A DNA stretch of 64,000 nucleotides from Natrinema marinum. Its GTDB lineage: Archaea; Halobacteriota; Halobacteria; Halobacteriales; Natrialbaceae. Below, piece after piece: positions 1 through 64,000 of this stretch (position 1 is its first letter; the number at the start of each line of letters is the position of its first letter). Location: positions 1,798,001 through 1,862,000 of the forward strand of contig NZ_CP100763.1 in assembly GCF_024296685.1 (NCBI RefSeq), read 5' to 3'. The notes below the pieces were generated by a model. It saw only the letters and a program-made list of their open reading frames with translations. It ran no database searches and was not told the origin of the DNA. The position numbers and the translations under genes are program-made.

Positions 1-516
1 GCGTCCGTCCGGATCGACGATCGGGGCGTCCCCTTCGCCGGACAGGAGGTGATCGACGCGTCCGGAGAGCAGAAGTCGAACCTCGACGCCAGTGGAGTTC
101 GGGACCGGGACGTACGTCCGTTCGTCGGTCAGTCCCAGTGTGTCCGTGACAGCAGCGAGGTTGTCGGCGAACGCGCCGTAGACGCGTTCGCCGTCACTGG
201 CATCGATGAATCGGCCGGCCGACAGTCCGTACGCGAGGACGCCACCGAACAGACCGACTCCGGCGAGGGGGAACAGCACGCGTTGAGCGGTCGGCAGCGC
301 GATCGCCCCGCCCAAAGAGAGCACACCCAACGCGAGCAGGCCGGCCGTCAGCCGACGGTCGCCCGTCGAACGGCGGGACTCGTACCCCCGTCGAAGCCGG
401 TCCGACCGCTGTTCCGTTTCGGTCGACTCAATCCCGGAACGTAGTCTCGATCCCTCGGCACCGCGGGTTTTGGCGGGCGTCACGGCGCCGCCGTCGCTCG
501 AGTCGTTCGGACTCAC
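1..516 (-). CDS. Haloarchaeal membrane protein of unknown function (C-terminus beyond window)
   Basis: The frame is open from the left window edge to a GTG at 516, so 172 codons are visible and the C-terminus is missing. The GTG follows a GGAG Shine-Dalgarno-like stretch, and I see no better start upstream in frame. The first 55 or so residues are hydrophilic and charged. Two hydrophobic segments separated by a short polar turn (RLTAGLLALGVLSLGGAIAL, then FPLAGVGLFGGVLAYGL) look like a membrane hairpin. The rest is a soluble domain with valine/proline-rich strands. I do not recognise the family; it looks like one of the conserved haloarchaeal two-helix membrane proteins. It is transcribed away from the DUF1616 gene on the other strand. 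Confidence 0.6.
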   Translation of the reverse strand, partial: MSPNDSSDGGAVTPAKTRGAEGSRLRSGIESTETEQRSDRLRRGYESRRSTGDRRLTAGLLALGVLSLGGAIALPTAQRVLFPLAGVGLFGGVLAYGLSAGRFIDASDGERVYGAFADNLAAVTDTLGLTDERTYVPVPNSTGVEVRLLLSGRVDHLLSGEGDAPIVDPDGR

Positions 517-992
517 GAGCTCCCCCCGTGGCGTCGACGACGGCGGACGCGTTTCTCCGAGGCACGCGAGCGATAGCGATTGGACGGGCCCCGACCCCAG
601 GAGACCGGTCTCGGTGGCGAACGAACGCTCGCGCTCTCGGCGATCGGGCGGGAATCGCGAACGCGACCTTGGAGGTGTGTCGGAGCGAGACGAGAGCGGA
701 CGGTCCGACACGGTACCACCCGACGTGTGAATCGCATGGGCGCGGCTACCATCGGCCACCTTTTGAAGCTGACGGCGACCAATACGGAATTTCTCCTCCG
801 ATTTCAGCCATTAAACGGGTTGTCGAACGGAAGCGGTCTCACCGATATCGAATCGAACCCAGGAACTGAAGAGACGCCATCGCCGGCCGGAGCAGACCGT
901 GGCGGGCGGATCGCAAACGATTCGTTTCGTCGTGACTGTGTGGCGTATCGTCAATTCGATTTTTATCCGCCGGCCGTGGAACGCTCAGAAGG
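517..992. other. Intergenic region between divergent membrane genes
   Basis: About 475 bases without a convincing gene. The ORFs here encode arginine-rich peptides typical of antisense frames in GC-rich DNA. The only clear signal is a box A at 958-967 serving the DUF1616 gene. Confidence 0.5.
958..967 (+). promoter_or_regulatory. Box A promoter of the DUF1616 gene
   Basis: The AT-rich ATTTTTATCC stands out in GC-rich surroundings. Its centre is about 29 nt before the ATG at 993, which predicts a leaderless transcript. Confidence 0.5.
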
Positions 993-2066
993 ATGGAACG
1001 GCTCCGCTCGATCCGGGAGGTACCGCGGCTCGCTCGACGACCGCCGGCGGACCTCGCCGCGGTACTCGCGGCGATCGGTCTAGTCAACGTCGTCACGTTC
1101 GCACCGGTCGTTCGACACCCGATACTCCGCGTTCCGGTCGTGCTCGCGTTCGTCCTCTTCGTTCCGGGGTACGCCGTCGTCGCCGCGCTGTTTCCGGAGC
1201 GGAACCGATCGGTCGACCGCGAGGCGGAGACCGAACACGACGGCGCCCCCGACGACGGATCGACCTCGCGGTCACGCGCGTGGTGGGGAACCGTCGACGG
1301 GGTCGACCGCGCGGCGTTCTCGGTCGCGTTCAGCGTCGTCGTCGTTCCGCTGACCGGAGCCGCGGTGAGCCTCGCGGGGTGGGAACTCCGCCCGGGACCG
1401 ATCCTCGTCGCGCTCTCGGTGGCCACCGCGTTCACGACGGCCGTCGCGATACGACGCCGCGCGGTCGTCCCCCCTGCCAGGCGGTTTCGCGTTCCGTATC
1501 GGCAGCGGCTGATCGAGGTTCGGTCCGCGCTGTTTGGCTCCGACACGCGCGGCGAGTCGATACTGAACGTCGCGCTGGTCGCGACTGTCGTGCTCGCACT
1601 TGTCAGCGTCGGCTACGCTGCCACCGTCCTGCCGGAAGACGACGAGTTCTCGACGATCTATCTCCTCTCGGACGGTGAGGATATCGAGTCCGACAGCTAC
1701 CTGTCCGATCTCGAGCAAAATCAGACCGCCGCGGTCACCGTCGGTATCGACAACCAGGAGGGACGAGGGATGAACTATACGGTCGTCGCAGTCGAACAAA
1801 CCGTCGATTCGGACGGAAACGATACCGTCGTTCGGAGGCAACGGGAGCTAGACCGATTCAACGCAACCGTTGCTGCCGGCGAAACAGTGCGCTTCGACTC
1901 CGAGGTCGATCCGACGCTGCGGGGCGAGGACGCCCGCGTTGCCTGGTTACTCTATCGAAACGGTGCGCCTGCGGAGCCGTCCACGGCCGGTGCGTATCGG
2001 TACGTCTCACTCACGTTCGGAAACGAGACGAGCGGCAACGAAACAGTGGAATCCGTTGCTGCGTAA
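993..2066 (+). CDS. DUF1616 family membrane protein
   Basis: A 357-residue protein with the DUF1616 layout. Two N-terminal membrane helices (about residues 18-66) are followed by a charged loop, two more helices (about 105-150), another loop and a fifth helix near 190-210. The C-terminal 145 residues are probably extracytoplasmic and beta-rich. This part carries several Asn-x-Ser/Thr sequons (NQT, NYT, NDT, NAT, NET), which fits N-glycosylation of an exposed archaeal domain. Members of this family are common in archaea next to surface-glycan genes, and glmU/glmS follow here on the same strand. The exact function is unknown. Confidence 0.8.
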   Translation: MERLRSIREVPRLARRPPADLAAVLAAIGLVNVVTFAPVVRHPILRVPVVLAFVLFVPGYAVVAALFPERNRSVDREAETEHDGAPDDGSTSRSRAWWGTVDGVDRAAFSVAFSVVVVPLTGAAVSLAGWELRPGPILVALSVATAFTTAVAIRRRAVVPPARRFRVPYRQRLIEVRSALFGSDTRGESILNVALVATVVLALVSVGYAATVLPEDDEFSTIYLLSDGEDIESDSYLSDLEQNQTAAVTVGIDNQEGRGMNYTVVAVEQTVDSDGNDTVVRRQRELDRFNATVAAGETVRFDSEVDPTLRGEDARVAWLLYRNGAPAEPSTAGAYRYVSLTFGNETSGNETVESVAA

Positions 2067-2180
2067 AAAACTATTTCTCCGGTCACAGTAATGACAGCGC
2101 GTACGTCGTTTATATATTGGTTATTTCAGTGACGTTACCGTCAGGGGATTATAGGGACGATTTCGACGAGAACGGGCTAT

Positions 2181-3365
2181 ATGTCCGAATACGCCGCGAT
2201 CGTCCTCGCCGCCGGCGAAGGAAACCGGTTGCGTCCGCTCACCAGAAACCGGCCGAAGCCGATGCTCCCCGTGGCGACGAGACCGATCCTCGAGCACGTC
2301 TTCGATCAACTCATCGACGCCGACGTCTCGGAGATCGTCGTCGTTGTCGGATACAGACGCAATCGCGTCCAATCGCACTTCGGGCCGACGTACCGGAACG
2401 TTCCGCTCACGTACGTCACGCAGGAGAAACAACTCGGGACCGGTGACGCGCTGCTGACGGCTGAATCGGCCGTCGACGGCACCTGTCTCGCGGTCAACGG
2501 CGACCAGATCGTGGACAGTCGTATCGTTCGGGAGACGATCGACGGACACGACTCCGACGCCGCTGGGACCATCGCGTTGCTCCAGCGCGGCGATATCGGT
2601 GAATACGGCGGCGTCACCGTCGACGACGGAACCGTAACGAGCATCGTCGAGCATCCGGGCGATGGACGGGACTACTACCTCAACGCCGGCGTCTACGTGC
2701 TCGAGCCAGAAGCGTTCGACGCCGTACGCGCGGCCGAGCCGAGAGACGGGGAGCACCTCTTGGTAGACGGGCTCTCGGATCTCGTCGATTCGGGGGCCGA
2801 AGTCCGGGGAGTCGTCTCCGACGGCGTCTGGGTCGACGCGACGTATCCGTGGGACCTGCTCGACGTTTCGTTCGAACTGTTCGATACGGGAATCGTCGAC
2901 GGAACTCGCTCGGCGGACGGTCACGGGACGTCGACCGTCCACGAGTCCGCAGCGATCCGAGAGCCGGTCGTGATCGATCGGGACTGTGTAATCGAACCGG
3001 GCGCGGTGGTCGGACCGTACGCGTGCCTCGGCGAGAACGTGACCGTCGGGGCGAACGCGGTCGTCGAACGGAGCGTCGTCGACGCCGACACGCGAATCGG
3101 GACCGGTGCGACCGCGCTCGAGTGCGTGACCGGGACCGGCGTGACCCTCGGAGTCGGCTCCGTCGTCCCCGGCGGACCGAGCGACGTTCGCGTCGGCGAT
3201 CGCGTCTTCGAGGACGAACCGCTCGGTGCGCTGCTGGCGGATCGGGTCCGTGACCGGGGCGGAGTCACGTACGCACCAGGGACGGTCGTCGGATCGAACA
3301 CCACCGTCCACGTCGGGGCGACCGTTCGCGGAACGATCGCCGAGGGAACGGAGGTGCAGGCGTAA
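2181..3365 (+). CDS. glmU: Bifunctional sugar-1-phosphate nucleotidylyltransferase/acetyltransferase (GlmU-like)
   Basis: 394 residues. The N-terminal nucleotidyltransferase domain (about 1-235) opens with the signature AAGEGNRLRPLT and continues with RPKPMLPV, the nucleotide- and metal-binding loop of the sugar-nucleotide pyrophosphorylase family. The C-terminal part (about 245-394) is a left-handed beta-helix of hexapeptide repeats (VVIDRDCVIEPGAVVGPYA and later turns) typical of acetyltransferases. Expected role: acetylation of glucosamine-1-phosphate and its transfer to UTP, giving UDP-GlcNAc. The stop overlaps the glmS start by one base, so the two are translationally coupled. Sugar specificity cannot be read with certainty. 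Box A-like TTTATATATTGG (2109-2120) and ATTATAGG (2149-2156) lie upstream. Confidence 0.87.
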   Translation: MSEYAAIVLAAGEGNRLRPLTRNRPKPMLPVATRPILEHVFDQLIDADVSEIVVVVGYRRNRVQSHFGPTYRNVPLTYVTQEKQLGTGDALLTAESAVDGTCLAVNGDQIVDSRIVRETIDGHDSDAAGTIALLQRGDIGEYGGVTVDDGTVTSIVEHPGDGRDYYLNAGVYVLEPEAFDAVRAAEPRDGEHLLVDGLSDLVDSGAEVRGVVSDGVWVDATYPWDLLDVSFELFDTGIVDGTRSADGHGTSTVHESAAIREPVVIDRDCVIEPGAVVGPYACLGENVTVGANAVVERSVVDADTRIGTGATALECVTGTGVTLGVGSVVPGGPSDVRVGDRVFEDEPLGALLADRVRDRGGVTYAPGTVVGSNTTVHVGATVRGTIAEGTEVQA

Positions 3366-5161
3366 TGTGTGGGATCATCGGATACACGCCGGCGGAGACC
3401 AATCAGGGCGTCATCGACGTGATACTCGATGGGCTGTCCGGACTCGAGTACCGGGGCTACGATTCGGCGGGCGTGGCCATCGCGGACTCGTCGGTCTCGG
3501 TGTTCAAGCGGGAGGGAGAACTGTCGGAACTCGAGTCCGCGGTTCCACGCGACTCGCTCGACGGAGACGCCGGGATCGGGCACACGCGCTGGAGTACGCA
3601 CGGGCCACCGACCGACGCGAACGCCCACCCCCACACCGACTGTCACGGAACCGTCGCGGTCGCCCACAACGGGATCATCGAAAACTATCGGGCGCTCCGA
3701 GCGGAGCTCGAGGCGGCGGGTCACGAGTTCGACAGCGCCACCGATACCGAGGTCATCCCGCACCTGATCGAGATCGCACTCGAGCAGGGAGCCGACGCCG
3801 AGACGGCGTTCCGGCGCGCGATCGGCCAGCTAGAAGGGAGCTACGCCGTCGTCGCGGTGTTCTCCGGTCTCGAGGGCGTCTACGCCGCCCGCCACCAATC
3901 GCCGCTGGTCGTCGGCGTCGGTGAGGACGGTTATCACATCGCCAGTGACGTCCCCGCGTTTCTCGAGCACACCGATCGAGTCATCTACCTGCAGGACGGA
4001 CAGTTCGCGACGATCTGCCCGTCAGGCGTCGAAGTGACCGACGAACGCGGCTCGATCGTCGAAACGTCCGTCGAGACGATCGCGTGGGAGCCGGAAGACG
4101 CCGGCAAGAGCGGCTACGGCCACTACATGCAAAAGGAGATCAACGAACAGCCGCGGGCGATTCGCGACTGTATCCGCGGCCGACTGTCCGACTTAGATGG
4201 GACCGTCTCGATCGACGAACTCGGCGGCGTCGGCCGGCCGTCGGCCGTCCACTTCGTCGCCTGCGGGACCTCGTACCACGCGTCCCTGTACGCCGCGCGG
4301 CTCTTTCGCGACCGCGGCGTCCCGGCGATGGCGTTCCATGCGAGCGAGTACGACGCCGACGCGGTACCGCTCGACAACGAGGCGCTCGTCGTCGGCGTCA
4401 CCCAGAGCGGCGAGACGGCCGATACGCTGAGCGCGCTTCGGGGAGCGAACCGAGCCGGTGCGGAGACGCTCTCGGTGACGAACGTGGTCGGGAGTTCGGC
4501 CTCCCGGGAGGCCGATCACGTCATGTACATCCGCGCCGGGCCGGAGATCAGCGTCGCCGCGACGAAGACGTTCGCCTCCCAGCAGGTCGCGCTCGCGATG
4601 CTCTCGGACGCCCTCACGGACGCTTCATCGCGAGGATCAGTGGAGGCCCTTCGGGCGTTGCCGGACCAGATACAGTCGATCCTCGACGATTCCCGCGCGA
4701 GGGAGAGCGCCGACACGTACGCGGACGCAGATGCCTACTTCTTCATCGGCCGCGGCTACGGCGCGCCGGTCGCACTCGAGGGCGCGCTGAAGATGAAAGA
4801 GATCACGTACAAGCACGCGGAGGGGTTCCCAGCCGGCGAACTGAAACACGGCCCGCTGGCGCTCGTGAACGAGCGGACGCCAGTGGTCGCGGTCGTCAGC
4901 GGGGAATCGAAGTCGGAGAAGATGCTCGGGAACGTAAAGGAGGTCGAAGCCCGCGGCGCGCCCGTGATCGCGGTGACGGATTCGGCGGGCGAGGTCCAAA
5001 GCGATGTCGACGATATCCTGCGAGTTCCCCAGACGAAGCCGCGTTTCATGCCGATTCTGGCGAACGTACAGCTCCAACTGCTGTCGTACTGGACCGCCCA
5101 CCGACTCGGTCGGTCGATCGACAAGCCGCGAAACCTCGCGAAGAGTGTCACGGTCGAATGA
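3365..5161 (+). CDS. glmS: Glutamine--fructose-6-phosphate aminotransferase (isomerizing)
   Basis: 598 residues, the normal GlmS length. The chain starts MCGIIGY, so Cys2 becomes the N-terminal nucleophile of the class II glutamine amidotransferase domain (about 1-215). RGYDSAG, HTRWSTHG and HNGIIENY are the usual glutaminase motifs. Two SIS sugar-isomerase domains follow (about 285-410 and 450-590), with CGTSYHASL and TQSGETADT as sugar-phosphate loops, and the chain ends KPRNLAKSVTVE as in most GlmS. It makes glucosamine-6-phosphate from fructose-6-phosphate and glutamine. It overlaps glmU by one base, forming a two-gene hexosamine unit. Confidence 0.95.
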   Translation: MCGIIGYTPAETNQGVIDVILDGLSGLEYRGYDSAGVAIADSSVSVFKREGELSELESAVPRDSLDGDAGIGHTRWSTHGPPTDANAHPHTDCHGTVAVAHNGIIENYRALRAELEAAGHEFDSATDTEVIPHLIEIALEQGADAETAFRRAIGQLEGSYAVVAVFSGLEGVYAARHQSPLVVGVGEDGYHIASDVPAFLEHTDRVIYLQDGQFATICPSGVEVTDERGSIVETSVETIAWEPEDAGKSGYGHYMQKEINEQPRAIRDCIRGRLSDLDGTVSIDELGGVGRPSAVHFVACGTSYHASLYAARLFRDRGVPAMAFHASEYDADAVPLDNEALVVGVTQSGETADTLSALRGANRAGAETLSVTNVVGSSASREADHVMYIRAGPEISVAATKTFASQQVALAMLSDALTDASSRGSVEALRALPDQIQSILDDSRARESADTYADADAYFFIGRGYGAPVALEGALKMKEITYKHAEGFPAGELKHGPLALVNERTPVVAVVSGESKSEKMLGNVKEVEARGAPVIAVTDSAGEVQSDVDDILRVPQTKPRFMPILANVQLQLLSYWTAHRLGRSIDKPRNLAKSVTVE

Positions 5162-5180
5162 CCGACTACGGACGTCGAGC

Positions 5181-5918
5181 TCAGTCGTCGGAGCCGTCCC
5201 GATGCTCGTCGAGCGCCTCGTCGATCGTCAACTCGCCGGCGGCGACCCGCCGCGCGAGGACCTCGTCGATCGCTCGATTGTGCTCACTCTGCTCACGCGA
5301 GCGGTCTTTGATGACCTGGATCTCGCCGTCCGTCGGCTCGATCTCGCGTGCGTCGACGACCTCTCCCTTGAGTCGCGCGATGTTGACTGCAGCCAGTACG
5401 TCGCCCATCCCTCGCGCGCCCGTGCCGAGATAGGGCGTCGTCCCCGTCTCGTCGACGAGTTCGACCTCGACATCCTCGAGGTCGGTGACGAGTTTCGCGC
5501 TCTCGAGGCGCGAGCCGTCGCCGATCCGGACGATCGGAGAGGGGGCCTCGGCGGCCTCGCGCTGGATCACGTCGACGGCGTCGCCAAGCGGCACCTGAAA
5601 GGCGGCGACGATCGTCTCGCCGGTGCAGACGGCGATGCCGGGTTTGCGGCCGGGATCGACGCCGATGATCGTCCGGCCGCCGTCGCCGCGGACCGCGGCC
5701 AGGGCCTGATCGACCGCGCGCCGGGGGTCGTCGGGGTCGGCGACGATCGTCGGCACGTCGGCGAAGTCGTCGGCGTGATCGGCTCCGGTGACGACCACCG
5801 TCGTTCGCTCCGGCAGCTCCTCGTCGGGCTCGACGGTCGTAAACGTCGTCCCGCGGTCGCGAAGCTCGTTGACGGCGCCGTGGTACACCTCGAAGTCTGC
5901 CGTCGCGACGACGATCAC
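5181..5918 (-). CDS. RuvC/RNase H-fold nuclease-like protein
   Basis: 245 residues from a GTG at 5918. I chose this start because TTTATTG (box A) lies at 5942-5948, about 27 nt upstream, which predicts a leaderless message and makes the longer in-frame extension unlikely. The first half (VIVVATADFEVYHGAV onward) looks like a small alpha/beta domain. The second half starts with IIGVDPGRKPGIAV, the first strand and catalytic Asp of RNase H/RuvC-fold nucleases. A glycine-rich GTGARGMGDVLAAVNIA and a conserved tail with HNRAIDEVLARRV follow. Divergence from radB suggests a recombination or repair role, which is inference. Confidence 0.7.
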   Translation of the reverse strand: MIVVATADFEVYHGAVNELRDRGTTFTTVEPDEELPERTTVVVTGADHADDFADVPTIVADPDDPRRAVDQALAAVRGDGGRTIIGVDPGRKPGIAVCTGETIVAAFQVPLGDAVDVIQREAAEAPSPIVRIGDGSRLESAKLVTDLEDVEVELVDETGTTPYLGTGARGMGDVLAAVNIARLKGEVVDAREIEPTDGEIQVIKDRSREQSEHNRAIDEVLARRVAAGELTIDEALDEHRDGSDD

Positions 5919-5941
5919 AGCGGCGCTTCGCTCCCGCAGCC

Positions 5942-6073
5942 AATAAACGTGCGCGACCTGCCCGCGTCCGGCGCGGTAGTCGGACCGGCACTCGCTCGGG
6001 GGGCCGGACGAACCCCGAGTTCGGCCCGATCCGGGCTCGCCGCCCATCATCGACCCGTTCCGGGGGCTTTTTG
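5942..6073. promoter_or_regulatory. Divergent promoter region between the RuvC-like gene and radB
   Basis: Two box A-like elements point outward. TTTATTG on the minus strand (5942-5948) is about 27 nt before the GTG at 5918. CTTTTTG on the plus strand (6067-6073) is about 27 nt before the GTG at 6097. Both spacings predict leaderless transcripts starting at GTG. Confidence 0.5.
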
Positions 6074-6096
6074 CGCGTACCCTGCCAACTCGAACC

Positions 6097-6837
6097 GTGA
6101 TCGACGAGGCGATTCCAACCGGCTGTGGCCCGGTCGACGAGTTGCTCGGTGGGGGGTTCGAACGCGGCACCGTCACGCAGTTGTACGGTCCGCCGGCCGC
6201 CGGGAAGACGAACCTCGCGCTGTCGGCGGCCGTGGAGACGGCCGTCGACGGCGGCACCGTCGTCTACATCGACACCGAAGGGGTCTCGGTCGACCGCTTC
6301 CAGCAGCTGCTCGAGGCCGCCGTCGACGACGAGCCCGCGCGAGACGGCGGCGACGAGTCGGTCGACGACGTCGAGGCCGTCGCCTCGCGAATCGTCATCG
6401 AGGACGCGCTGGACTTCGAGGAACAGGCCGAAGCCGTCCGCGACGCCGAGGAGTTCGCCGAGCGCGCGGACCTGATCGTCTTGGACAGCGCGACCGGATT
6501 CTACCGCCTCGAGCGCACCGGCGATGGCGACGAGGGCGAGGCGTTACGCAGCGTCACTCGACAGGTGACCCACCTGCTCTCGCTGGCTCGCAAACACGAT
6601 CTGGCCGTCGTCCTGACGAATCAGGTGTTCGCCGATCCCGACTCCGACCGTACGAAGGGGCTCGGCGGGAACACCTTGGAGCACTGGACCGGCGTGATCG
6701 TCCGCCTCGAGCGCTTCCGGGGCGGCAACCGGCGCGCGACTCTCGAGAAACACCGCTCGAAGCCCGCCGGCGAGTCGGCGCAGTTCCAGATCACGGACGC
6801 GGGACTCGAGGGCGGCGACGGGGCGGCCCGCCCGTGA
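6097..6837 (+). CDS. radB: DNA repair and recombination protein RadB
   Basis: 246 residues starting at GTG 6097. A RecA/Rad51-type ATPase core without the N-terminal helix-hairpin-helix domain of RadA, which is the hallmark of RadB. It opens IPTGCGPVDELLGGGFERG, then Walker A GPPAAGKTN (about residues 31-39), YIDTEGVS, Walker B LIVLDSATG (about 128) and TNQVFADP (about 172). RadB is a recombination mediator and RadA paralogue in Euryarchaeota. An acidic insert (about residues 75-95) suits a halophilic protein. The context is a divergent promoter shared with the RuvC-like gene. Confidence 0.92.
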   Translation: MIDEAIPTGCGPVDELLGGGFERGTVTQLYGPPAAGKTNLALSAAVETAVDGGTVVYIDTEGVSVDRFQQLLEAAVDDEPARDGGDESVDDVEAVASRIVIEDALDFEEQAEAVRDAEEFAERADLIVLDSATGFYRLERTGDGDEGEALRSVTRQVTHLLSLARKHDLAVVLTNQVFADPDSDRTKGLGGNTLEHWTGVIVRLERFRGGNRRATLEKHRSKPAGESAQFQITDAGLEGGDGAARP

Positions 6838-6900
6838 CGCGAAGCGGTCGAAAAACAGGGACCAATCGACGGCGACGGGGTTGCCGTCCGCGTTAGATCT

Positions 6901-8058
6901 TTAGATCTCGTTCAGTTTCCGCAGGAGCTGGCCGCGGTACTCCTCGTCGCTGGTGACGCCTTTGAGTTCCAAGACGTTGCGCTCGAGTTTGTCCAGCGCG
7001 ACGCGGAACGAGTTCTCGGCGCCGTAGCCCTCGCCGGTGCCGGCGACCTGGCCCTGATTGGTGCGCAGGCGGATCTGACACTGAACCAGCGGGGTGCCAC
7101 GGAGCTTCTCGTTGTGTTCGTGGAAGCGAACGTGGGCGTGCATCACCTGCATGTCGGCGTACTTGTCCGCGACCTCCTCGACGCCCTGAACGATCGACTC
7201 CCGGCTGATGGTGTCGAGCATCGAGATGTTCGTGATCTGGACGTCCATGTGCTCCTCTTCGGTGAACGTCAGCGCGCGCAGGACGTCCGTCTTCGTGATG
7301 ACGCCGATGACGATCCGATCGTCGTCGTCCGGCGTGACCATCAGCCCCGCGAAGTCCTGCTCGAGCATCGCCTCGACGGCCTCCTTCGCGGTCGCCTCGA
7401 GGGTGATCGTCTCGACGGGGCTGTTCATGATGTCGTAGACCGGTACGTCGAGCATCCGCTGGCTGTCGCCGACCCGGTCGCCGGTCGTCGTCGAGTTGCT
7501 CTTCCGGATGACGAAGTCGGCGATGTCGTGGGTCGTCACGACGCCGGAGAGGTAGCCGTTCTCGTTCATGACCGGCAGCCGCGAGATGCCGTGTTCCCGC
7601 AGGAGATTGATCGCCTTGCCGATCCCGTCGTCCTCGTCGAGCGTGACCGGATCTGCCGTGTAGATGTCCTCGACGGTGAGCGCGTCGAGGTTCTCGAGGA
7701 CCGCCTCGAGGATGGCGTCGTCGGTGATGACGCCCCAGAGCTCGCCGTTTTCGAACACCGGCGCGACCTTGGCGTTGCTCTCGACGAGCACACGGGCGGT
7801 CTCCCGAACGTCTTCCTGGCGGTCGACCTTGGGTGCCGGCGCGTTCCGGCTGGGTTTGGTGAGTGCCGCAACCTTGGCGTCGTCCTCGACGTGAGACTGG
7901 AGCACCTCCCGTTCGCTGATGACGCCCTCGTACTCCCCGTCATTTGTGACGATGAACCCTTTCGGATTGCCGTCTTCGAACAGAGACCGGACCTTCCCCA
8001 TTCGCGTCCCGACGTCGACTTCGATAAACTCCGTGGTGGCGATATCAGCGATATTCAT
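6901..8058 (-). CDS. Four-CBS-domain protein with ribosome hibernation factor-like C-terminal domain
   Basis: 385 residues from ATG 8058; TTAAATA (8088-8094, minus strand) supplies the box A. Four CBS repeats can be traced: about 5-57, 72-123, 128-180 and 208-265, each ending in the usual G-V-(I/V)-(S/T) plus D/E pattern (GVISEREV, GVITDDAI, GVVTTHDI, GVITKTDV). CBS pairs normally bind adenylates. The last 110 residues resemble an HPF/RaiA (S30AE) fold: VHAHVRFHEH-like strand (MHAHVRFHEHN), then QCQIRLRTNQGQ, then an amphipathic helix ending ALDKLERNV. This suggests an energy-sensing protein acting on ribosomes. The CBS call is firm and the C-terminal call is a pattern match. Confidence 0.82.
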   Translation of the reverse strand: MNIADIATTEFIEVDVGTRMGKVRSLFEDGNPKGFIVTNDGEYEGVISEREVLQSHVEDDAKVAALTKPSRNAPAPKVDRQEDVRETARVLVESNAKVAPVFENGELWGVITDDAILEAVLENLDALTVEDIYTADPVTLDEDDGIGKAINLLREHGISRLPVMNENGYLSGVVTTHDIADFVIRKSNSTTTGDRVGDSQRMLDVPVYDIMNSPVETITLEATAKEAVEAMLEQDFAGLMVTPDDDDRIVIGVITKTDVLRALTFTEEEHMDVQITNISMLDTISRESIVQGVEEVADKYADMQVMHAHVRFHEHNEKLRGTPLVQCQIRLRTNQGQVAGTGEGYGAENSFRVALDKLERNVLELKGVTSDEEYRGQLLRKLNEI

Positions 8059-8165
8059 CCTTCTACCGAGACGTACTGTCGCCGAGGTATTTAACGTACT
8101 GCCCCGTTTTGTCCGGGTGGCTTCAGCCGCGGGGTTTTTGTACGGGCCGTTGAAGCCCATCCGTA

Positions 8166-8486
8166 ATGTACGACATCAGCGTCTTCGGTCGATACACCTA
8201 CCTCGTCACGGAGCTCCTCTGGGGAGCCGTCGCCGCCGTGCTCCTTCGGCGAGCGAACGCCTGCCGGAAGGCGGCCGTCACCATCCTGGCACTGTATCCG
8301 ATCGCCTACGTCTGGGACCGCTATACCCTCGCCGTCGGCGTTTTCGACATCAAGCTCCGAACGGGGATCGACGTCGCCGGCATCCCGCTCGAGGAACATC
8401 TCTTTATGGCGGTCGTTCCCGGCCTCGTCATCGGGATCCACGAGACGATCTTCGGCGACGCCAACGGGGCGGAAACGACGGCCTAA
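8166..8486 (+). CDS. Single lycopene cyclase-domain membrane protein
   Basis: 106 residues with three predicted membrane helices (about 8-27, 35-55 and 78-95). The second to third helix region contains AGIPLEEHLFM. The PxEE motif is the signature of the CrtYc/CrtYd (CarR-type) lycopene cyclase domain. Haloarchaeal lycopene beta-cyclase usually carries two such domains in one chain; here only one is present. It might therefore need a partner, act as a homodimer, or do another terpenoid reaction. No other carotenoid gene is in the window. It is divergent from the CBS protein gene. Confidence 0.72.
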   Translation: MYDISVFGRYTYLVTELLWGAVAAVLLRRANACRKAAVTILALYPIAYVWDRYTLAVGVFDIKLRTGIDVAGIPLEEHLFMAVVPGLVIGIHETIFGDANGAETTA

Positions 8487-8567
8487 CTATCACTTCGCCC
8501 ACATCATCGTCTCACTGACTGTGAGCGGCCGCGACCGTCTTGTACCGCCAGCCCAAGAGACGACTGA

Positions 8568-9317
8568 ATGGATCGTCGGCGGCCGGGAACGGTGAGTACG
8601 GACACGGACGAGAGTGACGACCGTGCACTGCTTCGGGGACTGGTCAACTTCCTCGCCGCCGTCGCCCTCGTCTGCTCGCTCGCGCTCGGTGCCGCGTTGT
8701 TCGCGCCGCAGTTGCTCGACGGCACCGGCCTCGGCCTCGAGGAGCCGCCGTCGCCCAGCGCAGAGCCGCCGCCGGCCGGCGATCGCGATCCCGCCGTGTC
8801 CGATCCGGACGACCCCGGGAACTCGAGCTACGAGACCGACGTGGAAGTGATCCGGTCCGCGACCGTCGAAGACTTCGTCCACGCCGAGGTCAACGAGCGA
8901 CGGGCCGAACACGGCCTCGAACCCCTCCAGTGGGACGGGACGGTCGCGTCCGTCGCGCGCGCTCACAGCTCCGACATGGCCCGGCGGGATTACTTCGCCC
9001 ACACGAACCCCGACGGTGAGGGGCCCTACGATCGGTTCAGCGACGTCGACAGCTACTGCCGGGGGTACGGCGAGAACATCGCCAAGACGTGGATCGGCCG
9101 GCCCGTCAGGCAACCCGGCGGCGACGGCACCGTCCGACACCGGACTGCCGAGGGCCTCGCGACCGGACTCGTCAACCAGTGGATGAACTCCACGCCACAC
9201 CGGCGGGCGATCCTCGAGCGAGGGGAGACGCCCCAGTGGGATCGGGCCGGCGTCGGCGTCTACATCACCGAAGACGGCGCGGTCTACGCGGGCCAGAACT
9301 TCTGTCAGACGTGGTGA
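8568..9317 (+). CDS. Membrane-anchored CAP (SCP/PR-1) domain protein
   Basis: 249 residues. A hydrophilic N-terminus of about 25 residues is followed by one hydrophobic segment (FLAAVALVCSLALGAALFA, about 31-49), then a proline/acid-rich spacer (50-95), then a CAP domain (about 105-249). Family motifs are visible: ARAHSSDMARRDYFAHTNP with its metal/substrate His, CRGYGENIA, and LVNQWMNSTPHRRAIL. Two cysteines (SYC and NFC) could pair. The topology puts the CAP domain outside the cell. CAP proteins have varied roles in peptide or lipid binding, so no specific substrate can be assigned. Confidence 0.85.
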   Translation: MDRRRPGTVSTDTDESDDRALLRGLVNFLAAVALVCSLALGAALFAPQLLDGTGLGLEEPPSPSAEPPPAGDRDPAVSDPDDPGNSSYETDVEVIRSATVEDFVHAEVNERRAEHGLEPLQWDGTVASVARAHSSDMARRDYFAHTNPDGEGPYDRFSDVDSYCRGYGENIAKTWIGRPVRQPGGDGTVRHRTAEGLATGLVNQWMNSTPHRRAILERGETPQWDRAGVGVYITEDGAVYAGQNFCQTW

Positions 9318-9494
9318 ATCGGGGGTCGGCCGCGGCACCTTCGCGGCCCGCTCGGCGCTGCGTTCCATCTCGCTCTCGCTCGAGCCGTGACAGGCGCGAC
9401 GAGTGACAGGCGCGATAGAAACGACGAGACGGAATCGGATGCAGTAACTGCGAACGACTTACAGGTTCTTGGTCCCGAAGGCCGTACGACCCCT

Positions 9495-10277
9495 ATGGAC
9501 GTTTCCGGGACGGCTATGGCGATCTATCGGACGGCGAGCGATCGGGATCTGACCTTTCTCGCGGCCGCCTTCGCCTACTACGCGTTCGTCTCGTTGATTC
9601 CGCTCATCCTGCTCGCGATCGTCGTCGGCTCGCTGGTGGGCGGCGAGCAGGTAGCCCAGCGGTTAGTTACGGCCGCCGGCGACTACCTTCCGACAGCGGG
9701 CGAAGAGTTGGTCACGCAGGCGTTGACGACGGAATCCGGCCGCGCCGAGGCGACCGTCGTCGCGATCGCGGTCGCGGCCTGGGGTGCGCTCAAGGTCTTT
9801 CGGGGGCTGAGCCTGGCGTTCGACAAGGTCTACGACGAGGTTGCCGAGGAGTCGCTCGTCGGCCAGCTCACCGACGGCCTCACCGTGATCGCCGCCGGCG
9901 CGGGGGCGCTCGCGTTGATGATCGTCATCGGCGCCGTGCTCACGATCGTGGCCGATACCCTCCCGTTCGTCGGTGCCCTAGGCTGGCTCGCGTTACTGGT
10001 CGGGCTCGTCCTCGTCTTCCTCCCGATATACTACGTCTTGCCGCCGATCCCAGTCAAAGTAAGCGAGATCCTCCCCGGCGCGATTTTCGCCGCCGTCGGC
10101 TGGACGGTCCTCCAGTTCGGGTTTCAACTCTACGCGTCGAACGCCGCGCAGTATCAGGCCTACGGCGCCGTCGGTGCCGTGCTCCTCTTCGTCACCTGGC
10201 TCTACTTCGCCGGGATCATCATCCTCGTCGGCGCCGTCCTCAACGTCGTCCGCGCACATCCGCTGATCGCGGAGTAG
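9495..10277 (+). CDS. YihY/virulence factor BrkB family membrane protein
   Basis: 260 residues from ATG 9495 (MDVSGTAMAIYRTASDRD). An in-frame start at 9387 would add 36 polar residues unlike this family. Six hydrophobic segments are apparent (about 25-50, 95-115, 140-170, 172-195, 205-222, 230-255). Typical YihY features are FLAAAFAYYAFVSLIPL in the first helix, AWGALKVFRGLSLAFDKVY, and a late LYASNAAQYQAYGAVGAV. The family was once called ribonuclease BN by mistake; its function is unclear. It stands alone on the plus strand. Confidence 0.88.
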   Translation: MDVSGTAMAIYRTASDRDLTFLAAAFAYYAFVSLIPLILLAIVVGSLVGGEQVAQRLVTAAGDYLPTAGEELVTQALTTESGRAEATVVAIAVAAWGALKVFRGLSLAFDKVYDEVAEESLVGQLTDGLTVIAAGAGALALMIVIGAVLTIVADTLPFVGALGWLALLVGLVLVFLPIYYVLPPIPVKVSEILPGAIFAAVGWTVLQFGFQLYASNAAQYQAYGAVGAVLLFVTWLYFAGIIILVGAVLNVVRAHPLIAE

Positions 10278-10381
10278 CGCCGTTTCAGTCCCCGACAACG
10301 GCGCGCGCGAACCGCGACGCTACTTCCTGAACCGGTCGTACAGGGGAAAGATTATGTCTCCGGCAGCGACAGACCACCACC

Positions 10382-11089
10382 ATGAGCGACGAGCAAGCAC
10401 CCTCTCGCGCGACCGGCGAAACCGGCGCGGACGACGACGCCGAGACGACAGGGGCGAGCGACAGCCTCGAGCCCGGCGGCGGCCCCCAGCGCGTCGTCTC
10501 CGAGCAGAGCGTCGACGACATCCTCGACTCGCTCGACGCGACGGAACCGGAGCCGGCTGAGTCCGACGGCGTCACCGCCGAAGCCGCCGAACCGAGCGAC
10601 GCGGGCGACGCCGTCGTGACCGAGTTCGACGAGGACGACGTTGCCGACGCCGACGGGCCCACAGCCGATGCCGACGCCGACACACCCGACCACCCCGAAG
10701 CGACCGACGAGAGGGCCGAGAACGAACCGGACTCGGCCGACTCGCCGTCGGTCGACGCGGCTGCATCGTCGCTCTCCGCCGACGCCACCGACGCCTCGCT
10801 CGAGGAGTTGGCCGCCCGCGTCGAGGACGGCACCGTCACCGGCGCGGACGTTCGCGCGGCCGAGGCCGGCGAGGGACGCGAGTCGACCCCCGAGATCGAC
10901 GAGGTCGACCTCTCGCTGGACGACCTCGAGACGGCCTCGGGGACCAGCACCACGGGAGACGACTGGCCCGACGACGCCGGCCCGCTCGCGGGCTCGATCG
11001 ACGGCGGTGCGAGCAGTGACGGGGGCGATGGGGGCGAAGACGACGGGGCCGGACTGTTCGGGCGCCTCAAACGGTTCTTCTCGCGGTAG
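10382..11089 (+). CDS. Acidic low-complexity protein with basic amphipathic C-terminus
   Basis: 235 residues, dominated by Asp, Glu, Ala, Ser and Thr, and largely disordered by composition. There are two islands of apparent order: QRVVSEQSVDDILDSLDA (about 38-55) and SLEELAARVEDGTVTGADVR (about 139-158), followed by IDEVDLSLDDLE. The chain ends GLFGRLKRFFSR, a basic amphipathic segment that could touch membrane or nucleic acid. AAAGATTATG at 10346-10355 is a box A about 30 nt before the ATG, so the gene is probably expressed as a leaderless message. I do not recognise the family. Confidence 0.7.
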   Translation: MSDEQAPSRATGETGADDDAETTGASDSLEPGGGPQRVVSEQSVDDILDSLDATEPEPAESDGVTAEAAEPSDAGDAVVTEFDEDDVADADGPTADADADTPDHPEATDERAENEPDSADSPSVDAAASSLSADATDASLEELAARVEDGTVTGADVRAAEAGEGRESTPEIDEVDLSLDDLETASGTSTTGDDWPDDAGPLAGSIDGGASSDGGDGGEDDGAGLFGRLKRFFSR

Positions 11090-11146
11090 GATCACCGGGT
11101 CGTTTTCGGGGCGATCGGACTCGAGTGTCGCGCGGTCGCGTCCCGC

Positions 11147-12055
11147 TTAGCCCACGAGCGTAATCAGGACAAACAGCGTCACGACGGAGGACAGCGTCGT
11201 GACGAAGACGTTCAGCGACGCGAACTCCCGGTCGCCGCCGAGTTCGCTCGCGAAGACGAACGTCGAGACCGCAGTGGGCGTCCCGAGCATCACCACGGCG
11301 GCGGTAAACGCCGCGGAGCCGACGGGAAGCGCGGAGAAGACGAGCCACGCCAGCGCCGGCATCAGACCGACTTTGAGCGCGACGACGGCGGCCGTTGCAC
11401 CCACGTCGATCGACGGCAGATCGACCTGCAGGGAGGCCCCGACACAGAGCAACGCGACGGGCAACGCCAGCGAGCCGACGCCTTCGAGGCCGGTCGCGAC
11501 CGGCGAGGGGACGGCGAGGCCGACCGAGCCGACGACGAGGCCGGCGACCAGCGTCCCCAGAACGGGGTTGGTCGCCAGCCCGCGGAGTTCGGCCGCGACC
11601 GAGGCGTCGGTCCCGTTGAGCGTCGAGAGCACGAGGATCGTCGCCGGTAACTGGGTCAGCGTCACGACCCCAAGCACGACGCTCGCGATCGCCGTCACCG
11701 ACGCGTCGAACGTCGCGTCGACCAGCGGCAGGCCGAGATAGCCGAGATTCGAGTGGTACGACTGCACGATCGCGACGCTCCGGCGCGCGCTCGAGTCGCG
11801 ATTCCGGTGGACCAGCCACGCGAGCCCCGCGATCGCGACCACCACGAAAACGAGCCCGCCGAGCAACGCGGGCGAGAGGAGTTCGTCGATCGACCGGTCG
11901 TACGTCGAGACGAAGATCAGCGCGGGCAGCGCGACGTAGTAGGCGACGGCGTTCAGCAGTTCGGTCCGCCGTCCGTCGAGGATTCCGGTCGTCCGCAGGC
12001 CCGCGCCGACCAACAGCACGGCGAGCAGTGCCAGCAGCCGACCGACGACATCCAT
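11147..12055 (-). CDS. AEC family transporter
   Basis: 302 residues from ATG 12055 (MDVVGRLLALLAVLLVGAGL). About ten hydrophobic helices in two five-helix halves, as in the auxin efflux carrier family. Characteristic segments are LPALIFVSTYDRS in the first half, QSYHSNLGYLGLPLV with its NxGxxGxP-type motif (about 95-110), and VVMLGTPTAVSTFVFASELG near the end. Members export or exchange organic acids and related compounds by secondary transport; no substrate can be inferred. A longer upstream extension would cross a proline/arginine-rich region and is not believable. Confidence 0.88.
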   Translation of the reverse strand: MDVVGRLLALLAVLLVGAGLRTTGILDGRRTELLNAVAYYVALPALIFVSTYDRSIDELLSPALLGGLVFVVVAIAGLAWLVHRNRDSSARRSVAIVQSYHSNLGYLGLPLVDATFDASVTAIASVVLGVVTLTQLPATILVLSTLNGTDASVAAELRGLATNPVLGTLVAGLVVGSVGLAVPSPVATGLEGVGSLALPVALLCVGASLQVDLPSIDVGATAAVVALKVGLMPALAWLVFSALPVGSAAFTAAVVMLGTPTAVSTFVFASELGGDREFASLNVFVTTLSSVVTLFVLITLVG

Positions 12056-12378
12056 GTCACGCTCGAGTCGATTCGACGGCTTGTACCGTTCGGTTCCGGT
12101 CTGCGATCTGAGAACGACGGCCGTCGCTCGAGCGCGCGACGAACCGGTCGACGGCATCGGCTCACGTCTCGGAACGCTAACAGCAACGACCAACATTCGT
12201 CGCGATCGGCAACGTCGACCCTCGGTCGCTCCAATGGCTGTCGGAAACCCTGCTCGTTCTCGTCGTGTCCGTCGCGGTACTCCTCGCGCTCGGGTGGCTG
12301 GTCCGTCCCGAGTAGTGGTCAGCACTCGAGAGAGCGTGGCGATCGAGCGAGCGCTCGTAGCTGATCGTCGCGGAAAAG

Positions 12379-12412
12379 GTGGCTCGGAGCAGATACGAAC
12401 CACGCCGGGACG
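12379..12412. repeat. Degenerate copy of tRNA-Val 3' end (copy C)
   Basis: GAGCAGATACGAAC at 12387-12400 and its surroundings match GGGCAGATTTGAAC of the tRNA with substitutions. The downstream bases ACGCCGGGACG match ACGCCGAGACG that follows copy B, so B and C share more than the tRNA part. Confidence 0.45.
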
Positions 12413-12575
12413 GCCGCCCTCGCTTCGTTCGGGCGCTGGGACTCGTCCGGGTCAAACTGCCGACTGATTTCGACCGATAGAGTTCGTCGTGGTTCGAAAG
12501 ACACGACGCATCTTTCGTCATCACGAAAGGCTTTGCCGGTTCGAACGACTCCGCTCGTCGTCGTTGTATCGTCAG

Positions 12576-12600
12576 AAATGGGTTGGGGCAGATTTGAACT
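12576..12600. repeat. Exact copy of tRNA-Val 3' end (copy B)
   Basis: A 25-bp exact repeat of 12708-12732, covering the discriminator base, the 3' acceptor strand and most of the T-arm of tRNA-Val. The flank to its left (CTCGTCGTCGTTG, then GTCAG) also resembles that left of the tRNA. This is the usual shape of a site-specific integration scar or att site. Confidence 0.65.
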
Positions 12601-12710
12601 ACGCCGAGACGTGCTCGCTCCGCTGTGCGCGTCTCGTCTAATTCAAACTGCCGACCATTTTTGCTGACGTAGACTCGTCGCTGCGCTCCTCGTCGTTGCG
12701 TCAGCAAAAA

Positions 12711-12785
12711 TGGGTTGGGGCAGATTTGAACTGCCGGCCTCCTCCATGTCAAGGAGGTGTCATAACCAGACTAGACCACCAACCC
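12711..12785 (-). tRNA. tRNA-Val (GAC anticodon)
   Basis: The minus strand folds as a complete tRNA. The seven-base acceptor stem GGGTTGG pairs with CCAACCC, and A is the discriminator. The anticodon arm is CCTCC-TTGACAT-GGAGG with anticodon GAC (reads valine codon GUC). The T-arm contains GTTCAAATC. CCA is not encoded, as usual in archaea, and a T-run follows the 3' end directly, probably terminating transcription. Confidence 0.93.
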
Positions 12786-12975
12786 GCCTGGTTTTGCGTT
12801 CACACAGCCTGACACGCGGCGTCACGCTGTCTGCACTCGTTCGTTGCCCGCCACCACAATTGAAGGTTTCGAATCGACCGCCGTACGCGAGTCGCCCCCA
12901 CGCGGGCGGTCGATACGTTTAAGTCGATGTACGGATTTGAGCATTACAAGACAACAACGTACATTGGTGACCACA

Positions 12976-13998
12976 ATGAAGGAATACGTCGAACGAGTCA
13001 CGGAGGGGCAGGATCTCACGCAGGAAGACGCTCGAGCGGCCTCGACGGCCGTGTTCGAGGACGCGACGGAGGCACAGATCGGCGCGCTGCTGGCGGCGCT
13101 ACGGGCGAAAGGCGAGACCGAAGCCGAGATCGCCGGCTTCGCCGAAGGAATGCGCGCGGCGGCGCGAACGATTTCGCCAGACCGAGAGCCGCTGGTCGAC
13201 ACCTGCGGCACCGGCGGCGACGACTACGACACGATCAACGTCTCGACGACGAGCGCGATCGTCACGGCCGGCGCCGGCGTTCCGGTCGCCAAACACGGCA
13301 ACTACTCGGTCTCCTCGTCGTCGGGCAGCGCGGACGTGCTCGAGGAGGTCGGCGTCAACGTCGAGGCCGAGCCGCCGGCCGTCGAGGAGGCCATCGAAGC
13401 CGACGGCATCGGGTTCATGCTCGCGCCTGTGTTCCATCCGGCGATGAAGGCCGTCATCGGGCCGCGCAAGGAACTCGGTATGCGGACGATCTTCAACGTG
13501 CTCGGCCCGCTGACGAACCCCGCCGGCGCGGACGCGCAGGTCGTCGGCGTCTACGATCCCGATCTGGTTCCCGTGCTCGCGGACGCGCTCTCCCGGATGG
13601 ACGTCGACCGCGCGCTGGTCGTCCACGGCGCGGGCACCGACGAGATCGCGATTCACGGCGACACCGTCGCCGCCGAGGTCGACGGCGATTCGGTCGAGGA
13701 GTACACGCTCGAGCCGGCCGACCTCGGCCTCTCGGAGCATGACATCGAGGATATTTCCGGTGGCGCGCCCGCGGAGAACGCGGCCGACATGCGCGGCATC
13801 GTCGCGGGCGACGTGACCGGCGCGAAACGCGACGTCATCCTCGCGAACGCCGGCGCGGCGATCTACGTCGCCGGCGAGGCGGACTCGCTTGAGGCGGGCG
13901 CGGACGCCGCACGCGAGGCCATCGACTCCGGCGCGGCGGTACGAAAACTCGAGCAACTCCGCGGCGCGACCGCGGAGCCGACGGCCGAGGGACGATGA
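12976..13998 (+). CDS. trpD: Anthranilate phosphoribosyltransferase
   Basis: 340 residues from ATG 12976, preceded by GGTGA (12966-12970) at good spacing. The box A is CGTTTAAG at 12916-12923, leaving a leader of about 30 nt. Key motifs are DTCGTGGDDYDTINVST (PRPP-binding glycine loop, about 74-90), KHGNYSVSSSSGSADVLE (about 107-124) and VLGPLTNPA (about 175-183). It joins anthranilate to PRPP in tryptophan synthesis. First gene of a tightly overlapping trpDFEG set. Confidence 0.95.
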   Translation: MKEYVERVTEGQDLTQEDARAASTAVFEDATEAQIGALLAALRAKGETEAEIAGFAEGMRAAARTISPDREPLVDTCGTGGDDYDTINVSTTSAIVTAGAGVPVAKHGNYSVSSSSGSADVLEEVGVNVEAEPPAVEEAIEADGIGFMLAPVFHPAMKAVIGPRKELGMRTIFNVLGPLTNPAGADAQVVGVYDPDLVPVLADALSRMDVDRALVVHGAGTDEIAIHGDTVAAEVDGDSVEEYTLEPADLGLSEHDIEDISGGAPAENAADMRGIVAGDVTGAKRDVILANAGAAIYVAGEADSLEAGADAAREAIDSGAAVRKLEQLRGATAEPTAEGR

Positions 13999-14651
13999 CC
14001 CGCGTCAAGATCTGCGGGCTGACCAGCGAGGCCGACCTCGCGGCCGCCGTCGACGCCGGCGCGGATGCAGTGGGGATCATCTGCGACGTGCCGGTCGACA
14101 CGCCGCGGGAGGTCTCCCTCGAGCAAGCCACAGCGCTGGCGGCCGCTACGCCACCGTTCGTGACCAGCGTGCTGGTGACGATGGTTGACGACCCCGAAGC
14201 CGCGATCGAACTGGTCGAAACGATCGAGCCCGACGCCGTCCAGATCCACGGCGGCATTCGACCGGGCGACCTCGCCTACCTGCGCGCGAAACTCGATGTC
14301 GAACTCCTGCTCGCGGTCGACGCCGACGACGCGACGACGGCCGAGACCTACGACGACGTGGTCGACGGGCTGATCGTCGACACGGCCGGCGAGGACGGCG
14401 GCGGTGGAACCGGTCGAACCCACGACTGGGATCAGACCCGACTGGCCGCCACGGACCTCGAGTCGCCGCTGATCCTCGCGGGCGGGCTCACGCCCGAGAA
14501 CGTCGCCGACGCGGTGGAAACCGTCGGCCCGTTCGCCGTCGACGTGGCCAGCGGCGTCGAGGACAGCGGCGGCGTCAAGGACGTCGACGCGGTCCGATCG
14601 TTCGTCGAGCGAGCCAAGCGCGCTCGCCGCCCGGCGGAGGCGGAGCCGTGA
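13995..14651 (+). CDS. trpF: Phosphoribosylanthranilate isomerase
   Basis: 218 residues in a TIM-barrel pattern. It opens TRVKICGLTSEADLAAAVDAG, with the catalytic Cys in KICG. VQIHGG sits near residue 75. The acid is Asp in LIVDTAG near residue 127, and LAGGLTPENV near 155 binds phosphate. It isomerises N-(5'-phosphoribosyl)anthranilate to CdRP. The ATG overlaps the trpD stop by four bases, and its own stop overlaps the trpE start, indicating translational coupling. Confidence 0.95.
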   Translation: MTRVKICGLTSEADLAAAVDAGADAVGIICDVPVDTPREVSLEQATALAAATPPFVTSVLVTMVDDPEAAIELVETIEPDAVQIHGGIRPGDLAYLRAKLDVELLLAVDADDATTAETYDDVVDGLIVDTAGEDGGGGTGRTHDWDQTRLAATDLESPLILAGGLTPENVADAVETVGPFAVDVASGVEDSGGVKDVDAVRSFVERAKRARRPAEAEP

Positions 14652-16345
14652 CGGGTATGAACGACTCCGACCCCGCCGGCTCCGAGCCGCCGGCGTTCGA
14701 CATCGACCGCGAGACGTTCCGCGAGTACGCGGGCTCGAGTGCGGACCGCGCGGACCGGCCGGCCGTCGTTCGCACCGTCGCCACGCTCGAGACCGAGACG
14801 ACCCCCCTGGCCGCCTACGCCGCGCTCACCGGGCGGTCCGAGGCGAGCGACCGCGAGCGATCGCCGTACGCGTTCCTGCTCGAGAGCGCGGAGAAGACCG
14901 CCTCGAGCGATCCGGACGGGGCCTTCCGGCCGAGCACCGCGGACGCAGAGCGTCACGCGCGCTACTCGTACGTGGGCTACGACCCCGAGGCCGTCGTGAC
15001 CGTCGAGTCGGGGGAGGCCACCGTCGAGGCGCTTTCGGACCACGCGCCGCTGGCGGAAATGGGCGCGGGCCCGGCTGGCGACGACGGCGACACCGTCGAC
15101 GCGCTGCGGGACGCGATGCCCGACGTGCGCCTCGAGAACGTGCCGGATCACGACCGCCAGCACCTCGAGGGCGGACTGGTCGGCTTCCTCGCGTACGACG
15201 CGGTCTACGACCTCTGGCTCGAGGAGGTCGGCCTCGAGCGACCCGACTCGCGGTTCCCCGACGCGCAGTTCCTCCTGACGACGAAGACGCTGGCGTTCGA
15301 CGAGCGCGACGGCACCGTCTCGCTGCTCTTTACGCCGGTTCTCGAGGCCGACGACGATCCCGGCGCGGTGTACGACGCGCTCCGGGCGGAGGCCGCCCGC
15401 GTCGCCGCGACGCTACGCGAGGCCGAGCCGCCCGAGACGGGCGGATTCGTCCGCGATGAGGAAATTGCCGGACCGAAAACCGAGTACGAGGAGAGCGTCC
15501 GTCGGGCCAAAGAGCACGTCCTCGATGGCGACATCTATCAGGGCGTCATCTCCCGAACGCGGGAGCTCTACGGCGATATCGATCCCCTCGGGTTCTACGC
15601 GGCGATGCGGGACGTGAACCCGTCGCCGTACATGTACCTGCTCGACCACGACGAGTTGACCGTCGTCGGCGCGAGCCCCGAGACCCTGATCTCCGTCCGC
15701 GGGCGCGAGGTCATGTCCAATCCGATCGCCGGCACCTGCGACCGGGGCTCGAGCCCCGTCGAGGACCGCCGGCTCGCGGGCGAGATGCTGGCCGACGGGA
15801 AGGAACGCGCCGAGCACACGATGCTCGTCGACCTCGCGCGCAACGACGTGCGCCGCGTCTCGGAGCCGGGCTCGGTCCGCGTCGACGAGTTCATGAACGT
15901 CCTCAAGTACAGCCACGTCCAGCACATCGAGTCGACCGTGACCGGCCGGCTGGCCGCTGACGCGGACGCCTTCGACGCTACCCGCGCGTCGTTCCCCGCC
16001 GGGACCCTCTCGGGCGCGCCGAAGATCCGTGCGATGGAGATCATCGACGACCTCGAGTCCGAAGCGCGCGGCCTCTACGGCGGTGGCGTCGGCTACTACT
16101 CGTGGACCGGCGACGCGGACTTCGCGATCGTCATTCGAACGGCGACCGTGGAAGACGAAGGTGATCGGGACCGGATCACCGTCCAGGCCGGCGCGGGGCT
16201 GGTCGCCGACAGCGATCCCACCGCCGAGTACGAGGAGACCGAGCAGAAGATGGGCGGCGTCTTGGCGGCGCTCGAGGCGATCGAACTCCCCGACGACGCG
16301 GCTCCCGATCAGGAAACCGAAGCGACCCCGGAGGTGGGTCGATGA
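14648..16345 (+). CDS. trpE: Anthranilate synthase component I
   Basis: 565 residues if the GTG at 14648, overlapping the trpF stop, is used; ATG 14657 would be three residues shorter. The chorismate-binding domain is clear in the second half: GDIYQGVISRTRE (about 294-306), NPSPYMYLL, GASPETLI, IAGTCDRG (GT motif), HTMLVDLARNDVRRVSEPGS, THVQHIESTV-like HVQHIESTVTG, and FPAGTLSGAPKIRAMEII. With TrpG it converts chorismate and glutamine to anthranilate. The N-terminal 60 residues carry the expected tryptophan-feedback subdomain, but its control residues cannot be judged by eye. Confidence 0.95.
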   Translation: MTGMNDSDPAGSEPPAFDIDRETFREYAGSSADRADRPAVVRTVATLETETTPLAAYAALTGRSEASDRERSPYAFLLESAEKTASSDPDGAFRPSTADAERHARYSYVGYDPEAVVTVESGEATVEALSDHAPLAEMGAGPAGDDGDTVDALRDAMPDVRLENVPDHDRQHLEGGLVGFLAYDAVYDLWLEEVGLERPDSRFPDAQFLLTTKTLAFDERDGTVSLLFTPVLEADDDPGAVYDALRAEAARVAATLREAEPPETGGFVRDEEIAGPKTEYEESVRRAKEHVLDGDIYQGVISRTRELYGDIDPLGFYAAMRDVNPSPYMYLLDHDELTVVGASPETLISVRGREVMSNPIAGTCDRGSSPVEDRRLAGEMLADGKERAEHTMLVDLARNDVRRVSEPGSVRVDEFMNVLKYSHVQHIESTVTGRLAADADAFDATRASFPAGTLSGAPKIRAMEIIDDLESEARGLYGGGVGYYSWTGDADFAIVIRTATVEDEGDRDRITVQAGAGLVADSDPTAEYEETEQKMGGVLAALEAIELPDDAAPDQETEATPEVGR

Positions 16346-16998
16346 GCGAGCGCGCGGCTGTCGGCGAGGAGCCCGCCGACGAGGTCGGTAGCGGCGACAG
16401 CGACGCCGAACCGGTCACCGTCCTGTTCGTCGACAACTACGACTCCTTTACGTACAACCTCGTCGAGTACGTCAGCCAGCTCCCCGGGACCGAAACCGAG
16501 GTCCTGAAGAACACCGCCTCGCTCGCGGATATTCGAGCGGTCGACCCCGACGCGATCGTCATCAGTCCGGGGCCGGGCCACCCGAAGAACGACCGCGACG
16601 TCGGCGTCACGATGGACGTCCTCCGGGAGGTCACACCCGACGTGCCGACGCTCGGGGTCTGTCTCGGCCTCGAGGCCGCCGTCTACGAGTACGGCGGGAG
16701 CGTCGGCCGGGCACCCGAGCCGATCCACGGCAAGGCCTCGTCGGTCGACCACGACGGCGAGGGCGTCTTCGCGGGCCTCGAGCAGGGCTTTCGCGCGGGA
16801 CGGTATCACTCGCTCGTCACGACAGAGGTGCCGGACTGTCTCGACGTCACTGCAACCGCAGAACACGGCGAGGAAACGCTCGTCATGGGCGTCCGCCACC
16901 GGGAGTACCCCCTCGAGTGCGTGCAGTTCCACCCCGAGAGCGTGCTCACGGCGGTGGGCCACGACGTGATCGAGAACTTCCTCGCGACGCTCGAGTGA
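16342..16998 (+). CDS. trpG: Anthranilate synthase component II (glutamine amidotransferase)
   Basis: 218 residues. An acidic N-terminal extension of about 30 residues precedes the class I amidotransferase: VLFVDNYDSFTYNLVEYV, VISPGPGHP, then the nucleophile Cys in LGVCLGLEAAVYEYGG, and the His/Glu of the triad in VQFHPES. The usual LGVCLGHQ is LGVCLGLE here; the changed residues are next to, not in, the triad. It delivers ammonia to TrpE. It overlaps trpE by four bases and ends the operon; trpC, trpB and trpA are not in the window. Confidence 0.94.
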   Translation: MSERAAVGEEPADEVGSGDSDAEPVTVLFVDNYDSFTYNLVEYVSQLPGTETEVLKNTASLADIRAVDPDAIVISPGPGHPKNDRDVGVTMDVLREVTPDVPTLGVCLGLEAAVYEYGGSVGRAPEPIHGKASSVDHDGEGVFAGLEQGFRAGRYHSLVTTEVPDCLDVTATAEHGEETLVMGVRHREYPLECVQFHPESVLTAVGHDVIENFLATLE

Positions 16999-17047
16999 GC
17001 GCTCTCTCTGGTTCGAAAACCGAGCGTATCCGGTGTCAGTCCTGGCC

Positions 17048-17233
17048 TCAGATACCGGGAATCAGCTCGAGTTTGCCGACCGCGTAGAGGGCCGCGAGGA
17101 CGACTGCCGCGACGATACCCACCCGGACGGCCAGTTTGATCGCGATTCGGATCGCGATGACGGCGACCGCGAAGACGGCGAGGGCGGCCAACACCAGGAG
17201 GATCGGCGGGGCCGACAGTATTGCATCGATCAT
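17048..17233 (-). CDS. Small two-helix membrane protein
   Basis: 61 residues from ATG 17233. A strong GGAGGGG Shine-Dalgarno sits about 5 nt upstream, so I reject the 149-codon upstream extension, which is arginine- and serine-rich. Two hydrophobic segments fill the protein: PPILLVLAALAVFAVAVIA (about 9-27) and VRVGIVAAVVLAALYAVG (about 37-54). Between them is a short basic turn (IRIAIKLA), and the end is KLELIPGI. I do not recognise the family. It is convergent with the trp operon. Confidence 0.68.
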   Translation of the reverse strand: MIDAILSAPPILLVLAALAVFAVAVIAIRIAIKLAVRVGIVAAVVLAALYAVGKLELIPGI

Positions 17234-17596
17234 ATGTCCCCTCCCGCACTGCACGGACGTAATCTTTCTGGATATCGTGATTTTCAACCCGTGGTGACTG
17301 ACACGGCGGCCGTCCGTCGGAACCGGCGAGAGCGCAAAGTAGTGAAAGAGAAAACCGCCGGCAAGCGACGCGATCCCGTCTCTCCCGGCCACTTTCAGTC
17401 CGGTCTGAAAATCGTTAAGGGAGTCGGCGACGTAGGACTCAATGACCACACAGGCGGCCGTCTCGTCGGCCGGGGGAAACGAGAAACGAAAGGTCACAGA
17501 GACATCTTTGAAATTGAATTTGTGCTACTACAAGAAAAGTAGGACAACAACACCACGTTTTATGATGGATGCATGAATACCGAACCTTCGTCACGA
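17234..17596. other. Intergenic region upstream of nrdJ
   Basis: About 360 bases with no convincing gene. It contains promoter-like AT patches for the small membrane gene (minus strand) and the nrdJ box A near 17557-17565. ORFs crossing it lack codon bias and start signals. Confidence 0.5.
17557..17565 (+). promoter_or_regulatory. Box A promoter of the uORF-nrdJ unit
   Basis: The core CGTTTTATG predicts transcription start near 17588, about 9 nt before the small upstream ORF and about 83 nt before nrdJ. Confidence 0.45.
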
Positions 17597-17674
17597 ATGA
17601 TGAGAGCAAGGACTCGGATTGACGCCAGAATCACCATGCTGCAGCGGTATTGCGACGAGGTGGCCCGCGCATGA
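17597..17674 (+). CDS. Possible 25-codon upstream ORF coupled to nrdJ
   Basis: ATG ATG at 17597 opens a 25-residue basic peptide (MMRARTRIDARI, then TMLQRYCDEVARA). Its TGA overlaps the nrdJ ATG in the ATGA arrangement seen in coupled archaeal genes. The predicted transcription start is just upstream, so ribosomes loading at the 5' end would meet this ORF first. It could be a regulatory uORF or chance. No family is recognised. Confidence 0.35.
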   Translation: MMRARTRIDARITMLQRYCDEVARA

Positions 17675-20600
17675 GCGACGCAGAACTCTCCGCGGCGGAT
17701 CTCACGCTTCCGATCAAACGCACCGAGGGGGAGACCCTAGAGAAGCGACTGACCGACAACGCCTACCAGAACATTCTCCCGGCCCGATATCTCCGCCGGA
17801 ACGCCGACGGCGATCTGATCGAGGAACAGGAGGACCTCTTCGACCGCGTCGGCAAGAACATCGCGCTGGCCGAAGCCGTTTACGAAGCCGAGAAGCGCGA
17901 CGTAGAGATCACCGTCACGCCCGATCAGCTCAAGCCCGACCACCCACGACGGGACGAGCTCGCCGAGGAAGTCTTCGGTGACGGGACCACGGTCGAAGAC
18001 GACGCCGAAACGGTGCTCACCGAGCGCAACGTCAACAAGCTCGCCTACGAGACGCTCGTTCCCGAGCTCCCCGACGAGGTACGCGAACACGTCGAAGACG
18101 TCGCCGAGACCTTCACCGACGGCATGGAGTCGCTCTCGTTCATGCCGAACTCGCCGACCCTGATGAACGCCGGCGACGAACTCCAGCAGCTCTCGGCCTG
18201 TTTCGTCATGTCCCCCGACGACGACCTCTCGGACATCCACGAAACTGCCAAGAAGGCGGCGGAGGTCTTCCAGTCGGGCGGCGGCGTCGGCTACGGCTTC
18301 TGGCAGCTGCGCCCCTACGGCGACGCGGTCGGCTCGACCGGCGGCATCGCGTCGGGGCCGATCACCTTCATGCGGACCTACGACCAGCTCTGTGAGACCA
18401 TCGCTCAGGGCGGCACCCGCCGCGGCGCCCAGATGGGCATCATGCGCGTCTCCCACCCCGACGTCATCGAGTTCATCCACGCCAAGAACAAAGACGTCTC
18501 GCTGGCCCACTGTCTCCGTCTCAACGACCCCGACGACTACACGTACACGAGCTTCAGCGAGGCCCTCGAGGAGGCCCGCGACCTGATCGACGACGACGGT
18601 CGCGTGCCCAAGCACCTGCGCAACGCGGTCGAGGGCCACCTCTCGAATTTCAATATCTCCGTCGGCGTCACCGACGGCTTCATGGAGGCCGTCCAGAACG
18701 GCGAGGAGTACACCTTCACCAACCCGCGCACGGAGGAGCCCCACATCGCCACCGAGGAGACCAAGGAGATGTACAGCCGCTACGACCTCGGCGAGCACGT
18801 CGAAGTCGGCGACCCCCTCTCGATCCCCGCGGAACTCGTCTGGGAACGCATCGTCTCCGGTGCCCACGAGAACGGGGAGCCGGGCGTCATCTACCTCGAG
18901 CGAGTCAACAAACAGCACTCCTTCGACATCGAAGAGCAGGAGGACCACCGGATTCTGGCGACGAACCCCTGTGGCGAGCAGCCGCTGGAAGAACACGAGG
19001 CCTGCAACCTCGGGCACATCAACCTCTCGACGCTGGCGGACCTCGATGCGCCCGACTGGCGCGTCTGGGCCGACGAACACGGCGACGAGTACGACTCCCA
19101 GGAGGCGGCCGTCGCGGCCTTCCTCGAGGAGGCCATCGACTTCGAGGAGTTCGACGAGCGCATCGAGTACGGCACGCGCTTTTTGGAGAACGTCGTCACG
19201 ATGTCGGACTTCCCCGTCCCGGAGATCGAGCAGAAGGTCCGGGACATGCGCAAGATCGGCCTCGGCGTCATGGGGCTGGCGCAGCTGTACGTCCAGCTCG
19301 GCATCAAGTACGGCAGCGAGGAGGGTAACGAGGTCGCCCGCCAGCTGATGACCCACATCAACCACGGCGCGAAGGCGACCAGTCACGAACTCGCGACCGA
19401 GCGGGGTTCGTTCAACGACTGGGACGACTCGAAGTATGCGACCCCGACCGAGTACCGCGAGTGGTTCGAGAAGCAGACCGGCGAGGACGCCGACGACTGG
19501 GCCGAGGGCTTCCCGATCCGCAACCACAACGTCACGACTATCGCACCGACCGGGACGACCTCGATGGTCGGCAACACCACCGGCGGCTGCGAACCGATTT
19601 ACAACGTCGCCTACTACAAGAACGTCACCGACGACGTGCAAGGCGACGAGATGTTGGTCGAGTTCGACGACTACTTCCTCCGAACGCTGGAGGCCAACGA
19701 CATCGACGTGGACGCGGTCAAGGAGGAAGCCCAAGAGCAGATGGCGACCAACCAGTTCGACGGCGTCGAAGGGCTCTCGACAGTGCCCGACGCGATCGGC
19801 GAACTGTTCGTCATCACGAGCGACCTCTCGGCGAAACAGCACGCGGCGGTCCAGTGTGCCTGCCAGCACGGCGTCGACTCCGCCATCTCGAAGACGGTCA
19901 ACGCGCCCAACGAGTCCACGCTCGAGGACGCCAAGGAGGTCTTCGAGTGGGTCTACGAGAACGGCGGCAAGGGCGTCACCTACTACCGAGACGGCACCCG
20001 CAGCAAGCAGGTGCTGACCACGCGCGCCGACAACGCTGACTTCGCCGACGAGACCGAAGCGGCCGAGGCGCTGGTCGAGCAGATCGACGAAATCTTCGGC
20101 GGCTTAGAGCAGTTCCTCGAGAGCCAGGAGGTCCAGGACGTGCTCGAGGAAGACGTCGGCGCGCTGCTCGGCGAGGCCGAGCCCGCACAGATCGACTTCA
20201 CCGAGAAGCGTGAGCGACCGGATGCCTTACAGGGCGTCAGCCAGCGCATCGACACCGGTTACGGAAAGATCTACGTGACGATCAACGAGGACCCCGAGAC
20301 CGGCCAGCCGTTCGAGCTGTTCGCCAACATCGGTCACTCCGGCGGCTTCACGAACTCCTTTACCGAGGCGCTGGCGAAGGTCATCTCGACCTCGCTGCGC
20401 TCGGGCGTCGACCCCGAGGAGATCGTCGACGAGCTCTGTGGCACTCGCTCGCCGAAGGTCGCCTGGGACAAGGGCGAGCAGATCCAGTCCATCCCGGACG
20501 CCATCGGCACCGCGATGCGCCGCTACTTGGAGGGCGAAATCGACAAACCGTACCCGAAACAGCAGACCTTAGAGGAATCTGCCGACGCTGAGATCGCCGA

Positions 20601-20787
20601 CTACGACGGCCCCAAGACCGATGGCGGCGCGGCCGCCGCCGAGAGCGGACCCGCGGACGCCGACGATACGACCCAGGACCTCATCGACGCCGGCGAGTCG
20701 CCCGAGTGTCCCGACTGCGGGTCGATGTCGCTGTACTTCTCCGAAGGCTGCAAGACCTGCGAGTCCTGCGGCTGGAGTGAGTGTTGA
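17671..20787 (+). CDS. nrdJ: Adenosylcobalamin-dependent ribonucleoside-diphosphate reductase (class II)
   Basis: 1038 residues from ATG 17671, chosen because GAGGTGG lies 6 nt upstream. Motifs of the class II large subunit: LSACFVMSPDDD with a redox Cys (about 180), GGGVGYGFWQLRP, GGTRRGAQMGIM, and NPCGEQPLEEHEACNLGHIN holding the thiyl-radical Cys (NPCGE, about 430-450). Further on come TIAPTGTTSMVGNTTGGCEP and CACQHGVDSAISKTVN. The C-terminus is a Cys-rich zinc-ribbon-like tail (CPDCG, CKTCESCG, ending C). It reduces ribonucleotides to deoxyribonucleotides using B12, independent of oxygen. No intein interrupts it, although haloarchaeal copies often carry one. Confidence 0.95.
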   Translation: MSDAELSAADLTLPIKRTEGETLEKRLTDNAYQNILPARYLRRNADGDLIEEQEDLFDRVGKNIALAEAVYEAEKRDVEITVTPDQLKPDHPRRDELAEEVFGDGTTVEDDAETVLTERNVNKLAYETLVPELPDEVREHVEDVAETFTDGMESLSFMPNSPTLMNAGDELQQLSACFVMSPDDDLSDIHETAKKAAEVFQSGGGVGYGFWQLRPYGDAVGSTGGIASGPITFMRTYDQLCETIAQGGTRRGAQMGIMRVSHPDVIEFIHAKNKDVSLAHCLRLNDPDDYTYTSFSEALEEARDLIDDDGRVPKHLRNAVEGHLSNFNISVGVTDGFMEAVQNGEEYTFTNPRTEEPHIATEETKEMYSRYDLGEHVEVGDPLSIPAELVWERIVSGAHENGEPGVIYLERVNKQHSFDIEEQEDHRILATNPCGEQPLEEHEACNLGHINLSTLADLDAPDWRVWADEHGDEYDSQEAAVAAFLEEAIDFEEFDERIEYGTRFLENVVTMSDFPVPEIEQKVRDMRKIGLGVMGLAQLYVQLGIKYGSEEGNEVARQLMTHINHGAKATSHELATERGSFNDWDDSKYATPTEYREWFEKQTGEDADDWAEGFPIRNHNVTTIAPTGTTSMVGNTTGGCEPIYNVAYYKNVTDDVQGDEMLVEFDDYFLRTLEANDIDVDAVKEEAQEQMATNQFDGVEGLSTVPDAIGELFVITSDLSAKQHAAVQCACQHGVDSAISKTVNAPNESTLEDAKEVFEWVYENGGKGVTYYRDGTRSKQVLTTRADNADFADETEAAEALVEQIDEIFGGLEQFLESQEVQDVLEEDVGALLGEAEPAQIDFTEKRERPDALQGVSQRIDTGYGKIYVTINEDPETGQPFELFANIGHSGGFTNSFTEALAKVISTSLRSGVDPEEIVDELCGTRSPKVAWDKGEQIQSIPDAIGTAMRRYLEGEIDKPYPKQQTLEESADAEIADYDGPKTDGGAAAAESGPADADDTTQDLIDAGESPECPDCGSMSLYFSEGCKTCESCGWSEC

Positions 20788-20899
20788 GCGCTGACTGAGG
20801 TCGTTTCACGGTATTGTTTTGCTGTCGTTTTTCTCGCCGGACTCGTACCGGACCGCCGGAAACACCACACTTAGCATCGACCGCCGTGAACGCTGTCGT

Positions 20900-21076
20900 A
20901 TGAGCGCCGACGGCGGGGAGGGCTCCGCTGGTGATGCCGACGCGGACGGCTCGAGCGACCGAGCAGCGGGGAGTCCGCGCTGTCCACACTGCGACGCGGC
21001 GATGTTCAAACGCCACTGCAAGTACGTCTGTCCCCAGCACGGAGTCATCATCGACTGCAGTGATCCCTTCCGGTAG
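20900..21076 (+). CDS. Small zinc-finger protein, HVO_2523 type
   Basis: 58 residues from ATG 20900. An acidic, Gly/Ser-rich N-terminal half is followed by SPRCPHCDAAMFKRHCKYVC, PQHG and IDCSDPFR, giving a four-cysteine zinc knuckle set (CPHC and CKYVC) close to the haloarchaeal HVO_2523-like micro-proteins. These are thought to bind zinc and to act as small regulators, but the molecular partner is unknown. A weak box A (CACTTAGCA) lies about 30 nt upstream. Confidence 0.8.
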   Translation: MSADGGEGSAGDADADGSSDRAAGSPRCPHCDAAMFKRHCKYVCPQHGVIIDCSDPFR

Positions 21077-21155
21077 GATTCAGCGTCCGACTCGAGTCGT
21101 GAGTCGGCCGGAACCCCTACAAGACGACGGTCGGTGGTTGCTGTCAACGATCTCT

Positions 21156-21680
21156 ATGTCTGCACAACCGACGATCCTCGTCGTCGACGACGAGCGGGAA
21201 CTCGCCGACCTCTACGCGATGTGGGTCGGCGAAGATTACGAGGTGATCACTGCCTACGACGGACGAGCCGCGCTCGGACAGGTGAGCGACGCGATAGATG
21301 TCGTGTTGCTCGACAGACACATGCCCGACATCACCGGCGACCGTGTTCTCGAGGAGATTCGAGCGGCGGGCCACGACTGCTGGGTGATCATGGTGACCGC
21401 GGTCGACCCCGGACTCGACATCGTCGAACTCGACATCGACGACTACGTCACGAAACCCGTGACGCGGACGCAGCTGACGCGAATCATCGAGAACCTCCGT
21501 GTGCAGTCGCGCTACGGTGACGACGGTCGGCGAGAACTTCGATCGCTCTCGAACAAGATGGAGACCCTCGAGGACGAACACTCCGTCGAAGAGTTAGCCG
21601 ATACCGAGGCCTATCAGGACCTCGAGTCGGATCTGAAGGAGCTGAGCGGTTCGCTGGTCGAGGACCTCGACGGCGAGTGA
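21156..21680 (+). CDS. HalX-type response regulator
   Basis: 174 residues from ATG 21156. A receiver domain (about 5-115) has the acidic pair in ILVVDDERELADLY, the phosphoacceptor Asp in VVLLDRHMPDITG (about 54), Thr in VTAVDP and Lys in DYVTKPV. The C-terminal 60 residues (LRVQSRYGDDGRRELRSLSN to the end) form a charged helical HalX domain. No DNA-binding domain is visible, so output is probably by protein contact. The cognate histidine kinase is not in the window. Confidence 0.9.
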   Translation: MSAQPTILVVDDERELADLYAMWVGEDYEVITAYDGRAALGQVSDAIDVVLLDRHMPDITGDRVLEEIRAAGHDCWVIMVTAVDPGLDIVELDIDDYVTKPVTRTQLTRIIENLRVQSRYGDDGRRELRSLSNKMETLEDEHSVEELADTEAYQDLESDLKELSGSLVEDLDGE

Positions 21681-21741
21681 GCCGCCGAGCGAGAGCCCGT
21701 ATCTCGGGCGCCGCTGAACCTCTCGGACCGTGTCTTCGATT

Positions 21742-22518
21742 TTAGGTGTCGGTCGAGCGGCTCGTCTCGTCCGTCCGTTCCGGTCGCGTTCGACGCCGGG
21801 TTCGAACCGCGCGGTACGCCGGCCCGGCCAGCAGGAGTCCGGCAGCGACAGCACAGGCTGCCGAGAGCGCGATTCCGAACTCGCCGAACCCGCTCGAGGT
21901 GAGCGTCGCCGCCGACGCGCCGACGACGACCGCGGCGGTCGTCCACGGCAGTTCCCCGATGGCTGTGCCGATGACCAGATGGCGGGGTTCGACGTCGCTG
22001 ACCGCGGCGGCACACGTCGCCACGTCCGACGGGATCGGAGCCAGCCGGGAGGCGGTGACGCCCCGCAGCGGCCCCGTCGCGTCGTAGTAGTGCGTCACGG
22101 TCTCGCCGGCGCGCTCGAGGAGTCCGTCGCCGTCCGCACCCTCGGTCGGCGACGCCGTCGATGCGGCGCAGTCGGTCTCGGTCGCTCGAGCGACCGCGGC
22201 GTCGTCCGCGACGAGCCAGCGGGCCACGAAGAAGACCGGCAGGACGGTCACGACGACGCCGGCGAGCGCGATCGGGACGCCGGCCGCGACGCCGAAGCCG
22301 TAGCCGACGATCGCCGCCAGCGGCGTCGTGGGCCAGGCCAGCAGCGGCCGCACGAGGTAGAGTCCCGCGACGACGAGTCCGAACAGGGCCGGCTCCGCCG
22401 CCAGCGAGTCGACGGTTCCGAACAGCGTCGATGGCGAGACGAGCAGCCCCGCGGCGACCATCCCGACTACTGGGATCGCTCCCGCGAGCGCGCGCGTTCG
22501 GACCGCCGGCAGTGTCAT
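21742..22518 (-). CDS. TVP38/TMEM64 (VTT domain) membrane protein
   Basis: 258 residues from ATG 22518 (MTLPAVRTRALAGAIPVVG). Five to six hydrophobic segments are seen, with a hydrophilic insert in the middle (about 120-145). The family signature lies around SRLAPIPSDVATCAAAVSDV (about 160-180) and IGTAIGELPWTTAAVVVGA (about 190-208), as in SNARE-associated/DedA-like VTT proteins. The earlier stretch YGFGVAAGVPIALAG matches the conserved glycine-rich loop. Bacterial and eukaryotic relatives are linked to phospholipid scrambling or transport. Confidence 0.82.
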   Translation of the reverse strand: MTLPAVRTRALAGAIPVVGMVAAGLLVSPSTLFGTVDSLAAEPALFGLVVAGLYLVRPLLAWPTTPLAAIVGYGFGVAAGVPIALAGVVVTVLPVFFVARWLVADDAAVARATETDCAASTASPTEGADGDGLLERAGETVTHYYDATGPLRGVTASRLAPIPSDVATCAAAVSDVEPRHLVIGTAIGELPWTTAAVVVGASAATLTSSGFGEFGIALSAACAVAAGLLLAGPAYRAVRTRRRTRPERTDETSRSTDT

Positions 22519-22716
22519 CGGTCGGAACTGTCCCTCGAGCGTTGAAACCTTTGTGTCTCTCGCGAGCGCGGGCGGGCTCGAGGCGGCGGTGTAGGGGGTG
22601 ACCGAAGCCACCGCTGGTACTCGCGTGTCGGCGGTGCGAGCAGTCGGTGAACCTGTCACCAGCGGGCCGGATCGGTCGTGTGACCCGGCCGCAGTCTCCG
22701 ACCCAAAGGAAAGGGC

Positions 22717-22726
22717 TTTTATAATC
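22717..22726 (+). promoter_or_regulatory. Box A promoter of tRNA-Leu
   Basis: TTTTATAATC lies about 41 nt before the mature tRNA 5' end, leaving room for a short 5' leader removed by RNase P. Confidence 0.6.
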
Positions 22727-22762
22727 ACACTGGATACGATTGAGTGCAGACAGAGACCGCGA

Positions 22763-22847
<85 letters not shown>

Positions 22848-23067
22848 TCGCACAGGTGGCTGAGCTCCACCGCAACCGATGCAGGTGATTTCCCTTCGTG
22901 GACATCACCCACGCATAATCCTTTCCGACGCTACACCGACGAGCGACAGTTCCGTCTCCCACGGAACGGCCGGCACGGTCGAAGACCACTGCCAACGGCC
23001 GCAGTCACACGGACCGCTCGAGCCCACCGTGGTAAGATTTAACACACTGTTCGGTGGAGGCGCGACC

Positions 23068-23205
23068 ATGGTTCGCAGAGATCCGTACACGCCGGAGCAA
23101 AGACGGTTCGAGTGTCGCGACTGCGACTACGGAACGACGGCGGCCAGCCACCAGCCGACGTGTCCGAGCTGCGGCAGCGAGGTGCGAAACGTGGTCACGC
23201 AATAG
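23068..23205 (+). CDS. Rubrerythrin-like zinc-ribbon micro-protein
   Basis: 45 residues from ATG 23068 with GGTGGAGG just upstream and a box A-like AAGATTTAAC near 23033-23042. Two CxxC pairs, FECRDCDYG (about 16-24) and CPSCGSEVRN (about 33-42), form a rubredoxin/zinc-ribbon knuckle like the C-terminal tail of rubrerythrin, without the diiron domain. Such stand-alone knuckles are common in haloarchaea. Function unknown. Confidence 0.78.
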   Translation: MVRRDPYTPEQRRFECRDCDYGTTAASHQPTCPSCGSEVRNVVTQ

Positions 23206-23365
23206 GTCGAACCCGCCTCGCTCACTGTTACCCGGCGCGAGGCGCGACCCGGCGATCCGTCGGCGAGTGCCGAGTGGCGACCCAGTGAGCGGGGCACTGG
23301 CCCGATGGCCGCCGTAGTGGGACCGAGACGGTAACTGCTTTCCCGCTACGCTCGAACGACCACGC

Positions 23366-23929
23366 ATGGAGTACGTTCCTCGAGAGCGCGTGCGCCTGCT
23401 GACCGGCGTGTTGAGCGTGGTGTCGTTGGCGGTGGTCTTCGCGGCCGCGGGCGGCCGGATTCCGTCCTCGAGCGTGCCGGCCACGCCGGAGTGGGTGCTC
23501 GAGACGATTCCGCTGGTCAACGCCGTCATCAGCGCGGCCGCCATCGGAACGATCGCGGTCGGCTGGCGGGCGATCCGACGCGGGAACGTCGAACGCCACC
23601 GGATTGCGATGCTCTCTTCGTTCGGGCTGTTCGTGGGGTTTCTCGCGCTGTATCTCTACCGGCTGACGGCCACCGGCGGCCCGCAGCCGTTTCCCGGCCC
23701 CGAGGCGGTCTACCAGTTCGTCTACCTGCCGCTGCTCGCGATCCACATCCTGCTGGCGATCGTCTGCATCCCGCTGCTGTACTACGTTCTGTTGCTCGCG
23801 TTCTCGCGGCCGGTCGCGGAACTCCGACGGACGAGCCACGCCCGCATCGGTCGGGTCGCGGCGACGCTGTGGCTGGTCTCCTTTTCGCTCGGTATCGTCG
23901 TCTTCGTGTTACTCCACGTCGTCTACTGA
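23366..23929 (+). CDS. DUF420 family membrane protein
   Basis: 187 residues with five hydrophobic helices (about 10-30, 45-66, 82-102, 120-148, 163-187). DUF420 features are VNAVISAAAIGTIAVGWRAI, RGNVERHRIAMLSSFGLF with its conserved His, and PLLAIHILLAIVCIPLLYY with a second conserved His in the fourth helix. Bacterial relatives such as CtaM assist assembly of heme-copper oxidases, so a link to terminal oxidase maturation is possible. No oxidase gene is adjacent. Confidence 0.85.
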   Translation: MEYVPRERVRLLTGVLSVVSLAVVFAAAGGRIPSSSVPATPEWVLETIPLVNAVISAAAIGTIAVGWRAIRRGNVERHRIAMLSSFGLFVGFLALYLYRLTATGGPQPFPGPEAVYQFVYLPLLAIHILLAIVCIPLLYYVLLLAFSRPVAELRRTSHARIGRVAATLWLVSFSLGIVVFVLLHVVY

Positions 23930-23951
23930 GCCGAGCCCGACGGACCGCGGA

Positions 23952-24149
23952 TTAGTCCAAAATGTCGCCGATACGGCGGGGCTCGCCCTGCAGGTTGGGC
24001 TGCTCGGCGACGATCTTCAGCACCTCGTGATCGGTCACGTCGTAGTAGGACTTCTCGGTGGCCTCTTCGACGAGCGCTTTCTCGAGGCGAAATTCCGTGC
24101 CTTCGTAGACGACGTCGACGCCGTCGTCGTCGAACGCGAGCGTAGTCAT
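23952..24149 (-). CDS. Small DUF5800-like haloarchaeal protein
   Basis: 65 residues from ATG 24149 (MTTLAFDDDGVDVVYEGTEF). CTTTTACA on the minus strand at about 24172-24179 is a box A roughly 26 nt upstream, so the message is leaderless and the longer upstream start is excluded. The protein is acidic and mixed alpha/beta: RLEKALVEEATEKSYYDVTD, then HEVLKIVAEQPNLQG. It appears widely conserved in haloarchaea. No function is known. Confidence 0.72.
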   Translation of the reverse strand: MTTLAFDDDGVDVVYEGTEFRLEKALVEEATEKSYYDVTDHEVLKIVAEQPNLQGEPRRIGDILD

Positions 24150-24265
24150 GTCCGGGGGTATGCGGTGGGGGTGTAAAAGGGAGGCGGGTCGGCTCGCCAC
24201 GAAACCGGCGCGAACGGGGGGAAGGAGCAGCCAGGCGTCAGACGGACGACTGACGACGCGCGAGG

Positions 24266-24272
24266 TTTATTA
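24266..24272 (+). promoter_or_regulatory. Box A promoter of the bactofilin-like gene
   Basis: TTTATTA is centred 29 nt before the GTG at 24298. This decides that start against the in-frame GTG at 24277, which would lie upstream of the RNA 5' end. Confidence 0.55.
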
Positions 24273-24297
24273 GGCGGTGTTCCCTTTGGATGCGAGT

Positions 24298-25155
24298 GTG
24301 GCCTTCAGCAGGGATCCCCTCGACGAACTCGTCGTTCCCGACGGGACGGAAGCGCAGGAACGCGACCTCGTGACCGACGGGGATGTCTTCGTGGGCGGTC
24401 GAGCGACCGTCGAGTTCGGCGTCCGCGGCCGAAACGTGCTGGCCGGCGAATCCGCCGAGTTCGGCGGCGCGATCGAGGCCGACGGCGACTGCCGGCTCGA
24501 TATGTGGTGTGACGTGGCCGAAAACGTGCTGGTCGGCCAGGACGCCTACATCGGCGAGCGGGTCCACATCGGCGGCAAACTGAAAGTCGCCGGCGATCTT
24601 GATATCGGCGACGACGTGGAGATCGAGGAGGGGTTCGAGGCCAACGGCTGGATCGTCATTCGGAACCCGATGCCGACGATCGTCTTCCTGTTCGTCTACC
24701 TCAAACACCTCCTCCTGATCGGCGAGGAAGACGCCGCCCAGCGGGTCATCTCCGAACTCGTGGACGACGACGACGACGCGCCCGAAGCGGAGCCGCTCGT
24801 GATCCCCCGCAACGCGACCGTCGGCGACGACGCCTGGCGCGTCTCGACGCCCGCAACGATCGGCGACGACTGCCGACTCCACGGCAACGTCCGCGCGGAG
24901 ACGATCGACGTCGGCCAGGACTGCAACATCTTCGGCAGTCTGCGGGCCCGCGGCGACATCACCGTCGGCGAGGGAACCCGAATCCACGGCGATCTGACCA
25001 CCCGCGACGGCGACGTCACCATCGCACGCGACGCGCGCATCCTCGGCGACGTCTCCTGTGACGACCTCGAGCTCGGCCCCGACGCCGAGATCGACGGCAC
25101 GATCCGAGCCGACGGCGAGATCACGATGGGGACGACCGAGCGCGAACGCGAGTAA
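24298..25155 (+). CDS. Bactofilin-like polymer-forming protein with central hydrophobic segment
   Basis: 285 residues from GTG 24298. It is built of short repeating beta turns as in bactofilins and other polymer-forming cytoskeletal proteins, for example DVFVGGRATVEFGVRGRNVL and RGDITVGEGTRIHGDLTTRD. Two blocks of turns (about 25-120 and 170-275) are separated by a hydrophobic stretch (PMPTIVFLFVYLKHLLLIG, about 123-141) and an acidic linker. The hydrophobic piece could anchor the polymer at the membrane. A role in cell shape or envelope scaffolding is inferred from the family. Confidence 0.75.
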   Translation: MAFSRDPLDELVVPDGTEAQERDLVTDGDVFVGGRATVEFGVRGRNVLAGESAEFGGAIEADGDCRLDMWCDVAENVLVGQDAYIGERVHIGGKLKVAGDLDIGDDVEIEEGFEANGWIVIRNPMPTIVFLFVYLKHLLLIGEEDAAQRVISELVDDDDDAPEAEPLVIPRNATVGDDAWRVSTPATIGDDCRLHGNVRAETIDVGQDCNIFGSLRARGDITVGEGTRIHGDLTTRDGDVTIARDARILGDVSCDDLELGPDAEIDGTIRADGEITMGTTERERE

Positions 25156-25372
25156 GCTGGCCGCTCCGCAGCGATCGGTTTCGGTGTCGATTCTCCGCTC
25201 GAGTGTGCCGGACTGTTCTGAACCGCCCTCGGAAGCCGAACAACACCCGAACCTACCGCGTTACGAGCGACGCCTTCTATCGGCGATTTTGACCCCTATT
25301 CTTAATACTGATAATATGATAGGGGACGACAGGCATGTTACAGTCAACCACACACGGCCGATGGAGGTATCC

Positions 25373-26236
25373 ATGCGATCGATCGTGCTGACGAAAGGCG
25401 TCCCCGACTTCTCGGAGGGTGCCGTCTCGTTCGACGAGGACGGGCACTTAGAGCGGGGGAAGACGCCGACGGTGATGAACCCCAACGACGCGTTCGCGCT
25501 CGAGGCCGCGCTCCAGACGAAGGTACGTCACGGCGGCGAGGTCAGCGGGATGAGTATGGGGCCGCCGGGATACGCCGACGTGCTGAGAGACGCGATGGAG
25601 TCGGTCTACACCGACGACAGTTACCTGCTCTCGGACCGCGAACTCGCCGCCTCCGACACGTGGGCGACGGCGATCACGCTTTCGGCCGGCCTCGAGAAGT
25701 ACCAGGAGGAGGTCGCGGACATCGACATCGTCTTCGCGGGGTTCAAGACGGCAGACGGCGAGACCGGCCAGACTGGGCCCCAGACCTGCTGGGCGATGGA
25801 CTGGCCGATCGTCACGCACGTCATCGCGCTCGACATCGATCCCGACGAGCGGACGCTGCGCGCGAAACGGCTCGTCGAGGGCGATATCGACGAGATCGAG
25901 ACGGTCGAAGCGCCGCTGCCGTGTTTCGTCATCACCGATCCCGAGTTCGAGCCGACCTATCGAAAGGCTTCCCACCGGCTAACGCACAAACAGCTTCGGG
26001 CCGAGACCGAAGAGCGAGCCGCCGAACACGACGAGCACCTGACGACGTGGGACCACGTCGACCTGAACCTCGATCCCGACTACATCGGGCTCGACGGCTC
26101 GCCGACGATCGTCTCGTCGGTCGATCCGATCCCCAAAGCACCGTCCGAGCGGGAGGCGACGATGATCGACCCCGACGACGGGATGGGCGACGTACTCGAG
26201 GAGATGCACCCCTACGCCGCGGAGGCGGGTGATTGA
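25373..26236 (+). CDS. fixA: Electron transfer flavoprotein beta subunit (FixA-type)
   Basis: 287 residues from ATG 25373, preceded by GGAGGT at 4 nt. A box A-like TTCTTAATACTG is near 25300. The sequence follows EtfB: MRSIVLTKGVPDF start, MNPNDAFALEAALQTK, GPPGYADVLRDAM, and the segment VFAGFKTADGETGQTGPQTC for nucleotide binding. It also has an acidic C-terminal tail. With FixB it forms an FAD/AMP or two-FAD heterodimer that passes electrons to the FixCX membrane partner encoded downstream. Confidence 0.92.
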   Translation: MRSIVLTKGVPDFSEGAVSFDEDGHLERGKTPTVMNPNDAFALEAALQTKVRHGGEVSGMSMGPPGYADVLRDAMESVYTDDSYLLSDRELAASDTWATAITLSAGLEKYQEEVADIDIVFAGFKTADGETGQTGPQTCWAMDWPIVTHVIALDIDPDERTLRAKRLVEGDIDEIETVEAPLPCFVITDPEFEPTYRKASHRLTHKQLRAETEERAAEHDEHLTTWDHVDLNLDPDYIGLDGSPTIVSSVDPIPKAPSEREATMIDPDDGMGDVLEEMHPYAAEAGD

Positions 26237-26237
26237 G

Positions 26238-27827
26238 ATGACGATCGATCCGAACGACCACACCGTCGACGAACTGACCGAGGAACTCGAGGCGGTAGAC
26301 GACGAGGAGGAACTGACATCGGTCCTCGAGGCCGAACGCTCCGGCCAAAATCGGACGACGGCCCGCGAGGCGGTCCGCGATCGGCTCGCGGAGATCGGTG
26401 CCGACCTCGAGGGGATCGAGGCGGGCACCGAGACCGAAGGCGAGTACGAAGGGACGAAAGAGGACGTCGGCGACGAGGCCGACGGCGAGGAAGCAACTGA
26501 GACGGAGTCGGCCGACGAAGCCGAGACGGAATCGGCAGACGGGGACGAAGCCGACGCGGACGACGAACTCGAGGAGGACGACGACCTCTCCCATCCCACC
26601 CGCGACAAGCGACATGTCCGCGCGCTCGCGGACGGCGAGTACGCCGACATGTGGGTCTTCTGTGAGACCCAGGGCGGCGAGTTGCTCGAGGTCTCGAAGG
26701 AGATGCTCGGCAAGGCCCGCGAGTTGATGGACCAGTTCGCGGCGGATTACGGTGACGAAGAGCGGGTCGTCGCGTTCCTGATGGGCGACGACTGCGAGGG
26801 GCTGGCCGAGGAGTGTATCGCCTACGGGGCCGACGTAGCGGTCTACCACGACGACCGCAGGTTGGAACGGTTCCTGCACAAGCCCTACACCGAGATTTCG
26901 TCGCACATGGCCCGCGGCGAGGGCACCGTCGAGAGCACCGACTGGCGCGACTACGACAAGCCCCGGTACGTGCTGTTCCCGGCGACGAACAACGGACGGG
27001 ACCTCTCGGCGAAGGTGCAGGCCGAACTAGACTCCGGGCTGGCCTCGGACTGTTCGGACCTCTTCATCGAGGAGAACGAGGTCTCGAACCCGGTCAAGAC
27101 CGGCGAGCCCGGCGTCAAGAAGACCTTCGAGAAGGTCCTGCACATGAAACGGCCGGACTTCTCGGGCTTCGAGTACTCGACGATCCTCTGTCTCGACAAT
27201 CCGGGCCGGGAGTTCCACCCGCAGGGCTGTTCGGTCATCCCCGGCAGCTTCGAGCCGATGGAGCCCGATCACGACCGGAACGGGCTCGTCGTCGAACACG
27301 ACATGGAACTGGACGACGACTGGTTCCGCGTCGAGATCGAGGAGTACGACCGGCTCGAGGCCGGGATCGACCTCGCCGGCCACGACGTGATCGTCTGTCT
27401 CGGCCGCGGGATCGCGGACGCCCCCACCGAAGGGATGGAACTCGGTCTCGATCTCGTGGACGCCTTCGAGAACGCCGAACTCGGCATCACTCGCGGGATC
27501 GTCACCTCCTCCTACCAGTTCGAGGGCCACGTCGAGGAGTACTCGAAGGAGGAACGCCAGATCGGCGAGACGGGCCAGGTCGTCGCGCCCGACCTCTACA
27601 TCGCGGCGGGCGTCTCCGGCGCGGTCCAGCACAAAGTCGGCATGGACGAATCCGACACCATCGTCGCGATCAACACCGACACCGACGCCCGCATCCGGGA
27701 CTTCTCGGACTACTTCATCGAGGGCGACCTCTTCGAGGTCCTGCCGCGGCTCACCGAGGCCGTGAAATCGGGTGAGACGGCCCTCGAGCCCGAAGCCGTC
27801 GCCGACGGAGGTGGTGACGATGACTGA
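26238..27827 (+). CDS. fixB: Electron transfer flavoprotein alpha subunit (FixB-type) with acidic N-terminal extension
   Basis: 529 residues from ATG 26238; the in-frame GTG at 26229 is an alternative three codons earlier. The first 115 or so residues are extremely acidic and absent from standard EtfA (about 310-340 residues). The core starts near MWVFCETQGGELLEVSKEML. The FAD domain at the C-terminus is clear: VVAPDLYIAAGVSGAVQHK (about 451-469), then VAINTDTDARIRDFSDYFIE. The start lies 1 base after the fixA stop, and the 3' end overlaps fixC by 8 bases. Function: electron transfer, possibly bifurcation, with FixA. Confidence 0.9.
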   Translation: MTIDPNDHTVDELTEELEAVDDEEELTSVLEAERSGQNRTTAREAVRDRLAEIGADLEGIEAGTETEGEYEGTKEDVGDEADGEEATETESADEAETESADGDEADADDELEEDDDLSHPTRDKRHVRALADGEYADMWVFCETQGGELLEVSKEMLGKARELMDQFAADYGDEERVVAFLMGDDCEGLAEECIAYGADVAVYHDDRRLERFLHKPYTEISSHMARGEGTVESTDWRDYDKPRYVLFPATNNGRDLSAKVQAELDSGLASDCSDLFIEENEVSNPVKTGEPGVKKTFEKVLHMKRPDFSGFEYSTILCLDNPGREFHPQGCSVIPGSFEPMEPDHDRNGLVVEHDMELDDDWFRVEIEEYDRLEAGIDLAGHDVIVCLGRGIADAPTEGMELGLDLVDAFENAELGITRGIVTSSYQFEGHVEEYSKEERQIGETGQVVAPDLYIAAGVSGAVQHKVGMDESDTIVAINTDTDARIRDFSDYFIEGDLFEVLPRLTEAVKSGETALEPEAVADGGGDDD

Positions 27828-29493
27828 CGACTACGAGCACTACGAGGCGGTCGTCGTCGGCTGTGGCCCCGGCGGGGCCGCGGCGGCGTCCCGGCTGGCT
27901 GATCACGGCATCGAGACGCTCGTACTCGAGCGCGGGGCCGAAGCGGGGTCGAAGAACGTCTCCGGCGGACTGATCTACGCCGAGGACTCCGCGCCGTACA
28001 CGATCGACGACCTCTTCGACGGCTTCCGCGAGGCGGCCGCCGAACGACCCGTTACCGACTACTACATCCACAACGTCGCCGGGAACACGGTCAAGACCTA
28101 CGACCTGGTCGACCTCCACGAGCACGACACCGACTGGTGTGACGCCGTGTTGCGCCGCGAGATGGACTCCTGGCTCGAGGCCCGCGTCCACGAGAAGACC
28201 AGCGAGACCGGCGGCGGGGTGTTGACGAACGTTCGGGTGAACGGCCTCCTGCGCGAAGGGGGCGAAATCGTCGGCGTCACCTGCGACGAACTCGACCCGA
28301 TCAAAGCGGACCTCGTCGTCGCGGCCGACGGCGTCAACTCCGAACTCGCCCGCGATGCCGGCCTGATGGACTGGGAGGAGCCCGACGAGTGGTTCCAGGG
28401 CGTCAAGGCCGTCGTCGACATGGAGCCCGACGCGATCGACGATCGGTTCGACCTCGAGCCCGACGAGGGGGCCGCCCACCTGTTTTCGGGCGATCTCTTC
28501 GAGGACGTTCGCGGCGGCGGCTTCCTCTACACGAACGAGGACTCGCTGTCGATCGGGACCGTCTTCCACCTCGACAGCCTCGTCGAACAGGAGGCAGAGC
28601 CCCACGAACTGCTCGACGCCCTGCTGACCCATCCGTTGCTCGCGGGCTGGTTCAAAAACGAGTACCACGAACGCGAGTACGCGGCGAAGCTTGTTCCCGA
28701 CTCGAAGAAGGTGGCCCACCGAAGCCCCTACCGCGACCGGCTCGTCCTCGTCGGCGACGCCGCCGGCCAGATGCAGGCCCAGGGACCGATCATCAAGGGG
28801 ATGAACCACGCCATCACCGCCGGCGCGCTCGCGGCGGACGCCTTCGCCGTCACCCGCGGCAGCGCCGATTCCGAGGCCGCCGGGCGACGGTACGCGAAGA
28901 TGCTCGAGGACTCGGGCACGATGGACAAGCTCCGGCCCCGGCGCTACGAGCTCAGCCGGACCGTCGGCGAAAACGATACCGTGACCGCGGCGATCGAACG
29001 GGTGCTCGACTCGCCGGTCGGCTCGCTGGCGGTCGGAAACCCGATCGCCGACCGGCTGCTCGAACGCGCCTACAACTCGCCGTTCCTCGTGTCGATGCTG
29101 CCCGACACGAAGACCGGCTACGTCTCCCTGCCGACGCTGATCGCCGAGGAACACGGTAAGACGATTCATTGGGAGAACGAGATCGAGCCGCCGAGCCTCG
29201 AAGAGCGGATCGGCGAGTTGACCTACGACACCGACGTGGGCAACCCACACATCGAACTGCTCGACGAGTCGTTCGACGCCAGCGGCACGGCGGTCACCGC
29301 CTGCCCGGTCAGCGCCGCGGACTTCGGCGGCGGCTGCTACCGCTCGGAGACGGTCAAGACCAACGGTACCGCGGAGACCCTGGTCAGTCTCGACACTCAG
29401 CCCTGCGTCGAGTGTGGCACCTGCGCCATCGTCGCCGACACAGAGTGGGAACACCCCCGCGGCGGCAAGGGCGTCGAGTACCGCGAGGGGTAA
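27820..29493 (+). CDS. fixCX: Electron transfer flavoprotein-quinone oxidoreductase FixC fused to ferredoxin-like FixX
   Basis: 557 residues from ATG 27820, with GGAGGTGGTG upstream. The N-terminus is a Rossmann FAD site (VVVGCGPGGAAAASRLADHG, then LVLERG), followed by FixC motifs such as GDAAGQMQAQGPIIKGMNHA (about 310-330). The last 110 residues are FixX-like: ACPVSAADFGGGCY and then CVECGTC, ending HPRGGKGVEYREG, a ferredoxin cluster domain normally encoded separately. The fused protein should take electrons from FixAB and reduce quinone at the membrane. Fusion fixes FixC:FixX stoichiometry at 1:1. Confidence 0.9.
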   Translation: MTDDYEHYEAVVVGCGPGGAAAASRLADHGIETLVLERGAEAGSKNVSGGLIYAEDSAPYTIDDLFDGFREAAAERPVTDYYIHNVAGNTVKTYDLVDLHEHDTDWCDAVLRREMDSWLEARVHEKTSETGGGVLTNVRVNGLLREGGEIVGVTCDELDPIKADLVVAADGVNSELARDAGLMDWEEPDEWFQGVKAVVDMEPDAIDDRFDLEPDEGAAHLFSGDLFEDVRGGGFLYTNEDSLSIGTVFHLDSLVEQEAEPHELLDALLTHPLLAGWFKNEYHEREYAAKLVPDSKKVAHRSPYRDRLVLVGDAAGQMQAQGPIIKGMNHAITAGALAADAFAVTRGSADSEAAGRRYAKMLEDSGTMDKLRPRRYELSRTVGENDTVTAAIERVLDSPVGSLAVGNPIADRLLERAYNSPFLVSMLPDTKTGYVSLPTLIAEEHGKTIHWENEIEPPSLEERIGELTYDTDVGNPHIELLDESFDASGTAVTACPVSAADFGGGCYRSETVKTNGTAETLVSLDTQPCVECGTCAIVADTEWEHPRGGKGVEYREG

Positions 29494-29494
29494 C

Positions 29495-29989
29495 GTGAGC
29501 CGATACGGCCCCCGGATCGCCGCACTGGCTCGCCGCGCCGAGCGCGAGCGGGCGGCGCTCGAGGAGAGCGAGGCGCGAAGCGCTCGAGAATCGCAAAGCG
29601 ATTCTCGCAGCCCGTCAGAAGTGCTTCACACTTCTGAGGACGCCCCGGACGGGCGAGCGGGGAGCGAAGCGACCCGCGAGACGGAGGCGACGCCTGCCGA
29701 CGCCGACGAGTATCTGCGCGACGGGGCCGGACAGGCCGTCTGGCTCTACGTCGAGGCCCGCACCGGCGGCCGGCTGGTCCCGTTCAGCGAGGCCGAGTTC
29801 GACGCGCTCGAGCGCGCGATGAACCGCTGGCTCGAGTGTTACGCCACCTGCCACGGCGTCGACCTCGAGGCGTCGTTTACGGTCCGGGAAGCGGCGGAAC
29901 TGTTGCTCGAGACGCGCAACATCGTCGATACGGCACAGCTGTTGACCCGCGTTCCCGAGCGCCGGCCGGCGTCGACCCCGACGGGGTGA
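29495..29989 (+). CDS. Unknown haloarchaeal protein at the end of the fix operon
   Basis: 164 residues from GTG 29495, two bases after fixCX, with GAGGGG as Shine-Dalgarno. An N-terminal helix (YGPRIAALARRAERERAALE) is followed by a low-complexity charged insert (about 27-65) containing two perfect DNA hairpins. The conserved-looking domain (about 70-150) runs LRDGAGQAVWLYVEARTGG, then EFDALERAMNRWLECYATCH, then FTVREAAELLLETRNIVDT. I do not recognise the family. Its position suggests a role with the Fix complex. Confidence 0.62.
   Translation: MSRYGPRIAALARRAERERAALEESEARSARESQSDSRSPSEVLHTSEDAPDGRAGSEATRETEATPADADEYLRDGAGQAVWLYVEARTGGRLVPFSEAEFDALERAMNRWLECYATCHGVDLEASFTVREAAELLLETRNIVDTAQLLTRVPERRPASTPTG
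29585..29637. repeat. Two tandem perfect inverted repeats inside a coding region
   Basis: Hairpin 1 at 29585-29607: CGAGAATCGC and GCGATTCTCG around AAA. Hairpin 2 at 29615-29637: TCAGAAGTG and CACTTCTGA around CTTCA. Both lie in the low-complexity insert of the gene after fixCX and keep its reading frame open. Confidence 0.7.
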
Positions 29990-30126
29990 CGGCCGGGCCC
30001 CCTCGCTGTCGCCCGCGCGCCACGAGCCGAAAATCGAGCGAAAGACGCGTCTCGAATCGGCCCGCACTTGACTCCCACGCAGTAGACGGGTATTCGACTA
30101 TTCCGGTTGAGCACAAAGTCAGCTTG

Positions 30127-30732
30127 ATGGCACGAGACGATCGGTTATCCCGACGGCGGATGCTCAAGCTGACAGGTGTCGCGACATCGACGGCGTTCGT
30201 CGCCGGTTGCGGCGGTGGCGGTAACGGTAACGGCAACGGTGGTAACGGCGGCAACGGCGGTGGCGGTAGCGGCTACGAGATCGAGCCCGGAACACAGATC
30301 GATTTCAGCGGCCAGACCAGTTACTGGGAAGGGCTCGCACCATCCGATATCGAGGGCGAGCAGAACCCGACGCTGATTCTCCAGAGCGGCGAAACCTACG
30401 AGATCGGCTGGTCGGAAGGCGACGGTGCCGCTCACAACATGGAACTGCGCAACTCGAACGGCGAAGTCGTCGACGAGTACACCACCGGTGATCCAGTCAC
30501 TGATCCCCAAGACCAGTTCATTGAGTTCGAGGCGACCGACGAGATCGCGACCTACAACTGTCAGCCCCACCCCGCGATGGAAGGCGAGATCCAGCTCCAA
30601 GACGGCGGTGGCGGCGGTGGCGGCGGCAACGAAACCGGAAATGAGAGCGGGAACATGACCGGCAACGAGAGTGAGAACATGTCCGACAACGAGAGCGGGA
30701 ACATGACCGGCGGCAACAACACGACCGGGTAA
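30127..30732 (+). CDS. Tat-exported cupredoxin (halocyanin-like) lipoprotein with sequon-rich tail
   Basis: 201 residues. It begins with a Tat signal and lipobox (SRRRMLKLTG, then FVAGC), then a Gly/Asn linker. The cupredoxin domain spans about 55-160. Type I copper ligands are visible: His in GAAHNMEL, then Cys, His and Met in YNCQPHPAMEGEI. After a Gly run, the tail repeats NESGNMTG-like units with many Asn-x-Ser/Thr sites, suggesting a heavily N-glycosylated stalk or cap. It is probably an electron carrier on the outer face of the membrane. Expected to be cell-surface anchored by lipid. Confidence 0.85.
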   Translation: MARDDRLSRRRMLKLTGVATSTAFVAGCGGGGNGNGNGGNGGNGGGGSGYEIEPGTQIDFSGQTSYWEGLAPSDIEGEQNPTLILQSGETYEIGWSEGDGAAHNMELRNSNGEVVDEYTTGDPVTDPQDQFIEFEATDEIATYNCQPHPAMEGEIQLQDGGGGGGGGNETGNESGNMTGNESENMSDNESGNMTGGNNTTG

Positions 30733-30776
30733 GAGTTCGCCTCCGTCGATCGGTTTCGCTGGTACAGACGAGACGG

Positions 30777-31448
30777 TCAGTAGATGAGTTCGTCGTCGTT
30801 TTCGACCATGTACAGCGTCCGCGCGGCGATGTTGACCGTGTGATCACCGACGCGTTCCAAGTCGCGGATCGTCAACAGCAGCCGCGATACGTCCTGTAGC
30901 AACTGTTCGACCTCGTCCGGCGACTCGAGTTCGCGCTCGATAAGGTCCCGGACGACGATCTCGCTGGCCCGCTCGGCGAACTGGTCGAGTTCGTCGTCGC
31001 GGTCGGCGAGCGCTCGGCACCGCTCGGTGTCTTCAGTGTCGTAGGCGACCATCGCCTCCTCGAGCATGTCGAGGGTGAGTTCGCCCATCTCCTGGACGTC
31101 GACGTCGGGGAACAGGTCCCGCTCGGCGTCGATCGTGTACTCGCCGAGGTTGGTCGCGAGGTCGGCGACCCGCTCGAGATCGGTGATGATCTTGAACGAG
31201 GCCGCGATGAACCGCAGGTCGCTCGCGACCGGCTGTTGCAGCGCGAGCAGGTCGATACAGTCTTTCTCCAAGTCGAGGTACATCCGGTTGATCTCGCCGT
31301 CGCCCTCGATCACTTCGCGGGCGAGTTCCTCGTCTTTCTGCTCCAAGGCGTCGAGCCCCATGCGAAGGCGTTCCATGACGACTTCGCTCATGTAGAGCAC
31401 GTCCTCGCGAAGCTCCGTGAGCTTCTCCTGATAGGATTTTCTGGCCAT
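30777..31448 (-). CDS. phoU: Phosphate signalling protein PhoU (copy 1)
   Basis: 223 residues, two three-helix PhoU repeats. The repeated metal-cluster motifs are FKIITDLERVADLATNLGEY (about 86-105) and RDLERVGDHTVNIAARTLYM (about 193-212), each with the E/D-x-x-D pattern. It starts ARKSYQEKLTELREDVLYM. CTATATCT on the minus strand near 31474-31481 is a box A about 30 nt upstream. PhoU links Pst transport to phosphate signalling. It lies downstream of pstB1 on the same strand but is separated from it by usp and a hydrolase gene. Confidence 0.92.
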   Translation of the reverse strand: MARKSYQEKLTELREDVLYMSEVVMERLRMGLDALEQKDEELAREVIEGDGEINRMYLDLEKDCIDLLALQQPVASDLRFIAASFKIITDLERVADLATNLGEYTIDAERDLFPDVDVQEMGELTLDMLEEAMVAYDTEDTERCRALADRDDELDQFAERASEIVVRDLIERELESPDEVEQLLQDVSRLLLTIRDLERVGDHTVNIAARTLYMVENDDELIY

Positions 31449-31619
31449 GATTCACGCACCTTTCCGGGCGAAGATATAGCTTGTGCTCACCGACGATCGA
31501 GCCCCCCGCGAGGGCGCGCGAGTACGCCACACACTGGCTTGAGGACGCCCTCGGAAGTATTGCCACGGAGAGAACTATTATACAATCGTTCCGCAATTCT
31601 ACAATGAAGAATACAATCG

Positions 31620-32069
31620 ATGCCTAATTCTATACTAATACCAACAGACGGGAGCGAATACGCCGAAAATGCATCCGAAGTCGGATTCGATTTGGCAGAA
31701 CGAATGGGGGCGACCGTTCACGCGCTCGCTGTCGGCGACGTGAACCTCACGGAAGTCTCGTCGGTGGGCGGCGGACCGCCACGAACGAAAGACGACGTGA
31801 CGAAGATCGCCGCGAAGTGGGCCGACGAGCTCACCGCGAGCGCCGAAGCCCGGGGACTCGAGGCGGAAGCGGTCGTCCGATCGGGAACCCCCGCCGACGA
31901 GATCGTCGAGTACGCGACGGAGATCGACGCCGACATGATCGTCATCGGCACGGCAGGTCGGAGCGGCTTCGAACGGCGGATCCTCGGGAGCGTCACCGAT
32001 AAAGTCGTTCGAACGGCCCCGCTTCCGGTCGTGACGGTCCGCCCGGACGGGAGCGTCGACGCCGCCTGA
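31620..32069 (+). CDS. Universal stress protein (UspA family)
   Basis: 149 residues, one Usp domain. It starts with the family strand ILIPTDGSEYAENASEVGFD and has the ATP-binding signature GTAGRSGFERRILGSVTDKVV split across the end (GTAGRSG, then GSVTDKV). TTCTACAATG at 31594-31603 is a candidate box A. It is divergent from phoU1 and embedded in the phosphate island. Its role is probably stress-related nucleotide binding; no specific partner is evident. Confidence 0.92.
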   Translation: MPNSILIPTDGSEYAENASEVGFDLAERMGATVHALAVGDVNLTEVSSVGGGPPRTKDDVTKIAAKWADELTASAEARGLEAEAVVRSGTPADEIVEYATEIDADMIVIGTAGRSGFERRILGSVTDKVVRTAPLPVVTVRPDGSVDAA

Positions 32070-32137
32070 GCTCCCGCGTGCCGACGATGATCGACGGGGA
32101 CGCGCCAACCGGTCGGCGGTGATCGCCGCCGCAGCCG

Positions 32138-32629
32138 CTACTGGAACCGCTCGAGGACCGCCTGTGCGGTCGGTGACGGAAGCCCCATCTCGGGCACGTA
32201 CTTCATTCCGAGCAGACCGCCGAGAATGACGGCGACGGAGAAGACCGACACCAGCAGATTCGCGAGTAGCCAATCGAACGAGAGCCCGTACAGCACGTGA
32301 TTGAACGGCGCGAACAGCCGAACGCCGCCGGTCAGGAAATCGAAGAGGATGTGCGAGCCGTAACCGATGGCGGCGGCTCTCCAGGGACCGAAGTACGAGA
32401 GTAAGACGACTACGACTACCGCGGCGGACAGCGAGTGGGTTAGTCCTCGATGGGTCCACAGGACGCCGTCGACGTAGCCGAGTTCGACCAACGGATGGAA
32501 GACGACGATGTCGATATCGGGGAAGGCGGCGGCCAGCGCGGTCACGAGGTACGGTTCGGGTCGTCGCGACCGGAACACGATCAGAACCAGCGCGAGACTG
32601 ACCAGGATGTGCGCCCCGTCGGCGACCAT
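32138..32629 (-). CDS. Membrane-bound metal-dependent hydrolase family (YdjM/DUF457-like)
   Basis: 163 residues from ATG 32629. CTTATCC on the minus strand (32656-32662) is a box A about 30 nt upstream, so I prefer this to the GTG at 32683. Hydrophobic helices alternate with family motifs: ADGAHILVSLALVLI with a His, AAAFPDIDIVVFHP with Asp residues, and LWTHRGLTHSLSAA, the H-R-G-x-T-H-S core, then GYGSHILFDFLTG. These His and Asp residues would bind metal. The substrate is unknown. It is convergent with usp. Confidence 0.82.
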   Translation of the reverse strand: MVADGAHILVSLALVLIVFRSRRPEPYLVTALAAAFPDIDIVVFHPLVELGYVDGVLWTHRGLTHSLSAAVVVVVLLSYFGPWRAAAIGYGSHILFDFLTGGVRLFAPFNHVLYGLSFDWLLANLLVSVFSVAVILGGLLGMKYVPEMGLPSPTAQAVLERFQ

Positions 32630-32794
32630 GTGCAACAGTAACACGATCCGTCGACGGATAAGCTCGCGGACGGCACTCGCCACTGAACGGCGTTAGGACT
32701 GTCCGGTCCGGAGAGACTGACTCGAGAGAACGGAGACGACGCAAGAATCGAGACCCGTGTGCCGACGACCCGCGTCGATCGGCCTCGCTGGGGC

Positions 32795-33718
32795 CTACCC
32801 GAACTTGCCGGTAATGTAGTCCTCGACGCGATCGTGCTCGGGGTTCTCGAAGATCTTCTCCGTGTCGTCGAACTCGACCAGCTCGCCGCCGGTGAGGAAG
32901 ACGGCAGTCTTATCGGAGATTCGCGCGGCCTGCTGCATGTTGTGGGTGACGATGACGACCGTGTACTCTTCGGAGAGATCGTCGATCAGGTCCTCGACCT
33001 GCGAGGTCGCGACCGGGTCGAGCGCGCTCGCGGGCTCGTCCATCAACAGCACGTCGGGATCGACCGCGATCGCGCGTGCGATACACAGCCGCTGTTGCTG
33101 GCCGCCCGAGAGACCGAGCGCACTTTCGTCTAAGCGATCTTTTACCTCGTCCCACAGGGCGGCGCGACGGAGCGCGTCCTCGACGATCGCGTCGTAATCG
33201 CCGTCGATACCCTGGACCTCCAGTCCGTACGCGACGTTGTCGTAGATGCTCTTGGGGAACGGGTTCGGCGCCTGAAACACCATTCCGATCTTGCGACGGA
33301 GCACGACCGGATCGACATCATCGTCGTAGACGTTTTTCCCCTCGAACAGCAATTCCCCGTCGATCCGTGCGGCGTCGACGAGGTCGTTCATCCGGTTGAT
33401 ACACCGGAGGAACGTCGACTTTCCGCAACCGGATGGCCCGATGATCGCCGTAACCTGCTTTGCTGGGATCTCGATGTCGATCGACTGCAGCGCCTGCACG
33501 TCGTCGTAGTAGACGTCGAGCGATTTCGACTCGATGACGGTCTGACTCGCGCTCGAGGGCGTACCCGAACGACCGTCGACATCGATCGACGAGTCGACCA
33601 GGGGCTCGCTCGTCGGATCGGAACCGTCGAGATCGTCGCTCGCGAGGTCCGCTCGCCCCTCGTCGGTCGGTTGGGTATCGGTACGGCTGTTCGGGTCAGT
33701 CATAGGATCTTGTGACAT
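32795..33718 (-). CDS. pstB: Phosphate ABC transporter ATP-binding protein (system 1)
   Basis: 307 residues. A disordered acidic N-terminus (about 1-60) precedes the ATPase. Walker A is GPSGCGKST (about 93-101), the signature [16 protein letters not shown] (about 204-219), and Walker [14 protein letters not shown]. The chain ends EDYITGKFG, as do most PstB proteins. It drives phosphate import through PstC1-PstA1. It starts 3 bases after pstA1 and closes the pst1 operon. Confidence 0.96.
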
Positions 33719-33721
33719 GGG

Positions 33722-35341
33722 TCAGTCTCGGCGTTGATACTTGTTACGAATGATGATGGCAGCGCCGTTCATCAGCAGTAGCACGACCAGCAGCGTGACG
33801 ACGCCGGCCGCCAGCACGCCGTGTCGGAACGCCGCGTCGATCTCGCTCGACCAAGTGTAGATCTGGCGAGGCATCGCGCTGAACTTGTTCGTGAACGAAT
33901 TCGGGGCGAGCCGGACGACGGCCGGTGCGCCGATGAGAAGCAGCGGCGCCGTCTCGCCGATCGCCCGTCCCATCGCGAGGATGTTCCCGGTCATGATCCC
34001 CGGCAGGGCCTCCGGGAGGACGACGTTGCGAGTCGTCTGCCACTTGGTCGCGCCCATCCCGTAGGACGCCCTCCGCATCGAGTCGGGGACAGCGCTGATC
34101 GCCTCCTGCGAGGAGATGATAACGATCGGGAGGATGAGCAGCCCGACGGTAAACCCGCCGACCAGTGCGGTCCCGGAGCCGAGGCCGCCCCAGCGGATGA
34201 ACAATGCGAGTCCGAGGACACCGTAGACGACCGACGGGACACCGGCGAGGTTGCCGATGTTGACCTCGATCAGGTCGACGAGGCGGCCCCATCGGCCCCG
34301 TTCCGGCGCGTACTCCTCGAGATAGATAGCGGCACCGACGCCGACGGGGAACGCGGAGACGATGATCACGAGCAGCATCATCACCGAGCCAACCAGCGGC
34401 GGGTAGAAGCCGGCGTCCTCGGGGGTTCTCGAGGGGGCACTCGTCAGGAATCCCCAGTCGAGCCACGAGTTCGGTCCGGCGAAACCGAGGGCGTCCGTCA
34501 CGAAGACTCCGGCGACGATCCCGCCCGCGACGAGCAGCGGGAACGCGAGCCCGCTGACGCCGGCTCCGCGGCGAACGACACTCTCGACGTAGAGCCCGAC
34601 GGGAACGGCAGTGACCGCGACGAGCAGCATCCAGACGAACGGATCGATGCCGACGACGGGCGCGGCACCGAAGCCGATCGCCGCCGCGAGCAGCGTCAGC
34701 ACCGCCGCGGTAACGCCGGCGCGGTCGTCCTCGCGCTGTCTGCGCACGAACCAACCGGCGGCGACCGCGACCGGCAGGACGAACGAGGCGAACAGCGCGA
34801 TCGATTCCGTGGGCAAGACGGGCAGCGAGAGAATGACTCTCGGAATCAGATAGAGCGCAAGAACCGGAACGGCGACGACCACGAGCAGTCGCTCGAGGTC
34901 AGCCGTCGGTCGTGCTCGGCTGTGCGCGTAGACGACGGTCCCGGCCACGAAGAGTGCGACGAGGATCGCGAGCCACCGATAGACACTGACGATGTGTTCG
35001 AACGTGATGAACACGCCGCCGGTGAGCAACAGCGAGACGACCGGGAGGCCGAGGGCGATAGTTGCGGTTTCGCCGGCGCGTGTGTCCCTCGTGTAGTAGT
35101 AGCCCGTTGCACCGAGCAGGGGGAGCACGACCGTCACACCGAACGTCAGTAGCCAGCCGCGGTCAGCCGTAAGCGGCTGGAAGGCGTCGAATGCGACGTA
35201 CACGAGGAGGACGAAGACGGCCAGCAGGGCGAGCAACGTCGCACCCAGACAGAGCGCCTTGAACGCTTGGCCGCGAATCCGACTGACTGCTTCGTCCGTC
35301 CCGTACCAGCCCCCGGTTCCGGCCTGCTGTTCGGTCGCCAT
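33722..35341 (-). CDS. pstA: Phosphate ABC transporter permease PstA with long N-terminal membrane extension (system 1)
   Basis: 539 residues, about twice the bacterial PstA length. The first 230 or so residues form roughly eight hydrophobic segments absent from standard PstA. The permease domain follows (about 320-535). GAAIYLEEYAPERGRWGRLV is the usual cytoplasmic loop, and SSQEAISAVPDSMRRASYGM with GATKWQT is the EAA coupling motif, then [11 protein letters not shown]. It forms the phosphate channel with PstC1. Operon order is pstS-pstC-pstA-pstB. Confidence 0.94.
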   Translation of the reverse strand: MATEQQAGTGGWYGTDEAVSRIRGQAFKALCLGATLLALLAVFVLLVYVAFDAFQPLTADRGWLLTFGVTVVLPLLGATGYYYTRDTRAGETATIALGLPVVSLLLTGGVFITFEHIVSVYRWLAILVALFVAGTVVYAHSRARPTADLERLLVVVAVPVLALYLIPRVILSLPVLPTESIALFASFVLPVAVAAGWFVRRQREDDRAGVTAAVLTLLAAAIGFGAAPVVGIDPFVWMLLVAVTAVPVGLYVESVVRRGAGVSGLAFPLLVAGGIVAGVFVTDALGFAGPNSWLDWGFLTSAPSRTPEDAGFYPPLVGSVMMLLVIIVSAFPVGVGAAIYLEEYAPERGRWGRLVDLIEVNIGNLAGVPSVVYGVLGLALFIRWGGLGSGTALVGGFTVGLLILPIVIISSQEAISAVPDSMRRASYGMGATKWQTTRNVVLPEALPGIMTGNILAMGRAIGETAPLLLIGAPAVVRLAPNSFTNKFSAMPRQIYTWSSEIDAAFRHGVLAAGVVTLLVVLLLMNGAAIIIRNKYQRRD

Positions 35342-35375
35342 TAGCTGTACACCTCCGTCATCGCCTCGATTCCGA

Positions 35376-36317
35376 TCATTGGTACTCCTCCTGATAGCGC
35401 GCTGCGACGTAGTCGCTCGCGAGGTTCATCGCGAGCGTAATCGCGAACAGTGTCAGTCCAAGGGCGAACATGCTCAGGTACGTCGAGGAGCCGCCGGTCG
35501 CGTCGCTCGTTACGGCGTTGACCATGCCGGCGGTCATCGGCTGTCCCGAACTGAGCAAGTTGTCGAGCGGGTTCGCGAAGTTGAACATCCGCGGTCGGAG
35601 CCCGGCGGCCATGACGACGATCATCGTTTCGCCGATCGCACGCGAGAGCGCGAGGATGAACGACGAAAAGATGCCGGAGACGGCCGCGGGGATGACGATC
35701 CCGGTCGACACCTCGTACTTCGTCGCGCCCATCCCGTAGCCCGCCTGTCGAAGCGAGTCGGGGACGGAACTCATCGCGTCTTCGGAGAGCGACGACACCA
35801 TCGGAATGATCATGATCCCGACCATGATCGACGCGGACAGCAGGTTGAACGTGCTGACCGGGATGCCGACCCACTGGAGCGCGGGCGTCAGATAGACCAG
35901 CGCGAGGTAGCCGTAGACCACCGTCGGGATACCGGCGAGCACCTCGAGCGCCGGTTTCAGGACCGATCGCATCTGATCGCTCGCGTACTCGCTCAGATAG
36001 ACGGCGGCCGCGACGCCGGTCGGAACCGAGACGAGTGCCGAGACGACGGTGATGATCAGCGTCGCGCTCACGAGCGGCCAGACGCCGTAGGTCCCGCTGT
36101 CGCCGCGGACGAACCACGTCGTGCCGGTGAAAAACTCCACCGGGGAGACCATGGTGAAGAACACGAGCGCGTCTCTCGCGAGCGTGACGATGATACTCCC
36201 CGTGACGAACACCGTCAGCGCGGCACAAGCGAACAGCAGCCACTTGTAGATTCGCTCTTTGACGACCTGACTCGACGATGATCGCGTCAGATCGACGTCT
36301 ATCGATTGCTCACTCAT
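35376..36317 (-). CDS. pstC: Phosphate ABC transporter permease PstC (system 1)
   Basis: 313 residues. N-terminal cytoplasmic segment, first helix near 29-50, then the permease core with about five more helices. GVAAAVYLSEYASDQMRSVL is the PstC loop, SEDAMSSVPDSLRQAGYGMG plus ATKYEVS the EAA motif, and LSRAIGETMIVVMAAG the following helix, matching PstC. Partner of PstA1. It lies 48 bases downstream of pstS1. Confidence 0.95.
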   Translation of the reverse strand: MSEQSIDVDLTRSSSSQVVKERIYKWLLFACAALTVFVTGSIIVTLARDALVFFTMVSPVEFFTGTTWFVRGDSGTYGVWPLVSATLIITVVSALVSVPTGVAAAVYLSEYASDQMRSVLKPALEVLAGIPTVVYGYLALVYLTPALQWVGIPVSTFNLLSASIMVGIMIIPMVSSLSEDAMSSVPDSLRQAGYGMGATKYEVSTGIVIPAAVSGIFSSFILALSRAIGETMIVVMAAGLRPRMFNFANPLDNLLSSGQPMTAGMVNAVTSDATGGSSTYLSMFALGLTLFAITLAMNLASDYVAARYQEEYQ

Positions 36318-36365
36318 TTCTCTGATGTGGGTGTCGTCGCATGGTGAATCGTTCGGTTCGCCGCG

Positions 36366-37346
36366 TCAGTTGACTGCGTTCTCGAGCTTCTCGAGGTTCG
36401 ACTGGGCCTGCTCCTCGCTGACGGGGACGTAGCCGACGTCGCTGATGGTGTCCGTCGACGACTGCTCGAGGTAGAACTCGACGAAGTTGTAGACCGGATC
36501 GCGCTGGAGCGATTCCTTGCTGACGTAGATGTACAGGGGCCGCGCCATCGGGTATGCGCCCGACTGTGCGGCGTCGAGGCTCGGTTTGGTACACTCGCCG
36601 TTTTCGCCTTGACGGACTCCGACCGCTTTGATCCGATCCTGGTTCTCCCGATAGTATGCGTAGCCGAAGTAGCCGATCGAGTGCTGCGTCGTCTCGATTC
36701 CCTGAACGAGTTCGTTGTCGTTTTCGGTCGCTTCGTACTGCTGGATGTGGCTCCCAGCGTCGCCGATCACGTTGTTCCTGAACCAGTCGAAGGTTCCCGA
36801 AGTCGACGGCGGACCGAAACGCTTGATCTGTGCGTCGGGCCACTCGGAGTTGACATCGGACCAGGTCTCCGCACCGTTCTGTCTCCAGATCTGGGCGAGC
36901 TGGTCGTAGCTGAGACAGTCGATCGGTGAGTCATTGTTGACGGCCATCGTGACGGCGTCCTTTCCGATCTGGAACTCGATCGGCTCGACGCCGTTGTCCT
37001 GACAGTTCTGGAGCTCCTCGTCCTGAATCGGACGCGATGCGCCGTTAATGTCGGAATTTCCGGGGCAGAAGTTGTTGCTGAACCCGCCCCCGGTACCGGT
37101 CGGGTTGGTTGGGACGTTTACCTTAGGATGATCGTTCATGAACTCTTCGGCGAGCGTGTCGGAGACCGGGAACACCGTACTACTGCCGGTGACGACGACA
37201 CGTTCACGATCCCCGCCGCTTCCGGCCCCGTTTCCGGTGTTCTCGGTACAGCCGGCCAGCGAGAGCGCGCCGACTGCGCCCGTCGCGGCGATAAACTTCC
37301 GTCGAGAAAACGAGCGAACCGAACGATCCATCTTGGTATCAGTCAT
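36366..37346 (-). CDS. pstS: Phosphate-binding lipoprotein PstS (copy 1, system 1)
   Basis: 326 residues from ATG 37346. A Tat lipoprotein signal (SRRKFIAATGAVGALSLAGC) is followed by the PstS fold: VVTGSSTVFPVSDTL (phosphate loop), GTGGGFSNNFCPGNSDINGA, DAVTMAVNNDSP, and GPPSTSGTFDWF (second phosphate loop). It captures phosphate outside the membrane for PstC1A1B1. The promoter (37365-37407) has the CATAGCATC-TATA module also seen at the other two pstS genes, and the predicted start of transcription coincides with the ATG. Confidence 0.95.
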   Translation of the reverse strand: MTDTKMDRSVRSFSRRKFIAATGAVGALSLAGCTENTGNGAGSGGDRERVVVTGSSTVFPVSDTLAEEFMNDHPKVNVPTNPTGTGGGFSNNFCPGNSDINGASRPIQDEELQNCQDNGVEPIEFQIGKDAVTMAVNNDSPIDCLSYDQLAQIWRQNGAETWSDVNSEWPDAQIKRFGPPSTSGTFDWFRNNVIGDAGSHIQQYEATENDNELVQGIETTQHSIGYFGYAYYRENQDRIKAVGVRQGENGECTKPSLDAAQSGAYPMARPLYIYVSKESLQRDPVYNFVEFYLEQSSTDTISDVGYVPVSEEQAQSNLEKLENAVN

Positions 37347-37364
37347 CAGGTGAACGTCCGACTG

Positions 37365-37407
37365 TATATAGAAATACGATGCTATGTTAGCTATATAGTG
37401 CTACATA
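37365..37407 (-). promoter_or_regulatory. pstS1 promoter with shared upstream element
   Basis: On the minus strand, box A TTTCTATATA (37365-37374) is preceded by CATAGCATC (37378-37386) and CACTATATAG (37391-37400). CATAGCATC starts 32 nt from the ATG; the other two pstS genes have 33. Confidence 0.65.
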
Positions 37408-37527
37408 CTGGGCCATAGCCGCGATCGGAGCCGGCCGACGAACAGAATAATCGAATTTGACCCCCTCTCTGGCACGAATAGGCAGTTGTGACGACGACGA
37501 TCACTATCATAACCGATTACATAGCAG

Positions 37528-37567
37528 ACTATAGCCAAATGGGACTATAGATCCACCCGAACTATAG
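37528..37567. repeat. Three ACTATAG repeats at 16-17 bp spacing
   Basis: ACTATAG occurs at 37528-37534, 37544-37550 and 37561-37567. The middle copy extends into CTATAGATCCAC (37545-37556), an exact match to 45620-45631 next to the AbrB-PhoU box A. Possible operator cluster. Confidence 0.5.
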
Positions 37568-37838
37568 TGGCTGCCCCGTGTGAACAAACCTCAATAACGT
37601 GCGACCCCACTCGTGCCATCAAAGCCGTCGATACGGGCCGATTCACAGTGGCTGGTCGTCTATTGATCCGCTGCGAGTTTCGACTGGTGGAGTTTTCGCC
37701 TCGAGCGATCGGTCCCGTCGACGTCTCGCCGACCGGTAGCCGAATCGGTTCGCTCAGGTCGACGGCACGACGAAGGGGACCCGCCGCAGAAAAAGACGAC
37801 CGCTCGAGTACGATCGGCGCAGTTCGAAACCGACCGGA

Positions 37839-38867
37839 CTACGCGCCCGTGATCTCCTCGAGCGCGCTCAGATTCTCGCTGGCCTGCGCCTCGCTCGAAG
37901 GGACGTAGTTGACCTCCTCGGCGATCCAGTCGGCGGTCGAGTTCTCGAGGTAGAACCGGACGAACTCGGAGACGACCTCGCGCTGCAGCGCTTCCTCGGA
38001 TGGGTAGATAAAGAGCGGGCGTGCCATCGGATACGACCCTGTTTTGGCCGCCTCGAGAGTTGGCTCGGCGCAAGCGTCGCTCTCGCTGGCTTTGATCTCG
38101 AGCGCTTTGACGCGCTCCGCGTTCTCGGCGTAGTAGCCGTAACCGAAGTAGCCCATCGCGTACGGGCTGCCCTCGAGTCCCTGCACGATGGTCGTGTCGT
38201 CTTCCGTCCCGACGTAATCGCTGCGGTGGCCGGCGTCGCCGACGACGTTCGCGGTAAACCAGTCGTAGGTCCCGGAGGTCGTGTCGGGACCGTAGAGTTC
38301 GAACGGCTCGTCCGGCCAGTCGGAGTCGATGTCGGCCCAGGTCTCCGCGCCGCCCTCGCTCCAGACCCGCGCCAGTTGATCGAAGGACATGCAGTCGACC
38401 CAGTCGTTCTCGGTGCTGACGGCCATCGTGAGGGCGTCGCCTGCGATCTGCATCTCGACTGGCGTGACGCCGTTTCCGGTACAGTGATCCCGTTCGGCGG
38501 TTTTGATCGGCCGCGAAGCCGCGTTGATGTCCGCATCGCCGGGACAGAAGTGATTCTCGAATCCGCCGCCACTGCCGGTCGACTCGACCCTGACGGTAAC
38601 GTTCGGGTGCTCGTCCATGAACCGATCGCGCATCGCCTGCGAGATCGGAAAGACGGTACTCGAGCCCGTGACGACGACCTCGCCCGAGAGTCCATCGCCG
38701 CCGGTTTCGCCGCCACCGTCGTCGCCGTCGGGGTCCGTTTCGTCGCCATCGTCGCTCTCGCTCGAGAGACATCCCGCAAGCGCGGCCGTTCCGCCTCCGC
38801 CGACAGCCACGAGGAGTTTGCGTCGCGATACGCTCTCGACGGACCGCCCGAACCGGTCGTTCTGCAT
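37839..38867 (-). CDS. pstS: Phosphate-binding lipoprotein PstS (copy 2, orphan)
   Basis: 342 residues from ATG 38867; a GTG one codon earlier is possible. Tat lipoprotein signal (SRRKLLVAVGGGGTAALAGC), then an acidic Gly/Asp linker and PstS motifs: VVTGSSTVFPISQAM, GSGGGFENHFCPGDADINAA, DALTMAVSTENDW and GPDTTSGTYDWF. It resembles PstS1 more than PstS3. It has its own promoter and no adjacent permease downstream before pstS1, so it may be read with either system. Sits between phoU2 and pstS1 on the same strand. Confidence 0.93.
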   Translation of the reverse strand: MQNDRFGRSVESVSRRKLLVAVGGGGTAALAGCLSSESDDGDETDPDGDDGGGETGGDGLSGEVVVTGSSTVFPISQAMRDRFMDEHPNVTVRVESTGSGGGFENHFCPGDADINAASRPIKTAERDHCTGNGVTPVEMQIAGDALTMAVSTENDWVDCMSFDQLARVWSEGGAETWADIDSDWPDEPFELYGPDTTSGTYDWFTANVVGDAGHRSDYVGTEDDTTIVQGLEGSPYAMGYFGYGYYAENAERVKALEIKASESDACAEPTLEAAKTGSYPMARPLFIYPSEEALQREVVSEFVRFYLENSTADWIAEEVNYVPSSEAQASENLSALEEITGA

Positions 38868-38888
38868 CACGTGAAGGACTCGAAAGGC

Positions 38889-38929
38889 TATAAAAAAGGG
38901 ATGCTATGAGACCTGTATAGTGCTCAATA
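38889..38929 (-). promoter_or_regulatory. pstS2 promoter with shared upstream element
   Basis: Box A TTTTTTATA (38889-38897), CATAGCATC (38900-38908) and CACTATACAG (38913-38922). The 21 bp from box A through the element (38889-38909) are identical to those at pstS3 (45149-45169). Confidence 0.68.
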
Positions 38930-39048
38930 GAGCCGTGTTCGAATACGCGATCGACTCGTTCGATGCGGTGGTCGATCGGCGGCCCGACGACTCTCGGTAG
39001 TCCACCGCGCGGCCGCGAGTGCCGACGCGCTTGAGCGTCGCTTACGTA

Positions 39049-39771
39049 TCAGAAGAGCAGTTCGTCGCTGTTCTCGAGGGCGTACAGCGTCCGTGCCGCG
39101 ACGTTGACGGCGTGGTCGCCGATGCGTTCGATGTCGCGAGCGATTACGAGCGTCCGCGACACGTCAGCGAGGAGATCGGACACTGACGGATCACCGACCG
39201 GATCGGACCCGATCGTCCGACCGCCGGTCGCGTCGATGCCCTCGATCCGAAGGTCGATACAGGTCCGGACGACGCGCTCGGCGACGCTGACACAGCGATC
39301 GTCGAGTTCGTCGTCTCGCTCGGCGACCGCGAAACAGGTCGCCGGCTCTTCCGTGACGAAGGCCTCGAGGGCCTCCTCGAGCAACTCGAGTGCGAGCGCG
39401 GCGGTCCGCTCGAAATCCACGTCGGGAAGCGGTGGCGACGATTCGGTCGCGTCTAAGGCGTACTCCGCCAGATTGGTCGCGAGATCGCCGACACGCTCGA
39501 GGTCGGTGGCGATCTTGAACGCGGCGACGACGATCCGCAGGTCGCCCGCGAGGGGCTGATAGAGCGCGAGCAGGTCGAAACACTCGCTTTCGAGCTCGAG
39601 CGAGCGGCGGTTGACGGTGTGATCGCCCTCGATAACATCGCGTGCGAGCGACCGATCGCCGGTAAACAGCGCGGTAAACCCGTCGGCGAGCTGCTCGTAG
39701 ACGAGATCGCCCATCGTGACGACGGCCTCGCGGAGGCGCTCGAGGCGCTCCCGGTAGTCCTCGCGGGCCAT
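39049..39771 (-). CDS. phoU: Phosphate signalling protein PhoU (copy 2)
   Basis: 240 residues with two PhoU repeats: FKIATDLERVGDLATNLAEY (about 87-106) and ARDIERIGDHAVNVAARTLY (about 211-230). A variable loop near residues 170-185 (IEGIDATGGRTIGSDPVG) is an insertion relative to PhoU1. It starts 4 bases after pstB2, at the end of the pst2 operon, and should work with PstB2. Confidence 0.93.
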   Translation of the reverse strand: MAREDYRERLERLREAVVTMGDLVYEQLADGFTALFTGDRSLARDVIEGDHTVNRRSLELESECFDLLALYQPLAGDLRIVVAAFKIATDLERVGDLATNLAEYALDATESSPPLPDVDFERTAALALELLEEALEAFVTEEPATCFAVAERDDELDDRCVSVAERVVRTCIDLRIEGIDATGGRTIGSDPVGDPSVSDLLADVSRTLVIARDIERIGDHAVNVAARTLYALENSDELLF

Positions 39772-39775
39772 CGCC

Positions 39776-40702
39776 TCACCCGAACTTACCAGTGATATAG
39801 TCCTCGACTCGCTGACTCCGCGGGTTCTCGAACACCTGATCGGTGTCGCCGTACTCGACGAGTTCGCCGCCGGTCAGGAAGACCGCCGTCTGATCGGAGA
39901 TGCGGGCGGCCTGCTGCATGTTGTGGGTGACGATGACGACCGTGTACTCCTCGGCGAGGTCTTCGATGAGATCCTCGATCTTCGCGGTGGCGATCGGGTC
40001 GAGCGCCGACGCCGGCTCGTCCATCAGGATGACCTCGGGGTCGACGGCGAGACAGCGCGCGATGCAGAGTCGCTGTTGTTGGCCGCCGGAGAGGCCGAGC
40101 GCGTTGTCGCCGAGGCGGTCTTCGACCTCGTCCCAGAGGGCTGCGTTGCGAAGACACCGCTCGACCAGCTCGTCCTCCCTGTCCTTGTCGTCGCGTCCGA
40201 GCAACCGGGGAACCAGCCCACGCTCGAGGTCGCCGTGTTTTCGCGGGCCGTAGGCGACGTTTTCGCGGATCGACTTTGGGAACGGGTTCGGGTGCTGGAA
40301 CACCATGCCGATGCGTTTCCGCAGTTCGACGAGGTTGGCCCCGTCGGCGTAGATGTTCTGCTCGTTGAAGGTAACATCCCCCTCGATACGAGCAGCTTTG
40401 ATTCGATCGTTCATCCGGTTGAGACACCGGAGGAACGTGGATTTTCCACAGCCCGAGGGACCGATGAGCGCCGTGACGCTCTTCTCGGGAATGTCGATCG
40501 AGATATCTTTGAGCGCGTGGTCGTCGCCGTACCAGACGTTCAGATCCTCGACCGATAGGACCGGGTCACCTGGGAACGAATACTCGCGCCATTCCGCTTT
40601 CGTGCGCTCGTTGCTCTCACCGGTCGTCGTTTCGTCGCTCGACGGGGCTCCGTCGGAATCGGTTCGATCCGTTGCCGTGGTGGGAATGCTTGATTCTGTC
40701 AT
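39776..40702 (-). CDS. pstB: Phosphate ABC transporter ATP-binding protein (system 2)
   Basis: 308 residues from ATG 40702, overlapping the pstA2 end by four bases, which excludes the longer upstream start. Acidic disordered N-terminus (about 1-55), then Walker [10 protein letters not shown], an insert near 170-185 ([20 protein letters not shown]), signature [16 protein letters not shown] and Walker [14 protein letters not shown]; ends EDYITGKFG. The insert is absent from PstB1 and may mark a different permease interface. Confidence 0.96.
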
Positions 40703-42882
40703 TGGTGTAGTTTCCTCCTGAAGTACCGTCGGCTCGCGATGCCCATCGCGAAGAACGAGAGGACGACGCCGAGCAAGACGAGCGCCGTCCCCCACCCGAA
40801 GGACTCCTCGGCACCGACGCCGGCGGTGATGATCGCGTACAGCTGATAGGGAAGTGCGCTCGCTCGCTCGAGCAGCGCGGGATTGGAGACGTGGACGAAC
40901 GGCGGCTGGAGACCGACGCTAACCGTGAAACTGGAGAGAATTCCCGGAGAGGCGGTCGGGAAATTCGGCCCGTTGAGAACGAGCAACAGAGGTGCGGTTT
41001 CGCCCGCAATCCGGCCGACGCCCAGGATAATCCCGGTAATAACGCCAGGCATCGAGGCGGGGATGACGACACTCCGGATCGTGTCCCACTTCGAGACGCC
41101 CAGTGCGGCGCTCGCGTCCCGATACTCGTCGGGGACGGTCTTCATGGCCTCCCGACTCGTGATGAGCACGAGGGGGAGTAGCATGAACCCGAGTACTAGC
41201 TGCGCGGCGAAGATGGAGGGCGTGCCACCGAACCGTGGCACGAGGAACGCGAGGCCGAACAGACCGAAGACGATACTGGGGGTGCTCCAGAGACCGTTTG
41301 TGGCGATGTCGACCGCGCGGGTGAAGAGGCTATCCTCTGCGTACTCGGTCAGGAAGACGGCGGCACCGACTGCCAGCGGAACGGCGAAGACGACGGCCCC
41401 GAGGACGATCCAGATCGTCCCTAGCATCGCCGGCATCACGCCTTTCTGGATGCCGAGGCCCTGCGACGGGTTCATGACGAAGGGCCAGTCGACGGCTCCG
41501 CTGGCGGCGATGCCAACGGTGCCGCCGACCGAGTCGCCCGTGGCGATAGCGTGGAGACAGCAGACGACGAACGTCACCGCAGCGATGCTCGCGGTCCACG
41601 TCAGCGGCGGGATCCACGACGGGAGAGTGCGCCCGGTAAATCGTGCTCCCCAGGTCGCGACGAGAGTTATCATCGAAACGCCGCCGACGACGATCGCGAC
41701 TATCGGAACGATCCCGATACCGCCGAGCGCGAGGGACGTTCCGACGAGGAACTCGATCAGTACGATCGCACCCATGAGCCCCAGCACGACGCGGAGAGCG
41801 CGGCTGAGAGAGTGACCGGTCTTCGTGTTGGGAGTCCACGAGCCACCCGACCGGCGAAGCACGTCCAGAAAGACGAGGCCGACCACGAGTCCCGGCAGCG
41901 CGCCGACGACGGCCGCTGGTTCGATCGTGACCGCGTATCCCGAGATGGTGTACTTCGTTGCGATAGCGGACGCCAGAACGACGCCGATGAGTCCAACGAC
42001 GCTCGCCGCGGCGAGAGAGACGAACGAGACGAGGGTATCGGTGCCGTCCGCGGTCGCGGGGTTGACGTGTCCGTACCGGACCAGGGAGACGAGTACCGCC
42101 GCCAGGAGGAACAGTACCGTCGCGGCACTGACCGTGAGGTTCTCGAGTACGACCAGTATCCCCCGCTCGAAAACGAACACGAGGAGGAACAGGAGCACCG
42201 AGAGCGTGAGCAGAACGACCAGCGAGATCAACAGGAACGCCCCGTTTTGTCTGCCGCGTGTTCCGAATCCCGCGTAGGCAGTCGCGCTCGACTGACCAGT
42301 GAGGAGACTCCCGATTAACACCAATAAGGGGATCGCGAGCTGGCCGGGAATGGTGGCATCAAACGCCGCTGGTTGCCACGTCCACGTCGGAGATATCACA
42401 CCGGTCAGGACGAGGACGCCGACGAAACTGACGAAGGTTGCAGCGGGTACCGTCGCGCCGAGGTCCTCGCGTGCGGTGATCGTGAGATAGGCGACGAGCA
42501 GCCCCACGAACGCGGCGACGAACCATCCGAGTGCGCCGAGTCCCAGCGTGTTGCCGGCGACGAAGGCAGCGGTGATCGTCCAGAGGACCGTCTGACTGCC
42601 GACCGTGCTGAGAGCCGGCGAGCGGTCGGGAGTCGTTCGAACGCCGCTCCACCGCGAAAACGCGCCGAGCGCTCCGGTCGCCGACCCCAGAAAGAGCAGC
42701 GCACCGCCGAAGTAAATCGCCGTTGGCACGCCGCTTACCGTTCCATCGATTGCGATCCACTCGAACAGTACACCGATGCTGAGCGTGAAGGCCACGAACG
42801 AGCCGATGACGACACCGATCGCCATCCGTTCGTAGGTCGTTCCGCCGGTCTCGACGAGACGGACCTCGTGCGCTCCGCTCAT
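40699..42882 (-). CDS. pstA: Phosphate ABC transporter permease PstA with very long N-terminal membrane extension (system 2)
   Basis: 727 residues. The first 430 or so residues contain at least ten hydrophobic helices without ABC permease motifs. The permease domain follows (about 470-725): [20 protein letters not shown], then [20 protein letters not shown] with GVSKWDT as EAA motif, then [16 protein letters not shown]. The extension is much longer than the one in PstA1. It overlaps pstC2 and pstB2 by four bases at either end, so coupling is tight. Confidence 0.93.
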
Positions 42883-43997
42883 TGACCGCCCTCCAGTTTA
42901 CGATGCATTCGCTGTTCGATGAGTTCGGAGGCGATACCGAGTCCCGTCACGATGATCATCAAGAGGACACCTGCTGCGAACAGCGCGCTCCAGAACAGCT
43001 GTCCGGGTGTCACGTGCCCGTAGCTAGAGGCGATAAACGTCGTCAACGTTTCCGTGCTATCGAAGACGTTGTACAGTTCGGGCTGGGGCAATCGGCGACT
43101 GTGTGAGATCATGACCGTCGCAGCCATGGTCTCGCCGATCGCCCGGCCAATCCCCAGCAGAACGGCCGCAGAAACGCCCGAAAAGGCGGTCGGGATCGAG
43201 ACGCTCTTCATCGTCTGCCATTCCGTCGCACCCATCGCTATCGAGCCGTCTTTCATCGACTCCGGGACTGCCGACAGCGCGTCTTCGGCGACGGAGATGA
43301 CCGTCGGAAGCGCCATGAAACCGATCACGAGACCGATGGCGAACAGCGCACCGGGATTGATCGAGAGCAAATTGCCGACGTACGGGTTGATAACCGTGAA
43401 TCCGATGAATCCGTAGACGATCGACGGAATACCAGCCAACAGCTCGATAGCCGGCTTGACGATCTCTCGCAGCCACTCCGGTGCGATATCGCTGATAAAC
43501 AGCGCGCCTGCGACCCCGAACGGGGCCGCGACCAGAATCGCGATGACCGTCGTGAGAAGGGTTCCCCAGAGCATCGGGATGAGCGAGAATTGCCCCTGCG
43601 CGGTGCTCCACTCGTTCGAGCCAAACGGCGATATGAGGTCGAGCCCGGCGTGGCGAAACGCCGGAAGTGCCTCGAGCACCAGAAACGCCGCGATGAGCCC
43701 GAGCGTGGAGAGCGTTGCAGCCGTCATCAGGAAGGTCACGACCTTCGCCGTCAGCGCCTGTCGGGCGACCCAGCCGACGCCCGTGGCCAACAGGAAGCCG
43801 TACAAGAACGTGACCGTCCACGCCGACTGAACGACAAATCCGACGAACGCCGCGATGATCAACAGTATCTGTACCGTCGCAAGGAGCAGACTTGGCCGGT
43901 CCAGTTCCGCCGCCGTCCGGTACAGCGACAGCGCCCGGCGCCGCGTCTGCGACGCTGCTTGCGTTATTGTCGTGCGTATATCCACAGTCTCAAGCAT
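42879..43997 (-). CDS. pstC: Phosphate ABC transporter permease PstC (system 2)
   Basis: 372 residues. An N-terminal part with three hydrophobic helices (about 35-115) precedes the permease core (about 130-360). FGVAGALFISDIAPEWLREI is the loop before VKPAIELLAGIPSIVYGF; VAEDALSAVPESMKDGSIAM plus GATEWQT is the EAA motif, and GRAIGETMAATVMISHS follows. It is longer at the N-terminus than PstC1. ATTTAA sequences close to its start may mark an internal promoter. Confidence 0.94.
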   Translation of the reverse strand: MLETVDIRTTITQAASQTRRRALSLYRTAAELDRPSLLLATVQILLIIAAFVGFVVQSAWTVTFLYGFLLATGVGWVARQALTAKVVTFLMTAATLSTLGLIAAFLVLEALPAFRHAGLDLISPFGSNEWSTAQGQFSLIPMLWGTLLTTVIAILVAAPFGVAGALFISDIAPEWLREIVKPAIELLAGIPSIVYGFIGFTVINPYVGNLLSINPGALFAIGLVIGFMALPTVISVAEDALSAVPESMKDGSIAMGATEWQTMKSVSIPTAFSGVSAAVLLGIGRAIGETMAATVMISHSRRLPQPELYNVFDSTETLTTFIASSYGHVTPGQLFWSALFAAGVLLMIIVTGLGIASELIEQRMHRKLEGGQ

Positions 43998-44068
43998 GAT
44001 AATTTAAGATCCCCAACCTGAGCGGAGTCGGACCGACCGAGAACCGGTCGGACGCGCTGGAACGCCTG

Positions 44069-45127
44069 TTAGGCCTGGTCCGCGAGCTTCCCTCGCTCCT
44101 CTTCGCGGCGCTCGGGCGGGAGCTTGAAGTAGTTGTTCGGCTCGACGAAGTTCGTCTGCCCGAACTCCGAGAGGATCATGTTGATGAAAGCGCTCTCGCG
44201 TTTGTCGGTCCCGTCGTAGGTGTAGCAGTGAAGATCACGGCTGAGCGGGTACCCCTTCGCACCGAGGTTCTTGCCGTACTCGTAGAGGGTGCCGTCCAGC
44301 TCGAGGCCGATCGGCGGCGTGGCGCCGTCGGGCTCGACGAACGCGAGCGCGATGTAGGCGATCGCGTTGTCGTTTTGCTCGACGAGGGTCGCGACCTGCT
44401 GGTTTTGTCCCTTCCGGGTGTCAGGTTCGATCGGCGCGTCGGGGTCGCCGTAGAGGTTCGCCCGGAACGCCGTGTCGGTACCGGAGTCTTCCGCGCGGCC
44501 GATCGCGTAGATCTCCTTGTCCGGTCCGCCGATTTCGCTCCAGTTCGTGATCTCCTGTTTGTAGATTGCACGGAGTTCGTCGCCAGTGACCTGAGTGACG
44601 CCAGCATCCTTGATCTCTCGGCTTACGACGACCGGCTGGCCGTCGACTGCGACCACGTGGTCGACGATGTTGTCTAGCTCTTCGTGGTCCGATCCGAGGA
44701 TGGATTCGGCCGTCGAACTCGCGTCACCGATGTCGACGCGCTCGTTGATGACCCCCTCGACACCCGTCCCGGAGTGGCTCAACGCTACCTGCGTCGGGAA
44801 CGGCGGAACGCTGCGTTCTTCCGTCGGTTCGAAGCCGTAGAGGCCCGCCCAGTAGTCCGCGAGGTTCTGGTCCGTATCGATATCGTACTGACCTGGTCCC
44901 CAGTACTCCTGATCGTCCGCCGGCGGATTCCCGTTCCACAGCGAGTCGGCGTCGTTGGTAATTGGGTAGACGGTCGACGAGCCGTCGGCCGTCAGCGCCT
45001 TGGTGCCACCGTCCCCTCCTCCGTCGCTCCCGAGGCAACCGGCTGCTGCCATGGTACCGGTGACACCGGCCGCAGCGATGAACTTCCGTCGCGATACTGC
45101 GTCGCGTCCGAACTGGTTGTCTGCCAT
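44069..45127 (-). CDS. pstS: Phosphate-binding lipoprotein PstS (copy 3, system 2)
   Basis: 352 residues from ATG 45127, with a GTG one codon earlier. Tat lipoprotein signal (SRRKFIAAAGVTGTMAAAGC) and a divergent PstS: TADGSSTVYPITNDADSLW (first phosphate loop), HSGTGVEGVINERVDIGDAS, VVAVDGQPVVVSREI, and GRAEDSGTDTAF (second loop). It lacks the GGGF-NNFCPG-SDIN block of copies 1 and 2, so it belongs to another PstS clade. First gene of pstSCAB-phoU (system 2). Confidence 0.93.
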   Translation of the reverse strand: MADNQFGRDAVSRRKFIAAAGVTGTMAAAGCLGSDGGGDGGTKALTADGSSTVYPITNDADSLWNGNPPADDQEYWGPGQYDIDTDQNLADYWAGLYGFEPTEERSVPPFPTQVALSHSGTGVEGVINERVDIGDASSTAESILGSDHEELDNIVDHVVAVDGQPVVVSREIKDAGVTQVTGDELRAIYKQEITNWSEIGGPDKEIYAIGRAEDSGTDTAFRANLYGDPDAPIEPDTRKGQNQQVATLVEQNDNAIAYIALAFVEPDGATPPIGLELDGTLYEYGKNLGAKGYPLSRDLHCYTYDGTDKRESAFINMILSEFGQTNFVEPNNYFKLPPERREEERGKLADQA

Positions 45128-45148
45128 CACGAGGTTGATTCGAGACGG

Positions 45149-45182
45149 TATAAAAAAGGGATGCTATGAACCATATATACCG
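45149..45182 (-). promoter_or_regulatory. pstS3 (pst2 operon) promoter with shared upstream element
   Basis: Box A TTTTTTATA (45149-45157), CATAGCATC (45160-45168) and an AT-rich GGTATATAT above it. CATAGCATC starts 33 nt from the ATG, exactly as at pstS2. Confidence 0.68.
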
Positions 45183-45460
45183 ATCAGTGGACACATATTC
45201 CTATATAGTTATATGTTGGCGATTGCGGTAGCGGCCGAACAGGTGCCGTCCAGTGGTGAACCGCGACAGGTTCGGCCGGTTCATCGTCGGGTAACCGAGC
45301 GGTGCCGTCTCGAATTCGGGCGCTATCGGTACAGCTACTGTCGGTCGGCAGCGAGCAATCACGCGATCGACCGCGGCCGATACCCATCATCGGTGACTCG
45401 CGGGTGCGGGACGAACGCTATAGGATAATCTGCCGATCTCGGTATTCGTCTCTCCACACC

Positions 45461-45488
45461 GGGTGCCCCCGCTCGCAAGGGGGAACCC
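45461..45488. other. GC-rich hairpin, possible terminator or RNA element
   Basis: GGGT-g-CCCCC pairs with GGGGG-a-ACCC around the loop GCTCGCAA, a nine-pair stem with one mismatch. It lies mid-way in the AT-patched control region and could end a small transcript. Confidence 0.35.
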
Positions 45489-45619
45489 CGAGTGACTACC
45501 CATAACTATATACTGCTATTTTCTACTCCCCCATCAACCGTACTCGTATACACTCCTCTGATCGACGCCCGGCCAGAAACGGGGCCACAACGCTTCTCTA
45601 CCGACTACCCGACACCTCT

Positions 45620-45640
45620 CTATAGATCCACGTATATTTA
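45620..45640 (+). promoter_or_regulatory. Promoter of the AbrB-PhoU regulator gene
   Basis: Box A TATATTTA (45633-45640) is centred 30 nt before ATG 45667. It is directly preceded by CTATAGATCCAC (45620-45631), the 12-bp word also found at 37545-37556 among ACTATAG repeats. Confidence 0.6.
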
Positions 45641-45666
45641 TGTTCGATCGGTCGAAAGCCCGTCTC

Positions 45667-46662
45667 ATGGAGACGCGAAAGGTCCAGGTAACCGGCGGCT
45701 CGACGTACACGGTCTCCCTTCCGAAGACGTGGGCGACCAAAAACGACGTCAGCGCCGGGACGACCGTCGAGTTCTACCCGGAGGACGATTCGCTCTTACT
45801 GACGCCCCGCAGCGAGACGGACCGACAGGAAGGCTCGCTGGATATCTCGAGTCTCGAGGGCGAGCGGCTGACCCGGGCCGTGATGACGATGTACGTCAGC
45901 GGCTTCGACATCATCCGCCTCGAGGCCGGCCGCATCACGACCGACCAGCGCCGGGCGATCCGCGACGCGACGCAAGGACTCGTCGGCGTCGAAGTGTTAG
46001 AGGAGACGACCGACAGCGTGGTCATTCAGGACTTACTCGACTCCTCGGAGCTCTCGATCGTCAACGCCGTCACGCGCATGCGCCTGATCGCCCAATCGAT
46101 GCTCGAGGACGCCGTGCGGGCGCTGATCGAGAACGACGACGACATCGCACAAGACGTGATCGAGCGCGACGACGACGTCGACCGCCTCTGGCTCGTCGTC
46201 TCGCGGATCTTCCGCGCGACGCTGCGTTCCCCGCGTGCGGCCGAGGAACTCGGCGTTCCCCGCGAGGACTGCTTCGACTTCCACTCCAGCGCCCGCCAAC
46301 TCGAGCGGGTCGCCGATCACGCGGCCAAGATCAGCAATCTCGCGCTCAAACTCGACGAGATCCCCCAGGAGGTCGCCGACGGGCTCGAGGAGTTGCAGGC
46401 GGACGCCTCTACGGTCCTCGAGAAGTCCATGGACGCGCTGTTCGCCGAGGAAACCGGGGAGGCAAACCAACTTGGTCACGAGGCTCGAGAAGCCGTCCTC
46501 GAGATCGACGAGCACACGCGCCAGATCGACGACACCCTCCGTGACCTCGATCCCGTTCAGGCGCAGTCGCTGGGGCTGATCGTCGACTCGCTGTCCCGCA
46601 GCGCCGACTACGGCGGGAACATCGCCGAGACGGCGCTGCAAAAGGCCGCACCGCGTCCATAA
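45667..46662 (+). CDS. AbrB/SpoVT N-domain fused to PhoU: phosphate regulator
   Basis: 331 residues from ATG 45667; an in-frame ATG at 45640 lies inside box A and is excluded. The first 50 residues are an AbrB-type swapped hairpin DNA-binding domain (RKVQVTGGSTYTVSLPKTWA, then VSAGTTVEFYPEDDSLLLTP). Two PhoU repeats follow: about 105-200, and about 205-325 with HSSARQLERVADHAAKISNL and DSLSRSADYGGNIAETAL. Such proteins are candidate haloarchaeal transcription regulators of phosphate genes. It is divergent from pst2 across a shared control region. Confidence 0.88.
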   Translation: METRKVQVTGGSTYTVSLPKTWATKNDVSAGTTVEFYPEDDSLLLTPRSETDRQEGSLDISSLEGERLTRAVMTMYVSGFDIIRLEAGRITTDQRRAIRDATQGLVGVEVLEETTDSVVIQDLLDSSELSIVNAVTRMRLIAQSMLEDAVRALIENDDDIAQDVIERDDDVDRLWLVVSRIFRATLRSPRAAEELGVPREDCFDFHSSARQLERVADHAAKISNLALKLDEIPQEVADGLEELQADASTVLEKSMDALFAEETGEANQLGHEAREAVLEIDEHTRQIDDTLRDLDPVQAQSLGLIVDSLSRSADYGGNIAETALQKAAPRP

Positions 46663-46755
46663 TCTGCTGGTGGCTCGCAGATAACCGACGCTCGGCCGCG
46701 TTCACGTCGCCCTCCTCCGGGAACGCTTTTTAAGCCCCACTGCGAAAGGAAAACG

Positions 46756-48030
46756 ATGGAACTCGACGATCATGCCGAGGATCTCGCCTCCGACCTCGGT
46801 GTTGACAAAGAGGAGGTCAAAGACGACCTGCAGAACCTCGTGGAGTACAGCGTCCCGATCGACGAAGCCAAACAGAGCCTCCGACGGAAGTACGGCGACG
46901 GGCAAAGCGGCGGTGGCGGCACGCCGTCGGCGAAAGACATCGCCGAGATCACGCCCGAGGACGGCAACGTCACGGTCACGGGCGTCGTCCTGACGGCCGG
47001 CGAGCGGTCGATCCGCTATCAGGGCTCCGATCACGTCATCGTCGAAGGCCGACTGGCCGACGAGACCGGCGTCATCGACTACACCGCCTGGGAGGACTTC
47101 GGCCTCTCGCCGGGCGATACGATCACCGCGGGCAACGCTGGCGTTCGCGAATGGGACGGCGAACCCGAGCTCAACCTCGGCGAGAGCACCTCGCTTTCGT
47201 TCGTGGACGACCCGCTCGAGGTCCCCTACGAGACCGGCGGCGACGCCCAACTGGCCGACCTGCGGACCGGCGACCGCGCGGTCACGATCGAAGTCTCGGT
47301 CCTCGAGTGCGAGCGCAAGACGATCGACGGTCGCGACGGCGAGACAGACATCTTGAGCGGCGTCTTCGGCGACGAGAGCGGGCGGCTCCCCTTTACGAAC
47401 TGGGACCCCGCGCCGGCGATCGAAGACGGCGGTACGGTTCGCATCGAAAACGCCTACGTCCAGGAGTTCCGGGGCGTCCCCGAGGTCAACGTCTCCGAGT
47501 TCTCGACGGTCTCCGCGCTCGAGCGCGAGATCGATGTCGGCAGCGACACGACGACCATGAACGTCGGCGAGGCCGTCCGCACGGGCGGCATCTACGACGT
47601 CGAAGTCGTCGGGAACCTACTCGCGGTCCGCGACGGATCGGGACTGATCCAGCGCTGTCCGGAGTGTTACCGCGTCATCCAGAAGGGACAGTGCCGGACC
47701 CACGGCGATGTCGACGGGATCGATGACCTACGCGTCAAAGCGATCCTCGACGACGGCACCGGCACGGTCACCGTCGTCCTCGACGACGAGCTGACCGAGC
47801 GGGTCTACGGCGGCACCTTGGACGATGCCCTCGAGCAAGCCCGCGAGGCGATGGACCAGGAGGTCGTCGCCGATACGATCCGCGAGCGTATCGTCGGCCG
47901 CGAGTACCGTGTGCGCGGTCACCTTTCGGTCGACGAGTACGGCGCGAACCTCGACGCCGAGACCTTCGAGGAGAGCGCGGACGATCCGGCCGCCCGCGCG
48001 ACGGCCCTGCTCAAGGAGGTGGACGCATGA
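46756..48030 (+). CDS. rpa1: Single-stranded DNA-binding protein, RPA large-subunit type
   Basis: 424 residues. CTTTTTAAG at 46726-46734 is a box A 26 nt before the ATG (leaderless). After a short helical N-terminus come three OB folds: about 70-160 (VTVTGVVLTAGERSIRYQG), about 175-265 (VTIEVSVLECERKTIDGRDG) and about 285-390. The third carries the zinc finger CPECYRVIQKGQCRTHG (about 301-317). It coats single-stranded DNA in replication and repair. The stop overlaps the RPAP start by four bases. The gene order matches the Haloferax rpa1-rpap1-rpe operon. Confidence 0.92.
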   Translation: MELDDHAEDLASDLGVDKEEVKDDLQNLVEYSVPIDEAKQSLRRKYGDGQSGGGGTPSAKDIAEITPEDGNVTVTGVVLTAGERSIRYQGSDHVIVEGRLADETGVIDYTAWEDFGLSPGDTITAGNAGVREWDGEPELNLGESTSLSFVDDPLEVPYETGGDAQLADLRTGDRAVTIEVSVLECERKTIDGRDGETDILSGVFGDESGRLPFTNWDPAPAIEDGGTVRIENAYVQEFRGVPEVNVSEFSTVSALEREIDVGSDTTTMNVGEAVRTGGIYDVEVVGNLLAVRDGSGLIQRCPECYRVIQKGQCRTHGDVDGIDDLRVKAILDDGTGTVTVVLDDELTERVYGGTLDDALEQAREAMDQEVVADTIRERIVGREYRVRGHLSVDEYGANLDAETFEESADDPAARATALLKEVDA

Positions 48031-49736
48031 GCGCGAACGGCGACGGCGACGACGAGATTCCGGGTAGAGAGATCGCGTACCGACTGTTCGCGGCCGAGTA
48101 CGACGATGCCTCGCTGTCCTACGCCGAAAGCGACGAGGAGCGGGCGCCGAACTACGTGATCTCGCCGACCGGCGCGCGACTCAACCGCGTGTTCGCCGTC
48201 GGGACGCTGACCGAAGTCACGTCGGTCAACGACGAGATGGTCCGTGCCCGCGTCGTCGACCCGACCGGCGCGTTCGTCGTCTACGCCGGCCAGTACCAGC
48301 CCGACGAACTGGCCTTCTTAGAGCAGACCGAGCCGCCGGCGTTCGTCGCGGTGACGGGCAAGGCCCGGACCTTCCAGCCCGAGGACTCCGATCGGGTCTA
48401 CACGTCGATCCGACCGGAGAGCATCGCGACGGTCGACGCGGACACCCGCGACCGCTGGGTCGTCAGCGCGGCCGAGCAGACCATAGAGCGCGTCGGCACT
48501 TACGCCGCGGCCGTCCGGATAGACGCGAGCGGCGAGGCGCTGACCGACGCCCTGCTCGAGGCCGGCGTCGAATCCGGCCTCGCGGCCGGAATCCCGCTCG
48601 CGCAGGACCACTACGGGACGACGCCGTCGTATCTGGCGGCGCTGCGCGACTGTGCGCTCGAGGCCTGCGAGGTCGTCGCTGGCGACCGCGATCAGGTGAG
48701 TGGACTCGACCTCGCGCCCGACGCGACGAGCCCCGAGTTCGACGCGACGTTCGAGTCACTCGCCGATTTCGGTGTCGACGCCGACGCGCTCGAGACCGGC
48801 GGCGAGACCGAATCCGTACCGGAATCGGAGCCGACATCGGAGCCGGAGCCCGCGGCGGTCGCGACCGGCGGCGAGACGGCGACCGCATCAGACGGAGCGT
48901 CGGGCTCGGCGGCCGGCACGGCAACCGCGACGAGCGACGAGGGCGAAACCGTCACGGTCGACGCCGCCGAACCCGAGGCGGCATCGGCGGGCGTCGAAGC
49001 CGACGGGGCGGCGAGCGAGGCCACCGAGTCGACCGACGACGACATCGAAACGACGGCTGACGACGCGGCGTCGGACGACGACGCCGCGACGGACGACGAC
49101 CTCGGCGATTTCGACGCCGGCTCCGACGACGGCGGGATGTACGAGATGGACGACGAGGAGCGCGAAGAGCTCGAGGAGCAGTTCGGCGCGGAGTTTACGA
49201 CCGGTTCCGAAGTCGACGACCCCGGCGAGGCCGATATCGACGTGCCAGAGCCCGACGAGCCGGCGGCCGACGACGAGGACGAACCGGCAGCGAGCGAGCC
49301 CGAACCGGCGGCCGACGACGCCGGCGAAACCGAATCCGCCGAACCGGACGACGAACTCGGTGCGCCGCCCGAGTCGGGACTCGAGGCCGCGGAGACCAAC
49401 GAATCTGACGAAGCCGAGGCCGACGCGGAACCGGACGCCGCGGCTGAGGACGAATCGACGGACAGCCTCGAAGCGGACGCCGACGATGAATCGACGGACG
49501 ATACCGAGGCGGGAGCCGAGGACACGGAGCCGGCCGAAGACGTCGATCTCGAATCCTCCGTCGTCGAGACGATGGAAGACCTCGACGATGGCGAGGGGGC
49601 CGATCGGGACGAACTGATCGAGACCGTCGCCGCGGACACCGGCGCGTCGGCCGAGGAGGTCGAAGACGCGATTCAGGACGCGCTGATGGGCGGCCAGTGT
49701 TACGAGCCCGACGACGAGACGCTGAAAGCGATCTGA
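48027..49736 (+). CDS. rpap1: RPA-associated protein (RPAP, COG3390 family)
   Basis: 569 residues. The N-terminal 225 hold an OB-like conserved domain (GREIAYRLFAAEYDDASLSY, NYVISPTGARLNRVFAVGTL, ARVVDPTGAFVVYAGQYQ). The middle (about 230-505) is a highly acidic, Ala/Thr/Ser-rich linker. The C-terminal 60 residues form a winged-helix-like domain (ETMEDLDDGEGADRDELIET, then EVEDAIQDALMGGQCYEPD). RPAP partners RPA in Haloferax and is needed for the function of its cognate RPA. It overlaps rpa1 by four bases. Confidence 0.9.
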   Translation: MSANGDGDDEIPGREIAYRLFAAEYDDASLSYAESDEERAPNYVISPTGARLNRVFAVGTLTEVTSVNDEMVRARVVDPTGAFVVYAGQYQPDELAFLEQTEPPAFVAVTGKARTFQPEDSDRVYTSIRPESIATVDADTRDRWVVSAAEQTIERVGTYAAAVRIDASGEALTDALLEAGVESGLAAGIPLAQDHYGTTPSYLAALRDCALEACEVVAGDRDQVSGLDLAPDATSPEFDATFESLADFGVDADALETGGETESVPESEPTSEPEPAAVATGGETATASDGASGSAAGTATATSDEGETVTVDAAEPEAASAGVEADGAASEATESTDDDIETTADDAASDDDAATDDDLGDFDAGSDDGGMYEMDDEEREELEEQFGAEFTTGSEVDDPGEADIDVPEPDEPAADDEDEPAASEPEPAADDAGETESAEPDDELGAPPESGLEAAETNESDEAEADAEPDAAAEDESTDSLEADADDESTDDTEAGAEDTEPAEDVDLESSVVETMEDLDDGEGADRDELIETVAADTGASAEEVEDAIQDALMGGQCYEPDDETLKAI

Positions 49737-49743
49737 CTCCGCG

Positions 49744-50592
49744 ATGGGCGACGACTCCGGCCGATCGTCTCCGTCGGGCCCGCGGTCGCCGTCGGCGCGT
49801 CCGCTGGTCGAACCGCTCCCCGGCGAACCCGCCGCGACCGCGACGATCGACGACGAGCGCGCGCTGTTCGTCGCCGACTACCACGCCGGCTACGAGGCCG
49901 GCCTGCGCTACGAGCGTGGCGTCGACGTTCCCAGCCGGGCGGCGGCTCGCCGCGAGCACTTGCTGTCGTTGCTCGAGCGGGTCCGTCCCGATCGGTTGGT
50001 CGTGCTGGGCGATCTGATGCACTCGATCGGCGACCCCGGCGGAGCCGAACGCGGCGAGCTCGAGGTGCTGTTCGAATCGTTCTCCGCCGAGCTTTCGGTT
50101 ACGGTCGTCAAGGGCAACCACGACGGCCGGATCGAGACCTGGCTGGCCGACGGCACCGATATCGACGCCTCGGTCACCGTCGAACCCGGCGCGGGCGTCG
50201 CGCTCGGCGATGTCGGCGTCTGTCACGGCCACACGTGGCCCGCACCGGCCGTCCTCGAGCGCGAGGTCGTCTGTCTGGGCCACGAACACCCCTGCGTGCG
50301 ACTCGAGGACGAGGTCGGCGGCAGCCGTGTCGAACGCGCGTGGCTGCGCGGTCGGCTCGATCCCGACCCGTTTCGCGACCGACCCGAATACGAGGACGTA
50401 TCGTGGCTCGAGGAGGCGACCGAGTCGCCGCCGCGCGTGGTCGTCGTCCCGGCGTTCAACGACCTCGTCGGCGGGACGTGGATCAACGTGACCGGGCAGT
50501 CGTTTCTCTCGCCGTTCCTGCCGGCGGGACTGGCCGCGGGCGAGGCGTATCTGCTCGACGGGACCCGACTCGGCCCCTACGAGTCGGTGTGA
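49744..50592 (+). CDS. rpe: RPA operon-associated metallophosphoesterase (RPE)
   Basis: 282 residues. Calcineurin-like metal-binding motifs in order: LFVADYHAGYE (Asp and His), VVLGDLMHS, VKGNHDGRIE, VCHGHTWP and CLGHEHPCVR. These six metal-ligand blocks define the phosphoesterase fold. The gene starts 7 bases after rpap1, so it is co-transcribed with the ssDNA-binding proteins. The biochemical substrate in archaea is not established; a nuclease or phosphodiesterase role in DNA repair is plausible. Confidence 0.88.
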   Translation: MGDDSGRSSPSGPRSPSARPLVEPLPGEPAATATIDDERALFVADYHAGYEAGLRYERGVDVPSRAAARREHLLSLLERVRPDRLVVLGDLMHSIGDPGGAERGELEVLFESFSAELSVTVVKGNHDGRIETWLADGTDIDASVTVEPGAGVALGDVGVCHGHTWPAPAVLEREVVCLGHEHPCVRLEDEVGGSRVERAWLRGRLDPDPFRDRPEYEDVSWLEEATESPPRVVVVPAFNDLVGGTWINVTGQSFLSPFLPAGLAAGEAYLLDGTRLGPYESV

Positions 50593-50726
50593 TCGGATCG
50601 ACCGATCGGGTTTGCCGGGTCTATCGGCCGGGCCCTCAAGCCGACTCCCTCGTCGCCCTCGTCAAGGACGGTATCGGATGTCGGTGAAAACGAACGTATT
50701 TCCGCGACAAAAGTCACTAGTGAATC

Positions 50727-51554
50727 ATGTCATTCCGACAGCCGTCGGCGGCGACGTTCTCGGTCGTCATCGGAGGGTACGTCGGCCTCCTCGCGCTGGG
50801 CGTGACCGGCCTCGTACTGGGGACTGACTACGTCACTTGGTGGCCCGTGGCGGTCGGCGGCTCCGTCGGCGTCCTCGTGGCCGTCTGTAGCTATACGCAG
50901 GCTGGGCTCGCGACAAGGCTGGTCCGAGCGCGGCTGTATTTGCTCCCCATGGCGGTCCCGATACTCATCTTGTTTCTCGCGCCGGCGTTCGCGTTGCTCG
51001 GCAGTCACGGGTACGAAGGCTGGGTGATGAACTGGCTCGCCGAATTGTTCGTCGCCAGTCTCGCGGGCGGGCTCGTCTTCTTCGTCACGGTAAACCGCCA
51101 CGTGGCCTTCCTTCACGAACGGGAATCGGTCTTGGTCGAGTGGACCGCACCGCCGGACGCGCGATATCGGCGACTTCTCCGAGCGAGCAAGTTCGTTCTG
51201 GGCTGTAGCTGTCTCGTGGTCGGGTTCGGCCTCGTCGTCGCCGTCGAGACGGAGATTAACCTGCTTCCCGCGTTCGGTGGCGCGGTACTCGGACAGGCAC
51301 TCACCGTCGGCCGACCTCGAACCTACACGCTGTTCGAAAGCGGCCTGTGCGTTCACCAATCGAAGACGATCGGTCACCAGTTCGTGCCTCGCTCCCAGTT
51401 GCGGGCCGTCGATCTCGGCGAGGAACGACTCGAGATCGACCGCGGGCTCCCGTGGCCGCTCCCAATCCGGTGTGCCACGGGGGCGATGGCACGTCCGGAT
51501 CGGGTCGCGGACGCGATCGTGCGATCGCTCGAGTCCGATCACGAGGCGGCGTAA
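50727..51554 (+). CDS. Haloarchaeal multi-helix membrane protein of unknown function
   Basis: 275 residues. Five to six hydrophobic helices: about 10-32, 38-57, 70-93, 105-125, 155-172 and 177-190. The last 80 residues are soluble (YTLFESGLCVHQSKTIGHQF, then FVPRSQLRAVDLGEERLEID), resembling a small PH-like bacterial domain. CGTATTTCC at 50695-50703 gives a box A about 28 nt upstream. I do not recognise the family. It stands alone after the rpa operon. Confidence 0.72.
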   Translation: MSFRQPSAATFSVVIGGYVGLLALGVTGLVLGTDYVTWWPVAVGGSVGVLVAVCSYTQAGLATRLVRARLYLLPMAVPILILFLAPAFALLGSHGYEGWVMNWLAELFVASLAGGLVFFVTVNRHVAFLHERESVLVEWTAPPDARYRRLLRASKFVLGCSCLVVGFGLVVAVETEINLLPAFGGAVLGQALTVGRPRTYTLFESGLCVHQSKTIGHQFVPRSQLRAVDLGEERLEIDRGLPWPLPIRCATGAMARPDRVADAIVRSLESDHEAA

Positions 51555-51576
51555 GCGACCGCCGCCTCGGTCGAAG

Positions 51577-51900
51577 CTACCGCTGTACCGTTTCCGACCT
51601 GATCTCGTCGCCCTCGCGCCACTGATAGTAGTAGTACTCCGTGCCGGCGATCTCCGTCACCGAGACGCTGGCCCGGTCCGGGACGCCGTCGGGATACGCG
51701 TCCGGCTCGTCGTCCGCCGGCGTCGATTCCCCCTCGTCTGTCGCTGCCCGTTCCTCCTCCCATGCTGCGAGCGCCTCGAGATACCGCCCTACCGCGCGGA
51801 GTGTCTCCGGATCGCTGTCCTCGAGTTCTCGGAGGGCCTCCCGGCCGGCCCGGTCCAGCGCCGCCGGTGGCGTCGGTCGGTCGTCAGCGGTCATGTCCAT
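51577..51900 (-). CDS. Small haloarchaeal protein with DUF6788-like tail
   Basis: 107 residues from ATG 51900; ATG 51894 is an alternative. The N-terminal half is helical (LDRAGREALRELEDSDPETL, then AVGRYLEALAAWEEE), the middle is acidic, and the C-terminus is EIAGTEYYYYQWREGDEIRS. The aromatic cluster followed by WREGD resembles the Y-x-x-W-R-x-G motif of DUF6788-type small proteins. Function unknown. Divergent from the winged-helix gene at 52050. Confidence 0.65.
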   Translation of the reverse strand: MDMTADDRPTPPAALDRAGREALRELEDSDPETLRAVGRYLEALAAWEEERAATDEGESTPADDEPDAYPDGVPDRASVSVTEIAGTEYYYYQWREGDEIRSETVQR

Positions 51901-52021
51901 CGATGGCCCGTCGGGAACCTAAAGTAGCTCGCTCCGGACCGTCTCGATTTCCTTGATTTGTGCCGTGTTGACGGTGACTCTATTGAGACCTAGTATTCAT
52001 TAATCCCCAACCACGTGTAGA

Positions 52022-52029
52022 TTTATATA
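52022..52029 (+). promoter_or_regulatory. Box A promoter of the small winged-helix gene
   Basis: TTTATATA is centred 25 nt before ATG 52050, giving a leaderless message and deciding that start over the upstream in-frame extension. Confidence 0.6.
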
Positions 52030-52049
52030 CCAGAGTGAGGTCGATACTG

Positions 52050-52289
52050 ATGACAATGACCTCACAAAAGCCGCACCCGACGACACGGATCGATCCGGTT
52101 CCCGACGACCTCGAATCGGCACGAGCAAAACTGGTGTATATCTACCTCGATGCAGCCGACGGTGCGACGGCCGAGGAGTTGGGCGAGATTCTGGCGATGA
52201 AGAAGATCAACATCCTGAGCGTTCTGAACTCGCTCTCGAGTGCGGGCTACGTTGAGCGACTCGACGCGGAGTACGTCGTCGCGAACTGA
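52050..52289 (+). CDS. Small winged-helix transcription regulator
   Basis: 79 residues from ATG 52050. A single winged helix: SARAKLVYIYLDAADGATAE, then ELGEILAMKKINILSVLNSL as the helix-turn-helix, and AGYVERLDAEYVVAN as wing. The fold is like MarR/TrmB-type helix-turn-helix proteins without any effector domain. It is convergent with glnA, whose 3' end lies 116 bases away; regulation of glnA is not implied by the orientation. Confidence 0.75.
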   Translation: MTMTSQKPHPTTRIDPVPDDLESARAKLVYIYLDAADGATAEELGEILAMKKINILSVLNSLSSAGYVERLDAEYVVAN

Positions 52290-52405
52290 TCGTCGAACGG
52301 GGGTGTCGGGAACGACGAAGTCGCTGCTATTTTCGGAGACGGGCGCGAAAAACGGGCGGCGTCGAACGAGCGGTACTGTCGGATACTGCAGGGGATCGCA
52401 GCGAC

Positions 52406-53758
52406 TCAGAAGGTCTCGAGGTAGCGGTCGAGCTCCCACTGGGAGACGTCGACGAGGTAGTCCTCGAACTCCTGTTCTTTGGCTTCGACGAACTTCGGAC
52501 CGACGTGGTCGCCCAGCGCGTCGTAGATGACCTCGTCTTCCTCGAGCGCTTCGACGGCCTCGCCGAGGTTGGTCGGGAGCGTGTCGATGCCGTACTCTTC
52601 GCGTTTCTCCTCGTCGAACTCGTAGATGTTCTCGCGAACCGGATCGGGGCACTCGAGGTCTCGCTCGATCCCGTCGAGGCCCGCGTGGATAAGCGCGGCG
52701 AGTGCGAGATACGGGTTACAGGACGGGTCGGGGAAGCGTGCCTCGACGCGCGAGGCCGCCGGGACGCGGGCTGCGGGTTTGCGGATCAGTGCCGAGCGGT
52801 TGCGGTCGGACCACGCGACGTAGACCGGCGCCTCGTAGCCGGGCACCAGTCGCTTGTAGCTGTTGACCGTCGGGTTCGAGATCGCCGTGATCGCCGGCGC
52901 GTGCTCGAGGATACCGGCGATAAAGGAGTGTGCGGTCTCCGAGAGGTCGAACTCGTCGTCGTCGTCGTGGAAGGCGTTCTCGCCGTCCTCGAACAGCGAG
53001 AGGTGGGTGTGCATTCCCGAACCGTTGATTCGCGGGATCGGCTTGGGCATGAACGTCGCGTGCTGGTCGTGTTGGGCGGCGATCGCGCGGACGACGGTCC
53101 GGAACGTCGCGACGTTGTCGGCCGTCGAGAGCGCGTCATCGTACTCGAAGTTGATCTCGTGCTGGCCGCGAGCGACCTCGTGGTGGCTCGCCTCGATCTC
53201 GAAGCCCATGTCCTCGAGGCCGTAGATGATGTCGCGGCGCACGTCGCTGGCGAGGTCTTTCGGCGCGAGGTCGAAGTAGCCGCCGTGGTCGCCCGTTTCC
53301 GTCGTCGCGCGGCCATCCTCGTCCTCCTCGAAGAGGAAGAACTCCGGCTCGGGCGCGGCGTTGACCGTATAGCCGAGGTCGTCGGCGCGCTCGAGGGCGT
53401 TTTTGAGGACGCGACGCGGGTCGCCCTCGAACGGTTCGCCCGTCGAGGTGTCGATGACGTCACAGATCATCCGAGCCGACGCGCCGTCCTCGCGGTTCTG
53501 CCACGGGAGGACGGCGAACGTTTCGGGGTCGGGTTTGAGACGCATGTCCGACTCCTGAATGCGAACGAAGCCTTCGATCGAGGAGCCGTCGAAGTAGATG
53601 CCCTCGGTAAAGGCCTTCTCAGCCTGGCGGGCCGGCACGGAGACGTTCTTGACCGTCCCCAGAATGTCCGTAAACTGCAGCCGCAGGAAATCGATGTTCT
53701 GTTCTTCGATTTCGTCCAGTACGTCTTCTTCCACACCGGTCAGATTTCCGTTCGTCAT
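52406..53758 (-). CDS. glnA: Glutamine synthetase type I
   Basis: 450 residues. Motifs are [16 protein letters not shown] (beta-grasp end), [15 protein letters not shown] (metal Glu residues), [32 protein letters not shown] (ATP/ammonia), and [13 protein letters not shown] (substrate Arg). No adenylylation-type Tyr motif near the C-terminus was identified by eye. It makes glutamine from glutamate, ammonia and ATP. TTTAATAC on the minus strand (53788-53795) is the box A, leaving a leader of roughly 6 nt. Confidence 0.95.
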
Positions 53759-54005
53759 CTTCTACTCGCGTAGGCCAACGGATTCTAGTATTAAAGCTCT
53801 ACTGTTGTGGGCGAGTTTCCGCAAATAGTCTCAAAAATGATCGTACGTAATTTGTAATATTCTATATTCGGACTATTGATGACGTTCTCTGAAAAAGTAC
53901 CCTCTGAATTGGATACGCGTTTATCGGTTATCGAAATGCTTCACATCAGATCGTCCGCTCGAGCGGATCGTTCCGCTTCGATGGGACGCCTTCCGGGCGA
54001 GGCGA

Positions 54006-54362
54006 TTAGCTGATATCGTGGCGACGCTGCCGCTCGGTCGTCGACCGAACGCCGACCAGTGCGGCCAGACTCGAGAGGCCGATGTCGACGCTCGCCCGCC
54101 AGATCGTCACCGACGTGCACACAGCTCGTTGCCACGCCGTGATCGGCTTCGGAGTCAGGCGGCCGGGTGCCGACGACGGAGCACACGGCCGCTCCGCGAG
54201 CGTGGTTCCGCAGACGGGGCAGACGTAGGCGACGTGGCGATCCTGCGAGCGCAGTTCCCAGTCGCCCTCGATGGGGGCAGCGTAGTCGCACTCCCAGCAG
54301 AACAGCGTCGCTTTTCGACGCGTCGGCGCACCGTCGGTGCGGTCGGATGCGGGCCGGGTCAT
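54006..54362 (-). CDS. Small zinc-ribbon protein
   Basis: 118 residues. A zinc ribbon lies at about 22-50: FCWECDYAAPIEGDW and YVCPVCGTTLAERP (CxxC, then CxxC). A basic tail follows with a hydrophobic patch (ASVDIGLSSLAALVGV). TTTTATAG on the minus strand (54385-54392) is a box A 26 nt upstream. Haloarchaea encode many such stand-alone ribbons; no function is known for this one. Confidence 0.72.
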   Translation of the reverse strand: MTRPASDRTDGAPTRRKATLFCWECDYAAPIEGDWELRSQDRHVAYVCPVCGTTLAERPCAPSSAPGRLTPKPITAWQRAVCTSVTIWRASVDIGLSSLAALVGVRSTTERQRRHDIS

Positions 54363-54572
54363 CGCGCTGGGGTACGCGCGCCTGCTATAAAATCACCCAT
54401 AGTCATCGATTCACACAACGCAGCCGTCCGGTGAATCGTCGCTTCGACACCGTTCGTCGATCCGAGCGATGGACGAGATCGGACGACTGCGGCCGGATAT
54501 CGGTCTGTCGGTTGCTATCCCCGAACCGCCACGTCCGCCACAGGTTTCCCCGACCGGGCCGTACGCCGTGAC

Positions 54573-54923
54573 ATGACCGCGACCGACAGACCGACTCGGC
54601 TGGCGACCGGCGACGACCTCGACGCCTTCGTCGACTCCCACGACGTGGCGCTCGTGGAGTTTTACACCAGCGGCTGTGCGATGTGTCAGGCGATGGAGCC
54701 GGTGCTCGGAAACGTCGCTCGCGCCACTGCCGTCGCGATCGGGATGGTCAACCCTGGCGACGACATCGGACTCGTCGATCGGTTCGACGTCCGATCGGTG
54801 CCGACGCTGGTTCTGTTCGAAGACGGGGACGAGACCGCGCGGCTGGCCGAGGGGTTCCAGGGCGGCGACGCGGTCACCGACTTCCTGGCCGATCACGTCC
54901 CGACCGCCGTGGAGGCGGAGTGA
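54573..54923 (+). CDS. Thioredoxin family protein
   Basis: 116 residues, one thioredoxin fold: VALVEFYTSGCAMCQAMEPV contains the active site CAMC (two Cys), then GMVNPGDDIGLVDRFDVRSV and the cis-proline loop SVPTLVLFEDG. CAMC replaces the usual CGPC, so its redox potential may differ. It probably acts as a disulfide oxidoreductase in the cytoplasm. Divergent from the zinc-ribbon gene. Confidence 0.88.
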   Translation: MTATDRPTRLATGDDLDAFVDSHDVALVEFYTSGCAMCQAMEPVLGNVARATAVAIGMVNPGDDIGLVDRFDVRSVPTLVLFEDGDETARLAEGFQGGDAVTDFLADHVPTAVEAE

Positions 54924-54972
54924 CGCCAGCGGCCGCGTGTCTCGAGTCGCGACGACCGACGCTCGTCCGTGA

Positions 54973-54979
54973 ACGCTTA
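54973..54979 (+). promoter_or_regulatory. Box A-like promoter of the exonuclease-helicase pair
   Basis: The AT-rich core of GCTTATGG near 54975-54982 is about 28 nt before ATG 55006, predicting a leaderless transcript. Confidence 0.4.
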
Positions 54980-55005
54980 TGGCCGCTCGCCGGCATGCAA
55001 CGGCT

Positions 55006-56502
55006 ATGACCGCGGGGGAGGGAACCGACCTGCTAGCGCTGCGCTGTGACGCCGTCGCCGATCTGACGAGCGCGGCGCTGGCCGATCTCCTCGAGTACGT
55101 CGATCCCGACCTGCTCTACGTCGTCCGGGAGGACACCGACGTTCGAGTCGCGAGCCGGCTCCGCCGCGCGTTCGACGGGCCGGTCGTCGCCGCGGCCGGT
55201 CCCGCCGACGTGCGACGCGAGACAGTCGCGGGCGTCTCGTTCGCGTTCGCAAGTTCAGTATCGCTGCTCGACCCCAACGAGGTGGACGGCCCAGAACGGT
55301 CGGACGCCGATTTCGTCGTCTGCGACGACATCGCGCCGACGACCGATCCCGTCGCGCTCGAGGCAACCCTCGCCGGCCGCGACGCTCTCGCGCGCTATCG
55401 GTCGCGGGCGAGCGAGTCGACGACCTTTCTCACCGGCGCGCTCGAGGCGAGTTACGACCACGTCTGGACGGCGACGGTCGACGGCGAGACCGTCCGGCTA
55501 CCGGTGCGTGGCGTCGCCCCGCTGCGCCGGTCCGGCGCGGCCGAACTCGCCTGCCTCACCTGCGACCGGAACGGCGCCGCAGCGGTTTCGTCGGTGCCGG
55601 CCGACCGGTTCGGGCTGCGGGCGCTGGCCGGTGTCGGCCCGACGACCGCCGAGCGGCTCCGGGCGAACGGGTACGACACGCGCGCGGCCGTCGCCGACGC
55701 GACCGAGACGGAGTTGCGATCGATCGAGGGCATCGGCGACGCGACGGCTCGAGAGGTCGTCACCAGCGCCCGCGCGCTCGCGGAGTCACGCGTCGTCCGC
55801 CGGAGCGACGAGCCGGTGCCGCCGGTGGCCGAGGGGGCGACGCCGCTGTTCGTCGATATCGAGACCGACGGGCTGCAGCCGACGATCATCTGGCTGATCG
55901 GTGTCTACGACCCCGAGCGCGACGCGTACGTCGACTTCGCCGACACCGACCCGGGCCGGGACGACCCCGGCGCGGCGACTCGCGAGTTCGTCTCGTGGCT
56001 GGCCGCCGAGTACGACTCCCCGTCGCTCGTCGCGTGGAACGGCCACGCGTTCGACTACGAACACCTCGAGCGTTTCATTACTCGCTATGCGCCCGAGTAC
56101 CGCGACTACTGGTCCGAGAACGTCTACAGGTACGACCTCTACGACTGGGCCGTCCGCCGGAACAACGCCGTCCTGCCAGGGCGGACGAACCGACTCGAGG
56201 ACGTGGCCGCGGCGCTTGGCTGCGAGCGATCCGGGCCGGCGGCGGCCCTCGACGGGAAGACGGTGGCCGAGCGGGTTCGACGGCTGCTCGAGGCATCGAG
56301 CGACGACGCCGACGGCACAGACGCCGATGGCGAGCCGGCGAGCGCACCGACGATCGACTGGACGGCCGCCCGGAGGTACTGCGAGGCCGACGTGCGCGAA
56401 CTGGCCGCGGTCGCCGACGCGATCGCGGCGGCCGAGCCGGCGACCGACGGGGATCGAGCGACCGACGGCGAAACGACCCAGACCGGACTCGCGGACTTTT
56501 GA
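55006..56502 (+). CDS. YprB-like DEDD exonuclease-domain protein with helix-hairpin-helix (MrfB-like)
   Basis: 498 residues from ATG 55006. An N-terminal domain (about 1-190) of unknown fold is followed by a helix-hairpin-helix region (about 205-262: LRALAGVGPTTAERLRANGY and LRSIEGIGDATAREVVTSAR). The C-terminal 215 residues form an RNase H-like nuclease: FVDIETDGLQPTIIWLIGVY (first Asp and Glu), VAWNGHAFDYEHL (second Asp), and YCEADVRELAAV (last Asp). Bacterial YprB/MrfB is the partner of the helicase YprA/MrfA, which is encoded two bases downstream. Confidence 0.8.
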   Translation: MTAGEGTDLLALRCDAVADLTSAALADLLEYVDPDLLYVVREDTDVRVASRLRRAFDGPVVAAAGPADVRRETVAGVSFAFASSVSLLDPNEVDGPERSDADFVVCDDIAPTTDPVALEATLAGRDALARYRSRASESTTFLTGALEASYDHVWTATVDGETVRLPVRGVAPLRRSGAAELACLTCDRNGAAAVSSVPADRFGLRALAGVGPTTAERLRANGYDTRAAVADATETELRSIEGIGDATAREVVTSARALAESRVVRRSDEPVPPVAEGATPLFVDIETDGLQPTIIWLIGVYDPERDAYVDFADTDPGRDDPGAATREFVSWLAAEYDSPSLVAWNGHAFDYEHLERFITRYAPEYRDYWSENVYRYDLYDWAVRRNNAVLPGRTNRLEDVAAALGCERSGPAAALDGKTVAERVRRLLEASSDDADGTDADGEPASAPTIDWTAARRYCEADVRELAAVADAIAAAEPATDGDRATDGETTQTGLADF

Positions 56503-56504
56503 CC

Positions 56505-59039
56505 ATGCCACCAGACGATACCGACACCACGATCGAGGACGGACTCGAGACCGACTCGGGCGGCCTCGCGCTGACCGCCGAAGAGTTGCGCGAGACGTAC
56601 CCGTCGAAGCGCTACCACGGACAGCTTCACGAGACGTTTACGCTGCCGGCCGAGTCGGCCAGCCACGTGCCAGCCGAGGAGGTGTTGCCGTCCGATCTCG
56701 CGGCGCGCCTGCGGGTCGACCCCTGGAGTCACCAGGCGGCGGCGCTCGAGGCGCTCGCTGACGGCGAGAACGTCTGCGTGGCGACCTCGACGTCCTCCGG
56801 GAAGACGTACGTCTACGGGTTACACGTCGCGCGACGGTTCCGGAAGAATCCGGACGTCCGCGCGCTGCTCGTCTACCCGACGAAGGCGCTCAGCCGCGAT
56901 CAGGAGCGCGAGTTGAACGATCTCTTCGACGCGCTCGGGCTGGACGTCACGGTCGGGGTCTACGACGGCGACACGAAACGTGAGGAAAAGCGGCGCATCC
57001 GCGAGGAGGCCAACGTCGTCATCACGAACGTCGCCGGGCTGAACCAGTACCTCGAGGGCCACCACCGCTGGGCCGCGTTCCACGCGAACTGCGAGCTGAT
57101 CGTCGTCGACGAGGCCCACGCGTGGACCGGCATCAGCGGGATGCACGCCGCTTGGGTCCTCCGGCGGACTCGCCGGGTGATCGACTGGTACGGCGGCGAC
57201 CCCCAATACGTGCTGACGACCGCGACGATCGGCAACCCGGCCGAGCATGCGAAGGCACTGACCGGCGAGCCGGCAGCGGTGATCGACGAGGACGGCTCGC
57301 CGAGCGGCCGCCGTCACCTCGCGTTCTGGGACCCGCCGATGGACGAGGACAGCGGTTGCGCCGCCGAGGGAAGCGAGAGCGCCGGGTGGTCGCCGAGCAA
57401 ACGCCCGGCCACCGTCGAAGCGCCCGAGGTCTGGGCGCACTGCTGTTATCACGGCGTCCCCTCGTTGCTGTTCTGTGATTCCAGAAAAGGAACCGAACTG
57501 GCCGCCGGTCGCGCGCGCGAGTACCTCGAGAACCCGACGCTTCCCTACCACGGATCGACCGACCTCGCCGCGTACAACGCGGGCCACGGCAAGCGCTCTC
57601 GGCAGGGGACCGAGAACCGACTCAAGAGCGGCGACCTCGACGGCGTCGCGACGACCAGCGCGCTCGAGGTCGGCATCGACGTCGGCGGGATCGACGGCAC
57701 CGTCCTGCTGGGCTATCCCGGCTCGAGACAGTCGTTCTGGCAACGGATCGGCCGCGCGGGCCGGGGCGAGCGCGAGTCGCTCTCGGTGTTCGTCCCCGCA
57801 CACGCGACGCTCGACCAGTACATCTTGCGCCACCCGGCCTACCTCCTCGAGGAGGACCCCGAGAGCGCGGTCGTCGACCTCGAGAACAACCCCGTCTATC
57901 TGCAGCATCTTCGCTGTGCCGCTCAGGAGCTGCCGCTCCGGGGGGAGGACGCGGCTCGGTTCGGCGGGCGCGACCGCCTCGAGCGCGCCGTCGAGTACGG
58001 CCGGCGGACGGGCGATCTCGAGGGATCGCTCGCGGGCGGGGTGACCTACGCCCACCGGGACCGACCCCAGGACGGGATCAGTCTCTACGCGTCGGGCGGG
58101 AACGCCTTCGAGGTCCGGCTGGCCGGCGAGGGGTCGATCGATCACCAGCCGATCGGTCGCGCACGCGCGTATCGGGACTACCACGAGGGCGCGACGGTGC
58201 TCTATCGCGGCGACCAGTACGAGGTCGTCGCGCTGTGCGAGGACCGGCCCCGGCCGTTCGTCGAACTCGAGCCGGTCGACGTCGACTACTACACGCAATC
58301 CCAACGGCAGACGACGATTTACGACACTGAGGTCCGCGAGTCCCGCGACGTGGGACCGTTCCGGCTCAACTGGGGGTACGGCACCGTCACCGTCCGCTAC
58401 GATACGTTTTCGAAACGAGAGATCGGCTCCGGCGACGTCCGCGAGGTCGGCCTCGAGACGGGCGTCCCGCCCCTGGAGATGCGCACGCAACTGTGCTGGG
58501 CCGAGGTGCCGGCCGCGGTCGAGCGGGCCGTGACGACCGCCCACAGCGACTACCGCAACGCCGACTGCGAGGACCTCCCGCCGCGGCTCCACGGCTACCT
58601 CGGCGGGATCCACGCCATCGAGCACGCGATGATCGGCGTCGCGCCCCTCGAGCTGACCGTCGACGCGGCCGACCTCGGCGGGCTCGCGACGAACCGGCTG
58701 CCCGACGGCTCCGACGCCAGCGGCTGGTTCATCTACGACGGCATCGAGGGGGGCCTTGGCTTCTCGCGGCGCATCTACGAGGAGTACGAGGCGGTCGCTC
58801 GCCGGGCGCGGGAGCTGATGACCGACTGCGACTGTGGGCGCGACGAGGGCTGTCCGGCCTGTCTGATGGACCCGCGCTGTGGCAACGATAACCGACCGCT
58901 GTACGCGCCCGCCGCGACCGACGTGATCGACGCGCTGCTGGGCGAGATGGATCGAATGGAAGCCACGGTCGAGTCGACTGCCAGCGAGGGCGGCGAGACC
59001 GATGGCGACGAGCGACGGCCGCCGGCGTCGGTCTCGTAG
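56505..59039 (+). CDS. DEAH-box helicase of the YprA/Hrq1 family (MrfA-like)
   Basis: 844 residues from ATG 56505. Motif I is TSTSSGKT (about 82-89), Ia VYPTKALSRDQ, II VDEAH (about 201-205), III TTATIGNP and VI QRIGRAGRGE (about 412-421). The C-terminus has a zinc-type Cys cluster DCDCGRDEGCPACLMDPRCG (about 773-792) typical of DUF1998 helicases. Bacterial MrfA unwinds DNA in 3'-5' direction in repair of mitomycin damage. Two bases separate the nuclease stop from this start. Confidence 0.9.
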   Translation: MPPDDTDTTIEDGLETDSGGLALTAEELRETYPSKRYHGQLHETFTLPAESASHVPAEEVLPSDLAARLRVDPWSHQAAALEALADGENVCVATSTSSGKTYVYGLHVARRFRKNPDVRALLVYPTKALSRDQERELNDLFDALGLDVTVGVYDGDTKREEKRRIREEANVVITNVAGLNQYLEGHHRWAAFHANCELIVVDEAHAWTGISGMHAAWVLRRTRRVIDWYGGDPQYVLTTATIGNPAEHAKALTGEPAAVIDEDGSPSGRRHLAFWDPPMDEDSGCAAEGSESAGWSPSKRPATVEAPEVWAHCCYHGVPSLLFCDSRKGTELAAGRAREYLENPTLPYHGSTDLAAYNAGHGKRSRQGTENRLKSGDLDGVATTSALEVGIDVGGIDGTVLLGYPGSRQSFWQRIGRAGRGERESLSVFVPAHATLDQYILRHPAYLLEEDPESAVVDLENNPVYLQHLRCAAQELPLRGEDAARFGGRDRLERAVEYGRRTGDLEGSLAGGVTYAHRDRPQDGISLYASGGNAFEVRLAGEGSIDHQPIGRARAYRDYHEGATVLYRGDQYEVVALCEDRPRPFVELEPVDVDYYTQSQRQTTIYDTEVRESRDVGPFRLNWGYGTVTVRYDTFSKREIGSGDVREVGLETGVPPLEMRTQLCWAEVPAAVERAVTTAHSDYRNADCEDLPPRLHGYLGGIHAIEHAMIGVAPLELTVDAADLGGLATNRLPDGSDASGWFIYDGIEGGLGFSRRIYEEYEAVARRARELMTDCDCGRDEGCPACLMDPRCGNDNRPLYAPAATDVIDALLGEMDRMEATVESTASEGGETDGDERRPPASVS

Positions 59040-59040
59040 G

Positions 59041-59397
59041 CTACTCGTCGGGCTCGAGGTCGCTGGGATCGAGTTCGTCCGCAAGGTACCGCTCGCCGGC
59101 GTCGGTCAGTTCGTAGACGCCGGGCATGAGTTTCTCGAGCAATCCGTATTTCGTCAGCTCGCGGCAACGAAACGACGCGTAGTTCCCCCGCGCGAGTCCG
59201 TCTTCTTCTATCTGCGACGGTTCGAAGATCTCCTCGTCGGAGGCGAACAACTCGAGGATCGGTTTGTCGACGGGGTGCATCCACTCGGCGTCCGTCTCCT
59301 CGTCCGCGAGTTCACCCTCCGCGTCGGGGTCGCCCTCGCGTTCCGACTCTGGCTCCGATTCCGGTTCGGGGTCGGCGTCGGTCGTGGAGTCGTCCAT
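59041..59397 (-). CDS. Winged-helix protein with acidic N-terminus (PhiH1-repressor-like)
   Basis: 118 residues. The first 40 are almost all Asp, Glu and Pro. The winged helix (about 42-108) reads VDKPILELFASDEEIFEPSQ, GNYASFRCRELTKYGLLEKL and PGVYELTDAGERYLADEL. This pattern is common in haloarchaeal DNA-binding proteins related to the phiH1 repressor. It ends one base from the helicase stop, tail to tail. Confidence 0.78.
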   Translation of the reverse strand: MDDSTTDADPEPESEPESEREGDPDAEGELADEETDAEWMHPVDKPILELFASDEEIFEPSQIEEDGLARGNYASFRCRELTKYGLLEKLMPGVYELTDAGERYLADELDPSDLEPDE

Positions 59398-59456
59398 TGA
59401 GGGACACGTTGCGCTCCGGCAAGGAACGTCTGTCGCTCTCGAGGCGGGCGGGCCGG

Positions 59457-59870
59457 CTACGAACGGTCCGGCGCGCCGTAGTCGACGTGGACGTTCGGCG
59501 TCCTCGCCGGCTCGAGGCCCGTGATCTCGCGGTCGACGAACGTCACGTCGGTCAGATCGCCCGAGAAGCGAAACGACACCGTGTCGCGCTCGACAGTTCC
59601 CTCGACCGTGGTCCCCGAGCGGACAGTCACGTGCCCGGTCCCCGTTTCCTCGGCCGGTTCGATCTCGCCGTCGACGGTGAGTTCGAAACTCGTGGGGGTC
59701 CCCTGACCGATGATCGTCAGCGTGTTTCGGTCGTCGTCCGCTTTCGGTCGCGTCGCCGCGATCGTCGCGGTCGCCGCCGTCTCGGTGCCGACCGGCGACG
59801 GGGATCGATCCCTCGGCTCGGCGGGCAACGGCGTACTATCGCGGTCGGGCGTCGCGCTCTCGCGTGTCAT
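59457..59870 (-). CDS. Haloarchaeal beta-rich protein of unknown function
   Basis: 137 residues. A polar N-terminus of about 45 residues precedes a beta-rich domain: RNTLTIIGQGTPTSFELTVD, then GHVTVRSGTTVEGTVERDTV and FRFSGDLTDVTFVDREI. GCTTATACT on the minus strand near 59895-59903 gives a box A about 29 nt upstream. I see no signal peptide or catalytic motif. The beta domain resembles ligand-free modules seen in other haloarchaeal surface or carbohydrate-related proteins, but I would not assign a role. Confidence 0.65.
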   Translation of the reverse strand: MTRESATPDRDSTPLPAEPRDRSPSPVGTETAATATIAATRPKADDDRNTLTIIGQGTPTSFELTVDGEIEPAEETGTGHVTVRSGTTVEGTVERDTVSFRFSGDLTDVTFVDREITGLEPARTPNVHVDYGAPDRS

Positions 59871-60011
59871 ATGGTGGAGTCAGTCGGGGACGACAGTATA
59901 AGCCTTCTCACCGAGCGAACGGTCAGAACGGTCGAAATACAACCGCTCGAGGGAATCCCGAAACGGTGCGCGACAGTCCCCGCATTCTGTCGGCCGCTCG
60001 CGCGTCGAGCC

Positions 60012-63000
60012 TCAGGTCGACGGCGCCGCGAGCAGCGACTCGAACACCTTCTTCTGTGCCCGCCGGAGGTGCTGGTGAAACGTCGCCGGGGCGATGTCGA
60101 GCGAGTCGGCGACGTCTTCGCCGGAGGCGTCGCGGGGCCACTCGAAGAAGCCGGCGTGGAAGGCCGCCTCGAGGGTCGCCCGCTGTCGGTCGGTGAGCGC
60201 CCCCGAGAGGACGTCCCGGACCTGTTCGGCCGTCTCATCGCGACGCGTGATCTGGCGGTGTTTCAGCAGTTCCGCGGTCGGGTACGCCGTCTGGACGGTA
60301 TCGATAACCCGACGGATATCACCGCCCGGTGCCTGATGGATCGTCATCCGGTAGTCGCCGTCTTCGATGGCGGCAGTTTCGATGGCCCCGCCGAGCGAGG
60401 CGACGGCCGACAGCACCGGGGGTTCCGAGAGCCGCAGTTCGAAGTGCCGCCGTCCGCTATCGGATCGGAACGTCACGTCGACCCAGTGGGGGATCGCGTC
60501 GACGAGGGCCTCGACGCTCTCGACGGCGTCCTCGGTTGTGGCCCCGTAGACGAGGTACTCGTCGTCCTCGATGGGGACCGTGTGATCGAGCGAGATCGTG
60601 CCGTCGGTCTCGAGGTCGATCCCGAGCGTCTCGAAGAGGTCCCGGATGCGGAACTCGAGTTCGACGACCTCGTCGCTCATCAGCGCCCGCTTGCGCTCGG
60701 CGGCGGCGATGGCGTGACCGACCACCTCCCCGAGTTGACCGATCACCGTCCGCTCTTGACCCTCGAACGCGTTCGGTCGCTCGGCGTACACGTTCAGGAC
60801 GCCGTAGACGGTACCTTGGTGGGCGATCGGGATCGCCGCCGAGGAGCGGAAGCCGTACTGTTCGATGTGGTCCCGCCAGGGATCGTACCTCGAGTCGGTC
60901 TCGATGTCCTGTGACGTCTGGATCTCGCGGTTCTGAACGGCCCTCCCCGTCAGCCCCATACTGCGCTCGTCGTCCGGATCGACGGAGATCGTGACCTCGT
61001 CGAGATAGCCCTCGACGCCCGCTTCGACCTGCAGGTCGACCGTCTGTGAAGCCACGTCGACATCGCCGATCCAGGCGAACAGGTAGGAGTCGGAGTCGGC
61101 GAGGTGGTCGCAGACGACCCGCTCGATCTCTTCGCGCGTGGACTGGTCGACGACCGCCTCGGTGATGCGCTGAACCACGTTGTTCAAATTGTTGAGCGCG
61201 GCGAGTTGCTCGCGTTGGCGCTCGAGTTCCCGTTCGCGTTGCTTCTGCTCGGTGATCTCCTGTGACATCGCCATGGCGGCGAACGCGTCGCCGCTATCGT
61301 CGCGAACCGGGAAGAACTGGAACTGATAGGTCCTGCCGTCGATCGTGTCCTCGAACTCGGCGGCGTCTCCGTCGAGCGCAGCCTCGTACGGCGGGATGAC
61401 GACCTCTGCGATCTGATCGGGGAGCGCGTCGTGCAGGTGTTCGCCCTCGAGGTCCGATCGCGTCATATCCGCGTTCCCCTCCGGCGTGCCGCCGAAGGTG
61501 ATGTACCGGAGGTCCTCGTCGACGAGCGCAACGGCACCGTTGGGAAAGTTCTCGACCAGCGCTCGGTACCGCCGCTGGATTTCCTCGAGTTCGCGCTCGC
61601 GCTCCTTGCGCTCGGTCATATCAGTAAAGTATACAGACAGCCCCGACTCCGAGGGATAGAGCCGGACGGTCTCCCAGATCCCGAGCGGCTCGGAGAAGCG
61701 CTCGAAACTCATCGCGGTCTGGGTCGCCATCGCCGTCTCGAAGCGCTCGCGGATCGGGTCGTCGTCGGGGACGGGCAGCGCTTCCCAGACGATCTGGCCG
61801 AGCAGGTCCGCCTCGTCGCGGCCGAGGAGGTCCTCGGCGCGGTCGTTGACGTACGTGAACCGAAACTCGTCGTCGACCGCGTAGAACGCGTCGTCGACGC
61901 GATCGAACACCTCCTCGAGTTCGCTCTCCAGATCGTCGCGCTGGCGCTCGAGACGGCGAGACTGCTCCTCGAGTCGCGTGACGTCGGCCATCGCGACGAC
62001 GACGCCGGTCTCGTCCGAAAGCGGCGTGGCGTTTACCGACAGCCAGCGGGTTCCCTCGTCGGGCGCGTCGACCCGGACGCGCTGGTCGATGACCGTTTCG
62101 CCGGTCGCGAGCGCTCGTGGGGCGGGTCGCTCCGGATACGGGACCACCTCGCCGTCCTCGTCGAGCAGCGGCCGGTCCCCCAGCACGTACGTCTCGGAGT
62201 CGTCCCCGCCGAGTCCGAGGTACTCGGTGAAGTGTCGGTTCACGCGCCGCGACTGGCCGTCGGTGTCGAAGACGCCGATCCCCGTCGGGCTGATCTCGAG
62301 GATCCGCTCCAGGAGGGCGTGTTCGCGGCGCAGCTCGCGCTCGCGTTCGCGCTGATCGGTCATGTCCCGGATGACCTTCGCGTACCCCTCGAGGTCGCCG
62401 TCGTCGTCGCGAATCGCGGTAATGGTGACGCTGGCCCAGAACCGAGAGCCGTCGGCTCGGACGCGCCACCCTTCGCTTTCGGTTGATCCCGTCTCGGCGG
62501 CTTCTCTCAAACTCGACTCGGGGACGCCCGCTCGCCGGTCCTCGTCCGTGTAGAACACGGAGACGTGTTCACCCAGCACGTCTTCCGGCGCGTAGCCTTT
62601 GATCTGTTCGGCCCCCGCGTTCCAGCTGCGGACGTGACCGGCAGCGTCGAGCATGAAGATCGCGTCCTCCTCGACGGCGTCGACCAGCGATTCGAACTTC
62701 GTTCGATTTTCCCGCCGCATGCGCTCCGTGTGCCTTTGCTCGGTGACATCATAGTAGAGTTCGATGCGACCGCCTGCGTACGCGCCCGACTCGATCGGCT
62801 CGCTTCGGTGCTCGAGCCAGCGCTCCTCGCGGCCCTCGCCCTCGGTCACGCGACACTCGAACCGTTCAGCGTGCGCGTTCTCCTCGTAGGTCGCCAGTAC
62901 GGCGTCGGCAAATCGGTCGCCATCGTCGATCAGCGACGCGATGCGTTCCCGGACGAGTGTCGGTTTGTCCCGGCCGAGGACCTGCTCGCGCTCGAGCCCG

Positions 63001-63359
63001 AAGTAGCGCTCGGTCGTCTCGTTGAGCCACGCCACCTTGAACGCCTCATCGAGGACGAACACCGCGACTTCGGCGTCGTCGAGCACGTCGTCGATCAGCG
63101 ACGCAGTGACGCCCTTCCCCGCTCCGGCGTCGCCATCCCGATCGGCCGCCGCTCGAGGCCGCCACCACACGCGTCCGCTCGCGCCGACCTTCTTCGTCTC
63201 GAGTTCGCCGTGATCGACGAGTCGCTCGAGCCGTTCGTACGTGCTCCGGCGACCGAGGTCGAGCCGGTCGGCCACCTCGGTCGTCGTCCGTGGGATTTCG
63301 CTCCCGTCGAAGATCGCGAGCGTCTCCCGAAGGCTCTCGGTCAGCGAGCGCGATGTCAT
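60012..63359 (-). CDS. Multi-PAS/GAF bacterioopsin-activator (Bat)-type transcription regulator
   Basis: 1115 residues from ATG 63359 (TTGATACGG near 63382-63390 is the box A). Domain order: winged helix (about 15-70, TTTEVADRLDLGRRSTYERL), then PAS domains at about 95-210, 220-335, 340-460, 470-585 and 590-705. These include FKVAWLNETTERYFGLEREQ and VRSWNAGAEQIKGYAPEDVL. A GAF domain (about 715-870, SYLFAWIGDVDVASQTVDLQ) precedes the Bat domain and C-terminal HTH_10 (LTDRQRATLEAAFHAGFFEW, then LDIAPATFHQHLRRAQKKVF). It lacks a kinase domain, so it senses and regulates directly, perhaps light, redox or small molecules. Confidence 0.92.
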   Translation of the reverse strand: MTSRSLTESLRETLAIFDGSEIPRTTTEVADRLDLGRRSTYERLERLVDHGELETKKVGASGRVWWRPRAAADRDGDAGAGKGVTASLIDDVLDDAEVAVFVLDEAFKVAWLNETTERYFGLEREQVLGRDKPTLVRERIASLIDDGDRFADAVLATYEENAHAERFECRVTEGEGREERWLEHRSEPIESGAYAGGRIELYYDVTEQRHTERMRRENRTKFESLVDAVEEDAIFMLDAAGHVRSWNAGAEQIKGYAPEDVLGEHVSVFYTDEDRRAGVPESSLREAAETGSTESEGWRVRADGSRFWASVTITAIRDDDGDLEGYAKVIRDMTDQRERERELRREHALLERILEISPTGIGVFDTDGQSRRVNRHFTEYLGLGGDDSETYVLGDRPLLDEDGEVVPYPERPAPRALATGETVIDQRVRVDAPDEGTRWLSVNATPLSDETGVVVAMADVTRLEEQSRRLERQRDDLESELEEVFDRVDDAFYAVDDEFRFTYVNDRAEDLLGRDEADLLGQIVWEALPVPDDDPIRERFETAMATQTAMSFERFSEPLGIWETVRLYPSESGLSVYFTDMTERKERERELEEIQRRYRALVENFPNGAVALVDEDLRYITFGGTPEGNADMTRSDLEGEHLHDALPDQIAEVVIPPYEAALDGDAAEFEDTIDGRTYQFQFFPVRDDSGDAFAAMAMSQEITEQKQRERELERQREQLAALNNLNNVVQRITEAVVDQSTREEIERVVCDHLADSDSYLFAWIGDVDVASQTVDLQVEAGVEGYLDEVTISVDPDDERSMGLTGRAVQNREIQTSQDIETDSRYDPWRDHIEQYGFRSSAAIPIAHQGTVYGVLNVYAERPNAFEGQERTVIGQLGEVVGHAIAAAERKRALMSDEVVELEFRIRDLFETLGIDLETDGTISLDHTVPIEDDEYLVYGATTEDAVESVEALVDAIPHWVDVTFRSDSGRRHFELRLSEPPVLSAVASLGGAIETAAIEDGDYRMTIHQAPGGDIRRVIDTVQTAYPTAELLKHRQITRRDETAEQVRDVLSGALTDRQRATLEAAFHAGFFEWPRDASGEDVADSLDIAPATFHQHLRRAQKKVFESLLAAPST

Positions 63360-63581
63360 TGGTACACACAGTGACTCAAACCGTATCAACCCTCCGCCGA
63401 TGGAACCCAATCGAGGAGGCGACGCGAACGGGTCCACTGCTCGTTTCGCGGTCGCGTTTCCGCAGGCGAAACGGGACTGGCGGAGAAGACCACCTAAACA
63501 CATCTAGTATACCCTTACCCGTGAACGGATACTGAATGGATACATGCGGGCCGACGATAGCCGGCCGGCACGACTCTCTCC

Positions 63582-63920
63582 ATGACCTACCCTGCACACG
63601 AGGCGACGGAGAATCGACCGATGCTTCCGGACGGACTCGAGAGCCACCGTCACCGACTGCTCACCTCGACGCGGCGGCGACTGACGCTCGACGTTCTCGC
63701 AGGCGTCACCGAACCGGTCTCCCTCTCGGAACTGGCGACGGGCATCGTCGCTCGAGAGGACGGCGTCGACGCGGTCGACGAGGCGTCCGTCGGGCCCGTC
63801 TCCGTCGACCTCCACCACGTGCATCTCCCGCTGATGGCCGACATCGGGATCATCGACTACGATCCGGAAACGCGGCGTATCGAATCCTGTCCTACTCGAG
63901 CCGACTCACAGAATATGTAG
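63582..63920 (+). CDS. Small winged-helix protein of the DUF7344 type
   Basis: 112 residues from ATG 63582. The haloarchaeal DUF7344 pattern is HRLLTSTRRRLTLDVLAGVT, PVSLSELATGIVARE, then VDLHHVHLPLMADIGIIDYD, a winged helix whose last strand reads GIIDYDPETRRI. The start is uncertain; no strong box A precedes it. It is divergent from the multi-PAS regulator across a 220-base spacer and may be part of the same circuit. Confidence 0.75.
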   Translation: MTYPAHEATENRPMLPDGLESHRHRLLTSTRRRLTLDVLAGVTEPVSLSELATGIVAREDGVDAVDEASVGPVSVDLHHVHLPLMADIGIIDYDPETRRIESCPTRADSQNM

Positions 63921-63956
63921 ACGACCGGCTGGGCTCGTCGCGTTCGTCCCGGCCGG

Positions 63957-64000
63957 TCACGTGTCGTCCCCGAGCAGGCCGAGGTCGGTAGCGATGAGGT
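63957..64000 (-). CDS. C-terminal end of a gene running off the right edge
   Basis: A minus-strand frame enters from the edge and ends at TGA 63957-63959 with LIATDLGLLGDDT. The acidic, leucine-rich end suits a haloarchaeal protein. Only 14 codons are visible, so the assignment is weak. Confidence 0.3.
   Translation of the reverse strand, partial: LIATDLGLLGDDT

Follow-up and report, generated by a model that had tools for sequence, protein, structure and literature searches.

Adjacency of the nuclease and helicase genes

In the window, the whole 64,000-nucleotide stretch of Natrinema marinum DNA that was analysed, a nuclease gene and a helicase gene lie on the same strand with the following features.

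55006..56502, forward strand: nuclease gene, 498 aa, from ATG at 55006 to stop at 56502 (open frame, Pfam, AlphaFold2 model)
55006..55605, forward strand: N-terminal domain with a predicted calcineurin-like phosphoesterase fold, residues 1-200 (model, Foldseek, VIA-align)
55621..55773, forward strand: helix-hairpin-helix (HHH) block, residues 206-256 (Pfam HHH_5, 1.1e-10)
55846..56421, forward strand: DEDDy exonuclease domain, residues 281-472 (Pfam RNase_H_2, 2.8e-18)
55855-55863, forward strand: catalytic residues D284 and E286 (motif positions)
56053-56055, forward strand: catalytic residue D350 (motif positions)
within 56377-56391, forward strand: catalytic residues Y458 and D462 (motif positions)
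56479..56499, forward strand: QTGLADF, a PIP-like PCNA-docking motif (Q-x-x-[LI]-x-[DES]-[FW])
56503..56504: gap of 2 bases between the genes (from the sequence)
56505..59039, forward strand: MrfA/YprA-family SF2 helicase gene, 844 aa, from ATG at 56505 to stop at 59039 (Pfam, match to 6znp)
56727..57236, forward strand: DEAD/RecA1 domain, with Walker A at 56784-56807 and the DEAH motif at 57102-57119 (Pfam, motif positions)
57462..57764, forward strand: Helicase_C/RecA2 domain, with motif VI, QRIGRAGR, at 57741-57764 (Pfam, motif positions)
57873..57995, forward strand: WHD_HRQ1 winged-helix match (Pfam, 1.1e-06)
58617..58865, forward strand: MZB (MrfA Zn-binding) domain (Pfam, 5.4e-19)
58827-58886, forward strand: cluster of five Cys, residues 775-792

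The first-pass annotation had described an exonuclease-domain protein of the DEDD type, with an HHH block and an extra N-terminal domain of about 190 residues, two bases away from a YprA-type helicase with a C-terminal Cys cluster. All of this was borne out: both frames are open at that place, and the motif FVDIETD occupies residues 282-288 of the nuclease. An in-frame ATG at 54979 would offer an alternative nuclease start.

The helicase gene, located by phmmer, was found immediately 3' of the nuclease gene in all 80 named genome loci fetched with the nuclease, including one with a broken nuclease frame (L080) and one in which the helicase is cut by the contig end (L081). Similarly, it was directly downstream in the 22 relatives possessing the nuclease (22/22), and the matched stretches of both genes were at most 400 bp apart in 35 of 36 plasmid records (973 bp in the remaining one). 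Given the order kept in the 80 loci and the proximity in 35 of the 36 plasmid records, nuclease and helicase form a real unit, beyond chance. For their part, the distances of the two proteins were correlated (Spearman 0.87, 78 pairs). This adjacency, like the motifs and their conservation, was read directly from the sequences.

Domains and C-terminal tail of the nuclease

The AlphaFold2 model of the whole nuclease reached a mean pLDDT of 90.8, and that of the N-terminal domain alone 92.3. Residues 1-200 gave no Pfam match at E values up to 1, and VIA-align superposed 175 residues of the modelled domain on Rv0805 with a Z of 11.2 and an rmsd of 3.8. Foldseek matched 3ck2 (7.4e-5); no more than two rows reached E 0.001, and some with a nitrilase fold stood further down. 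The phosphoesterase metal motifs (GD, GNH[DE] and GHxH) were not retained, with GHxH in 0 of 80 sequences and no conserved His column; looser, unaligned patterns were counted in 38 (GD[LVIADN]), 3 (GN[HD][DE]) and 15 (DxH) of the 80. The modelled fold thus predicts a calcineurin-like phosphoesterase, one in which no metal site can be recognised. A RecB-like nuclease was rejected as an identity for this domain; TIGR03491 (TM0106, RecB-like) matched the nuclease only over residues 204-411, where the HHH block and exonuclease domain lie, and the fold search returned a phosphoesterase.

Relatives with an intact phosphoesterase were rare (L121 and L139-L143). They share the domain order, a phosphoesterase-type N-terminal part followed by RNase_H_2, but keep the phosphoesterase motifs and have no PIP-like tail, and no MrfA/YprA-family helicase lay beside the three that were read with flanks. 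One of 13 matches, G207, proved to be such a relative and not the nuclease of the pair. The profile of the N-terminal domain found no match in the N-terminal part of the intact relative (E 0.074 in another region), and the whole-nuclease profile aligned residues 178-474 to it. Kinship of the N-terminal domains is therefore suggested by fold and domain order, the sequence profile being silent. The B subunits of replicative polymerases are also inactive phosphoesterases, and the architecture of polymerases has a parallel here in the fusion of a dead phosphoesterase with a proofreading-like exonuclease.

The DEDDy residues were invariant in the 80 aligned rows; the loci had been picked in part by a pattern containing Tyr458, and the 23 rows found by similarity agreed. 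Tyr stood at position 458 in every one of the 80 rows, in place of the His that precedes the last Asp in DEDDh enzymes. The exonuclease domain matched the archaeal PolB proofreading domain (Z 15.1) and Escherichia coli ExoI (Z 14.2) in fold, whereas the nuclease lacks a polymerase domain, is fused to other domains and is paired with a helicase. Its HHH block was nearest to those of RadA/Rad51 and topoisomerase V. In the model, all that came after the exonuclease domain was a short helix and a tail of low confidence. No TPR match was obtained in Pfam at E values up to 1, and no PADLOC model matched the nuclease.

The tail, whose pLDDT was low over residues 485-491 and 494-498, ended in the PIP-like motif in 80 of 80 aligned rows. 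It carries one aromatic residue, as does the Haloferax form QxxLxxFx (PMC7776575), whereas the classical form, QXXhXXaa, has two (PMC4929162). In the window genome, a PIP-like tail was common to a Y-family polymerase, a uracil-DNA glycosylase-type protein and Hel308. Judging from the motif, the tail may dock the nuclease on PCNA. There is a precedent in NreA, which requires its PIP for mitomycin repair (PMC4929162). Since the exonuclease bears its own predicted clamp-docking tail, the repair idea is directly testable, by the comparison of tail-less and deletion strains that was made for NreA.

The helicase and the genomic setting of the pair

The SF2 core, WHD_HRQ1 and MZB with its Cys cluster place the helicase in the MrfA/YprA family, and its motifs and five Cys were kept in the 78 aligned helicases (78/78). 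It matched Bacillus subtilis YprA (6znp) at 1.1e-105 over residues 62-787; a haloarchaeal paralogue without the nuclease scored slightly above it with MrfA (398 versus 358 bits). In a 23-row tree the haloarchaeal helicases formed a clade of their own, with 100/100 support and a long stem, and B. subtilis MrfA stood apart from it, weakly supported beside a long-branched row. The best curated model was NCBIfam TIGR03817 (525 bits, residues 51-814, below the model cut-off of 874), which we take to be the model covering SftH; the two actinobacterial rows, however, formed a separate clade in the same tree. Among the defence systems with YprA proteins (Druantia, DISARM and Dpd), no close match was found (DruE1, 115 bits; DpdF, 56; DrmA, 50), and the best PADLOC row was SngC, with 121 bits versus 525 for TIGR03817.

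Copies of the pair turned up in haloarchaea alone, with a patchy distribution over chromosomes and plasmids, many being plasmid-borne (plasmid cut-off, 33%). Halobacterium salinarum R1, for instance, has it on PHS3, as OE_RS12870 and OE_RS12865. Within the genus, the nuclease was absent from 6 of 24 genomes, five of these six having no helicase match at all; thus, the pair is dispensable. Haloferax volcanii was one of the control genomes that gave both an MZB and an RNase_H_2 match, candidates for the pair. HVO_A0277, named "RNase H-D" with no function assigned in a review (PMC7776575), was rejected as the nuclease of this species, because it appears in the genome paper as a type I pseudogene of rnhD (table entry 0328).

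The window copy has a plain metabolic setting and there is no Argonaute in its genome. A scan of neighbours, covering 150 of 295 flanking frames (selected by a simple acidity rule, nearest on each side, under 900 aa), gave mostly metabolic families as the commonest among the best 25 of 117, and among the best 25 of 61 PADLOC families there were 3 Argonautes, along with matches to 2 MZB helicases. The nuclease has an Argonaute gene on its upstream side in L076, L089, L091 and L095; in L109 and L110 the Argonaute lies downstream and on the opposite strand. In a sample of 195 genomes, 5 of 20 Argonautes lay no more than 2.3 kb from the nuclease. A helicase gene has been noted near some haloarchaeal ago-agaP (Argonaute) operons (PMC11442185). 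Compared with these Argonaute-PLD (APAP) systems, some copies of the pair adjoin haloarchaeal Argonautes, but the exonuclease partner is not named in the available text of that report and the window copy has no Argonaute link.

Comparison with MrfAB and candidate roles

Most work on MrfAB concerns B. subtilis. There too a helicase adjoins a DEDD-superfamily exonuclease; the helicases share their domains, MZB included, and the window genome and the B. subtilis control both gave nuclease matches to the Pfam family RNase_H_2. The first-pass annotation had called the pair MrfB-MrfA-like, and a partnership of the MrfAB type is well supported, on sequence grounds, by the strict adjacency, the correlated distances and the family of the helicase. 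The helicase fits by its domains, but falls in its own clade rather than with B. subtilis MrfA in what is a small tree. The name "MrfB" does not suit the nuclease in detail, because it is DEDDy and without a TPR match, whereas MrfB belongs to the DEDDh type and has a TPR at its C-terminus (PMC11194089); the haloarchaeal nuclease also carries the pseudo-phosphoesterase, the HHH block and the PIP-like tail.

We regard the pair as a PCNA-tethered helicase-exonuclease module of haloarchaea for DNA repair, a reading to which we give a probability of about 0.5. The helicase would open or strip DNA; the nuclease, with a presumed 3'-5' polarity and in putative contact with the helicase, would grip DNA through the HHH block, its inactivated phosphoesterase domain acting as a structural or partner-binding platform and its tail docking it on PCNA. 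Where PCNA is loaded on a nick, a gap or a stalled 3' end, the duplex would be opened by the helicase and the 3' strand trimmed back across the lesion by the tethered exonuclease, after which PCNA would pass the resulting gap to a polymerase. With a dead extra domain and a clamp-docking type of tail, the trimming enzyme therefore probably serves to clear away DNA that is damaged or foreign. New here are the predicted N-terminal pseudo-phosphoesterase, the PIP-like tail in all 80 aligned copies and the recurrent Argonaute neighbours of some copies.

We counted in favour of repair the strict adjacency, the correlated distances, the conserved helicase motifs and Cys, the DEDDy residues, the PIP-like tail and its presence in three other proteins of DNA-repair or lesion-bypass type, the predominance of metabolic genes among the neighbours (best 25 of 117 families) and the modest scores of defence models with the helicase (at most 121 bits). 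Against it we counted the dispensability, the plasmid copies, the Argonaute neighbours, the position of the helicase away from MrfA in the tree, the higher score of the paralogue and the single aromatic of the tail. That the pair is instead a haloarchaeal MrfAB orthologue, repairing the same mitomycin adducts by the same route, is quite unlikely: the MrfA Zn-binding domain, the full-length match to MrfA and the RNase_H_2 domain of the partner agree with it, but the DEDDy site, the missing TPR match, the additional domains and tail and the separate helicase clade do not, and the nuclease profile matched the MrfB structure at E 0.046 only. For MrfAB itself, substrate and partner contacts are unsettled; an adduct-bearing substrate had yet to be examined, according to one study (PMC11194089). 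That the nuclease works on RNA or on RNA-DNA hybrids such as primers and R-loops, which the helicase would unwind, is very improbable; Haloferax does have an RNase HII that is linked to PCNA and bears a PIP at its C-terminus (PMC7776575), but the nearest relatives of the HHH block, the best fold matches (polymerase proofreading domains and ExoI) and a helicase family known from DNA repair all argue for DNA.

Some copies are possibly used against foreign DNA, a role left open by the plasmid and Argonaute linkage. The pair as a whole would then be an accessory module for unwinding and breaking down the DNA of plasmids or viruses, working by itself or as Argonaute's processing arm, with PCNA docking directing it to replicating invader DNA. 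This is doubtful as a general account: patchiness within one genus, plasmid-borne copies, the Argonautes at six loci and in the 195-genome sample, and the helicase gene near reported operons (PMC11442185) fit it, but the window genome has no Argonaute and metabolic surroundings, PADLOC is silent on the nuclease, and Argonautes made up 3 of the 150 nearest neighbours among the matches listed (best 25 of 61 families). Rather tentatively, the repair module and the defence arm might be one dual-use unit, a PCNA-tethered helicase with a pseudo-phosphoesterase/DEDDy exonuclease that repairs the chromosomes of some haloarchaea and that, where plasmids carry it, has repeatedly been taken on as the unwinding and degrading arm of Argonautes, the clamp marking replicating DNA as the substrate common to both uses. 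The recurrent Argonaute link suggests what might open and degrade DNA that an Argonaute has cut.

Conservation of the gene pair

As the first-pass annotation had proposed, the nuclease and helicase frames lay two bases apart on the same strand.

55006-56502, same strand as the helicase gene: nuclease gene, 498 aa
56505-59039, same strand, 2 bases after the nuclease gene: helicase gene, 844 aa

The window's genome contained one MZB match, the pair's helicase, and two RNase_H_2 matches. Forty relatives were compared, leaving uncounted those nuclease matches confined to the helix-hairpin-helix (HHH) block, which occur in every genome. The nuclease was present in 22, and a helicase match adjoined it in all 22. 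It occurred in 13 of the 24 same-genus genomes at 72 to 76% identity, in five further ones at 36 to 43%, and in 4 of the 16 other genomes of the order. Six same-genus genomes lacked it, five of which also gave no helicase match at 1e-30. One nuclease-less genome of the genus (G001) retained a 285-aa frame resembling the C-terminal third of the helicase (L151:3607-4464), which looks like the remnant of a lost pair.

In named genomes, 110 relatives were confirmed and 80 loci kept; the helicase was directly downstream of the nuclease in every case (one helicase, at L081, was cut by the contig end), a gene order that is established from the sequences. The plasmid check covered 36 of 41 records with a nuclease match, those at at least 33% identity, leaving out four listed records at 24 to 26% and one unlisted record; a helicase match lay at most 400 bp from the nuclease match in 35 of the 36 and at 973 bp in the remaining one, nine records being from Halobacterium and the records thus non-independent. 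Nuclease and helicase distances were correlated (Spearman 0.87 over 78 pairs; none of 500 permutations reached this), with shared descent contributing to the value. Matches to the nuclease were found in 13 of 196 sampled genomes of the phylum, every one within the window's order and one (G207) being a relative with an apparently intact phosphoesterase domain, and in 65 of 195 sampled genomes of the order at 1e-40. Judged by this conservation, nuclease and helicase are a real unit. In Natronorubrum thiooxidans, a broken nuclease frame (L080:5806-7560) was followed by a full-length helicase.

Domains of the helicase and the nuclease

Pfam identified DEAD, Helicase_C, WHD_HRQ1 and MZB in the helicase, residues 62-787 of which matched Bacillus subtilis YprA/MrfA (6znp) at 1.1e-105 and 358 bits, the second-best solved structure scoring 68 bits. 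The Walker A, DExH and VI motifs kept their core residues, and five Cys were conserved, in 78 of 78 helicases (window plus 77 of the 80 loci). The YprA-type helicase with a Cys cluster of the first-pass annotation was recovered, and by sequence the protein belongs to the MrfA/YprA family, where it may or may not be an orthologue of MrfA. In a 23-row tree, the pair's helicases grouped together (100/100) at the end of a long stem and a second haloarchaeal MZB clade was equally supported (100/100, 8 rows); MrfA fell beside a long-branched cyanobacterial row with weak support. A second-clade member scored slightly higher against MrfA (398 bits) than the pair's helicase did. The best NCBIfam model was TIGR03817 (525 bits, below its cut-off of 874), and PADLOC models reached at most 121 bits. 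On a Halorarius halobius plasmid, a gene annotated as DNA polymerase sliding clamp (L170:626-1357) lay about 2.3 kb upstream of a second-clade MZB-type helicase.

In the nuclease, Pfam found RNase_H_2 and HHH_5, as expected from the DEDD exonuclease domain and HHH block noted earlier, and gave no match in residues 1-200. D284, E286, D350, Y458 and D462 were invariant across 80 aligned sequences (window plus 79 loci, L080 excluded), partly by construction, since the loci were retrieved with the patterns DIETDGLxP and YCE[AD]D[VC]R[EA]; 23 rows obtained by whole-protein similarity, the window among them, agreed on the same residues, and the active-site residues can be regarded as established. 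The Y-x3-D spacing makes the nuclease a DEDDy enzyme, whereas B. subtilis MrfB is described, in the available text of PMC11194089, as DEDDh with His258 and a C-terminal TPR. The nuclease profile matched the MrfB structure 8un9 weakly (E 0.046). The proposed likeness to MrfB stood for the DEDD exonuclease but not in detail. In the predicted full model (mean pLDDT 90.8), the proofreading domain of an archaeal PolB aligned with residues 278-479 (Z 15.1 over 170 residues, rmsd 3.3) and ExoI with residues 276-479 (Z 14.2).

The extra N-terminal domain (first 200 residues), modelled on its own, reached pLDDT 92.3. Foldseek ranked highest a COG0622 phosphoesterase (7.4e-5), Vps29 and 1s3l, an archaeal phosphodiesterase; B-subunit chains of polymerases zeta and delta came next, and nitrilase-superfamily rows appeared from rank 11 onward. 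Two rows only reached 0.001, and TM-scores by query length were at most 0.45 among the matches listed. VIA scored Rv0805 at Z 11.2, Lmo2642 and GpdQ at 10.2, and Mre11/SbcD at about 8, nearly all of the 50 rows listed being calcineurin-like phosphoesterases by title. No His column was conserved in the alignment and GHxH occurred in 0 of 80; D27 and D35 were the sole columns reaching 70%, and looser unaligned counts gave DxH in 15, GD[LVIADN] in 38 and GN[HD][DE] in 3 of 80. Six relatives of similar domain order have an apparently intact phosphoesterase domain, one being

L121:4389-5732: relative with Metallophos_3 (3.2e-5) and Metallophos (0.0027), both below curated cut-offs, and RNase_H_2 (8.8e-23)

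with five others (L139-L143). GNDD and GHCH were present in all six and GDD in five, L121 being annotated from a later start; the PIP-like tail described below ended none of them. They matched in 6 of 195 sampled genomes of the order, once as a fragment only, and no pair-family helicase gene was seen beside them in L121, L152 and L153, the loci read with flanks. Given the fold matches, the missing His signature and these relatives, the modelled domain most likely represents an inactive phosphoesterase.

At most three residues from the C-terminal end, all 80 aligned nucleases carried Q-x-x-[LI]-x-[DES]-[FW] (Gln 80; Leu 79, Ile 1; Asp 74, Glu 4, Ser 2; Phe 70, Trp 10) after a linker variable in length and sequence. 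This motif, which formed no part of the search patterns, is established. Searched as a DNA pattern, Q-x-x-[LF]-x-D-F then T gave 8 matches in the window genome versus 6 for the reversed control; three were internal, one fell in a doubtful 51-aa frame, and four ended long frames, namely, the nuclease and, as their sequences read, a Y-family polymerase, a uracil-DNA glycosylase-type protein (Phe replacing Leu) and a Hel308-type helicase. The last three (L031, L036 and L038) end in QSSLGDFS, QTRFDDF and QSSLGDF. According to the accessible text of the sources, the Haloferax PIP form is QxxLxxFx and PolY has a C-terminal, somewhat diverged PIP (PMC7776575), the classical form is QXXhXXaa, and mitomycin repair by NreA depends on its PIP (PMC4929162). 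With the conserved tail, these forms and the NreA precedent make docking of the nuclease on PCNA likely.

Proposed role and gene neighbourhood

We favor, at a probability of about 0.52, a PCNA-tethered helicase-exonuclease for DNA repair. The helicase would open DNA, with a 3'-5' polarity carried over from that cited for MrfA and SftH in the available part of PMC12458937, the exonuclease would trim the 3' end where PCNA is loaded, and the gap would be handed to a polymerase. No title on the pseudo-phosphoesterase/HHH/DEDDy/PIP architecture, and no description of it in the accessible text, was found in the open-access literature searched.

The main rival, that the pair degrades mobile DNA, appears rather unlikely. 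Neighbor families, counted in 150 of 295 flanking frames, were most commonly thymidylate synthase (16), prolyl oligopeptidase (8) and thioredoxin (6), metabolic genes that favor many copies having a chromosomal role. At other loci, Argonaute genes of at least two kinds lay beside the pair in several arrangements.

L076:2956-5592: Argonaute, 878 aa, upstream of the nuclease by 9 bases; pAgo in PADLOC, 1154 bits
L109:10136-12385: Argonaute downstream of the pair, opposite strand
L164:8452-10680: Argonaute beside the pair
L165:3157-5679: Argonaute beside the pair

In L076, L089, L091 and L095 the Argonaute gene immediately preceded the nuclease (the L095 copy being truncated at the contig end), and L109 and L110 had another downstream on the opposite strand. 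Argonaute matches occurred in 20 of 195 sampled genomes of the order, 11 of which also had the nuclease. Five of the 20 Argonautes were at most 2.3 kb from the nuclease: three ran in its direction, the matched stretches being separated by 48 bp, and two were divergent (278 and 2215 bp) and 27 to 28% identical to the co-directional kind, that at 2215 bp apparently split into two frames with an intervening gene. Judged by length, G036 and L095 are the same contig, so the locus and genome counts overlap. A helicase gene adjoins some haloarchaeal Argonaute-PLD systems, the pair's exonuclease being unnamed in the available text of that account (PMC11442185).

Several other neighbors were observed. 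A cassette on a Haloarcula litorea plasmid (L119:4321-16028; almost the same in L049, partial in L054) encodes a PLD-domain protein, two small proteins that by eye appear Ubl- and E2-like, a ThiF/JAB-type protein and a second MZB helicase, followed by the nuclease-helicase pair and ParA. In Halobacterium salinarum R1, the pair on plasmid PHS3 is followed by a third gene, for a 214-aa RNase_H_2 protein (L120:11669-12313). In the window, a small protein gene (59041-59397, minus strand; weak AbiEi_4 match below cut-off, E 0.005) converges on the helicase gene, and in Haloferax denitrificans the gene just upstream of the pair (L109:5005-5844) encodes a protein with a Cys-rich C-terminus that looks Cas4-like by eye.
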